From a virus, in IMG/VR virus record IMGVR_UViG_3300044535_000202, positions 1 to 35,815 of that record: 35,815 nucleotides of DNA. The stretch is one strand, 5' to 3'. Each line of letters starts with the position of its first letter. Within the stretch, counting starts at the first letter, position 1. The notes under the pieces were generated by a model, which saw only the letters and a list, made by a program, of their open reading frames with translations, was not told the origin of the DNA and made no database searches. The translations under genes and the position numbers were made by a program. Positions 1 through 35,815 of the stretch are shown here, piece after piece.

Positions 1-133
1 AAAAGAACCTAATTGGGTTCTTTCAAGTTTACCAATGACAAGTGAGTTTGATAATAGAAGCAACATAGATAAGCTAATAGGTTGTTTATATATTGATGAT
101 GCTAAAAAAATAAAATGCGAATACTCGGAATAA
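1..133 (+). CDS. 3' fragment of PD-(D/E)XK-like nuclease gene (duplicate end)
   Basis: This is the duplicated C-terminal end of the gene that is complete at 35352-35732; the stop codon is TAA at 131-133. The only change is T89, which turns an aspartate codon (GAT) into tyrosine (TAT) in the motif read as GCLDIDD in the complete copy. On the circular genome this is not a separate gene. It overlaps the next gene by 19 bases. Confidence 0.85.
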   Translation, partial: KEPNWVLSSLPMTSEFDNRSNIDKLIGCLYIDDAKKIKCEYSE

Positions 134-216
134 CATCACCACAAAGCGGAGTAGGTTACCATAGGATTATTATGCCGGTGGCACATATGCAGAAAGAATA
201 TGCAATGCTGACCGAT
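1..216. repeat. Left copy of 216-bp terminal direct repeat
   Basis: Bases 1-216 match bases 35600-35815 in direct orientation except at one base: T at 89 here, G at 35688 there. The repeat cuts through two genes: the last 133 bases of one and the first 102 of the glycosyltransferase gene. A physical phage terminus is rarely placed so. The simplest reading is the overlap of a circular or circularly permuted genome, with 35,599 unique bases. Confidence 0.95.
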
Positions 217-1110
217 ACAGTTACAGATGAAATAGTAGATAACAATTACGATATTTTTTTAATGAATAGGTACTTCACAGGTGTAACCATTCAACAAGTA
301 CTTGAAATGAGAAAGAAGTACGGCTTTAAACTTGTGGTTGATAATGATGACTTTTGGAGGTTAGATGCTTCTCACGTTCTTTATAATCGTTATGCTGATG
401 GGGATATTACAAACAAGATATTAGAGTATGTAAGGGCAGCAGACCTATGTACTGTAACACACGAAAGATTAGCTGATGAAGTTTACAAGTATAATAAAAA
501 TGTTGAGATAATACCCAATGCTTTACCATACGGAGAAGAACAGTTTTTAGATAATAAGATTGAATCAGAATTAGTTAGGTTGTTCTGGGCAGGTAGTGGA
601 ACACACGAACACGATTTAAAAATACTTAAAAACCCAATGCGTAAAATATCGGAGCTATCAAGGATAAAATCCGTTATCGCAGGATATAACGATGCCGAGC
701 AATTTATTTGGAATAAGATGTCAATGTGGTTCAGTAATAATTATAACATACCCACACAGATTTACAGGTTTACTGAAGTGTTTAAATATATGGCAGCTTA
801 TGCTGACTCTGATATTAGCCTAATTCCTTTAGTCGAATCTACTTTTAATTCTATGAAGTCTAATCTGAAGGTATTGGAAACGGCAGCAAAGAAAAACCCT
901 GCTATTGTTTCTAATGTCCATCCATACAAAGATATGCCTGTACTGTATGTTAACAAACAGTCTGATTGGTTCAAACATACAAGGGATTTAGTACACGATA
1001 AAGCAATGAGAGATGAATTAGGATTAAAGCTATACGAGTACTGTAATGCTAATTACTCGTTAAAACATATAAATAACAAAAGATATGACATTTATAGTAA
1101 ATTACTATAG
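115..1110 (+). CDS. GT-B fold glycosyltransferase (GT4-like)
   Basis: A 331-residue protein with the layout of a GT-B glycosyltransferase. The N-terminal half opens MRILGITSPQSGVGYHR, a nucleotide-fold start with a glycine-rich turn. Around residues 68-77 it has VVDNDDFW, and near 110-140 VTHERLADE followed by IIPNALPYG, the usual linker into the donor-binding domain. The C-terminal half has FWAGSGTHEHD and, near 228-270, SDISLIPL with LETAAKKNPAIVSN, the position of the donor-binding glutamate in GT4 enzymes. It should move a sugar from a nucleotide donor, but the acceptor is unknown: virion protein, host surface glycan or DNA. It overlaps the upstream gene by 19 bases and abuts the next gene at 1111. 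Three related sugar or methyl transfer genes lie 2.5 kb downstream. Confidence 0.8.
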   Translation: MRILGITSPQSGVGYHRIIMPVAHMQKEYAMLTDTVTDEIVDNNYDIFLMNRYFTGVTIQQVLEMRKKYGFKLVVDNDDFWRLDASHVLYNRYADGDITNKILEYVRAADLCTVTHERLADEVYKYNKNVEIIPNALPYGEEQFLDNKIESELVRLFWAGSGTHEHDLKILKNPMRKISELSRIKSVIAGYNDAEQFIWNKMSMWFSNNYNIPTQIYRFTEVFKYMAAYADSDISLIPLVESTFNSMKSNLKVLETAAKKNPAIVSNVHPYKDMPVLYVNKQSDWFKHTRDLVHDKAMRDELGLKLYEYCNANYSLKHINNKRYDIYSKLL

Positions 1111-1524
1111 ATGCCTGTCATTAAATGTGCCAACGGAAAATATAGAATAGGTGGCGGTTCGTGCATATACGAATCAGAAGAAAAGGCACAGAAGGCTTGG
1201 ACTGCTATTAGAGTAGCAATGGTTGAAAGCTATAACGACTACCCACAAGCTGCAAGGGTAAATGCTCAAAGAGCAATTAATTTAAGGGAACAATACAAGT
1301 TAGGTTGCGGAACTCCTGTAGGATGGGCAAGAGCCAATCAGTTAGCCAACGGAGAAAATATTACCAGAGAAACAATAGCAAGAATGTCAGCCTTTGAAAG
1401 GCACAGAGATAATTCTAAGGGCAACCCGAAAGAAGATTGCGGTGCTTTAATGTGGTTAGCCTGGGGTGGAGATGCAGGTATTGAATGGGCAAGTAAAAAA
1501 TTACAAGAAATAGATAAAAAATGA
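1111..1524 (+). CDS. Conserved phage protein with CGTPVGWARANQLA signature
   Basis: A 137-residue protein that starts directly after the preceding stop. The N-terminal part (MPVIKCANGKYRIGGG) is a short basic module. The rest has the run YNDYPQAARVNAQRA, CGTPVGWARANQLA, ETIARMSAFERH and CGALMWLAWGGDAGIEWA. I know this signature from phage contigs, both as a free small protein and as a domain attached to head proteins, but no biochemical role is known to me. The alternating helices and conserved Cys, Trp and His suggest a small compact binding domain. Its stop overlaps the start of the next gene (ATGA). Confidence 0.7.
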   Translation: MPVIKCANGKYRIGGGSCIYESEEKAQKAWTAIRVAMVESYNDYPQAARVNAQRAINLREQYKLGCGTPVGWARANQLANGENITRETIARMSAFERHRDNSKGNPKEDCGALMWLAWGGDAGIEWASKKLQEIDKK

Positions 1525-1697
1525 ATCATCACGGAGTAGATAATAAAAGCATTGGAATGTGTTTAACATCAATTATGTTAAAGATTTGGTCTGATGTAGC
1601 ATTAAGTGATTTGGCTACAGGATTAGCAGCTATTGCAGCAATAACTACAGTTGCCTATAATCTACAGAGAATGTACAAAGAGTGGAAGCAAAAATAG
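1521..1697 (+). CDS. Small single-TM protein, holin-like
   Basis: A 58-codon gene whose ATG overlaps the preceding stop as ATGA, which supports translational coupling. After about 28 polar residues there is one hydrophobic helix at about residues 30-47 (DLATGLAAIAAITTVAYN), then a basic tail ending RMYKEWKQK. One membrane span, small size and a place 25 bases before the endolysin gene fit a holin or pinholin. A second holin candidate with two spans lies at 6182-6439, so one of them may be an antiholin or do something else. Confidence 0.65.
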   Translation: MNHHGVDNKSIGMCLTSIMLKIWSDVALSDLATGLAAIAAITTVAYNLQRMYKEWKQK

Positions 1698-1722
1698 ATT
1701 TTATATAAATTAATTTTTAAAT

Positions 1723-2199
1723 ATGAAACTAAGTGAACATCTTGAACTATCTGAAGTAGTAAGGTCTGAATCAGCTAAGAGATTAGGTATAAGCAATATG
1801 CCTACAGAAGAACATATAAATAACTTTAAGAAATTAGCAGAACATATCTTTGAGCCTATTAGAGCCAATTTTAGATGTCCTATATTAATATCAAGTGGAT
1901 ATAGGTCTAAGGCTTTAAACTCGGCTATTGGCGGTTCAGCGACATCACAGCATTGTCTTGGCGAAGCTGTTGATATTGATATGGATGGAACAGGGCAAGG
2001 TGTTACTAATAAAGATATTTTCGACTATATTAAAAATAGTCTTAACTTTGACCAATTAATTTACGAATTTGGAAACAAAGAGAATCCGGATTGGGTTCAC
2101 GTGAGTTACAAAAGTAATGGGAATCAGAGGAAGCAAGTGTTACGAGCCACAAAAATAAATGGCAAGACAACATACGCACCATATGATAGAAAAAACTAA
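1723..2199 (+). CDS. Endolysin, M15 family zinc peptidase
   Basis: A 158-residue protein with the complete peptidase M15 (D-Ala-D-Ala carboxypeptidase or L-Ala-D-Glu endopeptidase-like) pattern: SGYRS at 58-62, SQH with His77, GEAVDID with Asp84, and WVHVS with His126. His77, Asp84 and His126 are the expected zinc ligands. The family cleaves peptidoglycan stem peptides in the periplasm. There is no signal peptide or cell-wall binding domain, so release should depend on a holin, and a single-membrane-span candidate lies immediately upstream at 1521. The length is normal for a single-domain phage M15 endolysin. Confidence 0.85.
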   Translation: MKLSEHLELSEVVRSESAKRLGISNMPTEEHINNFKKLAEHIFEPIRANFRCPILISSGYRSKALNSAIGGSATSQHCLGEAVDIDMDGTGQGVTNKDIFDYIKNSLNFDQLIYEFGNKENPDWVHVSYKSNGNQRKQVLRATKINGKTTYAPYDRKN

Positions 2200-2920
2200 G
2201 AGAAGAAGATTATTTTTTGACATAGAGGTAAGTGCAAACATTGGTTTATTCTGGCAGTCTGGATATAAACTGAATATTGGACCGGAGAATATAATAAAAG
2301 AGAGAGCAATAATTTGTATTTGTTATAAGTGGGAAGATGACCGGACTGTGCATTCTTTAAAATGGGATGCAAAGCAGGATGACAAAAAGTTGTTGCAGCA
2401 GTTTATAAAAGTAATTAATGCGAGTGATGAAGCAGTAGGGCATAACGGAGATAGATTTGATTTATCTTGGATTAGAACCAGATGTTTATTTCATAAGATA
2501 GATATGTTCCCTAACTACGTTACTATTGATACTTTAAAAATAGCAAGGCAAAAGTTCAGATTTAACAGCAATAAGTTAAATTACATTGCAGACTTTTTAG
2601 GGATAGGCGAAAAGATTAAGACAGACTTTGGACTTTGGAAAAAGATAATGTTAAATAAAGACCCAAAGGCTATGTCTGATATGATTAAGTACTGTCAGAA
2701 AGATGTGGTCTTACTTGAAAAGGTTTATAAGGAGTTGGCAAAGCATACTGTGAATAAAACGCATTACGGAGTTATATTTGGGCAGGATAGGGGAAGTTGT
2801 CCAGAGTGTGGTAGTGATACTTTAAAGATACAGAATAGGAGGATTTCAGCAAGTGGTGTTAAAAAGATACAGTTCCAATGCAGTACCTGTGGAAAACATA
2901 ATACTAAAATAGAAAAGTAA
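2183..2920 (+). CDS. DnaQ-like 3'-5' exonuclease (DEDDy) with C-terminal zinc ribbon
   Basis: Counted from the ATG at 2183 (245 residues), the protein has the RNase H-like exonuclease motifs: FDIEVS with Asp13 and Glu15, HNGDRFDLSW with Asp93, and YCQKD with Tyr170 and Asp174, giving the DEDDy set. The last 40 residues add a zinc ribbon with CPEC (206-209) and CSTC (233-236), likely for nucleic-acid binding. It should degrade or trim DNA or RNA from the 3' end. An in-frame ATG at 2159 would add eight residues (MARQHTHH) lying inside the endolysin gene. I prefer 2183 because the exonuclease fold then starts close to the N-terminus. No polymerase gene accompanies it, so a proofreading role is unlikely; recombination or host DNA breakdown is more plausible. 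Confidence 0.82.
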   Translation: MIEKTKRRRLFFDIEVSANIGLFWQSGYKLNIGPENIIKERAIICICYKWEDDRTVHSLKWDAKQDDKKLLQQFIKVINASDEAVGHNGDRFDLSWIRTRCLFHKIDMFPNYVTIDTLKIARQKFRFNSNKLNYIADFLGIGEKIKTDFGLWKKIMLNKDPKAMSDMIKYCQKDVVLLEKVYKELAKHTVNKTHYGVIFGQDRGSCPECGSDTLKIQNRRISASGVKKIQFQCSTCGKHNTKIEK

Positions 2921-3108
2921 TGTTACCTAAGAAACTTAACAAGATGAATATAGATGAGCAGGAAGCGTACATCGTTAACAGGTTAAATGAATTGTACATT
3001 AAAGAAAAGTTGTATAGGATTGCACTTGCTAAAGTTAGAGGTAATGTAAAAATAGATATATCAGAGATAGACAGACCAGATTTAATGCTAATGAAAGTTG
3101 AGGATTAA
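2920..3108 (+). CDS. Hypothetical 62-residue helical protein
   Basis: Starts in a TAATG overlap with the exonuclease stop. It is charged and helical (NIDEQEAYIVNRLNELYIKEKLYRIALAKVRG) with no cysteine, signal peptide or membrane segment. I do not recognise a family. The tight coupling on both sides supports a real gene. Confidence 0.6.
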   Translation: MLPKKLNKMNIDEQEAYIVNRLNELYIKEKLYRIALAKVRGNVKIDISEIDRPDLMLMKVED

Positions 3109-3367
3109 AATTAAATATACTAAACTTGGAAAACAAAAGGCTTGGGGAATGGCTGATTCAGATGGCTTGGTACTTCTTGACAGTAGGCTTAAAAGTAAGA
3201 AGCACCTTGAAATATTATTACACGAGTGTCTGCATATACTATACCCTAAAAATACAGAAGAAGAAGTAGTAGAGAAGTCTATTATTTTAACCAATACATT
3301 GTGGCACGAGAAGTACAGAAGAATAGAAGATAGTGAAACAGTACCTTTGCAGGATGGTAGCTTATGA
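3098..3367 (+). CDS. Small HExxH metallopeptidase-like protein
   Basis: An 89-residue protein that must start at TTG 3098 (or deeper), overlapping the previous gene by 11 bases; no ATG lies in the first part of the frame. It contains LLHECLHILYP, an HExxH zinc motif with His42, Glu43 and His46, followed by EEEVVEKS, where Glu55 or Glu56 could be the third ligand. The layout recalls short phage proteins of the SprT/IrrE type reduced to the metal-binding core. Activity is inferred. It lies between an exonuclease and an HNH gene, so it may belong to a nucleic-acid module. Confidence 0.65.
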   Translation: MRIKIKYTKLGKQKAWGMADSDGLVLLDSRLKSKKHLEILLHECLHILYPKNTEEEVVEKSIILTNTLWHEKYRRIEDSETVPLQDGSL

Positions 3368-3627
3368 AGAAACATACAAAACTATATTTTGATTATTTTG
3401 GTTATACTAAAGATTGCTTTGTTGCCTGTGAAGTATGCGGTGGTAAAGCTGTTGACATTCATCACATTGATTGCAGGGGTATGGGTGGCAGCAAAGTTAA
3501 AGACGAGGTCAAGAATTTAATGGCTGTGTGCAGGGAATGTCATTTAAAGTATGGGGATAAGAAAGAGTTTATGCAACTTTTAAAAGAAACACATTATAAA
3601 TTTATGGACTTTTATGGCAAAAGATAA
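3364..3627 (+). CDS. Small HNH endonuclease
   Basis: An 87-residue protein that is almost entirely an HNH domain: CEVC (Cys22, Cys25), HH at 33-34, GMGGSK, Asn51 in NLMAVC and CREC with His60, closing the zinc site (Cys56, Cys59). It should nick or cut double-stranded DNA. Free-standing HNH proteins near terminases can be packaging accessory factors; this one is about 4 kb upstream of the terminase genes. It overlaps the next gene by 14 bases. A homing role is not excluded, but there is no intron or inserted gene around it. Confidence 0.85.
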   Translation: MKKHTKLYFDYFGYTKDCFVACEVCGGKAVDIHHIDCRGMGGSKVKDEVKNLMAVCRECHLKYGDKKEFMQLLKETHYKFMDFYGKR

Positions 3628-4255
3628 AGAAATATTTGTAGCTGTTTATACAAATAAAGTTAAAAGCTATTGCGATGTAGAATTTTTTAATGCATTGCAA
3701 AACAATATTAGCACCGAAAATATTTATGTAGTTGATAATACAAATGATAACGGACTATATGCATCTGAATTAAGAAATATAATTAGTTGCAGTATTGTTA
3801 ATTTAGACATACCAATAGAGCCACAGCATACTAAATTCCACAGGAAGGTTGCAGAATCGGTTTTATATTTAAGGGATATTTTTTTGAAGTCTGATTATAA
3901 ATATTTTTTAATAGTTGAAAGTGATGTTGTTATTCCACCTAACACAATAGATACACTTTTAAATAACATTGAAACAATGCCACCAGATACAGGGGCAGTT
4001 GGGGCATTATACTATGAAGGATTTCACAACTACTCATTAACAGGGATACAATATACTAATCACGTGTTAAGTGGATGTACGATTTACAAACGCATTATGA
4101 TAGAGAAATATCCTTTCCGTTATCAGGAAGATTATTTACAGGCATTTCCAGATGCTCTTATCTGCATAGATGCTATCAACGAATATAAGTATTACAACAA
4201 TCACGAATTAATCTGTAAACACGCACATTCAAGTAATGGTTCAAGATATGTATAA
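3614..4255 (+). CDS. GT-A fold glycosyltransferase-like protein
   Basis: A 213-residue protein with a GT-A (GT2-like) look: a beta-strand start IFVAVYTNKVKSYCD, IYVVDNTND near 38, then FLIVESDVVIPPNTI where Glu-Ser-Asp (102-104) stands in the place of the metal-binding DxD. DTGAVGALYYEGF follows, as expected before the acceptor site. The C-terminus has LICKHAHSSNGSRYV. It overlaps the HNH gene and the methyltransferase gene, so these are probably co-translated. The acceptor is unknown. Confidence 0.68.
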   Translation: MAKDKEIFVAVYTNKVKSYCDVEFFNALQNNISTENIYVVDNTNDNGLYASELRNIISCSIVNLDIPIEPQHTKFHRKVAESVLYLRDIFLKSDYKYFLIVESDVVIPPNTIDTLLNNIETMPPDTGAVGALYYEGFHNYSLTGIQYTNHVLSGCTIYKRIMIEKYPFRYQEDYLQAFPDALICIDAINEYKYYNNHELICKHAHSSNGSRYV

Positions 4256-4895
4256 AATAAATAGTATTACAATAGATTCAACAAACAGTGTAACAGACTT
4301 ATGTCTGCTTGGTGTAAAATACCCAACCGACAAATCTCCGTACAATACAGAAGGCAACTTACATAAACACGCATATACAGCTATCTATAATCTTTTGTTT
4401 TCCAATATTAGATATAAAGATATAAAACTTGGGGAGTTAGGTATTTTAGATAATAACTCTATGCTAAGTTGGAGGGAGTTTTTCCCTAATGCAAAGTTGT
4501 ATGGGTTTGAATGGTTCGATGAAAGATTGGATAAAGCAATTGATGATAATATTGATTGTACATATATTAAGATGAATGTAAAAGATGTTAATTCAATATC
4601 TGAAGGACTATCTATTAGCGGTAGCAACTTTGATATATTAATAGAAGATTCAACACATCAATTTGAAGACCAAATAAAATTCATCAATGAAGCATATAAG
4701 CATTTAAACCCCGGAGGGATATTAATAATTGAAGATATATTTATAAATGCGAATGAAGAAGATTACTTTAAAGCTATAAATCTTGAACACTTTTGTTCTG
4801 CAACATTCATATATGCCAATCACAATTTAAAGAACTCTGCAGGATGGAATAATGATAAGTTACTTGTGTTACATAAAAACGATAAATGTTTATAA
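4236..4895 (+). CDS. Class I SAM-dependent methyltransferase
   Basis: A 219-residue protein with the class I methyltransferase pattern: LGELGI at about 65-70 in the SAM-binding glycine-rich position, YGFEWFDE for the acidic strand-2 end, FDILIEDSTHQFEDQI from about 132, and NPGGILIIEDIF from 158. This resembles the CmcI/Methyltransf_24 group, which often methylates sugars. Lying between two glycosyltransferase-like genes with overlaps on both sides (20 and 10 bases), it most likely caps or alters a glycan. A second ATG at 4248 is possible as the start. Confidence 0.78.
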   Translation: MVQDMYKINSITIDSTNSVTDLCLLGVKYPTDKSPYNTEGNLHKHAYTAIYNLLFSNIRYKDIKLGELGILDNNSMLSWREFFPNAKLYGFEWFDERLDKAIDDNIDCTYIKMNVKDVNSISEGLSISGSNFDILIEDSTHQFEDQIKFINEAYKHLNPGGILIIEDIFINANEEDYFKAINLEHFCSATFIYANHNLKNSAGWNNDKLLVLHKNDKCL

Positions 4896-5416
4896 ATATT
4901 ATAACACCCTGTTCAAGACCGCAGAATTTAAAAGTAATTTCTGAAAGTATAAACATACCTAAAGAAAACTTTAAATGGATTGTTGTTTATGATTCAATGG
5001 AAGTATTTGAATCTCCTGATAATTGTGAAGCATATTGCATAAAAGATACAAATAGCGTATACGGAAATGCTCAAAGAAACTTTGCTCTTGATTTAGTTAC
5101 TGATGGATACGTTTATTTTAATGATGATGACACAATATTGCATCCAGATTTATGGGATGAAATAAAGGACAAGGATGCAGACTTCATATCTTTTAAACAA
5201 GTGAATAAAGATGGCTCATTAAGGTTGGAAGGGAATGAAATTATACCTAACTTTATAGATAGTCATAATTTTATAGTATCTGCTAAATGTATAACCTCAA
5301 GATGGGAATTAAACAGATATGATGCTGATGGAGTTTTCGCAGTTGAATGTTTTAACAATGCAAAAGAAAAGTTATATATTCCTAAAGTATTATCTATTTA
5401 TAATTCTCTAAAGTAA
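4886..5416 (+). CDS. GT2-like glycosyltransferase
   Basis: A 176-residue GT-A type protein: FINIITPCSRPQNL at the N-terminus, GNAQRNFALDLVTDGYVYFNDDDT with Asp80-82 forming the metal and nucleotide-sugar binding DxD, then HPDLWDEI. The length is short for GT2, so it is a minimal catalytic domain without a membrane segment. It closes a glycosyltransferase-methyltransferase-glycosyltransferase run. Confidence 0.78.
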   Translation: MFINIITPCSRPQNLKVISESINIPKENFKWIVVYDSMEVFESPDNCEAYCIKDTNSVYGNAQRNFALDLVTDGYVYFNDDDTILHPDLWDEIKDKDADFISFKQVNKDGSLRLEGNEIIPNFIDSHNFIVSAKCITSRWELNRYDADGVFAVECFNNAKEKLYIPKVLSIYNSLK

Positions 5417-5535
5417 TGGCAAAACAAACAGATAGCAGTAAAACAACATTTGGTAAAAGAAAAAGAGGGATAGCTAAAAAATCATTTAATAAACACAGTC
5501 CAAGACCTAAAAAATATAAAGGTCAAGGAAGATAA
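5416..5535 (+). CDS. Tiny very basic conserved phage protein
   Basis: A 39-residue gene starting in a TAATG overlap with the glycosyltransferase stop. The product is strongly basic, with TFGKRKRG, FNKHSPRPKKYKGQGR and only one acidic residue. I recall similar tiny proteins ending in a KKYxGQGR-like tail in Bacteroidota phages, but no function. Charge and size suggest nucleic-acid or ribosome binding, or a virion component. It is too short for most gene callers. Confidence 0.6.
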   Translation: MAKQTDSSKTTFGKRKRGIAKKSFNKHSPRPKKYKGQGR

Positions 5536-5546
5536 AACAATAAACT

Positions 5547-5840
5547 ATGGCGGTAAAAAACTTAAACCCAGTTACAGGCATAATGGATTTTAAAACATTC
5601 TCAAAGAATCCTATTGTAGCTACATTATTTTTAGTACTTATAGCAATATCTTATTTATACATTGATGTTAAATCTACTTTTAAAGAACAAATAGTATCAC
5701 AGAATGCTAAAGTTATTAAATTAGAAGAAAAAGTTGATGTGATGCAAATACTTCTAAGGAGGACAGATTCTTCATTAGCTGCTGCCACAACTAAATTAAG
5801 TACATTGGAACAATTAGGTAAAATTCAAATGATTAAATAA
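5547..5840 (+). CDS. Membrane-anchored coiled-coil protein, inner-membrane spanin candidate
   Basis: 97 residues: a short N-terminal part, one membrane helix at about 22-39 (PIVATLFLVLIAISYLYI), then a coiled coil (KVIKLEEKVDVMQILLRR) to the end. This is i-spanin topology: cytoplasmic start, one span, periplasmic coiled coil. The next gene starts on its stop (TAATG) and encodes a lipoprotein, which is the usual i-/o-spanin arrangement. Assignment is by topology and position only. Confidence 0.55.
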   Translation: MAVKNLNPVTGIMDFKTFSKNPIVATLFLVLIAISYLYIDVKSTFKEQIVSQNAKVIKLEEKVDVMQILLRRTDSSLAAATTKLSTLEQLGKIQMIK

Positions 5841-6178
5841 TGAAGTACATATTTTTATTACTATTAACAGGATGTAGTTTGTCTGCTCAAAACGATAGTA
5901 ATGAGCAAAAGAAAGATGCTGAATATCAAAAGTTAATTAATGATGTAAAGAATAATCACAATACCTTTAACAGAGTACAGGCTAAAGCCAAAGCAAAAGA
6001 AACTAAGTTAGTGTATCAAGCAATAAGTAAAATAGCAATTTTAAGTGAAGAAGTGAAAAGCCTTAAAAATGATATAAGTAAAATAAAGGTAGATACAATA
6101 TACATACACGATACGATACAGATTAAAGAGAAAAAGAACTTTTGGGGTAAAACAAAAGTAGACACTACAAATAATTAA
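5840..6178 (+). CDS. Lipoprotein, outer-membrane spanin candidate
   Basis: 112 residues starting MKYIFLLLLTGCSLSAQ, a short lipoprotein signal with lipobox LLTGC and acylated Cys12. The mature part is polar and partly coiled coil (AKAKETKLVYQAISKIAILS and EEVKSLKNDISKI), then KVDTIYIHDTIQIKEKK. It overlaps the membrane coiled-coil gene by one base and precedes a holin-like gene, so it fits the o-spanin partner that would fuse outer and inner membranes during lysis. A structural or exclusion lipoprotein remains possible. Confidence 0.55.
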   Translation: MKYIFLLLLTGCSLSAQNDSNEQKKDAEYQKLINDVKNNHNTFNRVQAKAKAKETKLVYQAISKIAILSEEVKSLKNDISKIKVDTIYIHDTIQIKEKKNFWGKTKVDTTNN

Positions 6179-6181
6179 TAT

Positions 6182-6439
6182 ATGAAAAAGTTATTTAATT
6201 GGTTAGCAGGATTTTTCAGTTCAGAAAGTAGTACATCAAGTAAAAGACTTGTAGGCATTATAGGTGCTTTTGTTCTGTTCTTTACTATGTTCCATAATTC
6301 AAGGTCTGAAAGCCACTTTGTACCTGCTGATTCTTTAGTATGGGCAACCTTTGCACTAAGTGCCACTGCACTTGGACTTACAACTATTGAATCAGTAACA
6401 GATTTAATTAAAGGATACAAAGAAAAGAAAGATAGCTAA
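6182..6439 (+). CDS. Two-TM holin-like protein
   Basis: 85 residues with an amphipathic start [12 protein letters not shown], a Ser/Thr/Glu linker, a first helix [17 protein letters not shown] and a second helix [20 protein letters not shown], ending in the charged tail KGYKEKKDS. Two spans and a charged C-terminus are typical of class II-type holins, and similar proteins occur in Bacteroidota phages. It follows the spanin-like pair by four bases, so 5547-6439 reads as a lysis cassette about 3.3 kb downstream of the endolysin. Confidence 0.68.
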
Positions 6440-6449
6440 ACTATATTTA

Positions 6450-7574
6450 ATGATAAATCAGAACGAAATTATAGAGGTCAAGGTAGGGGAAATTAAAGCT
6501 AACCCCAATAACCCAAGAATCATTAAGGATGATAAGTTCAAGAAGCTGGTTAAATCCATTCAGGACTTCCCAGAGATGCTTAAATTACGACCTATTGTTG
6601 TCAATGATGATATGGTTGTACTTGGTGGTAATATGCGTTTAAAGGCTTGTAAAGAAGCAGGACTAAAAATGATACCTATCATTAAAGCTAATCAATTAAC
6701 AGAACAGCAACAGAAGGAATTTATAGTTAAAGATAATGTAGGATATGGAGAATGGGATTGGGATGACCTTGCAAATAATTGGGATGCAGAGCAGTTGACA
6801 GATTGGGGTTTAGATATACCAAACTTTGAACCAGAAGTATTGGAAGCAGAAGAAGATGACTTTGCAGTACCTGATGGCGGTATAGAAACGGATATTGTTT
6901 TAGGCGATTTATTTGAGATAGGAGAACATCGTTTGCTTTGTGGAAGTAGTATTGATGCAGACCATATTAGTGCTTTGATGAATGATAACAAACCAGACTT
7001 AATTCATACTGACCCTCCGTATGGAATGAATGCAGTTAGCAAAAGCGGAGTTTTAAAAGAAAGATATGGTAATGATATTTTAGGAGATGACAATAGTGAT
7101 GTTGCAAGAGATAGTTTTAATTTGATTTATTCATTATACCCTAAATCACATCATATTTGGTGGGGTGCTAATTATTATTCATCTGCATTACCTGATAGTG
7201 AATGTTGGCTTGTATGGGATAAGAATAATGGTGGAAGCGACCAAACCGACTGCGAGTTAGCTTGGACAAATATTAGAAGTGTTGTTAGACAATTTACACA
7301 AGCATCTGAAAAAACTAATAGAGTACATCCAACACAAAAACCTGTTTCATTAGTAGAATGGTGTATTGACAAAACAAAATCAAGCATTTATACAATAGCA
7401 GATTATTTTGGAGGAAGCGGTGTTACAATGGTAACAGGCCATCAGAAGGGAATTAAGACCTTCTTAATGGAACTTGACCCTAAGTACTGCCAAGTAATAG
7501 TAGACAGGATGATTAAACTTGACCCAACATTAACAATAAAAAGAAACGGAGAGATATGGCAAAAGAAGATTTAA
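6450..7574 (+). CDS. ParB-like domain fused to N6/N4 DNA methyltransferase
   Basis: 374 residues in two parts. Residues 1 to about 100 form a ParB/sulfiredoxin-like domain: [10 protein letters not shown] (16-25), [12 protein letters not shown] and [10 protein letters not shown]. From about 145 to the end is an amino-methyltransferase: [21 protein letters not shown] with catalytic DPPY at 188-191, [12 protein letters not shown], and FGGSG at 320-324 for SAM binding. Motif IV before motif I indicates a beta-class order. The product should methylate adenine N6 or cytosine N4 in a short DNA site, probably to protect phage DNA from host restriction. There is no partner restriction enzyme. It overlaps the small terminase gene by 19 bases, which hints at a link between modification and packaging. 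Confidence 0.88.
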
Positions 7575-7915
7575 TACCATACGTTAAAGGACAGAGCGGA
7601 AACCCTGCAGGTAGACCTAAGAAGTATGTCAGTCTACTAAGAGATGCAGGATATAAACTAAGTGAGATAAACGATACCATACAGGTAATGATGGCAATGG
7701 ACTTAGATGAACTAAAGTCTGTGTTTGATAACCCAAAGGCTACCATCCTTGAAAAGACAATAGCCAATGCAATGCGTAAGTCATTACAGAAAGGTTCACT
7801 GTATAGCCTTGAAACACTTTTAACAAGGGTATATGGTAAGCCTAAAGAACAGATGGACATAACAAGTGATAATAAAATAGAAGTAGTGTTTGTAAGGGGT
7901 AAGACCATACTATGA
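7556..7915 (+). CDS. terS: Terminase small subunit-like protein
   Basis: 119 residues with [16 protein letters not shown] near the N-terminus, the DUF5681-type signature common in phage packaging regions, and a helical remainder. The stop overlaps the start of the large terminase gene (ATGA). Position and motif fit the DNA-recognition subunit, though no helix-turn-helix is obvious. Confidence 0.7.
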
Positions 7916-9063
7916 TAATTGAAGTACCTGAAGCACATATTAACCAAGATAAAATACTTGACTGTGAAGCAAGGTTTATTGTCGTTATGTGTGGCAGAAG
8001 ATTCGGTAAATCAGAACTATCACAGATAAAGATTATAACAGAAGCAGTACAGGGAAAACAGATAGCCTACATCACACCTACTTATTCCCTTGCTAAAGTT
8101 TTCTTTAATAGGTTAATTCACGCACTGCCTTTCTTAAATAATAAGTCAGACCTTAAACTTAGTTTTCCTAATGGTGGTTCAGTTGAGTTCTTTACAGGGG
8201 AAAGATTAGATAACCTAAGGGGTAGGAAATTCCATTGGGTTATTATAGATGAAGCATCATTTATACCTAACCTTGAACAGGGGTGGCTTAATTCAATCAG
8301 ACCTACATTAACAGACTACAAAGGCAGGGCATTATTCCTATCAACTCCCAGAGGTAAAAATTATTTCTATTCCTTATTTATGAAAGGCGGAGAAGATGGA
8401 TGGGAATCATTTAAGTTTACTACATACGATAATCCATACATAGACAGTACAGAAATAGATGAAGCCAGAACACAGTTGCCTTCAGCAGTCTTTGAGCAGG
8501 AGTATATGGCTAACCCGATGGAGAATGCAGCTAACCCATTTGGTAGTGAGCATATCAGAGCCTGTATCAGACCAATGAGTTATAACGAGCCTGTATGTTA
8601 CGGCATTGACCTTGCCAAGTCTTATGACTTTACAGTTATTATAGGACTTGATTTGAACGGCATTGTCTGCTATTATGAACGATTCCAAAGGGATTGGTCT
8701 ACCACAAAACAAACCATCCTTAAACTGCCTAAAAAGCCTATTGTAATCGATTCTACAGGAGTAGGTGACCCAATCTTTGAGGACCTGCAAAGGGAAGGTC
8801 TACAGATTCAAGGGTTGAAGTTCACACAGGGCAGTAAGCAACAGCTAATGATAGGTCTGCAGACAGCTATCCACACGCAAAAGATAGGCTACCCAGATGG
8901 GGAAATAGTCAGGGAGTTAGAAGTCTTTGAATATCAGTATTCTGCAACAGGGGTAAAGTACTCTGCCCCCTCTGGCTTTCACGATGATTGCGTTATGGCA
9001 TTATCTTTGGCGTGGCATAATATGAACTTCAAGGCAGGTTCTGGTAGGTATAACTTTCTGTAA
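7912..9063 (+). CDS. terL: Terminase large subunit
   Basis: 383 residues. The ATPase half has Walker A GRRFGKS (28-34), Walker B VIIDEAS with Asp113 and Glu114, and LFLSTPRG as coupling motif. The nuclease half has YGIDLAKSYDF with Asp233, VIDSTGVGDPI and HDDCVMAL with Asp358/Asp359, the RNase H-like metal site. It powers DNA translocation into the prohead and cuts concatemers. The protein is short for the family but has all parts. In many siphophages a portal gene would follow; here the portal gene is more than 11 kb away. Confidence 0.95.
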   Translation: MIIEVPEAHINQDKILDCEARFIVVMCGRRFGKSELSQIKIITEAVQGKQIAYITPTYSLAKVFFNRLIHALPFLNNKSDLKLSFPNGGSVEFFTGERLDNLRGRKFHWVIIDEASFIPNLEQGWLNSIRPTLTDYKGRALFLSTPRGKNYFYSLFMKGGEDGWESFKFTTYDNPYIDSTEIDEARTQLPSAVFEQEYMANPMENAANPFGSEHIRACIRPMSYNEPVCYGIDLAKSYDFTVIIGLDLNGIVCYYERFQRDWSTTKQTILKLPKKPIVIDSTGVGDPIFEDLQREGLQIQGLKFTQGSKQQLMIGLQTAIHTQKIGYPDGEIVRELEVFEYQYSATGVKYSAPSGFHDDCVMALSLAWHNMNFKAGSGRYNFL

Positions 9064-9138
9064 ACCATTGATTTACAATATATTATCAAATAAATGTAAC
9101 ATTGTTGCAAAAATAGTTTAAAAATAGTTGTATAAATA

Positions 9139-9169
9139 TTTGGTGTTATTAAAAATAGGTGTATATTTG
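9139..9169 (+). promoter_or_regulatory. Bacteroidota-type promoter before the accessory island
   Basis: TTTG at 9139-9142 and TATATTTG at 9162-9169, separated by 19 bases, match the Bacteroidota housekeeping promoter (TTTG, about 19-20, TAnnTTTG). The start codon at 9190 is 21 bases beyond. The region between 9064 and 9189 has no gene. Confidence 0.65.
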
Positions 9170-9189
9170 AATAACAAAACCACTACACA

Positions 9190-9675
9190 ATGACAACTTG
9201 TATTAAATGCGGACAAAGTATAAATGAGGTTATTTTAATTAATGGCTTACCATATGGTACTACTTGTGCCGAAAATATTTTAGGTATTAAGCAATTTCCT
9301 TCTTGGTTTAAAGGTGGGGATTGGGATGAAGCCCAAAAGCAGCAGAATGAAAGTCAGCTAAAGAATGCGATTGAAAAAGACAGAGTTGAAAATATTACTC
9401 GGGGATGCTGGTCTGAATGGGTTGCTTTATCTAAGATATCTCATAAATCATATTCGATGGGTAACAATTTTATGATTGATTTTACAGAATCAATTATAAA
9501 TCGTTTAGGGTATTGGGGTTCTATTTCAAGTTCTTTATGCAAGTATAATACAATGGATGAAGCTAAAATTAATCATAAAGAATGGATGGGTACATTCCCA
9601 CAGATGTATAGAGTGCCTATGACCATTGATTCTCTTTCTGATAAGCAGCTAAATATCTTGAATAAATATTTATAA
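9190..9675 (+). CDS. Hypothetical protein with N-terminal zinc-ribbon-like motif
   Basis: 161 residues. The start CIKCGQSINEVILINGLPYG followed by TTCAENILG gives Cys4, Cys7 and a third Cys in a Y-G-x-x-C setting, as in small treble-clef or ribbon domains. The rest has several tryptophans (SWFKGGDWDEA, GCWSEWVAL) and no recognisable enzyme motif. It has its own promoter, so it may be expressed early, apart from the late block around it. Function unknown. Confidence 0.65.
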   Translation: MTTCIKCGQSINEVILINGLPYGTTCAENILGIKQFPSWFKGGDWDEAQKQQNESQLKNAIEKDRVENITRGCWSEWVALSKISHKSYSMGNNFMIDFTESIINRLGYWGSISSSLCKYNTMDEAKINHKEWMGTFPQMYRVPMTIDSLSDKQLNILNKYL

Positions 9676-9730
9676 AAAACAAGGGGAGCAGCATCCTATC
9701 AACTGCAAATAACCATCTAAACCAAACACA

Positions 9731-10120
9731 ATGATTTACGAAATCAGAACCAAGAAAGAAGTTATCCGACCTTACCATAGCAACTACAATAAGTATATGC
9801 AGAAGAAGATAATGGAGGTCTATGTAGGTGTTATCAATCCGTACGGAGATTATATGATAATGGACTGCACAGCAGAACACAATGCAATCTACCACACAGA
9901 AAATGAATTACCACAGGTAGAAAAGATACTACAGAAAGAAGGCATCATTTACACTATAAACAAAATCAACAATGGAAAACTTAACAAACAAACAAGCAGC
10001 AGTAGGGTTAACAATAATTTTAATTCTGATACTTCTGGCGGACAACTTTTAGAATGCGACATATGTGAAGGCACAGGGTGGTTAGATATTAATCATACCT
10101 GCCCAAAATGTGAACCATAA
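9731..10120 (+). CDS. Hypothetical protein with C-terminal CxxCxGxG zinc motif
   Basis: 129 residues. The first 80 form a mixed domain (EVYVGVINPYGDYMIMDCTA). A linker rich in Asn and Ser (about 82-105) follows, then CDICEGTGWLDINHTCPKC, one DnaJ-type zinc unit. The linker DNA also contains a small membrane-peptide reading frame in another phase (9972-10052). The leader (ACCATCTAAACCAAACACAATG) resembles those of the genes at 9190, 10170 and 29801. Function unknown. Confidence 0.6.
   Translation: MIYEIRTKKEVIRPYHSNYNKYMQKKIMEVYVGVINPYGDYMIMDCTAEHNAIYHTENELPQVEKILQKEGIIYTINKINNGKLNKQTSSSRVNNNFNSDTSGGQLLECDICEGTGWLDINHTCPKCEP
9972..10052 (+). CDS. Possible nested 26-residue membrane peptide
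   Basis: A short frame inside the linker of the gene at 9731, read in another phase: MENLTNKQAAVGL, then a hydrophobic stretch TIILILILLAD. It has a plausible single span and a natural polar start. It could be a real overlapping micro-gene or a chance result of the Asn-rich linker. No promoter or ribosome site decides it. Confidence 0.3.
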   Translation: MENLTNKQAAVGLTIILILILLADNF

Positions 10121-10124
10121 TCTA

Positions 10125-10154
10125 TTGTTATATCAGAAATTATATTTAACTTCG
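10125..10154 (+). promoter_or_regulatory. Bacteroidota-type promoter
   Basis: TTG at 10125-10127 and TAACTTCG at 10147-10154 are 19 bases apart, one base off the TAnnTTTG consensus. The promoter would drive the gene starting at 10170, 16 bases further on, and the XRE regulator after it. Confidence 0.5.
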
Positions 10155-10155
10155 C

Positions 10156-10174
10156 TAAAACCATCTACAATGAA
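10156..10174 (+). promoter_or_regulatory. Shared leader element, copy 1
   Basis: TAAAACCATCTACAATGAA is identical, over 19 bases, to the leader and first codons at 29787-29805. Related forms precede the starts at 9190 (AAAACCACTACACAATG) and 9731. It spans the start codon at 10170, which supports that ATG over the upstream one at 10110. It may be a translation enhancer or an operator. Confidence 0.5.
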
Positions 10175-10388
10175 ATCTTATTTTAACGAGTATTTAGAAT
10201 CCGAAATGAACGCTATAAAAATTCAAGGCGAACTTGACTCTCTGGCTATAGCACTTAAGTATGTGTTAAGAATAATTACAGACGAACAAGCAGAGGCTGC
10301 CAAATCTTTTATAGAAATGGTAACCATATCAGATAAAACAAAAACAACCATATATGATTCACGATTTACTGAAAACAGAAAGGACTAA
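10170..10388 (+). CDS. Hypothetical 72-residue protein
   Basis: I chose the ATG at 10170 because a promoter (10125-10154) and the shared leader end exactly there. An in-frame ATG at 10110 would lie upstream of the promoter -33 box. The product is helical (YFNEYLESEMNAIKIQGELD, then EQAEAAKSFIEM) without cysteines or membrane segments. It overlaps the XRE gene by 35 bases, so the two are likely coupled. It does not resemble a known toxin family. Confidence 0.6.
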   Translation: MKSYFNEYLESEMNAIKIQGELDSLAIALKYVLRIITDEQAEAAKSFIEMVTISDKTKTTIYDSRFTENRKD

Positions 10389-10557
10389 GCAAGGACTAAC
10401 ACAGAAACAACTTGCTGACAAAGCAGGTGTTAGCTTCGTAAGTATTAACCGTATTGAGAAAGGAAACCTCCCGAGAGTTTCTGTAATCAATCAAATCTTT
10501 AAAGCACTTGGAAAAGACCTACAATTTGTTATTGCAGATTCTGCTCTGGTCAATTAA
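10354..10557 (+). CDS. XRE-family helix-turn-helix regulator
   Basis: 67 residues, nearly all one HTH_3 domain: LLKTERTKQGLTQKQLADKAG, VSFVSINRIEKG and VSVINQIFKALG. This is the size and shape of Cro or of HipB/HigA-type regulators. It should bind an operator as a dimer. With no integrase or large repressor in the genome, a lysogeny switch is not supported; control of the island or of the early/late change is more likely. Confidence 0.8.
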   Translation: MIHDLLKTERTKQGLTQKQLADKAGVSFVSINRIEKGNLPRVSVINQIFKALGKDLQFVIADSALVN

Positions 10558-10573
10558 GATTACTGCCTACACG

Positions 10574-10657
10574 ATGATTCTATTAATAGCCTTACCATTT
10601 ATTTTGGTAGGGTTATTTTTAGAGTTAAAGGAATGGTCTGATAACATTCATTATTAA
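10574..10657 (+). CDS. 27-residue single-TM micro-protein
   Basis: A short gene between the XRE regulator and the tail block: MILLIALPFILVGLFLELKEW then a polar end SDNIHY. It has one clear membrane helix of about 17 residues. Position, codon use and a clean fit in the gap (16 bases after one stop, nine before the next start) favour a real gene. Function unknown; small membrane peptides in phages can act as holin modulators or exclusion factors. Confidence 0.45.
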   Translation: MILLIALPFILVGLFLELKEWSDNIHY

Positions 10658-10666
10658 AATAATAAT

Positions 10667-11326
10667 ATGACTTGGCAAGACATTAACTTATTTAAATATC
10701 AAAGGCTTATACCCGTTCTTCAAGAAGGAGAAAACATAGACCAATACTCGAAGATAATTGGCATCCTTTATGATATGACAGATAACGAAGTTAATAGCTT
10801 GTCAATATCTCAATACTTAGATTTAAAAGCAAAGGTTAACTTACTTTTAAACACAGACATCAAAGGTCAACCTGTAAAATACATTAAGTTGAAAGGTAGA
10901 AGGTATAAGTGCATTTATGATATAAGGAACTTACCTGCTGCCAGATATATTGAAACAAAAGTATTCAGTGAGGACTTTATAGGAAATATTCATAAGGTAG
11001 CTGCATCAATGGTCATCCCTATGAAGAAAACTTTATTCGGTTGGAAGTTGGATAAGTACGATGCAAGTAAGCACGATGTGTACGCACAGGATATGTTGGA
11101 GGCAAGGTTCGTAGATGTGTATCAGAGTGCAGTTTTTTTTTTAAGTGTTTATCTGAATTGGATAAAAGTTTCGCAGGATTATATGATACAGGAGTTGAGC
11201 AAGACAGTAACCCATTCGGAAGCAGTAAAGGAGGTAGCAGATTTGTTGAAGTTTATGGATGGCATTATACCATATACGAAATTGCCAAGCTCAACAATCA
11301 AGAGGTTAACGAGGTCTGGGAGATGA
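10667..11326 (+). CDS. Tail assembly chaperone, unshifted product (G-like)
   Basis: 219 residues when read without a shift. Features include MTWQDINLFKYQRLIPVL, VKYIKLKGRRYKC, IYDIRNLPAARYIE, NIHKVAASMVIPM and YDASKHDVYAQDM. I associate this pattern with the tail-assembly protein that precedes the tape-measure gene in Bacteroidota siphophages. At 11133-11142 the reading frame runs through ten T. After it the zero frame stays open for another 60 codons (LNWIKVSQDYMIQEL, LLKFMDGIIPYTKLP), while the -1 frame also encodes a plausible domain. The pair therefore looks like lambda G and GT. Confidence 0.75.
   Translation: MTWQDINLFKYQRLIPVLQEGENIDQYSKIIGILYDMTDNEVNSLSISQYLDLKAKVNLLLNTDIKGQPVKYIKLKGRRYKCIYDIRNLPAARYIETKVFSEDFIGNIHKVAASMVIPMKKTLFGWKLDKYDASKHDVYAQDMLEARFVDVYQSAVFFLSVYLNWIKVSQDYMIQELSKTVTHSEAVKEVADLLKFMDGIIPYTKLPSSTIKRLTRSGR
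11134..11143 (+). other. Slippery site for -1 frameshift (T run)
   Basis: The run of ten T (11133-11142) is followed by A. In the zero frame it reads GTT TTT TTT TTA, giving the canonical heptamers T TTT TTT (11134-11140) and T TTT TTA (11137-11143). A -1 slip here joins the first 159 codons of the gene at 10667 to the frame ending at 11388, making a 240-residue fusion. Transcriptional slippage or a homopolymer sequencing error would give the same picture. I did not find a clear pseudoknot by eye. Confidence 0.6.
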
Positions 11327-11388
11327 AAACTTTAGAATATTTGAACACGATGGCATATATAAAAGCTTTGAGGGATTATCAGAAATGA
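11143..11388 (+). CDS. Tail assembly chaperone, -1 frame extension (T-like domain)
   Basis: 81 codons in the -1 frame after the T run, starting KCLSELDKSFAGLYDTG and ending FVEVYGWHYTIYEIAKL, NNQEVNEVWEMKTLEYL and NTMAYIKALRDYQK. The YGW...T...A...EV...LEYLN..AYIKA pattern is what I expect from the second tail-assembly chaperone domain. The next gene starts on its stop (ATGA at 11385-11388), which shows that ribosomes are expected to end here. A lone TTG start at 11158 is possible, but the fused product by frameshift fits better. About 180 bases (11143-11326) are open in both frames. Confidence 0.7.
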   Translation, partial: KCLSELDKSFAGLYDTGVEQDSNPFGSSKGGSRFVEVYGWHYTIYEIAKLNNQEVNEVWEMKTLEYLNTMAYIKALRDYQK

Positions 11389-11627
11389 GGTATTTAGACT
11401 TAGATGTACTTGTGCATAACGATTCAACTAAGTTAATGGACAGCTTGGATATGGACTTTGACTTAGAAACCTGTGATATTAAAACAATAAGGTTATATGA
11501 CATTAGTTTTATAATGCCATACGAGCAGAATGGAATAGACTATACACAGATATTTGTTAGTGGCAATTCTTTTATAAGTCCGTTAGATTATAACACATTT
11601 AAGAAGTTGGTTACGGTGTTTGGTTAA
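11385..11627 (+). CDS. Hypothetical 80-residue protein
   Basis: Starts in an ATGA overlap with the chaperone extension. It is acidic and hydrophobic in alternation (YLDLDVLVHNDSTKLMDSLD, FIMPYEQNGIDYTQIFVSG), suggesting a small beta-rich fold. No family recognised. It sits before a strong terminator and is the last gene of its transcription unit. Confidence 0.6.
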   Translation: MRYLDLDVLVHNDSTKLMDSLDMDFDLETCDIKTIRLYDISFIMPYEQNGIDYTQIFVSGNSFISPLDYNTFKKLVTVFG

Positions 11628-11647
11628 ATAAAGGCAGGTGTCCTTTT

Positions 11648-11676
11648 ACCCTATGCTTCGGTGTAGGGTTTTTTTT
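11648..11676 (+). terminator. Intrinsic terminator with C(UUCG)G tetraloop
   Basis: ACCCTATGC (11648-11656) pairs with GTGTAGGGT (11661-11669) as nine base pairs including two G-U, closed by the very stable TTCG loop. Eight T follow (11669-11676). It separates the chaperone unit from the next tail genes. Confidence 0.85.
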
Positions 11677-11700
11677 GTCAGTTATTTTAGCTTTAATCAC

Positions 11701-11715
11701 ACATTTATAGGTGTG
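11701..11715 (+). promoter_or_regulatory. Start-proximal ACATTTATA element, copy 1
   Basis: ACATTTATAGGTGTG ends in the GTG start codon at 11713. Near-identical elements end at the starts at 17280 and 20075. It follows a terminator by 24 bases. It may be a late promoter giving a very short leader, or a translation signal. Confidence 0.4.
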
Positions 11716-12405
11716 AGCATTTCCAAAGAACAAGCTAAAGCATTTGCTAATAACTTCCTGCAGACATTAGGTAGCAGTCAATACGACAAAGACCCAAAGG
11801 TAGGCGGAGTTATTGAAGCTATGCTTTTGCAATATGGATTGGAGTGGAACAAGGAAGCTAAAAAGAACCTTGAAAAATCTAAGGCTATAAGTTCTGGGGC
11901 ATTGGCAGACATCTCTGTTCCCAGAGTTTACCCAACGGCTACAGGATATACATTAGAGTTAGGCTATCCTTTGAACAGCGCACAGGCAGGATACTATGAT
12001 TTTGTAAATAAAGGTGTACAGGGTGTAGGAGGTGGTACAAAGCCCAAGAAGGCATCCGGAACTTACAAGTATAAAACGGCTTACCCTAATAAGAAGATGG
12101 CGTTAAGCATACTCTTATGGCTTAGAAAGGCTAACCTATCAGTTAGGAACGTGGGCAAACCAACAACAGGACTTGAAAGAAAGAGAAAGAAGTTAGCTAA
12201 GATGGTAGGGGATGCAGAGAATAAAAAGAAGTTAGCCTACGCTATCTCTACTAACATAAAAAAGAATGGTCTAAGAGCAACATACTATATCGATAAAGCT
12301 AACAAAATAATCTTTGACAAGAATTTTCAAGCAGGATTGGCAGAAGCCTTAAATGCAGAAGTAACAATTCAAATACGTTCAATAAATGGCAGCAGTAATA
12401 AATGA
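11713..12405 (+). CDS. Tail or neck structural protein (function tentative)
   Basis: 230 residues from GTG 11713 (MSISKEQAKAFANNFLQTL). The frame is open back to 11638, but that stretch is the terminator hairpin and cannot be the natural start. The middle has ISSGALADISVPRVY, TLELGYPLNSAQAGYYDFVN and KGVQGVGGGTKP, and the end is basic (GLERKRKKLAKMVG). The GAL...YYDFVN..G arrangement is reminiscent of HK97 gp10-like tail-completion proteins, where a small strand-rich domain ends with a glycine motif; this is weak evidence. It overlaps the next structural gene by 20 bases. Confidence 0.6.
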   Translation: MSISKEQAKAFANNFLQTLGSSQYDKDPKVGGVIEAMLLQYGLEWNKEAKKNLEKSKAISSGALADISVPRVYPTATGYTLELGYPLNSAQAGYYDFVNKGVQGVGGGTKPKKASGTYKYKTAYPNKKMALSILLWLRKANLSVRNVGKPTTGLERKRKKLAKMVGDAENKKKLAYAISTNIKKNGLRATYYIDKANKIIFDKNFQAGLAEALNAEVTIQIRSINGSSNK

Positions 12406-13576
12406 TGCACCAAGTGCATACGCACCGGCACACGATGACATATGGTTTACGTTAACCTCAAATCAAAGTGGTACAACTAACTTTAAATTTGTAGTAGATA
12501 TTAAAGTAAACAATACTTTGGTATCGAGGGCAAAAGTATTCCCAGATGCAAGTGGGTATGGGTACTATAATGCCGGTCCTATAGTTAGGGCATACATTAC
12601 CAATTACTTTGAGCCTTCTGGTAGTTCAATCCTTGTAGCATCCAATGACAAGCTGCACGTAGATTATAAATTAGAACTTGGTGAAGAAGTTAGCGGAGTG
12701 GTAACAACTAACCAGGCGAGTGGAAACTTTGCAGGTTATAATTGTTACAGGTCTATGTTTACAGACTACTACAAAACAGGTGCAACAACTTTTACAAGCT
12801 ATTACGATACCAACACCTTGACGAACTATGAAGATAATTGGCTCACTGAAAGGGATTTAACAATAGGTGCAGATGTAAACGAAAGTATGTTTATAACCTT
12901 CTTTAAAAAGACAGCAGGAACTTACACAGGAGTTTTACAGATTATAGGCGAAGGCGAAGTGGTACAAAGTTCTGTGAGTGGAACAATAGCTTTAAATGAA
13001 ATGAACTTATTTAATTTGGGTTCAGCTAATATAAATACTTGGGCAGCATCAGCAGTAATAACTTCAAATACTTATGGTTACAACTTTTACTTGGACAGAG
13101 CAGGAACGAAATCTCGTACAGTTAAAATACGAAATAAATGCTACCCTAAGCATCAGCCATATAACATTCACTTCCTCAACAGACTTGGTGGTTACGATAC
13201 GATGAAATTTGCCTTAGTAAATAAGAGGTCAAGCACTTTTGAAAAGCAGACATTCCAGAAGCCACAATGGCAATCATTCGGTAATGTAAAAGTATTGGCA
13301 GACAGTTACAATAGGATAAATGAAACCAATGTAGCTTTTTCTGTAAACCACAAGAACAGAATGCACTTGGTAAGTGATTGGGTTAGTCAGCAGGATTCAG
13401 ATTGGATGCAGCAATTAATCGCATCAACATCTGTATATATTGAAAGCAATGGCGGTTACTTCCCTGTTACTATAAGTACTTCTCAATATGACTTTAAGAT
13501 AGTTGCAGCGGATAAACTTTGGAACGTAGAAATAGACATTGACATTAGCAGAACTATTAACTCTCAATTCAGATAA
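12386..13576 (+). CDS. Tail structural protein
   Basis: 396 residues, mostly beta-strand, rich in Ser, Thr, Asn and Tyr, without signal peptide or catalytic motif (AAVINDAPSAYAPAHDDIWF, SSVSGTIALNEMNLFNLG, LWNVEIDIDISRTINSQFR). Together with the following 672-residue gene it sits just before the tape measure. The start is at ATG 12386 inside the end of the previous gene. Likely a tail tube-associated or distal tail protein; the exact role cannot be read from the sequence. Confidence 0.62.
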   Translation: MAAVINDAPSAYAPAHDDIWFTLTSNQSGTTNFKFVVDIKVNNTLVSRAKVFPDASGYGYYNAGPIVRAYITNYFEPSGSSILVASNDKLHVDYKLELGEEVSGVVTTNQASGNFAGYNCYRSMFTDYYKTGATTFTSYYDTNTLTNYEDNWLTERDLTIGADVNESMFITFFKKTAGTYTGVLQIIGEGEVVQSSVSGTIALNEMNLFNLGSANINTWAASAVITSNTYGYNFYLDRAGTKSRTVKIRNKCYPKHQPYNIHFLNRLGGYDTMKFALVNKRSSTFEKQTFQKPQWQSFGNVKVLADSYNRINETNVAFSVNHKNRMHLVSDWVSQQDSDWMQQLIASTSVYIESNGGYFPVTISTSQYDFKIVAADKLWNVEIDIDISRTINSQFR

Positions 13577-15594
13577 TGAAAACAGAAATCTTTATTGAAG
13601 GTCAGCCTTTGGACTTGATGGATAATTTACCTACAGAGTTTACCTATGCTATTGATGATATACAAGACTTTGGAAGTAAGAACACATCATTCAGCAAGAC
13701 TTTAAATATTGCAGGGAGTGCTAACAATAATAAAATCTTTGGGTTCGTTTTTGATTTAGGTAATGCTAATTTAACCAATGATGCAACACCTAACGTAGGC
13801 TATAACTTTAACGCTACTAAGGCTGCACAATGTAGAATCTTCGTGGATGGTATACAGGTGTTTAAAGGCATTCTAAGGCTATTAGAAATGGTTAGAACAG
13901 GCGAGGTAATAGAATATCAATGTTCTGTATTTGGTGAACTTGGTGGCTTTATAACTGCCCTTGCAAATAAGAAATTAGAAGAACTTGATTTCTCTGCATA
14001 TAATAAGGCTTGGTCATATACTAACATTACTAACAGTTGGGATACTATAGCAGGTAGCAATGTTTTGTTTCCTTTAGTAGATACAGGTGAGGTAAGCACT
14101 GATAAAATTAGCTTTGACTTTAAAGCGTTTAAACCTGCTTTGTTTGTTAGAGAGTATTTAGAAAAGATTATTACTGCATCTGGCTATACTTGGGATTTTC
14201 CATTGCTGACAACTGCTTTAATGAATAGGCTTGTTATACCTAACAATCAATCTGTAGTAACCAAGCTATCAAATAATATAGGAGATTATAGACCAACAAA
14301 TGGAACTTATAATTCTATTACACGAGTTCCATTAACAACTATTTTAGCAGGTAACTTTACAAAAACAGGTGGAGATACTTTAGAATATACAGCAGCAGGA
14401 AGCATAGTAACTAATATTAAATGGCAAGTAGGTGGAACTTTTAATACAACTACTTCCGTTCCTGTTACAGTAGATGTAACACTATGGAAAAATGCAACAA
14501 TACTAAGCAATAAAAGCTTTAACGTAACGAGCAATCCGCAATCATTTATAGTTAATGTTAATCTAAGCAATATAACAATCTCTAATGGAGATGATATATA
14601 CATAGGTATTTCTACAAATGTTACTCAAATAAGAATTAGCACAGGTGCTTTATTATTTACAACAGAAGCATCTACCAGAGTTCCTATAGGGTATAATGAA
14701 ACATTAATTATAAACGATACTCTGCCATTAGGAATTTTTCAAAGGGATTTCTTTTTGTCTATTTGCAAAATGTTTAACCTCTACGTTTACGAGGACCAAT
14801 GGGATAGCAAGAAACTTATCATAAAGCCTTATGTAGATTTCTATGATGGTAGCTTTATAGATTGGTCTAACAAGATTGATAGAAGTAAACCTCTTGGTAT
14901 AAAGCCAATGTCAGAAATTAATGCAAGGTATTATGCTTTCAAGTACAAATCAGATAATGACTTCTACAATGACAACTATAAAAAGAAGTTTAACGAAGGC
15001 TACGCAGATAGGCTTTACGACACCGAATTTGATTTTGTTAAAGATACAGATAGTACGGAAGTAATATTTGCATCAAGTCCATTATACCAAGCTACAGGAA
15101 CAGATAAGATTTATCCTGCTATATATAAAAAGTCTGACAATAACACAAAGGAAGATAGGATGGACTTTGTGATTAGGATTTTACAGGCTAAGAAGATTAC
15201 AGGTAGAACATCTTGGACAATAACTAATGGTGCATCTTTAGGTAGTCAAACAACATACGGATATGCAGGACATTTAGATGACCCATTTACTCCTACTAAT
15301 GACATAAACTTTGGCGCACCAAAAGAATTATATTTTACTGCATCTACCTATCCAACTACTAACCTATTCAATGCCTACTATTCAGATTATATGGCAGAGA
15401 TAACAGATAAAGATAGTAAGCTATTAAAGTGTGAAGCATTGCTAAACATAGCAGACATACAAAACCTTGACTTCTCAAAGTTAATAATGATTGATAATCA
15501 GCTATTCAGACTTAACAAAGTGGATGGTTACAGCATTATAGATTATAAGACAAGCAAGGTAGAATTATTAAAAGTTATAACTAAAGTATTCTAA
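13576..15594 (+). CDS. Large tail tip/baseplate-like structural protein
   Basis: 672 residues. It begins with KTEIFIEGQPLDLMDNLPTE, continues with FGSKNTSFSKTLNIAGSANN and CRIFVDGIQVFKG, a start I associate with tail-hub proteins of Bacteroidota phages. It has an internal Thr/Asn-rich beta domain (about 250-375). The C-terminal part has RDFFLSICKMFNLYVYEDQW and KKLIIKPYVDFYDG, and ends VELLKVITKVF. It starts in a TAATG overlap with the previous stop. The role as hub or baseplate protein is inferred from size and place before the tape measure. Confidence 0.6.
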   Translation: MKTEIFIEGQPLDLMDNLPTEFTYAIDDIQDFGSKNTSFSKTLNIAGSANNNKIFGFVFDLGNANLTNDATPNVGYNFNATKAAQCRIFVDGIQVFKGILRLLEMVRTGEVIEYQCSVFGELGGFITALANKKLEELDFSAYNKAWSYTNITNSWDTIAGSNVLFPLVDTGEVSTDKISFDFKAFKPALFVREYLEKIITASGYTWDFPLLTTALMNRLVIPNNQSVVTKLSNNIGDYRPTNGTYNSITRVPLTTILAGNFTKTGGDTLEYTAAGSIVTNIKWQVGGTFNTTTSVPVTVDVTLWKNATILSNKSFNVTSNPQSFIVNVNLSNITISNGDDIYIGISTNVTQIRISTGALLFTTEASTRVPIGYNETLIINDTLPLGIFQRDFFLSICKMFNLYVYEDQWDSKKLIIKPYVDFYDGSFIDWSNKIDRSKPLGIKPMSEINARYYAFKYKSDNDFYNDNYKKKFNEGYADRLYDTEFDFVKDTDSTEVIFASSPLYQATGTDKIYPAIYKKSDNNTKEDRMDFVIRILQAKKITGRTSWTITNGASLGSQTTYGYAGHLDDPFTPTNDINFGAPKELYFTASTYPTTNLFNAYYSDYMAEITDKDSKLLKCEALLNIADIQNLDFSKLIMIDNQLFRLNKVDGYSIIDYKTSKVELLKVITKVF

Positions 15595-15595
15595 A

Positions 15596-17248
15596 ATGGC
15601 AGAACAATTAAATTTAAGTATAAATGTAACCGGTAACGTAGAAGAATCTTTAGGTTCAATAAAGAAACAATTACGAGAAGCACAGAATGAAGTAACTGCT
15701 TTGTCCGATAAGTTTGGGGCTACATCTAAGGAAGCAGTAAACGCAGCAAAAAAAGCAGCAGACCTTAAAGACAGAATAGGAGATGCTAAAGCATTAACAG
15801 AAGCATTTAATCCAGACCAAAAATTTAGAGCATTAACACAATCACTTGCAGGTGTAGCAGGTGGATTTGCAGCAGTTCAAGGTGCTATTGGTTTATTTGG
15901 TGGAGAAAGCAAAGAGCTTGAAAAGCAATTACTAAAAGTTCAATCTGCAATGGCTTTATCAGAAGGTCTTGAACAAGTTGGTAATAGTATAGATAGTTTT
16001 AAACAATTAGGTACAGTAATTAAAACACAGGTAGTTACTGCTTTTAGTACTTTGCGTGGTGCTTTAATAGCAACAGGAATAGGTGCATTGGCAATCGGAA
16101 TAGCATTAATAGCAGCCAACTTTGATAAAGTAAAAAAGGCTGTACTGAATGCAGTACCCGGTCTTGAAACCTTTGCAAATTTTGTAGGTAAAATAATAAC
16201 TAAAGTAACTGACTTTGTAGGTATTACAAGTGTTCAAGATAGGGGATTCCAACAACTTATAAAAACTACAGAGAGAGCAAATGAAACTATAGACCAAAGG
16301 ATAAAACTACTTACTGCACAAGGTGGTAAAGAAAAAGAAATATATGAATTAAACAAACAAAGGAATGAGAATGAACTAAAGATATTAAGAGAAAAACTAA
16401 AGCTAACAGGGCAACTTTCTGAAGAAGAATCTAAAAGATTTAGAGAATTAAAGAATGAGAATGCAGTCTTGGATTTAGAAGAACAAGGAAGATTAACAAA
16501 ATTACAAGAAAAGCCTAATGTAGTTAAAGATATTGTTGAAAAGGAAACTAAAGTACAAAAAGATAATAGTGCAGAAGTTGCAAGAAATGTCGCAAAATTA
16601 CAAAAAGAAGCACAAGAAAATTCAGATAAAGCAGCTGCAAAAAAACAAAAAGATGATGATGAAGAAGTTGAAAGATTATTTCAACAAGAAGAAGATTTGC
16701 AACAAAAAAATATAAAAATATCTAATGAAAAAATATTATTAGATAAAAAAAATGCACAAGCAGCTGAAATAATTGCAAGAGAAAAGAAAGAGTCTGAAAC
16801 TATGTATGCAATGCAAACATTGGATATTATAGGTGGATTAGTAGACCAGAATAGTGTAGCAGGTAAAGCTATTTCAATAAGCCAAGCTATTATAAATACT
16901 TACTTGGGTGCATCAAAAGCAATAGCACAAGGTGGTGTGTTTGGTCCAATAGCAGCAGCAGCAACTATTGCAGCAGGATTAGTAAACGTACAAAAGATTA
17001 TTAGCACTAAAGTACCTTCTGCTAAAGGTCGTGGAACTGTTGGCGGTGGCGGAGGAGGTGGTTCAATATCGGCATCTTCTGCTGCACCAATTCAGCCTTT
17101 AGGGGAACAAGCACAGCTAACACAATTAAATCAAAGTAGCATTAATGCTATAGGCAATCAATCAATGAGAGCCTACGTAGTAGAAACAGATGTTACTTCT
17201 TCACAGCAGAGAATAGCAGCTATACAACAAAGAGCAAGGTTTAACTGA
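15596..17248 (+). CDS. Tape measure protein
   Basis: 550 residues with the usual three parts: an N-terminal helical region (ESLGSIKKQLREAQNEVTAL, AVNAAKKAADLKDRI), a hydrophobic segment near 155-175 (LIATGIGALAIGIALIAANF), and a long charged coiled coil from about 225 to 410 (KEKEIYELNKQRNENELKIL). A second hydrophobic patch (FGPIAAAATIAAGLVNV) and a Gly-rich linker (GGGGGGGS) are near the end. It sets tail length and occupies the tube lumen. At the usual 0.15 nm per residue the tail would be about 80 nm, an estimate only. Confidence 0.88.
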   Translation: MAEQLNLSINVTGNVEESLGSIKKQLREAQNEVTALSDKFGATSKEAVNAAKKAADLKDRIGDAKALTEAFNPDQKFRALTQSLAGVAGGFAAVQGAIGLFGGESKELEKQLLKVQSAMALSEGLEQVGNSIDSFKQLGTVIKTQVVTAFSTLRGALIATGIGALAIGIALIAANFDKVKKAVLNAVPGLETFANFVGKIITKVTDFVGITSVQDRGFQQLIKTTERANETIDQRIKLLTAQGGKEKEIYELNKQRNENELKILREKLKLTGQLSEEESKRFRELKNENAVLDLEEQGRLTKLQEKPNVVKDIVEKETKVQKDNSAEVARNVAKLQKEAQENSDKAAAKKQKDDDEEVERLFQQEEDLQQKNIKISNEKILLDKKNAQAAEIIAREKKESETMYAMQTLDIIGGLVDQNSVAGKAISISQAIINTYLGASKAIAQGGVFGPIAAAATIAAGLVNVQKIISTKVPSAKGRGTVGGGGGGGSISASSAAPIQPLGEQAQLTQLNQSSINAIGNQSMRAYVVETDVTSSQQRIAAIQQRARFN

Positions 17249-17266
17249 TAATATAAACTAATTAAA

Positions 17267-17282
17267 ACATTTATAAGGTATG
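17267..17282 (+). promoter_or_regulatory. Start-proximal ACATTTATA element, copy 2
   Basis: ACATTTATAAGGTATG ends in the protease start codon at 17280. The bases before it (ATAAACTAATTAA) recur before the scaffold gene (17864-17876), followed there by ACATTTAAAAC. See the copies at 11701 and 20063. Confidence 0.4.
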
Positions 17283-17864
17283 GAACTTCCTATTTACGAA
17301 TTAATGATAAACGAAGATGTCAATGATGATGCAGAAGTTAGCTTCGTGGCAATGGTTGAAAGACCTGCCATACAGCGTAATTGGAATGCGTTTAAAGAAA
17401 AAGTTAATTTTGAAATCATATCTGAAGAAAAGCGTATTATTTCTGGTCCTCTTATGTTGGCTGATACTCCAATTTTTAGGAGTGATGATAAGCTTGGGGA
17501 TTATTATATTACTATTTCTAAAGATACTATTCTCAAAATTGTTCAGAAGTTTTTTAAGAAAGGTTACCAAGCGAATGTAAACGTAGAGCATAACCCAGAC
17601 TACAAGGTAGAAGATATGGTTATGTTTGAAAGTTTTATTTCAGATAGTTCAAGGGGTATAGCACCAATGAAAGGCTTTGAAGATGCACCAGAGGGTTCGT
17701 GGTTTGGTAGCTTTAAAGTAGATTCTGAAGATGCTTGGGCAAAGGTTAAAAGCGGAGAAGTAAAAGGGTTTAGTGTGGAGGGTGTGTTTGAATACGCAAA
17801 GCAAAAGAATAAAGACCAACAGTTATTGGAAAGTATTTATAATATCCTTTCATCTGTTAAGTGA
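17280..17864 (+). CDS. Prohead maturation protease (S78/XkdF-like)
   Basis: 194 residues. Motifs in order: VSFVAMVERPAIQRNW, RIISGPLMLADTPIFR (51-67), YYITISKDTILKIVQ, NVNVEHN with His104, WFGSFKVDSEDAWAKVKSGE, and KGFSVEG with Ser165. His104 and Ser165 are the expected catalytic His and Ser of the S78_2 group. It should trim scaffold and capsid N-termini during head maturation. Scaffold and major capsid genes follow directly, which confirms the call. Confidence 0.87.
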   Translation: MELPIYELMINEDVNDDAEVSFVAMVERPAIQRNWNAFKEKVNFEIISEEKRIISGPLMLADTPIFRSDDKLGDYYITISKDTILKIVQKFFKKGYQANVNVEHNPDYKVEDMVMFESFISDSSRGIAPMKGFEDAPEGSWFGSFKVDSEDAWAKVKSGEVKGFSVEGVFEYAKQKNKDQQLLESIYNILSSVK

Positions 17865-17900
17865 TAAACTAATTAATTAATAAACATTTAAAACAAAAGT

Positions 17901-18473
17901 ATGAATCCAAAAGAAGCGATACTAAAAATTAAGGCACTATTTGAAGAAGTGCCAATGGACAAGAAACCAGAAGAAGTTATCGAAGAAGGCAAAGTCGAAA
18001 TGGCTGAATATTCTTTGATTGATGGAACTAAGGTTATGATTTCTGCCCTTGAAGTAGGTGGCGAAGTTGTACTTGAAGATGGTACTGCTGCCCCAGATGC
18101 TGAACACGAGCTTGCTGATGGTAGCAAAATAGTTACTGTTGGTGGTATCATCACAGAATTTAAACCTAAAGAAGATGCTATTGAAGTAGAAATTGAAGCA
18201 GGTAAAAAGCCTGAAGATATGGAAGCTGAATTTAACGCTAAGTTTGAAGCATTGATTGCAGAGAAAGTTGCACTTGAAAATAGACTTGCAGCAATCGAAG
18301 CTAAAACTAAAGATGGTTTTTCACAAGTGGTTGAGTTGATTGAAGCTATGAGTAAAGTACCTTCATCTAACCCGATTGAAAAGCCACAGTCTTATAAGTT
18401 TGAAGATTCAAAAGACATCAAACTTGATAGGATTAATAAATATCGTAACGCAATTTTAAACAATAAAAACTAA
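17901..18473 (+). CDS. Head scaffolding-like protein
   Basis: 190 residues, acidic, in the scaffold position between protease and major capsid. It starts MNPKEAILKIKALFEEV. The middle has two short repeated units, YSLIDGTKVMISALEVGGEV and LEDGTAAPDAEHELADGSKI, followed by VTVGGIITEF. A coiled coil (EAEFNAKFEALIAEKVALEN) comes next and a Lys-rich C-terminus ends the protein, as in scaffolds that touch the capsid with a basic tail. Confidence 0.72.
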   Translation: MNPKEAILKIKALFEEVPMDKKPEEVIEEGKVEMAEYSLIDGTKVMISALEVGGEVVLEDGTAAPDAEHELADGSKIVTVGGIITEFKPKEDAIEVEIEAGKKPEDMEAEFNAKFEALIAEKVALENRLAAIEAKTKDGFSQVVELIEAMSKVPSSNPIEKPQSYKFEDSKDIKLDRINKYRNAILNNKN

Positions 18474-18478
18474 ATAAA

Positions 18479-19429
18479 ATGGCATTTAATGTATCTTCAT
18501 TGGCTGACTATACAGAACAAAACGAAGCATTGCTCGTTACTTCTTCTGTACTTGGTGCTAAAACTGCTTCTCTTATCAAGAGTGCAGGTAACGTAATGGT
18601 AGGAGTTAAATCTTCTGAAACCATTAATATTATGGACACCGATGCTTTCTTCCAAGCAGGTGGTACTTGCGGATTTAACGCATCTGGTACAACTTCATTC
18701 ACACAAAGGACTGTAACTGTAGGTAAAATTGCAGTTATGGAAGCTATCTGTCCTGCTGACCTTGAAGCGAAGTACTTGCAAAAAGCACTTCCTACCGGTT
18801 CTATGTATGACAGCATTCCTTTTGAGCAAGAATTTTCTGAAAAGAAAGCTAAGAGAATTGCATCTCAAATTGAAATTGCACTATGGAATGGTAACACAGG
18901 TTCTGCAAATGGTAACCTAAACAAGTTCAACGGATTGATTAAGTTGATTGCTGATGCATCTGCTTCTGTAGCTGCTAACGATGCTGCTTATATCTCTGGT
19001 GGACCTGTAGCTTCAATCACTGCTGCTAACGTAATCGCAGTATTTGATGCAGTTTACAAGGCTATCCCTTCAGCAGTTGTTGCTGAAGATGATATGACTA
19101 TCTTCTGTGGTCAAGACCTTTTCAGAACTTACACTATTGCTCTTAAAAATGCAAATCAGTTCCATTACTCTATTGATGTAAAAGCTGATTCTGAATTTGT
19201 ACTTCCGGGTACACTTATTAAAGTAGTAGCTGTTCAAGGTCTTAACGGAACTAACAAAGTTTATGCTTTAAGATTGAGCAATATGTTCTTGGGAACTGAC
19301 TTGCTTAACGAAGAAGAAAAGTTTGAGTTGTTCTATGCTAAAGAAGCTGACATCGTAAGGTTTGTATGCAAATTTAAAATTGGCGTAAACATAGCCTTCC
19401 CGGATGAGATTGCTTTCTTCGCACTTTAA
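18479..19429 (+). CDS. Major capsid protein (HK97 fold expected)
   Basis: 316 residues with a composition rich in Ala, Thr and Val. Landmarks are YTEQNEALLVTSSVLGAKTA, INIMDTDAFFQAGG, FTQRTVTVGKIAVMEAICPA (spine helix region follows), EFSEKKAKRIASQIEIALWN and GNLNKFNGLIKLI. The C-terminal strand region FELFYAKEADIVRFVCKFKI ends in FPDEIAFFAL. Length and position after protease and scaffold fit a HK97-type shell protein. A GC-rich hairpin follows the stop. Confidence 0.85.
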   Translation: MAFNVSSLADYTEQNEALLVTSSVLGAKTASLIKSAGNVMVGVKSSETINIMDTDAFFQAGGTCGFNASGTTSFTQRTVTVGKIAVMEAICPADLEAKYLQKALPTGSMYDSIPFEQEFSEKKAKRIASQIEIALWNGNTGSANGNLNKFNGLIKLIADASASVAANDAAYISGGPVASITAANVIAVFDAVYKAIPSAVVAEDDMTIFCGQDLFRTYTIALKNANQFHYSIDVKADSEFVLPGTLIKVVAVQGLNGTNKVYALRLSNMFLGTDLLNEEEKFELFYAKEADIVRFVCKFKIGVNIAFPDEIAFFAL

Positions 19430-19437
19430 TTAATAAT

Positions 19438-19456
19438 GGGGGTGTAAAAAGCCCCC
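19438..19456 (+). terminator. GGGGG/CCCCC hairpin after the capsid gene
   Basis: GGGGG (19438-19442) and CCCCC (19452-19456) form a five-pair all-GC stem with a nine-base loop, followed by only TTT. It is a weak or partial terminator, or an RNA-stabilising hairpin at the 3' end of the capsid message. Confidence 0.5.
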
Positions 19457-19471
19457 TTTAAATATACAACT

Positions 19472-19993
19472 ATGGCTTGTGCTTTAACTCAAAATTACGT
19501 CTTAGACTGTAAAGATTCTTTAGGTGGTATCACCGAAGTTTACTTTATTGCATCAGCAGATGTAACATCTTATACAGAAGCAAGTGGTGTTATTACTGCA
19601 CTTGTTAAAGGTTCTGGAAAAAGATTTTACAAATATGAATTAGTTAAAGGTACTTCAAGTTTTGTTGAGAATATTAATGCTTCTGTTGAGAATGGAACTA
19701 TCTTTTATCAACAAGAACTAACAATTATTTTAAACAAACTTCAAGCTAATACAAGGAATGAAATTCTTTTGTTAGCGAAGAATCTTTTAGATGTTGTCGC
19801 TAAAGATAACAACGGCAAGTATTGGTTTCTTGGTCTTAAAAGAGGTCTTGACATTACAGCAGGTTCTTCCCAGAGTGGTGCTGCTGAAGGTGATAGAAGC
19901 GGTTACACTTTAACCTTTACAGGTAAAGAAGATGCCCTTGCACCAGAGGTAAACTCTACTGTTGCTTTAGCCTTACAAACTCCGGGTTCTTAG
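19472..19993 (+). CDS. Virion structural protein, possible tail tube
   Basis: 173 residues starting MACALTQNYVLDCKDSLGGI, beta-rich, with FYQQELTIILNKLQANTRNE, DNNGKYWFLGLKRGLDITAG and GDRSGYTLTFTGKEDALAPE. The GYTLTFTGKE end is typical of major tail tube and related decoration proteins. It is placed right after the capsid and may be expressed at similar level. Tail tube is my preferred reading, but a capsid decoration protein is not excluded. Confidence 0.68.
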   Translation: MACALTQNYVLDCKDSLGGITEVYFIASADVTSYTEASGVITALVKGSGKRFYKYELVKGTSSFVENINASVENGTIFYQQELTIILNKLQANTRNEILLLAKNLLDVVAKDNNGKYWFLGLKRGLDITAGSSQSGAAEGDRSGYTLTFTGKEDALAPEVNSTVALALQTPGS

Positions 19994-20013
19994 TGGTTAA
20001 ATGAATTATGTGG

Positions 20014-20042
20014 ATGCCCTGCCTTTATGGTGGGGCATTTTT
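20014..20042 (+). terminator. Intrinsic terminator
   Basis: ATGCCCTGCC (20014-20023) pairs with GGTGGGGCAT (20029-20038), ten base pairs with two G-U, loop TTTAT, followed by TTTTT (20038-20042). It ends the head unit before the gene at 20075. Confidence 0.82.
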
Positions 20043-20062
20043 GTTAAATTCCATCAATAAGA

Positions 20063-20077
20063 ACATTTATAAGTGTG
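20063..20077 (+). promoter_or_regulatory. Start-proximal ACATTTATA element, copy 3
   Basis: ACATTTATAAGTGTG ends in the GTG start codon at 20075, 21 bases after a terminator. This matches the arrangement at 11701-11715 (terminator, short gap, element, GTG start). Confidence 0.4.
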
Positions 20078-20449
20078 ATACAACTAATCAAAGGAACTAC
20101 TGCAAATGTTATTTTAACTCTTACAGAAAAGCAGTTATTATCTGCACCTAACTATTTATTTGTATTTACGAATAGGACTACTAACTATGATGTTAAATTT
20201 ATCTTGACTAATGCTAAAGATTTATCATTGTATAAAGAAAGGTTTAATAAGTTTAGTATAAAGGTAGATTCTTATTTTTCTACAAAGCTGAATGGACAAT
20301 GGGGTTATTCTGTCTATGAGCAAACAAGTACACAGAACACAGATGTAACAGGACTTAATTTGTTAGAAAGTGGAGTAATGATATTAAGCGAACCGGAAAC
20401 TATTTATACAGAATATAGTCCTTCTGATAAATTTAAAATAAGACAATGA
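20075..20449 (+). CDS. Conserved small structural-type protein
   Basis: 124 residues from GTG 20075 (MIQLIKGTTANVILTLTEKQ). It looks like a small beta-sandwich: YLFVFTNRTTNYDVKFILTN, WGYSVYEQTSTQNTDVTGL and LLESGVMILSEP. I associate the YEQxSxxN and LLExGxM pattern with small virion proteins of Bacteroidota phages, with no assigned function. It overlaps the portal gene by four bases (ATGA). Confidence 0.6.
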   Translation: MIQLIKGTTANVILTLTEKQLLSAPNYLFVFTNRTTNYDVKFILTNAKDLSLYKERFNKFSIKVDSYFSTKLNGQWGYSVYEQTSTQNTDVTGLNLLESGVMILSEPETIYTEYSPSDKFKIRQ

Positions 20450-22218
20450 ACAACTTTTTCGTAGTACAATTTGCTGAAGCAAAGCAGCCAGAATATATTG
20501 AAAAGAGGGGCGAAGGATATATACAGTACGGACATAGGAACGACTACCCTAATTATTTGGTAGAACTTTACAACAAGTCTGGTAAGCACCAATCTATTAT
20601 TAAATCTAAAGTTCATTACATTACAGGTAATGGGTGGAAGGGTGCAGAAGGATTCGTTAATAACCCTAATAGAAGCGAAAATTTAGACGATGTTACAAGA
20701 AAGGTATCTTTGGATATAGAAATATTCGGAGGTGCTTATTTAGAGGTTATATGGTCTACAAGTGGCAAGATAGCAGAGGTGTGGCATTGTGATTATACTA
20801 AGTTTAGAACAAATAAAGATAATACACAGTTCTGGTATAAAAAAGATTGGAGAGATGCAAAAGAAAAATATGAGGTCTACCCTGCTTTTGAGCCAAGAAA
20901 CCCAACAGGTAAACAGATATTGTATCTGAAAGAGTATCGTCCTAATATGGAAACCTACACCTTACCGGGTTATTTCGGTGGGTTAAATTATGTTGAATCA
21001 GATATAGAAGTTTCTAAACACATTTTAGGTAATGCTAAAACAGGATTTAGTGCAAGTAAGTTAATCACACTACCAAATGGCGAACCAAGTCCAGATGAGC
21101 AGAATGTAATACATAAAAAATTTAAAAATACATATACAGGTGCAGATGGTATAAAGTATATGTTAGCTTTTGTTAACGATGCTTCAAGAAAACCAATCGT
21201 TGATGATTTGGGGCAAAGTGATTTGACTAAAGAAGATTTTAGTAATGTAGATACTATCATCCAGACTAATATATTTTCTGCACATCAGATAACTACTCCT
21301 TCAATTTTTGGTATTGCACAGGCAGGAAGTCTTGGCAGTCGTAGTGAAATGCGTGATGGGTACGAGATATTTAAAAATACTTACGTTAATAGTAAGCAAA
21401 TGTTCTTGGAAGCTAACTTTAATATGTTAGCAGGATATGCCGGATATGAAGAAGATTTAAAACTAATACCTACAGAACCTATAGGAATTGAATTGAGTGA
21501 ATCAATACTTTTACAGATAGCACCTAAAGAGTGGCTACTTGAAAAAGCAGGTATTGATATGACTAAATATCAATCTGCACCAGAAGTAAACCCTGTAGAA
21601 CTATCAGAGCAATTTAATTTTGCAGAACTTGATGGATTCGGAGATACTAAAGAAAGTTTCCATATTTGGAAACAAAAAGAACACTTTGCAGATGTTGAAT
21701 TATTTGCAGATGTTACACAGCTTCAATCAAATGTTCTTGACCTAATCACAAAGGATAAAAGAATCACACCAGAGGTTATTGCAGACACATTAAAGGAAGA
21801 TGTGGGAGTGGTTAAACGAATACTAACAGACTTAGAAAAGAAAGGATTTATAAGCTCTAAAATCACTACCATTGGCGAAGGCTATGATGAGAGTGAGATT
21901 ATAGAAAGAAAGCTAACTGCACCAATTAGTGAGATAGTAGAAAAGATTAAACCTTCTACTACTGAATTTCTTATTCGTTATTCTTATGAGTGGAGGCAGG
22001 GGTTTAATGATTCTGATTTAAGTACTTCAAGGCAGTTTTGTAAATACTTTAAAACTACAAATAAACTTTATAGCAGGTCAGAGATTGAAGCTATGAGTGC
22101 AAGGCTTGGTTATGATGTATTTACCAGAGGTGGTGGATGGTACACTTTACCGGGAACTAATAACCACAGGAACTTTTGTAGACACTTGTGGAAATCAAAT
22201 ATTGTAACACGTAAATAA
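20446..22218 (+). CDS. Portal protein with winged-helix and CRHxW C-terminal extensions
   Basis: 590 residues. The first ~390 are portal-like: YIQYGHRNDYPNYLVELYNK, IIKSKVHYITGNGW, VSLDIEIFGGAYLEVIWS, FSAHQITTPSIFGI and LGSRSEMRDGYEIFKN. Such proteins form the 12-fold ring through which DNA enters. A linker follows, then a winged-helix-like segment at about 431-470 (RITPEVIADTLKEDVGVVKR, ILTDLEKKGFI). The last 85 residues (from about 505) have YSYEWRQGF, SEIEAMSARLGYDVFTRGGG and NHRNFCRHLW. That end is the kind of domain I know from phage minor-head or protease C-termini, not from standard portals. The gene lies after the capsid gene, not before it. Confidence 0.8.
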   Translation: MNNFFVVQFAEAKQPEYIEKRGEGYIQYGHRNDYPNYLVELYNKSGKHQSIIKSKVHYITGNGWKGAEGFVNNPNRSENLDDVTRKVSLDIEIFGGAYLEVIWSTSGKIAEVWHCDYTKFRTNKDNTQFWYKKDWRDAKEKYEVYPAFEPRNPTGKQILYLKEYRPNMETYTLPGYFGGLNYVESDIEVSKHILGNAKTGFSASKLITLPNGEPSPDEQNVIHKKFKNTYTGADGIKYMLAFVNDASRKPIVDDLGQSDLTKEDFSNVDTIIQTNIFSAHQITTPSIFGIAQAGSLGSRSEMRDGYEIFKNTYVNSKQMFLEANFNMLAGYAGYEEDLKLIPTEPIGIELSESILLQIAPKEWLLEKAGIDMTKYQSAPEVNPVELSEQFNFAELDGFGDTKESFHIWKQKEHFADVELFADVTQLQSNVLDLITKDKRITPEVIADTLKEDVGVVKRILTDLEKKGFISSKITTIGEGYDESEIIERKLTAPISEIVEKIKPSTTEFLIRYSYEWRQGFNDSDLSTSRQFCKYFKTTNKLYSRSEIEAMSARLGYDVFTRGGGWYTLPGTNNHRNFCRHLWKSNIVTRK

Positions 22219-22219
22219 T

Positions 22220-22816
22220 ATGAGTGCAAATATACTTTTTATATCAGTAGATTCAATTAAAGAACTAAGCGGTCTTCACAATAACGTGGATGAAAAACTT
22301 ATCAAGCCAGAGATTAAAACGGCACAGGATATGTTTATTCATCCTGCCTTGGGTAGTGCTTTATATTTAAGACTGCAAGAAGGTCTTGAATGTGGCAACC
22401 TAACTTGTGATGAAGAAACTTTACTTAGTGGATATATATCAGATACACTTATTAATTATGTGCTATCTGAACTTCCACAGGGTTTGAGTTATCAGTTTTA
22501 TAACAAAGGTCTTGTAAGAAAAAGTTCAGACAATACCGAACTGCCATCTATGCAGGACTTGATTGATATTAGCAATAGATATAGGTCAAGAGCGGAATTT
22601 TACAAGCAAAGACTGATTAAATACCTTAAAGAAAATCAAAATCTTTACCCTCAATACTTAAATTTTGGTAGTGGTATAGATGCAATAAAGCCAGATAACG
22701 ATGCTTATAGGGCAAGTATATGGTTAGGGGATGATGGATGCTGTGGACCATTCGACAAAAAACCTTTGTATAGAGATATTTATCAAGGAAATAACCCTCC
22801 TTTTTGTTTGGACTAA
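22220..22816 (+). CDS. Head-tail connector-like protein (DUF6712 type)
   Basis: 198 residues, helical: ILFISVDSIKELSGLHNNVD, IKPEIKTAQDMFIHPALGSA, LYLRLQEGLECGNLTCDEET, LYPQYLNFGSGIDAIKP. The PEI..AQD..I.P.LG..LY pattern is that of connector proteins following the portal in Bacteroidota phages. It should sit between portal and tail. Cysteines at the end (CCGPFDKKP, FCLD) are unusual for this role. Confidence 0.7.
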   Translation: MSANILFISVDSIKELSGLHNNVDEKLIKPEIKTAQDMFIHPALGSALYLRLQEGLECGNLTCDEETLLSGYISDTLINYVLSELPQGLSYQFYNKGLVRKSSDNTELPSMQDLIDISNRYRSRAEFYKQRLIKYLKENQNLYPQYLNFGSGIDAIKPDNDAYRASIWLGDDGCCGPFDKKPLYRDIYQGNNPPFCLD

Positions 22817-22826
22817 AACTAAATGA

Positions 22827-22985
22827 ATGAGCAAACAAGCTAACTTAAAAAACCAAAAGAAGTTAAAAACATATCTTAAAAAAAATGACCTTAAATCAAA
22901 TCATAACACAGATAAAGAACTACGGAGAAACGCATCCACAGATAAAGACTGTGTACTTCGGGGAGTTCAGCGACAAGTTAGATGA
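22827..22985 (+). CDS. Possible 52-residue basic protein overlapping the next gene
   Basis: A frame that begins in the only gap between connector genes: MSKQANLKNQKKLKTYLKKN. The first 20 codons lie in the gap, while the rest overlaps the gene at 22885 in another phase and reads like its shadow (RRNASTDKDCVLRGVQRQVR). The lysine-rich start could be a real small protein or a leader. Weak. Confidence 0.2.
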   Translation: MSKQANLKNQKKLKTYLKKNDLKSNHNTDKELRRNASTDKDCVLRGVQRQVR

Positions 22986-23307
22986 TAACGATATCATTTA
23001 TCCTGCTATGTTCTTTGATATGGGGGATGCTTCTATTAGTCAAAAGCAAATAAACTACACTTTCAACATTTATATATTAGACAGGCATCTCGTAGAAACA
23101 GATGCTTTAGAAGTTCTTTCAGATACTAACTTAATTGCACAAGATATTGTGGCGGAGTTTAGGAATCCTTCTACAGAATGGGTTACAGGTGATACAATTA
23201 CTTTAACTTATTTTAGAGAAGATTCCCCAGACTACCTTGCAGGAGTTAGTATAAACTTAAACATTACGCTTCCTTCATTAAATAACAGATGTCAAATCCC
23301 AACCTAA
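22885..23307 (+). CDS. Neck/tail-completion-like protein
   Basis: 140 residues: MTLNQIITQIKNYGETHPQI, KTVYFGEFSDKLDDNDIIYP, INYTFNIYILDRHLVETDAL, LTYFREDSPDYLAGVSINLN. Layout and size fit the small strand-helix proteins that finish the neck or tail end, and the place after the connector supports it. Exact family not certain. Confidence 0.58.
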   Translation: MTLNQIITQIKNYGETHPQIKTVYFGEFSDKLDDNDIIYPAMFFDMGDASISQKQINYTFNIYILDRHLVETDALEVLSDTNLIAQDIVAEFRNPSTEWVTGDTITLTYFREDSPDYLAGVSINLNITLPSLNNRCQIPT

Positions 23308-23308
23308 T

Positions 23309-23662
23309 ATGAATTCAGATTTTAAACCTGCAAGTTTTAACATAGATATTGTTAAAGGTAATACTTGGCAAGAAGTTTTTGCATTTACTTTAAATGATGT
23401 AGCAATTAACTTATCTACTGCAACTGTTTTAGTATCGGTATATAAAGGATGCAGTACGTCTGCTGCTTTGTTTACTGCAACGAATGGTAATGGCATAACT
23501 ATTCTTGGAGTAGGTAACAATAATGTAAGCATCAGTAAAATAGTACCTTTAGACAAAGGCAATTATATATGGGATTTAAAAATTACTTATGCTGATGGAA
23601 CGATAAAGACTTACTTATGGGGAGATTTTATCGTTTATGAAAACATCAATCAAGCACAATGA
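23309..23662 (+). CDS. Small Ig-like/BppU-N-like virion protein
   Basis: 117 residues: FNIDIVKGNTWQEVFAFTLN, VAINLSTATVLVSVYKG, DKGNYIWDLKITYADGTIKT and LWGDFIVYENINQ. The D-I-x-K-G-x-T opening and the Y-x-W/Y-D-L...DG...T...G-x-F-x-V ending are those of the N-terminal domain of baseplate upper proteins and related adsorption-apparatus modules. It overlaps the giant fibre gene by four bases, so it probably attaches or adapts the fibre. Confidence 0.6.
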   Translation: MNSDFKPASFNIDIVKGNTWQEVFAFTLNDVAINLSTATVLVSVYKGCSTSAALFTATNGNGITILGVGNNNVSISKIVPLDKGNYIWDLKITYADGTIKTYLWGDFIVYENINQAQ

Positions 23663-26600
23663 GTATAGAAATAAACATTACAGATAATATAGTTGAGGTA
23701 ACACCTACAGAACAGCAGGTTGACATTAATATTACTGAAAACCCTATTGAGGTAAATGTTACCGATGCTATTATAGTAGTAGCACAAACAGGCCTACCCG
23801 GTCCACAAGGTCCTGCCGGTCCTGGAATTGCGGTAGGTGGAACAGCAGGTCAGATACTTGCCAAAAATTCTTCTACCAATTACGATACTCTTTGGATTAA
23901 CGCAGGGGTGGGAACAGTTACAAGTATTAATGCTTCTGGTGTTAGTGGAATAAGTGTAAGCGGTGGACCAATTACTTCATCTGGAACTTTATTAATTACT
24001 AATACTGCACCGGACCAAGTTGTTTCTTTAACGGGTACGGGTACTACGAGCATATCGGGAACTTACCCTAACTTTACTATTAACAGCGAAGACCAATTCG
24101 ATGGAACGGTTACTTCAGTAGGTTTAATTTCTGGTACAGGTATTGCAGTAAGTGGAGGTCCGGTTACATCAAGCGGAAATATAACGGTTACAAATACTGC
24201 CCCAGACCAAATAGTTAGCTTAACGGGTACAGGCACAACATCAATAAGTGGCACTTATCCTTCATTCACAATTAATAGTGTTGATTCAAATGTAGGAACA
24301 GTTACAAGTATTGCAACATCAGCACCAATTACAGGTGGCACAATAACTGCATCTGGTACTATTGGCATAACGCAATCAAGTGCAAGTGGAGATGGTTATT
24401 TGAGTTCTACAGATTGGACTACTTTTAATGGTAAGCAAGGTGCTTTAACGCTAACTACAACAGGAACAAGTGGTGCTGCAACCTTAATAGGTAACACATT
24501 AAATGTTCCTCAATATGAAGCAGAAGGTAATTATGTTACAACGGCAACTACATTAACCATCAATGGAACTACTTATGATTTAAGTGCAAATAGAAGTTGG
24601 TCTGTAGGAACAGTTACTTCTGTAGGTCTTTCAATGCCTGTAGCTTTTTCTGTTTCCAATACACCAATTACATCAAGCGGTACTTTAGCGGTAACAGCAG
24701 TCGGTACTTCTTCTCAATATATTCGTGGAGATGGTCAATTAGCAACCTTACCAAGTGGTTCAAGTGGTGGTTCTTCTGTTAATTATTATTTAAATGGTAG
24801 TGTTGCAGCAAGTGTTGCAGGATATCAGCAGATGTCAAATAGTGCTGTCATTGGTGCAGGAACAGATTTTGCTTTAGTTGGAAATGGATTGATTGCACAG
24901 TTCTTAACTGATGTAGCTAATCCAAATAGGTTATTGATTCCGGGCGGTGCGTGGAACTTTGAGATGTATTTTAATATGAGTTCGAGTGGTGGCAATGCTA
25001 AATTTTATGTTGAACTATTAAAATATGATGGTACAACTTTCACAAGCATTGCAAGTTCATCTGCTGTAGCTGAAGAAATTACAGGAGGCACTACAATAGA
25101 TTTATACCTCACTTCTTTAGCAGTGCCGGAAACAGTGTTATTAACTTCTGACAGGTTAGCTATTAGGGTTTATATAGTAGATAATAGCGGCGGCAGAACA
25201 GCAAGATTACATACAGAGAATAGTCATCTCTGCGAGATAATCACAACCTTTGCAGGTGGTATTGCAGCACTAAACGGACTCACTGCTAACACCCAATATC
25301 TTGCTGTAGGAACAGCAGGAACTGATTTTGCAATTAGTTCTTTAACAGATATACATACATTTAACCTACCTACTGCATCAGCTACAAATCGTGGTGCATT
25401 AAGTAGTGCAGATTGGAGTACGTTTAACAGCAAAGAGGGTGCAATTACGGCAGGTACAACATTACAATATTTTAGGGGCGATAAGACCTTTCAAACATTA
25501 GATACATTAGCAGTACCGGAAAATACTAATCTTTACTTTACAGGCGATAGGGTTAGGACTACTTTGTTAACAGGATTAAACCTTGCATCTGGTGGCACAA
25601 TAGCTGCAACGGATGATGTCTTGGTTGCTTTCGGCAAGGTACAGAATCAAATATCTGCATTAGTAGGTGGTGTAAATTATGATGGCACTTGGAACGCATC
25701 AACGAACAGTCCTACGATTGTTAGCGGAACAGGCAACAAGGGTGATTATTATGTTGTGAGTACGGCAGGTTCTACCAATATAGATGGTATTACTGATTGG
25801 AAGATTGGCGATTGGATTATATTTAACGGCACGGTATGGGATAAGGTAGATAATACAGATGCAGTAAGTTCTGTTAATGGTTACACGGGTGCAGTTTCTT
25901 TGGTTACGGGAGATGTTTTAGAGGGAACGGGTTCGCTACCGAGCAGACCTTCTCAATTATATTTTACAGATGCAAGGGCAAGGTCGGCATTAAGTGCAGG
26001 AACGGGCATAAGTTACAATAGCACAACGGGTGTAATAACCAACTCATCCCCAGACCAAACTGTAAGCATAACAGCAGGTAGTGGAATAAGTGTATCGGGT
26101 ACATACCCATCCTTTACGGTTGCATCAACTATTACTCAGTACACAGATGCTCTTGCAAGGGCAGCGGTTAGTTTAACAGTATCGGGGGCAAGTGGTGCAT
26201 CTACTTACAATAGCACTACAGGTGTTTTGAACGTACCTACATACACACTAAGCGGATTGGGTGGTGTGCCTACAACAAGGTCAATAACTATTAATGGTAC
26301 TGCCCAAGATTTAAGTGCAGACAGAACATTTAGCGTAGGTACAGTTACAAGTGTAGGATTATCAAGTGTAACAAGTGGGGTAACGATTGGTTCAACTCCT
26401 GTAACAACAAGTGGCACGATAACATTAGCTATTGCAACTGCAAGTGGCTCACAGAACGGATTGCTTAGTAGCACAGATTGGACTACGTTTAATGGCAAAC
26501 AGAACGCATTAACTAACCCTGTTACAGGCACAGGCACTACAAACTACCTACCTAAGTTTACAGGTGCAAGTGCGATAGGGGATAGTATTATTAGCGAAAG

Positions 26601-28818
26601 TGGTACTATAATAACTGTTGCAGGAAATATAAATGTTGGTTCATTAGGAAATTTAGCTATTAACGCAGGAAGTTCTGCTACTCCATTATTAACTCAATCA
26701 ACAAATTATACTGAATTATATAGAAGAAGCGGAGGCGTTGGAATTTATTTAGGAGGTACAGGAGACCCTGCTAACTATTACGATAATACTAGTCATTTCT
26801 TTAGAAGTTCAGCAGGTGGCTCTACTTATCTAACTATCAATTCCTCAGGTAACCTCAGCTTAGGAGTTACACCGAGTGCGTGGAGTTTAGGTAAAGCTAT
26901 TGAAATTGGAAACATAGGTAATTCAGTTTGGGGTGTAAACGCAACTCAATTTAATGTATTGCAGAATGTTTATTACGATGGCGGTGGGTTCAAGTACGCA
27001 TCAACTAATGCTGCAAGTTACTATCAACAAATTAGTGGTGCTCACGCTTGGTATACCGCCCCATCAGGAACGGCAGGTAACGCTATAACCTTTACCACAG
27101 CAATGATTTTGGATGCAAGTGGCTCATTACTTATTGGAGCAAGTGGAACTGTTGGTGTAAAATATATTTCTATCACACCGTCATCAACAACAACTCCAAC
27201 TGTTATTCAAGGGGCTCACGCAGGAGTAGGTGCGTATGCGATTGCAATGCAGTCAGGTGGTGGAAATTTATTAGTCGGCACAACAACAGATGCAGGATAT
27301 AAACTTGATGTTAATGGTACAGGAAGGTTTAGTGGGGCATTGACAGGAACAAGTGCCACATTTAGTGGGAGAATTGGAACATCTTTAAGTAGCTCAGGTA
27401 TAAATTTTAATAATTCATCTTTCTATGTAAACAATACGGCAAATACAAAAGGCGCAATATTTGGATATAACGATACTAATGATAATTTTTATTTTACTGC
27501 TCTTGAATATGGTGTTGCATATAAACCTATATTATTTAACACAAGTGCAGCCACATTCTCAAGTAGTGTAACAACGGGTGGATTTGTATATGCTAATGGT
27601 AATTTAGCTACGGCTAATGGGAATCAAAGTGCAAATTCTACATCTGCTACTTTATTTCTTGGTAACAGAGGTTACTTTACAAGTCCTGATGTTGGTGCTG
27701 CAACTATTAGAGCAATATCTACAGGGTCATTTTGGTATAGTAGAACAGATTTGTCATTTTCAACAAACCCCGGCCCTGACGTTACATCTACATCTGCTGT
27801 TGAACGTATGCGTATAACAGGTGATGGTAACGTAGGTATAGGTACTGCAAGTCCAAACATAGGTTCAGTTACAGGAACTGTTTTAACAATCAATGGAAGT
27901 GTTCAGTCTAACTTAGAGATGGCATCGGCAGGTGTTAGTCGTGCAAGGATTGCTTCATCTTCTTCAGATACTACGATTGAAACTCGTACTGCATTACCTC
28001 TTGTATTTGGTACAAATTCTACCGAAAAGATGCGTATCACAAGCGGCGGTAACGTACTCATCGGCACAACAACAGACAACGGAACAGATAGGTTGCAGGT
28101 TAGTGGAAATGGATACGTTAGCGGTAGTTTAGGAGTTGGCATAACACCTTCTTATCCGCTTCATATACGACTTAACACCAACTCTACAACAAAATCAACA
28201 CTACTTTCTCAAGAAGTATATAGTAGTGCAAGTGGTTATACTGATTATTTTAGGTTTGAAGTAGGTGCTAATAGTAGCAGAGGAGGAAGGATTATATTTG
28301 GCGAAACAGGTGGAGGATTTTCTGACTCGTATATAGAGTTCGCACTAAATGCTACAAATATTTACCAAAGCGGTAACAACCCAATAACCTTTACAACTAA
28401 TAACATTGAAAGGCTTCGTGTTACAGGAGGTGGTGAAATACTTGTAGGCAACACAGACAATGGAGCATATAATCTACAATGTAACGGAACAGGAGTATGG
28501 GGTGCGGGTGCTTATGTTAATGGTTCTGATATTAACTTAAAAGATAACATTACAGATATAAACAACGCCCTTGATTTAGTGTTAAAGATTCAGCCTAAGA
28601 CATTTACTTATAAGCCTGACTACAGCAAAGACCAATCAATACAGACAGGATTCATAGCACAGCAACTTATTAATGTACTTAAAGATGAAGTTTATCTTGA
28701 TGGTATTGTAAAGATGGGCAACGAGCATTATAATGTAGCTTATCAAAACTTGATACCACTATTGGTTAAAGCAATACAAGAGCAACAGATACAAATAGAG
28801 CAACTTAAAAACAGATAA
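23659..28818 (+). CDS. Giant tail fibre with S74 intramolecular chaperone
   Basis: 1719 residues. The N-terminus is an anchor rich in Ile/Asn/Val followed by a collagen-like stretch GLPGPQGPAGPG. Then come many repeats of the kinds GTVTSVGL, SGGPVTSSGNI, SLTGTGTTSISGTYPSFTI and SSTDWTTFNGKQ, interrupted by a beta-sandwich-like domain (about 375-520). The C-terminus is a peptidase S74 chaperone: SDINLKDNI with Ser1623 and Lys1628, FTYKPDYSKDQSIQTGFIAQ and a final coiled coil IQEQQIQIEQLKNR. Known S74 proteins trimerise and cut themselves before the Ser, so about 97 residues would be released. It is the best candidate receptor-binding protein and takes 14% of the genome. Confidence 0.88.
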   Translation: MSIEINITDNIVEVTPTEQQVDINITENPIEVNVTDAIIVVAQTGLPGPQGPAGPGIAVGGTAGQILAKNSSTNYDTLWINAGVGTVTSINASGVSGISVSGGPITSSGTLLITNTAPDQVVSLTGTGTTSISGTYPNFTINSEDQFDGTVTSVGLISGTGIAVSGGPVTSSGNITVTNTAPDQIVSLTGTGTTSISGTYPSFTINSVDSNVGTVTSIATSAPITGGTITASGTIGITQSSASGDGYLSSTDWTTFNGKQGALTLTTTGTSGAATLIGNTLNVPQYEAEGNYVTTATTLTINGTTYDLSANRSWSVGTVTSVGLSMPVAFSVSNTPITSSGTLAVTAVGTSSQYIRGDGQLATLPSGSSGGSSVNYYLNGSVAASVAGYQQMSNSAVIGAGTDFALVGNGLIAQFLTDVANPNRLLIPGGAWNFEMYFNMSSSGGNAKFYVELLKYDGTTFTSIASSSAVAEEITGGTTIDLYLTSLAVPETVLLTSDRLAIRVYIVDNSGGRTARLHTENSHLCEIITTFAGGIAALNGLTANTQYLAVGTAGTDFAISSLTDIHTFNLPTASATNRGALSSADWSTFNSKEGAITAGTTLQYFRGDKTFQTLDTLAVPENTNLYFTGDRVRTTLLTGLNLASGGTIAATDDVLVAFGKVQNQISALVGGVNYDGTWNASTNSPTIVSGTGNKGDYYVVSTAGSTNIDGITDWKIGDWIIFNGTVWDKVDNTDAVSSVNGYTGAVSLVTGDVLEGTGSLPSRPSQLYFTDARARSALSAGTGISYNSTTGVITNSSPDQTVSITAGSGISVSGTYPSFTVASTITQYTDALARAAVSLTVSGASGASTYNSTTGVLNVPTYTLSGLGGVPTTRSITINGTAQDLSADRTFSVGTVTSVGLSSVTSGVTIGSTPVTTSGTITLAIATASGSQNGLLSSTDWTTFNGKQNALTNPVTGTGTTNYLPKFTGASAIGDSIISESGTIITVAGNINVGSLGNLAINAGSSATPLLTQSTNYTELYRRSGGVGIYLGGTGDPANYYDNTSHFFRSSAGGSTYLTINSSGNLSLGVTPSAWSLGKAIEIGNIGNSVWGVNATQFNVLQNVYYDGGGFKYASTNAASYYQQISGAHAWYTAPSGTAGNAITFTTAMILDASGSLLIGASGTVGVKYISITPSSTTTPTVIQGAHAGVGAYAIAMQSGGGNLLVGTTTDAGYKLDVNGTGRFSGALTGTSATFSGRIGTSLSSSGINFNNSSFYVNNTANTKGAIFGYNDTNDNFYFTALEYGVAYKPILFNTSAATFSSSVTTGGFVYANGNLATANGNQSANSTSATLFLGNRGYFTSPDVGAATIRAISTGSFWYSRTDLSFSTNPGPDVTSTSAVERMRITGDGNVGIGTASPNIGSVTGTVLTINGSVQSNLEMASAGVSRARIASSSSDTTIETRTALPLVFGTNSTEKMRITSGGNVLIGTTTDNGTDRLQVSGNGYVSGSLGVGITPSYPLHIRLNTNSTTKSTLLSQEVYSSASGYTDYFRFEVGANSSRGGRIIFGETGGGFSDSYIEFALNATNIYQSGNNPITFTTNNIERLRVTGGGEILVGNTDNGAYNLQCNGTGVWGAGAYVNGSDINLKDNITDINNALDLVLKIQPKTFTYKPDYSKDQSIQTGFIAQQLINVLKDEVYLDGIVKMGNEHYNVAYQNLIPLLVKAIQEQQIQIEQLKNR
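24001..26124 (+). repeat. Internal repeats of the tail fibre gene
   Basis: A unit of about 85 bases encoding APDQxVSLTGTGTTSISGTY and PSFTINS occurs at 24001-24087, 24193-24279 and, more diverged, 26041-26124. Another unit of about 40 bases encoding LSSTDWTTFNGKQ is at 24401-24438, 25396-25437 and 26461-26502. Wording differs at synonymous positions, so the repeats are old or kept under selection against recombination. They are normal for fibre shafts. Confidence 0.75.
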
Positions 28819-28820
28819 TA

Positions 28821-29120
28821 ATGACAAACATTGAATTTCAATTAAACCCTGTACTTCCATTCATTAATGTAGAAGCTAACAAAGGGTATTTTTATGTTCA
28901 GTATCCAAGCGGATGGTCTTATTGGGCAATCCAAGATGACAAAGGAACTAATCTTAAAGATGGTAATTACACATTTAGCCAAGAAGTTTTGGCACAATGG
29001 ACAACCTCTGACCAAGTTCTTATTGATAACATTCTTGCTGCTGCCCCTTGGATAGTAAAAGATGCACAACCAGAAATTATTGAAGAAATAAACGAAGATA
29101 TACTACCAATTTCTGAATAA
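28821..29120 (+). CDS. Hypothetical fibre-associated protein
   Basis: 99 residues starting two bases after the fibre stop: TNIEFQLNPVLPFINVEANK, YPSGWSYWAIQDDKGTNLKD and an acidic end. No family recognised. The place suggests a fibre assembly chaperone or cap. Confidence 0.6.
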   Translation: MTNIEFQLNPVLPFINVEANKGYFYVQYPSGWSYWAIQDDKGTNLKDGNYTFSQEVLAQWTTSDQVLIDNILAAAPWIVKDAQPEIIEEINEDILPISE

Positions 29121-29124
29121 TTAG

Positions 29125-29132
29125 TATATTTG
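29125..29132 (+). promoter_or_regulatory. Promoter -7 box TATATTTG
   Basis: A perfect TAnnTTTG box 16 bases before the start at 29148. I see no good TTG about 19 bases upstream, so the assignment rests on the -7 box and its position in a short gene-free gap. Confidence 0.45.
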
Positions 29133-29147
29133 TCTAAATTAATTTTT

Positions 29148-29279
29148 ATGAACCTAACAGAATTAAAGGCACAAGCCTACGACATTTTAGCCCAGATTGA
29201 ATATCTGCAAAAGAAACTACAAGAAACTAATCAAGCCATTGGCGAAGAACTAAAGAAAGATGAAGTATCTGCTGATTAG
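29148..29279 (+). CDS. Small coiled-coil protein (43 residues)
   Basis: A short gene missed by length cut-offs: MNLTELKAQAYDILAQIEYL then QKKLQETNQAIGEELKK, a clean amphipathic coiled coil. I recall similar small proteins near the end of the adsorption block in Bacteroidota phages. It has its own promoter box and overlaps the spanin-like gene by 20 bases. Function unknown; a small structural or lysis cofactor is possible. Confidence 0.65.
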   Translation: MNLTELKAQAYDILAQIEYLQKKLQETNQAIGEELKKDEVSAD

Positions 29280-29730
29280 TCTAATCTTTATAGGATGCGT
29301 TCCTGTATCAAAACTTGCAAAAGTTTGTGCAGAACGCTATCCTGTGAAGGAAGAAATAAGAGAAATAGTTTTAGTAGATACGCTAAATATCAAAGGCGAT
29401 ACCATAAGGCTAAATAAGACCGATACAGCCTATGTAGTTTGTCCACCTACCCAAGTTATTACTAAGACAAAAGAAGTCCGTATAACGGCTGAAAACACCG
29501 CTAAAACGCATTTAGTTAAAGAGCAGTGCAGTAAAGAATTAAAAGCTAAAGATAAAGAGATAATTAAACTGCAAAATAGTATTGCAGACAATGCTAAAAA
29601 AATTAGTAATTTAGAAAAGAAACTACAAATTGTTCAAAAGTATAAAAGGAGATTTTTTGTACTTACAGGACTATTAACATTATTTTTGTTCTTCAAGTTA
29701 AGTAGATGGTTTAAACTCCTGCCTTTTTAG
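29260..29730 (+). CDS. Lipoprotein with C-terminal TM helix, unimolecular spanin candidate
   Basis: 156 residues. The N-terminus MKYLLISLIFIGCVPVSK is a lipoprotein signal with lipobox IFIGC and Cys13. The middle is polar with a strand-rich part (EIREIVLVDTLNIKGDTIRL) and a coiled coil (DKEIIKLQNSIADNAKKISN). The last 28 residues hold a membrane helix (RRFFVLTGLLTLFLFFKLSRW). A lipid anchor at one end and a membrane span at the other is the topology of a u-spanin, as in phage T1 gp11, which links outer and inner membranes. Its stop lies inside a terminator hairpin. Confidence 0.65.
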   Translation: MKYLLISLIFIGCVPVSKLAKVCAERYPVKEEIREIVLVDTLNIKGDTIRLNKTDTAYVVCPPTQVITKTKEVRITAENTAKTHLVKEQCSKELKAKDKEIIKLQNSIADNAKKISNLEKKLQIVQKYKRRFFVLTGLLTLFLFFKLSRWFKLLPF

Positions 29731-29745
29731 GTGGGGGTTTTTTTT
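29713..29745 (+). terminator. Strong intrinsic terminator ending the late block
   Basis: AAACTCCTGCC (29713-29723) pairs with GGTGGGGGTTT (29730-29740), eleven pairs including four G-U, loop TTTTTA, then a run of T to 29745. The stop codon of the spanin-like gene (29728-29730) is in the loop and 3' arm, so gene end and terminator are overlapped. Confidence 0.85.
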
Positions 29746-29770
29746 ATTTTTTTATTTAAGAAAATAGGTT

Positions 29771-29778
29771 TATATTCG
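29771..29778 (+). promoter_or_regulatory. Promoter -7 box TATATTCG of the early block
   Basis: TATATTCG is one base from TAnnTTTG and lies 23 bases before the start at 29801, directly after the late terminator. The -33 region is T-rich without a clear TTG. Compare TAACTTCG at 10147. Confidence 0.45.
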
Positions 29779-29786
29779 TTGTTCAT

Positions 29787-29805
29787 TAAAACCATCTACA
29801 ATGAA
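29787..29805 (+). promoter_or_regulatory. Shared leader element, copy 2
   Basis: TAAAACCATCTACAATGAA, identical to 10156-10174, spanning the start codon at 29801. The coding sequences beyond it differ, so the identity is in the leader and first codons only. Confidence 0.5.
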
Positions 29806-30385
29806 CACAGTAAACATTAAGGGGAAGCCCTATGTTACAGTCAACGAGCGACTGAAGCACATTGCAGCCAATTATCAGTACAGCATCAAATCAGATTTTA
29901 CTTATTACCCAGAAAGGAAAATGTGGGTAGTAAAAGCATCACTATCTTTATTTCGCGATGGGGTTGAATGCACTTACACAGGACTTGCCCAAGAAATTGA
30001 ATCAGAGAATTACAAAGAAGTTAATTTTAGTTCTGCCTTAGAAAACGCAGAAACATCAGCAGTAGGTCGTGCCTGTGCTATGGCAGGTATAGGTATTGAT
30101 GGCGGTATTGCTTCTGCTGACGAAGTTAACAAGGCTTTAAACAGGGATGAAGTAGGCGAAGAATCAAGACTTTACCTTATAACCCTTCTTGAAAATACAA
30201 CCTACGAAGAAAGGCAAAAAGAAACTTTAGCACACAGGATTAATAACCTGCTTTCAAAGGCTGACTATGAGAAGGCTTTAGCAAATCTTCAGATGAATCA
30301 GATTGAAGATAAAGACAGGATTGCAATGGGTATGGCTTACAACCAATCCGATATTAAAAAAACTTTAAAATCTAAAGGGATATGA
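29801..30385 (+). CDS. Single-strand annealing/recombination-like protein
   Basis: 194 residues. The N-terminal half has YVTVNERLKHIAANYQYSI and WVVKASLSLFRDGVECTYTG, then at 76-110 the block FSSALENAETSAVGRACAMA plus GIGIDGGIASADEVNKAL. This S-A-L-E-N-x-E-T-S-A-x-G-R-A block is what I know from phage ssDNA annealing or single-strand binding proteins (Sak3 and related Rad52-like groups). It would anneal strands in recombination-dependent replication. It opens the early block under its own promoter. The family name is by memory of the motif, so moderate confidence. Confidence 0.65.
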   Translation: MNTVNIKGKPYVTVNERLKHIAANYQYSIKSDFTYYPERKMWVVKASLSLFRDGVECTYTGLAQEIESENYKEVNFSSALENAETSAVGRACAMAGIGIDGGIASADEVNKALNRDEVGEESRLYLITLLENTTYEERQKETLAHRINNLLSKADYEKALANLQMNQIEDKDRIAMGMAYNQSDIKKTLKSKGI

Positions 30386-30753
30386 GAGAATTAGCATACT
30401 ATAATGAAAGCTATGAGAAGATGATTAACTATCTTTCACAGGCAATGCCAAAGGAAATAGATGGTATGATTGACAGGTTAGATAAGTTAGGAATCCTAAT
30501 GACAAGGGCAGGACAATACCTTACTGATGTATCATATAAAATAGATGAAGTAGTAGATATCGAATGTCAGACTAACATAGAACTTCTGGATAAATACTCT
30601 GCTTCCACATTTAATATGATGGTAAAGGCTAAGGGTAAGGATTGGAACAGGCTTAAAATAGGGTTTGATAAATGCTGCTCTGCATCGGTACACCAGATTG
30701 ATGCTATACGTTCAATACTTTCTTTTGAGAAAGCTAAAATGCAAATCCTATGA
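30382..30753 (+). CDS. Hypothetical helical protein of the recombination block
   Basis: 123 residues, helical: YESYEKMINYLSQAMPKEID-like start (ESYEKMINYLSQAMPKEID), GMIDRLDKLGILMTRAGQYL, VHQIDAIRSILSFEKAKMQ. No cysteine pair or membrane segment. It overlaps the annealing-like gene by four bases (ATGA). Small helical partners are common beside annealing proteins, but I cannot name this one. Confidence 0.58.
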   Translation: MRELAYYNESYEKMINYLSQAMPKEIDGMIDRLDKLGILMTRAGQYLTDVSYKIDEVVDIECQTNIELLDKYSASTFNMMVKAKGKDWNRLKIGFDKCCSASVHQIDAIRSILSFEKAKMQIL

Positions 30754-30944
30754 ACACTTACCAAGATTTACCCCCACAAGAACGAATGGTCTTTATTGCA
30801 AAAATTTATCACAATATTTGGTACGATGAAGATAGATTTGCAGAGATTAAAAAATTAGTAAACGAATGGGAATTAAACCCAACTAAGGAAGCAAAATATT
30901 TAAATCAAATACACAATGGAACAGACACAACAGAAATTTGCTGA
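30750..30944 (+). CDS. Hypothetical small protein
   Basis: 64 residues: YQDLPPQERMVFIAKIYHNI then WYDEDRFAEIKKLVNEWEL. A compact helical protein, overlapped by four bases upstream and 29 bases downstream. Family unknown to me, though it reads like a conserved early phage gene. Confidence 0.55.
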   Translation: MNTYQDLPPQERMVFIAKIYHNIWYDEDRFAEIKKLVNEWELNPTKEAKYLNQIHNGTDTTEIC

Positions 30945-31119
30945 AGGCATTTATTTAAGCAAGACAGTTAAAGGTTATTTTAGTTTATCAATTAAGCAAC
31001 CAGATGGAACATATAAAAAGTATGTAGCCTTTGAAAGCAAAAAGAAGGACAAATTTGATAACCTTATTTACTCTGTCTTTGACAAACAACAAAAACCAAA
31101 AGAAGATTTACCATTTTAA
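30916..31119 (+). CDS. Small protein with SSB-like C-terminal tip (DLPF)
   Basis: 67 residues: FAEGIYLSKTVKGYFSLSIK and PDGTYKKYVAFESKKKDKFD, strand-rich, ending KPKEDLPF. The D-L-P-F end copies the acidic tip of bacterial SSB (D-I/L-P-F) that recruits replication and repair enzymes. The body is too short for a classical OB fold but could be a minimal one. It lies between annealing-like and DnaA-IV genes. An SSB or SSB mimic is the inference. Confidence 0.55.
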   Translation: MEQTQQKFAEGIYLSKTVKGYFSLSIKQPDGTYKKYVAFESKKKDKFDNLIYSVFDKQQKPKEDLPF

Positions 31120-31121
31120 TT

Positions 31122-31514
31122 ATGAATACTCAACTTGTAACCTTAAAGTCATTAATGAAATCACAGTTAGCATTAATGAAGAAAATAGAAATGCTTTTAA
31201 AAGATGAACCTGTAAAGCTAAAGTCTGCACATATTAGCAAACATTCTGACAGGATTATAGATGCTGTAAATAAAGAGTTTGAAACGATATGTACTGTATC
31301 TGTAAAGAATAAGCAGGTATCTGATGCCAGAGCAGTAGCTATGTATCTTTTAAATAAGTACACTAAACTTAATTTAACTGAAATAGCTTTAGCTACAGGC
31401 AGGAACAACCACACTACAGTTATAGCAGCAAAAGATAAAGTTCTGTCTTTTATGCAGATATACCCAGACTTTAAAGAAAAAGTTGATAAAATTGAACTTG
31501 AATTAGAAAATTAG
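31122..31514 (+). CDS. Stand-alone DnaA domain IV-like DNA-binding protein
   Basis: 130 residues. From about 45 to 110 it follows the DnaA C-terminal domain: IIDAVNKEFETICTVSVKNK, ARAVAMYLLNKYTKLNLTEI, ALATGRNNHTTVIAAKDKV. The DnaA signature GRxHxTV reads G93-R94-N-N-H97-T-T-V100, with one extra residue, and ARAVAMYL matches the conserved helix before it. The AAA+ ATPase (domain III) is absent. It should bind DnaA-box-like DNA, either at the phage origin or by competing with host DnaA. The N-terminal 40 residues are a helical, lysine-rich segment. Confidence 0.72.
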   Translation: MNTQLVTLKSLMKSQLALMKKIEMLLKDEPVKLKSAHISKHSDRIIDAVNKEFETICTVSVKNKQVSDARAVAMYLLNKYTKLNLTEIALATGRNNHTTVIAAKDKVLSFMQIYPDFKEKVDKIELELEN

Positions 31515-31525
31515 TTTTATCTTCG
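31498..31525 (+). promoter_or_regulatory. Possible promoter before the initiator gene
   Basis: TTG at 31498-31500 and TATCTTCG at 31518-31525, spacing 17. The -7 box resembles the TTCG forms at 10147 and 29771. The TTG overlaps the end of the DnaA-IV gene. Confidence 0.3.
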
Positions 31526-31535
31526 TGTTATGAAG

Positions 31536-31606
31536 GTGTCAGACTTCATATTTAAAAACTTTTATTTTTCCTATTAGGGGGCGGTGCTGACACACCAAAC
31601 CCTTTT
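31536..31606 (+). promoter_or_regulatory. Leader with two mutually exclusive hairpins
   Basis: GTGTCAG (31536-31542) can pair with CTGACAC (31587-31593). Alternatively GGTG (31583-31586) pairs with CACC (31593-31596), stacked on AGGG/CCCT (31576-31579 with 31600-31603), followed by a T-rich stretch. The two use the same bases and cannot coexist. This 107-base gap before the initiator gene is the longest gene-free stretch of the early block. It may be an attenuator, a protein-binding leader or part of the origin. Confidence 0.4.
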
Positions 31607-31621
31607 AGGATTTTTTATTTT

Positions 31622-32350
31622 ATGAATACAGGACAGATAATAAAAAGTAAAACTACTGAAAGGTTTACTACCCTACCAAATGATATTATTAAGTCTAAGA
31701 ATTTAACACTTGAAGAAAAAGGTCTTTTAAGCTACTTGTTAAGCCTACCTTCTGATTGGGTTTTATACAGACAGAACCTTTACAATAGTTTGCCCGATAA
31801 GAAAGGAACTATAGATAAATGCTTTAGAGGTCTTCAGCAGAAAGGATATATAGTAAGTTTTAAAGTACACGATTTAACTACAGGTAAGTTTAAAGGTTGG
31901 AATCACGTGGTCTATGATATATCTACCGATAGTGGAATTGACCGAGTTCGGGATTTACCGAGTTCGGGTTTTACCGATGTCGGTGAAAATGCCCCTATAC
32001 TAAAGACTAATGTATTACTAAATACTAATTTATTACAAAAGACTAATAGTATACAAAAGCCCTTACAATCTGAAGTTATTAGTTATTTTTTAGAGAAAGG
32101 TAGTACAGAAGATAGGGCAAAGAAAGCCTTTGAATATTACGAAGCAGGTAATTGGACAGATAGCAAAGGAAATAAGGTAAAAAATTGGAAACAAAAAATG
32201 TTAGCTAATTGGATAAATAACAATAACTTTACTAAAACCACTACAAATGACAAACTTGACGCTTACAAATCAAAATTTGACAACATCGTTAATTCAGAAT
32301 GGGCAAGAGAAATTGACAACCAGATTCAGCAACGCAAAGAAAACATCTAA
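31622..32350 (+). CDS. Helix-turn-helix replication initiator/organiser-like protein
   Basis: 242 residues. The N-terminal ~100 form a winged-helix domain known from phage replisome organisers and plasmid initiators: FTTLPNDIIKSKNLTLEEKG, LLSYLLSLPSDWVLYRQNLY, TIDKCFRGLQQKGYIVSFKV. A variable linker follows, then a DnaD-like or helicase-loader-like end: AFEYYEAGNWTDSKGNKVKN, WKQKMLANWINNN. It should bind the origin and load host helicase. Its position after the DnaA-IV gene and a structured leader supports this. Confidence 0.7.
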   Translation: MNTGQIIKSKTTERFTTLPNDIIKSKNLTLEEKGLLSYLLSLPSDWVLYRQNLYNSLPDKKGTIDKCFRGLQQKGYIVSFKVHDLTTGKFKGWNHVVYDISTDSGIDRVRDLPSSGFTDVGENAPILKTNVLLNTNLLQKTNSIQKPLQSEVISYFLEKGSTEDRAKKAFEYYEAGNWTDSKGNKVKNWKQKMLANWINNNNFTKTTTNDKLDAYKSKFDNIVNSEWAREIDNQIQQRKENI

Positions 32351-32960
32351 AATAATAGATGCTACAATTGCAGACATCATTGGGATAGTAAATAAGGGAA
32401 TGATTCTGTTAGGCATTAAAGCTGAAAAGCTACCTACTGAATTTGAACTTACCTATATGGTCCAGATGATTCGCCAAGAATTTACATACCTTCCAATAGG
32501 AGAATTATCTTTAGCTTTTGAGTTAGCAGCTACAAACAAGTTAGATACTGAAGCAGAAACTTACCAAAACTTTTCTGTGCTTTACTTTTCAAGAATGATG
32601 TCATCTTATGCAAGATGGGCAGCAAAACAGATATACGAGGTTAAAGAAGTAATAAAAGAATTACCTGTACCAAATGTAGATGAAGATGAATTAATACAGA
32701 TGTCATTGGATAGCTACAAAAAAACAAGGCAGTTTGACCAAATATTTATGAGCCTTAAAGTTTTTAATATCCTGCACAAAAGAGGACTAATAAACTTTGA
32801 TGCAGAAGATATTGTTTTACAGGCAGAGATAGAATTAAAGAGAAGAATTACAGATAATGTTAGTAGAAAAGAAATTAAAAAGATTTTACAGGATGAAGAA
32901 CAAATGGAACTAACTTGTAGAAGGATAGCATTAGCAGAATACTTTAAAACTATAATATGA
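32247..32960 (+). CDS. Replication-associated helical protein (start uncertain)
   Basis: Up to 237 residues. The ATG at 32247 gives a 104-base overlap with the initiator gene, where the product reads like a shadow (MTNLTLTNQNLTTSL). A TTG at 32313 or the ATG at 32400 (GGGAATG) may be the true start. The reliable part is LPTEFELTYMVQMIRQEFTY, LPIGELSLAFELAATNKLD and FSVLYFSRMMSSYARWA. I recall such proteins after phage initiators, and a helicase-loader or primosome role is plausible but unproven. Confidence 0.6.
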   Translation: MTNLTLTNQNLTTSLIQNGQEKLTTRFSNAKKTSKIIDATIADIIGIVNKGMILLGIKAEKLPTEFELTYMVQMIRQEFTYLPIGELSLAFELAATNKLDTEAETYQNFSVLYFSRMMSSYARWAAKQIYEVKEVIKELPVPNVDEDELIQMSLDSYKKTRQFDQIFMSLKVFNILHKRGLINFDAEDIVLQAEIELKRRITDNVSRKEIKKILQDEEQMELTCRRIALAEYFKTII

Positions 32961-33058
32961 ATAATTTAACTTTAATTTTAATAGCAGTTTTATTTATTGC
33001 CTTAATATGGGCAGGTAACGAATTAAATAATTGGTGCGATAAAAATAGTAACTTATGA
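32957..33058 (+). CDS. 33-residue single-TM micro-protein
   Basis: Starts in ATGA on the previous stop and overlaps the next start (ATGA again). MNNLTLILIAVLFIALIWAG is one membrane helix, followed by NELNNWCDKNSNL. Coupling on both sides supports a real gene. Function unknown. Confidence 0.55.
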   Translation: MNNLTLILIAVLFIALIWAGNELNNWCDKNSNL

Positions 33059-33156
33059 AAATAACAACTTGCTGCGGTGCAGAAACTGACTTTACTGAAA
33101 TCGGTATCTGTCCAGAATGTTTAGAGCATTGCGATTTTGAAACAATAGAAGAATAA
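33055..33156 (+). CDS. 33-residue zinc-binding micro-protein
   Basis: MKITTCCGAETDFTEIGICP then ECLEHCDFETIEE. CC at 6-7 and CPEC at 19-22, with an extra His-Cys, form a plausible zinc knuckle. I recall similar tiny CCGAE...CxxC proteins in Bacteroidota phages. Function unknown. Confidence 0.6.
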   Translation: MKITTCCGAETDFTEIGICPECLEHCDFETIEE

Positions 33157-33168
33157 TATTTAACAACA

Positions 33169-33339
33169 ATGAAAATAACTATTGAAACAAATGATATGTC
33201 AGTAATGATTGAAGAACAAGTAGGAGATATTAAAGACTTACTAGATGTTTATAGAAGATTGGCAATCGCATTAACTTATCACCAAGATTCTTGGGATATT
33301 GCAATATTTGAAATAAGTGATGAAATTAAAAATAAATAA
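33169..33339 (+). CDS. Hypothetical 56-residue protein
   Basis: MKITIETNDMSVMIEEQVGD, IKDLLDVYRRLAIALTYHQD, SWDIAIFEISDEIKNK. A strand followed by helix, acidic. The start follows an A-rich leader (TTTAACAACA) 12 bases after the previous stop. No family recognised. Confidence 0.55.
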   Translation: MKITIETNDMSVMIEEQVGDIKDLLDVYRRLAIALTYHQDSWDIAIFEISDEIKNK

Positions 33340-33341
33340 CT

Positions 33342-33440
33342 ATGTGTAAGATAATATTCTTCTCTATATTAATTAGTGCACTTATATTAGCATATTTTAT
33401 AGCAAAACAGCATAAAGATGATGACCCATTTTTCTTTTAA
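33342..33440 (+). CDS. 32-residue single-TM micro-protein
   Basis: MCKIIFFSILISALILAYFI is one membrane helix; the end AKQHKDDDPFFF is polar with an aromatic tip. It begins two bases after the previous stop. It is the second membrane micro-gene within 0.5 kb. Function unknown. Confidence 0.5.
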   Translation: MCKIIFFSILISALILAYFIAKQHKDDDPFFF

Positions 33441-33452
33441 AAACAAATAATT

Positions 33453-33671
33453 ATGAAAGAACAAACAGCAGTAGAATGGTTGGAAGATAATTTAATCGGA
33501 AATCCTTTTAGTGAAAAAGATTTTTCCCATAATGTAAATGTTTTTAAACAAGCCAAAGCAATGGAGAAAGAGCAAAGAAATAAAGATTACAACGCAGGAT
33601 ATACGGATGCACAGTGCAACCACATAAACGATTGTGAGAATTATGGCAATGAACAAGATTATGCACGGTAA
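33453..33671 (+). CDS. Conserved early small protein
   Basis: 72 residues: EQTAVEWLEDNLIGNPFSEK, VFKQAKAMEKEQRNKDYNAG. The TAVEWLE...QAK.MEK pattern is common in short early proteins of Bacteroidota phages; no function is known to me. It is the last gene before a gene-free gap with repeats. Confidence 0.62.
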   Translation: MKEQTAVEWLEDNLIGNPFSEKDFSHNVNVFKQAKAMEKEQRNKDYNAGYTDAQCNHINDCENYGNEQDYAR

Positions 33672-33679
33672 AGATGTCA

Positions 33680-33766
33680 AGTTTATTGTGCAAAAAACAG
33701 GACAATTAATGTGCAATATAAAGCACTTTTACCAACGATAATGTGCAGTATATACCACGTTAACGT
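33680..33766. repeat. Short direct repeats and palindrome in an intergenic gap
   Basis: TTGTGCAAA (33686-33694), AATGTGCAATATA (33708-33720) and AATGTGCAGTATATA (33740-33754) share the core TGTGCA, the last two spaced 32 bases apart. A perfect ten-base palindrome ACGTTAACGT follows at 33757-33766. The gap 33672-33833 has no gene. It could be a small origin with iterons, an operator for the XRE or DnaA-IV protein, or a regulatory leader. Confidence 0.45.
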
Positions 33767-33833
33767 AGAAAGAGCAATATAATGCATTAAATTTCAGAAA
33801 AATTCAGGCATATTTTGTAACAAATAATTAAAA

Positions 33834-34037
33834 ATGGAAGATAAAATAGTTCAATCAGTTATAGATAAGTTTAATCAGAGGTCTGAATTAGGCATACAAA
33901 AGTATGGCACAACGCTTGACCAGAACCTATTAACATTAGATGAATGGCTAACACACGCACAGGAAGAAGCAATGGACTTTGTCTTATATTTGGAGAAGAT
34001 AAAGAAATTAGGTATAGGCAACGCTAAATTACACTAA
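33834..34037 (+). CDS. MazG-like helical protein
   Basis: 67 residues: VIDKFNQRSELGIQKYGTTL, LLTLDEWLTHAQEEAMDFVL and YLEKIKKLG. The KYG-T and EExxD arrangement (QEEAMDF) with flanking helices resembles the MazG-type nucleotide pyrophosphohydrolases in their smallest phage form, which hydrolyse (d)NTPs or alarmones. With one short helix pair, it would need to dimerise or tetramerise. Confidence is moderate because only part of the metal-binding set is visible. Confidence 0.6.
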   Translation: MEDKIVQSVIDKFNQRSELGIQKYGTTLDQNLLTLDEWLTHAQEEAMDFVLYLEKIKKLGIGNAKLH

Positions 34038-34047
34038 CTTTGTAAAT

Positions 34048-34350
34048 ATGACAGCATCCGAAATTACGAAATGGGCAAAGAAACAATTAGAAGATGAAGG
34101 CTGTAGATTAAATCGTGTTAACAATATTCCTGTACACAGAAGAAAGGGAACTATTGAAAGAGGTTGGTCAGACCTGCAAGGTTACACAGAAGAAGGGCAG
34201 TATGTAGCTATTGAGGTTAAAACTTCTGGAGATAAATTAAGTGTTTATCAGAAGCAAAGATTAGATGATATTGTAGATTGCAAAGGATTGGCATACATAG
34301 CTACTGAAGTGGAAGGTTTACCAATACTAAGAAGTTGGACAGGAATTTAA
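34048..34350 (+). CDS. PD-(D/E)XK nuclease, VRR-NUC-like
   Basis: 100 residues. WSDLQGYTEEGQYVAIEVKT gives the catalytic set Asp42, Glu56 and Lys58 (E-V-K), and YQKQRLDDIVDCKGLAYIAT is the helix and strand behind it. This is the pattern of VRR-NUC and small Holliday-junction-resolvase-like nucleases. It may resolve branched replication DNA before packaging. It overlaps the sigma-like gene by 16 bases. Confidence 0.8.
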   Translation: MTASEITKWAKKQLEDEGCRLNRVNNIPVHRRKGTIERGWSDLQGYTEEGQYVAIEVKTSGDKLSVYQKQRLDDIVDCKGLAYIATEVEGLPILRSWTGI

Positions 34351-34817
34351 TAATAGAAGAACTTTGGCACAGCAAAGATGTAGATGATGCAATTAAGAAG
34401 ATGCATCCGGTTGAGATGCAGGAAGATTTAAAGAGTGAATTGTTTTTAGTGGTAGCTGAACTTGATGAAAGTAAACTGATTGAACTTTACAAAAAGAATC
34501 AATTAAAGTTTTATATGGTTCGGGTTATGATTAATATGGTCCGGAGTTCTAAGAGCAAATTTTATAAGAACTACAGGAACTACCAAGAATATATACCTAT
34601 TGAAATACAGGAGAATGAGCAGTCAGATGTAACACAGATAATGCTTGAACACATTGAAGGTCTTTATTGGTATAATAAAACTATATTAAATCTTTACACT
34701 TTTGAATTTAACAAGAATGCAAAAGAGTTGAGCAGACAGACAGGCATACCATATCAATCTATTATCAGAAGTTTAAACGATACAAAAAGAGAATTAAAGA
34801 AAAAAATACGACAATGA
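34335..34817 (+). CDS. Sigma-factor-like transcription regulator
   Basis: 160 residues. The first ~75 recall sigma region 2: DLKSELFLVVAELDESKLIE, LKFYMVRVMINMVRSSKSKF, YKNYRNYQEYIP. The end recalls region 4: NKTILNLYTFEFNKNAKELS, RQTGIPYQSIIRSLNDTKRE, a helix-turn-helix. Similar proteins stand before the late genes in Bacteroidota phages. It could direct host RNA polymerase to late promoters, perhaps through the start-proximal elements at 11701, 17267 and 20063. That link is inference. Confidence 0.65.
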   Translation: MDRNLIIEELWHSKDVDDAIKKMHPVEMQEDLKSELFLVVAELDESKLIELYKKNQLKFYMVRVMINMVRSSKSKFYKNYRNYQEYIPIEIQENEQSDVTQIMLEHIEGLYWYNKTILNLYTFEFNKNAKELSRQTGIPYQSIIRSLNDTKRELKKKIRQ

Positions 34818-35071
34818 TTATAATTACTGCTATCTGCTTTGCTTTGTTTTTTGTAGAGATACATAGATTTAATGTTAAATGGAAGTTAGACTTTAAGCCA
34901 TTTAACTGTGGTTCTTGTCTTGCTGCTTGGACTGCATTAGCTTTATATTTATTACCTACTATAGTTACTGAAATAGCTTTTGTAATGTTTGTATCTGGTG
35001 TACTTGCACCAATAGGTAGACAGGCTATGGAATTTATTTGGAAATACTTTTCTCAAAAAAACTTTAAATGA
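34814..35071 (+). CDS. Membrane protein with CGSC motif
   Basis: 85 residues: an N-terminal hydrophobic helix (IIITAICFALFFVEIHRF), a loop FKPFNCGSCLAAWTALALYL that leads into a second helix, and a third (TEIAFVMFVSGVLAPIG). The PFNCxxC motif at the membrane edge is conserved in small phage membrane proteins I know, whose role is unknown; redox or metal binding is possible. It overlaps neighbours by four bases on both sides. Confidence 0.65.
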   Translation: MIIITAICFALFFVEIHRFNVKWKLDFKPFNCGSCLAAWTALALYLLPTIVTEIAFVMFVSGVLAPIGRQAMEFIWKYFSQKNFK

Positions 35072-35355
35072 AACAAGAACACCTTGATTATTTAGAAAGC
35101 AATATAGCCAATTACAATATGGCTCAAAGCGGTTATATCAGAAACCTTGACTTAGAACTATTGCAGATGTATGAGCATATTTACAGAGCCAATATAGACC
35201 CATCCTTCGTGCTTACTAAGTGGTGCAGTTCCTGCGTTATGGATTTAATAAAAAGACTTTATGCATACTATCTAAGTTTACCACAGGAACAAGTACAGCA
35301 GTTAACACAGTCTGTAGAAATTATAATTAAAAAGAGGGGCAGACCTAAGAAATGA
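35068..35355 (+). CDS. Conserved protein with CxxC and AT-hook-like tail
   Basis: 95 residues: YLESNIANYNMAQSGYIRNL, TKWCSSCVMDLIKRLYAYYL and a C-terminal KKRGRPKK, an AT-hook that binds the minor groove of AT-rich DNA. The WCSSCV motif suggests a metal site or disulphide. It should bind DNA, perhaps together with the nuclease-like protein whose gene overlaps by four bases. Confidence 0.65.
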   Translation: MKQEHLDYLESNIANYNMAQSGYIRNLDLELLQMYEHIYRANIDPSFVLTKWCSSCVMDLIKRLYAYYLSLPQEQVQQLTQSVEIIIKKRGRPKK

Positions 35356-35732
35356 ATGAAGCAGAACTTTTTGAGATTATAAAAAAGTACATACCAGATT
35401 TGGTAAAGACTGACCAATTTAATCCAAAGGATGCATATTCAAAACATTATGATTTATCAATAGAGTTAAAGTGCAGGAATAAACATTACAATAAATTACT
35501 GATTGAGAAAATTAAATACGATTCATTGATAAAGAATAAAAATGTAAGGTATATATGTTCAACACCTTTAGCAATATATTCTTTTGACTTACATAAAATA
35601 AAAGAACCTAATTGGGTTCTTTCAAGTTTACCAATGACAAGTGAGTTTGATAATAGAAGCAACATAGATAAGCTAATAGGTTGTTTAGATATTGATGATG
35701 CTAAAAAAATAAAATGCGAATACTCGGAATAA
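35352..35732 (+). CDS. PD-(D/E)XK nuclease-like protein
   Basis: 126 residues. HYDLSIELKCRNKHYNKLLI has Asp34, Glu38 and Lys40, the D...E-x-K pattern, followed by IEKIKYDSLIKN, where Lys and Tyr often assist in this superfamily. The following strands NVRYICSTPLAIYSFDL fit the core sheet. The end is duplicated at 1-133. It overlaps the glycosyltransferase gene across the circular junction by 19 bases, so the operon runs through the ends of the sequence. Confidence 0.62.
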   Translation: MNEAELFEIIKKYIPDLVKTDQFNPKDAYSKHYDLSIELKCRNKHYNKLLIEKIKYDSLIKNKNVRYICSTPLAIYSFDLHKIKEPNWVLSSLPMTSEFDNRSNIDKLIGCLDIDDAKKIKCEYSE

Positions 35733-35815
35733 CATCACCACAAAGCGGAGTAGGTTACCATAGGATTATTATGCCGGTGGCACATATGCAGAAAGAATAT
35801 GCAATGCTGACCGAT
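35600..35815. repeat. Right copy of 216-bp terminal direct repeat
   Basis: Matches bases 1-216 with one difference (G35688 against T89). The complete gene at 35352-35732 uses the G version. Confidence 0.95.
35714..35815 (+). CDS. 5' fragment of the GT-B glycosyltransferase gene (duplicate start)
   Basis: The first 34 codons of the gene that is complete at 115-1110, cut by the end of the sequence. It is identical to 115-216. On the circular genome this is the same gene. Confidence 0.85.
   Translation, partial: MRILGITSPQSGVGYHRIIMPVAHMQKEYAMLTD

Follow-up and report, generated by a model that had tools for sequence, protein, structure and literature searches.

A probable tail assembly chaperone gene with a conserved T run and dual-coded C-terminal segments in a clade of phages

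The gene at positions 10667-11388 of the IMG/VR virus record IMGVR_UViG_3300044535_000202 (35,815 bases, the whole of which was analysed and is called the window here) is probably a two-product tail-assembly chaperone gene with dual-coded C-termini, an explanation to which we assign a probability of about 0.78. We propose that its main product is the 219-aa zero-frame protein, consisting of a shared 158-aa N-terminal domain and a helical C-terminal segment that derives from the overlap, and that a -1 shift on a run of T would yield a minority product of ~240 aa, in which a flexible linker and a three-helix domain take the place of this segment. On the model of lambda G/GT, the tape measure would be coated by the shared domain, and tail-tube subunits would be recruited by the alternative one. 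We infer the existence of the two products, which of them is the minority one, the chaperone role and the ratio. The dual coding itself is supported by the substitutions among relatives.

Reading frames, gene context and predicted folds

The unshifted, G-like protein is encoded by a zero-frame ORF on the plus strand (10667-11326, 219 aa) that contains ten T at 11133-11142, within the zero-frame codons GTT TTT TTT TTA; this putative slip site holds two in-phase heptamers, T_TTT_TTT (11134-11140) and T_TTT_TTA (11137-11143). After the run the zero frame continues for 60 codons to a TGA at 11324-11326. The -1 frame, delimited by sequence, alignments and AlphaFold2, is open at 11143-11385 (81 codons) and closes with a TGA at 11386-11388, which overlaps the ATG at 11385 of the next ORF (ATGA); the extension as a whole thus occupies 11143-11388 on the plus strand. 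Residues 1-158 of the zero-frame protein would be common to the fusion, with a predicted length of ~240 aa, and residues 159-219 are overlap-encoded. An earlier note on this DNA had given the same coordinates and counts (ten T, 60 and 81 codons, the ATGA and the fusion length), and all of them proved correct.

The next ORF (11385-11627, plus strand, 80 aa, from the ORF list) had no match in family searches. A terminator-like hairpin with a T run lies at 11648-11677 on the plus strand, after the two-product gene and this ORF; one such element was found where 0.9 are expected by chance. A hairpin of the same kind, again with a T run, occupies the equivalent place in a relative (L097, about 5778-5811), and most of the T9 runs elsewhere in the relatives' loci also lie just after the two-product gene. 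A tape-measure-like protein is encoded downstream in the same gene block (15596-17248, plus strand; phrog_3336, tail length tape measure protein, E 7.7e-6). Elsewhere in the window, positions 23659-28818 hold a tail-fibre-like ORF of 1,719 aa, which has many near-repeats and includes a collagen-like segment, GPQGPAGP.

The gene is best interpreted, from its position and architecture and by analogy, as a tail assembly chaperone of the lambda G/GT type; that it belongs to this class is likely but not proven. Two features of the G/GT plan are present: an upstream ORF is overlapped, at the sequence level, by a -1 frame at a conserved slip site, and the gene stands in a tail gene block upstream of, and on the same strand as, the tape measure gene, though with four ORFs between them. 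PHROGs, Pfam, NCBIfam and PDB sequences gave no match to a known chaperone (HK97 gp13, lambda gpG), a PDB fold search gave no useful match (Z at most 4.1), and the sole chaperone-named fold match, to the viral protein A0A8S5L849, was short and weak (53 columns, E 1.7). The name tail chaperone, as used in the earlier note, is consequently backed by position and architecture and not by a sequence or fold match to a known chaperone.

The AlphaFold2 model of the 219-aa protein, built with 55 sequences, has a mean pLDDT of 86.9 and a pTM of 0.80. In the overlap-encoded part, residues 159-200 are predicted as helices (block means of pLDDT 86-94), and the last 19 residues (201-219; pLDDT about 50) are not confidently helical. 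The -1 extension modelled alone gave a partly confident model (pLDDT 68), with values mostly below 50 up to residue 30 and about 85 from residue 41 onwards; in this model residues 1-32 form a mostly disordered linker and residues 33-80 a helical, T-like domain with helices at 33-51, 55-59 and 63-80. Folding is thus predicted to be staggered, the folded part of one frame lying mostly opposite the loose part of the other.

Conservation of the T run and selection on both frames

Viral contigs were searched by protein and by profiles, each scan giving the best 80 of up to several hundred relatives. Among the matches listed, the first subfamily has 146 distinct members, with T9 in 130 and T10 in 16 at the same codon position. 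A second subfamily, which includes the cultured Nonlabens phages P12024S and P12024L, was reached through the predicted fold, a direct protein search with three family members having found no isolate match; the two subfamilies are joined by profile comparison (probability 97.8 for the N-terminal domain and 95.2 for the -1 domain). The pooled set comprises at least 249 distinct sequences, which fall into 79 clusters at 80% DNA identity, the latter being the fairer number since the relatives share ancestry. The T run is present in 249 of 249 (9 T in 214, 10 in 34 and 12 in 1), followed by at least 50 zero-frame codons in 235, by the contig end in 8 and by 6-24 codons in 6; the distance from the slip to the zero-frame stop is about 180 nt in the window and 159-255 nt in most relatives. 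Loci found through the -1 domain alone, which are unselected for the run, obey the same rule in 78 of the 78 not cut by a contig end, some of them being the same contigs as in the pooled set; in one locus (L314) the contig end cuts the T run itself. One bacterial genome contig, a Chitinophagaceae MAG, carries the gene, and together with the Nonlabens hosts this suggests that the phages probably infect Bacteroidota.

A few loci depart from the common arrangement. In L259/L347 (IMGVR_UViG_3300010368_001685) the zero-frame stop lies 6 codons after a T10 and the -1 domain is intact, which is either an error or a naturally lambda-like member of the family. Around 3480-3600 of L130 the T run is kept and the next stretch is deleted, both frames closing soon after this internal deletion. 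Two copies of the gene (L117 and L154) lie about 31 kb apart on one contig of 63,203 bases (IMGVR_UViG_3300043436_001856), which suggests two joined phage genomes or a tandem provirus. The gene AGN89393 of Flavobacterium phage 6H matched weakly by fold and was excluded as it has neither T9 nor a clear -1 domain. In the same phage (KC959568, minus strand; L179, 10352-10927) the weak fold relative ends just after T_TTT_TTC, with a continuation like the post-slip helices in another frame; a different recoding or a sequence error is possible.

Selection was assessed on a tree of 86 ungapped sequences, a group defined by overlap length from which one of 87 sequences of the same N-terminal length was left out. 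Substitutions were counted by parsimony and not by a full overlapping-codon model; the few stop-creating changes that parsimony inferred stem from sites being reconstructed independently. Changes per site at zero-frame positions 1, 2 and 3 were 2.04, 0.95 and 8.56 before the run, 2.31, 3.68 and 3.39 in the overlap, and 0.89, 9.00 and 3.00 after the zero-frame stop. The third positions of both frames are therefore constrained inside the overlap, and at the zero-frame stop the rate at -1 third positions climbs to 9 changes per site, from about 3.7 before it. When the changes in the overlap of the same tree are classed by their effect, the rate per opportunity is 4.90 (interval 3.28-7.27) for those silent in both frames, 1.46 (0.97-1.95) for those silent in the zero frame only, 1.66 (1.22-2.24) for those silent in the -1 frame only, and lowest, 0.67 (0.47-0.90), for those altering both. 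For comparison, the neutral rate is 4.88 upstream (zero-silent changes) and 5.27 beyond the zero-frame stop (-1-silent changes), so that changes silent in a single frame run about threefold below neutral in the overlap. Since changes silent in both frames are not slowed, selection acts on two proteins and not on the DNA or RNA as such. Relative to the neutral rate, either frame of the overlap tolerates about one third of amino-acid changes, versus about one tenth in single-frame sequence.

The two frames share the constraint unevenly: it falls more heavily on the zero frame in the first half of the overlap (1.39 vs 2.32 for the -1 frame) and on the -1 frame in the second half (0.82 vs 1.89 for the zero frame), which, independently of the models, agrees with the staggered folding predicted above. 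The same substitution pattern was found in the window's own small group and in two other groups. In the second subfamily, with an overlap of 83 codons, third positions show 1.55 changes per site in the N-terminal part, and 0.29 and 0.23 in the overlap. Judged from the substitution classes and their replication in the second subfamily, the stretch at 11143-11326 on the plus strand (60 zero-frame codons and their stop) is real dual coding, with two C-termini under selection at the amino-acid level. The claim of the earlier note that some 180 shared bases encode two C-terminal ends is in this way supported by synonymous and non-synonymous change per frame. Neither of the two refuting conditions of that note holds: both downstream frames are conserved, and the 9, 10 or 12 T of the relatives do not join the frames.

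Two accounts would make one of the frames spurious. That the zero frame beyond the run is open through chance or drift, the -1 domain alone being functional, could be argued from the Nonlabens group with just 15-24 zero-frame codons, from the lineage with 6, and from conserved zero-frame residues, e.g. DG, that mirror the -1 motif YGW. Yet changes that are silent in the -1 frame and alter the zero frame run at 1.66, against a neutral 4.9-5.3; the segment is predicted to be folded (pLDDT 86-94); and when the -1 protein was held fixed and its codons redrawn from phage usage, the zero frame stayed open over the observed length in 0.7% of draws for the window and in 0.03-4.6% for eight other lineages, so that openness is improbable in each of the nine. 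Chance openness, already disfavoured by the substitution data, is accordingly very improbable. Homopolymers are generally error-prone, and a miscounted T, from sequencing or assembly, might have split one continuous gene. The rule of T9, T10 or T12 holds, however, in 249 distinct sequences from many samples and in two cultured phages; sixteen distinct sequences have T10 in an identical context, T9 lineages arrive at the same two frames via different flanking codons, and a frame created by an artefact would not be constrained, yet both are. We regard an error as already refuted by the sequences of the relatives and leave it a negligible probability.

RNA polymerase or ribosome as the candidate slipping agent

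There are two candidates for the agent that would slip. RNA polymerase may slip on nine or more T and add one U, in which case some mRNAs would carry the -1 frame and the ribosome would read normally; alternatively, the ribosome may undergo ordinary -1 programmed frameshifting on the in-phase T_TTT_TTT or T_TTT_TTA. Polymerase slippage is slightly ahead, at roughly even odds, and ribosomal frameshifting is a serious contender that falls somewhat short of that. The main argument for the polymerase is length: the run is never shorter than nine T in 249 distinct sequences, an in-phase heptamer needing seven, and about nine or more A/T, the length at which transcriptional slippage is expected, is attained in 249 of 249 (9, 10 or 12 T). 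In the genes of many bacterial genomes, selection against A/T runs sets in at a length of nine, an effect attributed to transcriptional slippage (Baranov et al. 2005, PMC1088944). The flanks vary (GTT/CTT/ATT TTT TTT TAT, CTT TTT TTT TTC, TTT TTT TTT CTG, AGT TTT TTT TTT CGT and ACT TTT TTT TTG) and look, as sequences, like different ways to arrive at nine T. Elsewhere in the loci T9 or T10 is rare, 11 being seen vs about 65 expected under a Markov model. The Phe codons inside the run are never TTC; on the 86-sequence tree the run's two Phe codons never changed their third base, and invariant Phe codons elsewhere did so 6-7 times.

Part of this can be accounted for otherwise. A hydrophobic first codon (T in second position) and a Tyr, Cys or Leu after the run partly explain nine T, U_UUU_UUU should out-slip U_UUU_UUC on the ribosome as well, and the sequences are not independent. 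The precedent among tail chaperones is ribosomal: to our knowledge, all those tested so far use ribosomal frameshifting, and the frameshift site of phage P2 is T_TTT_TTG. Every context found has a canonical heptamer in phase, and frameshifting of this type is conserved widely among tail chaperones (reviewed in PMC5009743). Against this, any run of nine T holds an in-phase heptamer, which makes the phase uninformative; ribosomal frameshifting does not predict a minimum of nine; and in E. coli U_UUU_UUU promotes shifting weakly relative to A_AAA_AAG (PMC5009743). A shared downstream stimulator was not found either: just 3' of the run there is no consensus RNA structure across the groups, a point in favour of the polymerase, although some single groups fold better than shuffles. 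A strong RNA-structure signal occurs 120 nt downstream of the run in the largest group, inside the dual-coded region, where it may reflect coding constraint. The in-phase canonical heptamers reported in the earlier note are thus present, but the ribosome was there assumed as the agent, and the run lengths fit transcriptional slippage at least as well. Our literature search found no case of transcriptional slippage in a tail chaperone, the few papers with both terms being reviews or tool papers. We tentatively propose, at a shade under even odds, that a large clade of phages, probably of Bacteroidota, would set its chaperone ratio via polymerase slippage on at least nine T, not via the ribosome, and would derive two chaperones with distinct selected C-terminal segments from a single dual-coded region.

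Significance and comparison with known systems

In the usual view, a tail chaperone frameshift adds a domain close to the end of the first protein; in this family the shift would exchange the C-termini. For dsDNA phages, dual coding with both C-termini selected over about 60 codons is unusually long and clean, hundreds of natural variants are available for studying it, and the nine-T minimum makes possible a direct test of RNA polymerase vs ribosome as the slipping machine. The family also provides a recognition rule, T9 or longer followed by a -1 helical domain with a YGW or WGWY motif, applicable to gene products now deposited as separate hypothetical proteins.

Genes known for transcriptional slippage include Thermus dnaX, Shigella mxiE and spa13, and IS elements; in spa13 slippage yields a C-terminal extension in a secretion machine (PMC5009743, PMC1088944). 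As in these, a homopolymer of about nine or more A/T would determine the two products of the gene described here; it differs in being a phage tail gene whose dual-coded overlap is long, and for it slippage is a candidate mechanism.

The resemblance to lambda gpG/gpGT lies in an N-terminal domain common to two products, a -1 shift that leads to a second domain, and a place upstream of the tape measure; homology between lambda gpG/gpGT and this gene was not detectable. The lambda shift takes place close to the 3' terminus of gene G, and little of gpG follows it (PMC5009743), whereas here about 60 dual-coded codons follow the slip, and the fusion, which lacks the overlap-encoded helices of the unshifted protein, would have its C-terminus replaced and not extended. 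The contrast drawn in the earlier note, that both frames continue past the slip here and gpG ends soon, is borne out. Published slips lie on average 26 nt (SEA-PHAGES training set) and 36 nt (Xu phages) before the zero-frame stop (PMC10885494), as against about 180 nt in the window.

Cultured counterparts are ORFs 38-39 of the Nonlabens (Persicivirga) phages P12024S and P12024L (phrog_32199, phrog_38404), in which a T9 occupies the equivalent place and frame, and the N-terminal and -1 domains match the window's family by profile. In P12024S (JQ823122, L178) the pair spans 23136-23830 with the T9 at 23578-23586, and P12024L matches it at 99% in both ORFs. These phages differ in having 24 zero-frame codons after the run, and their frames were deposited, without mention of recoding, as two hypothetical proteins; to judge from their sequence, P12024S_38 and P12024S_39 look like two frames of one recoded gene.
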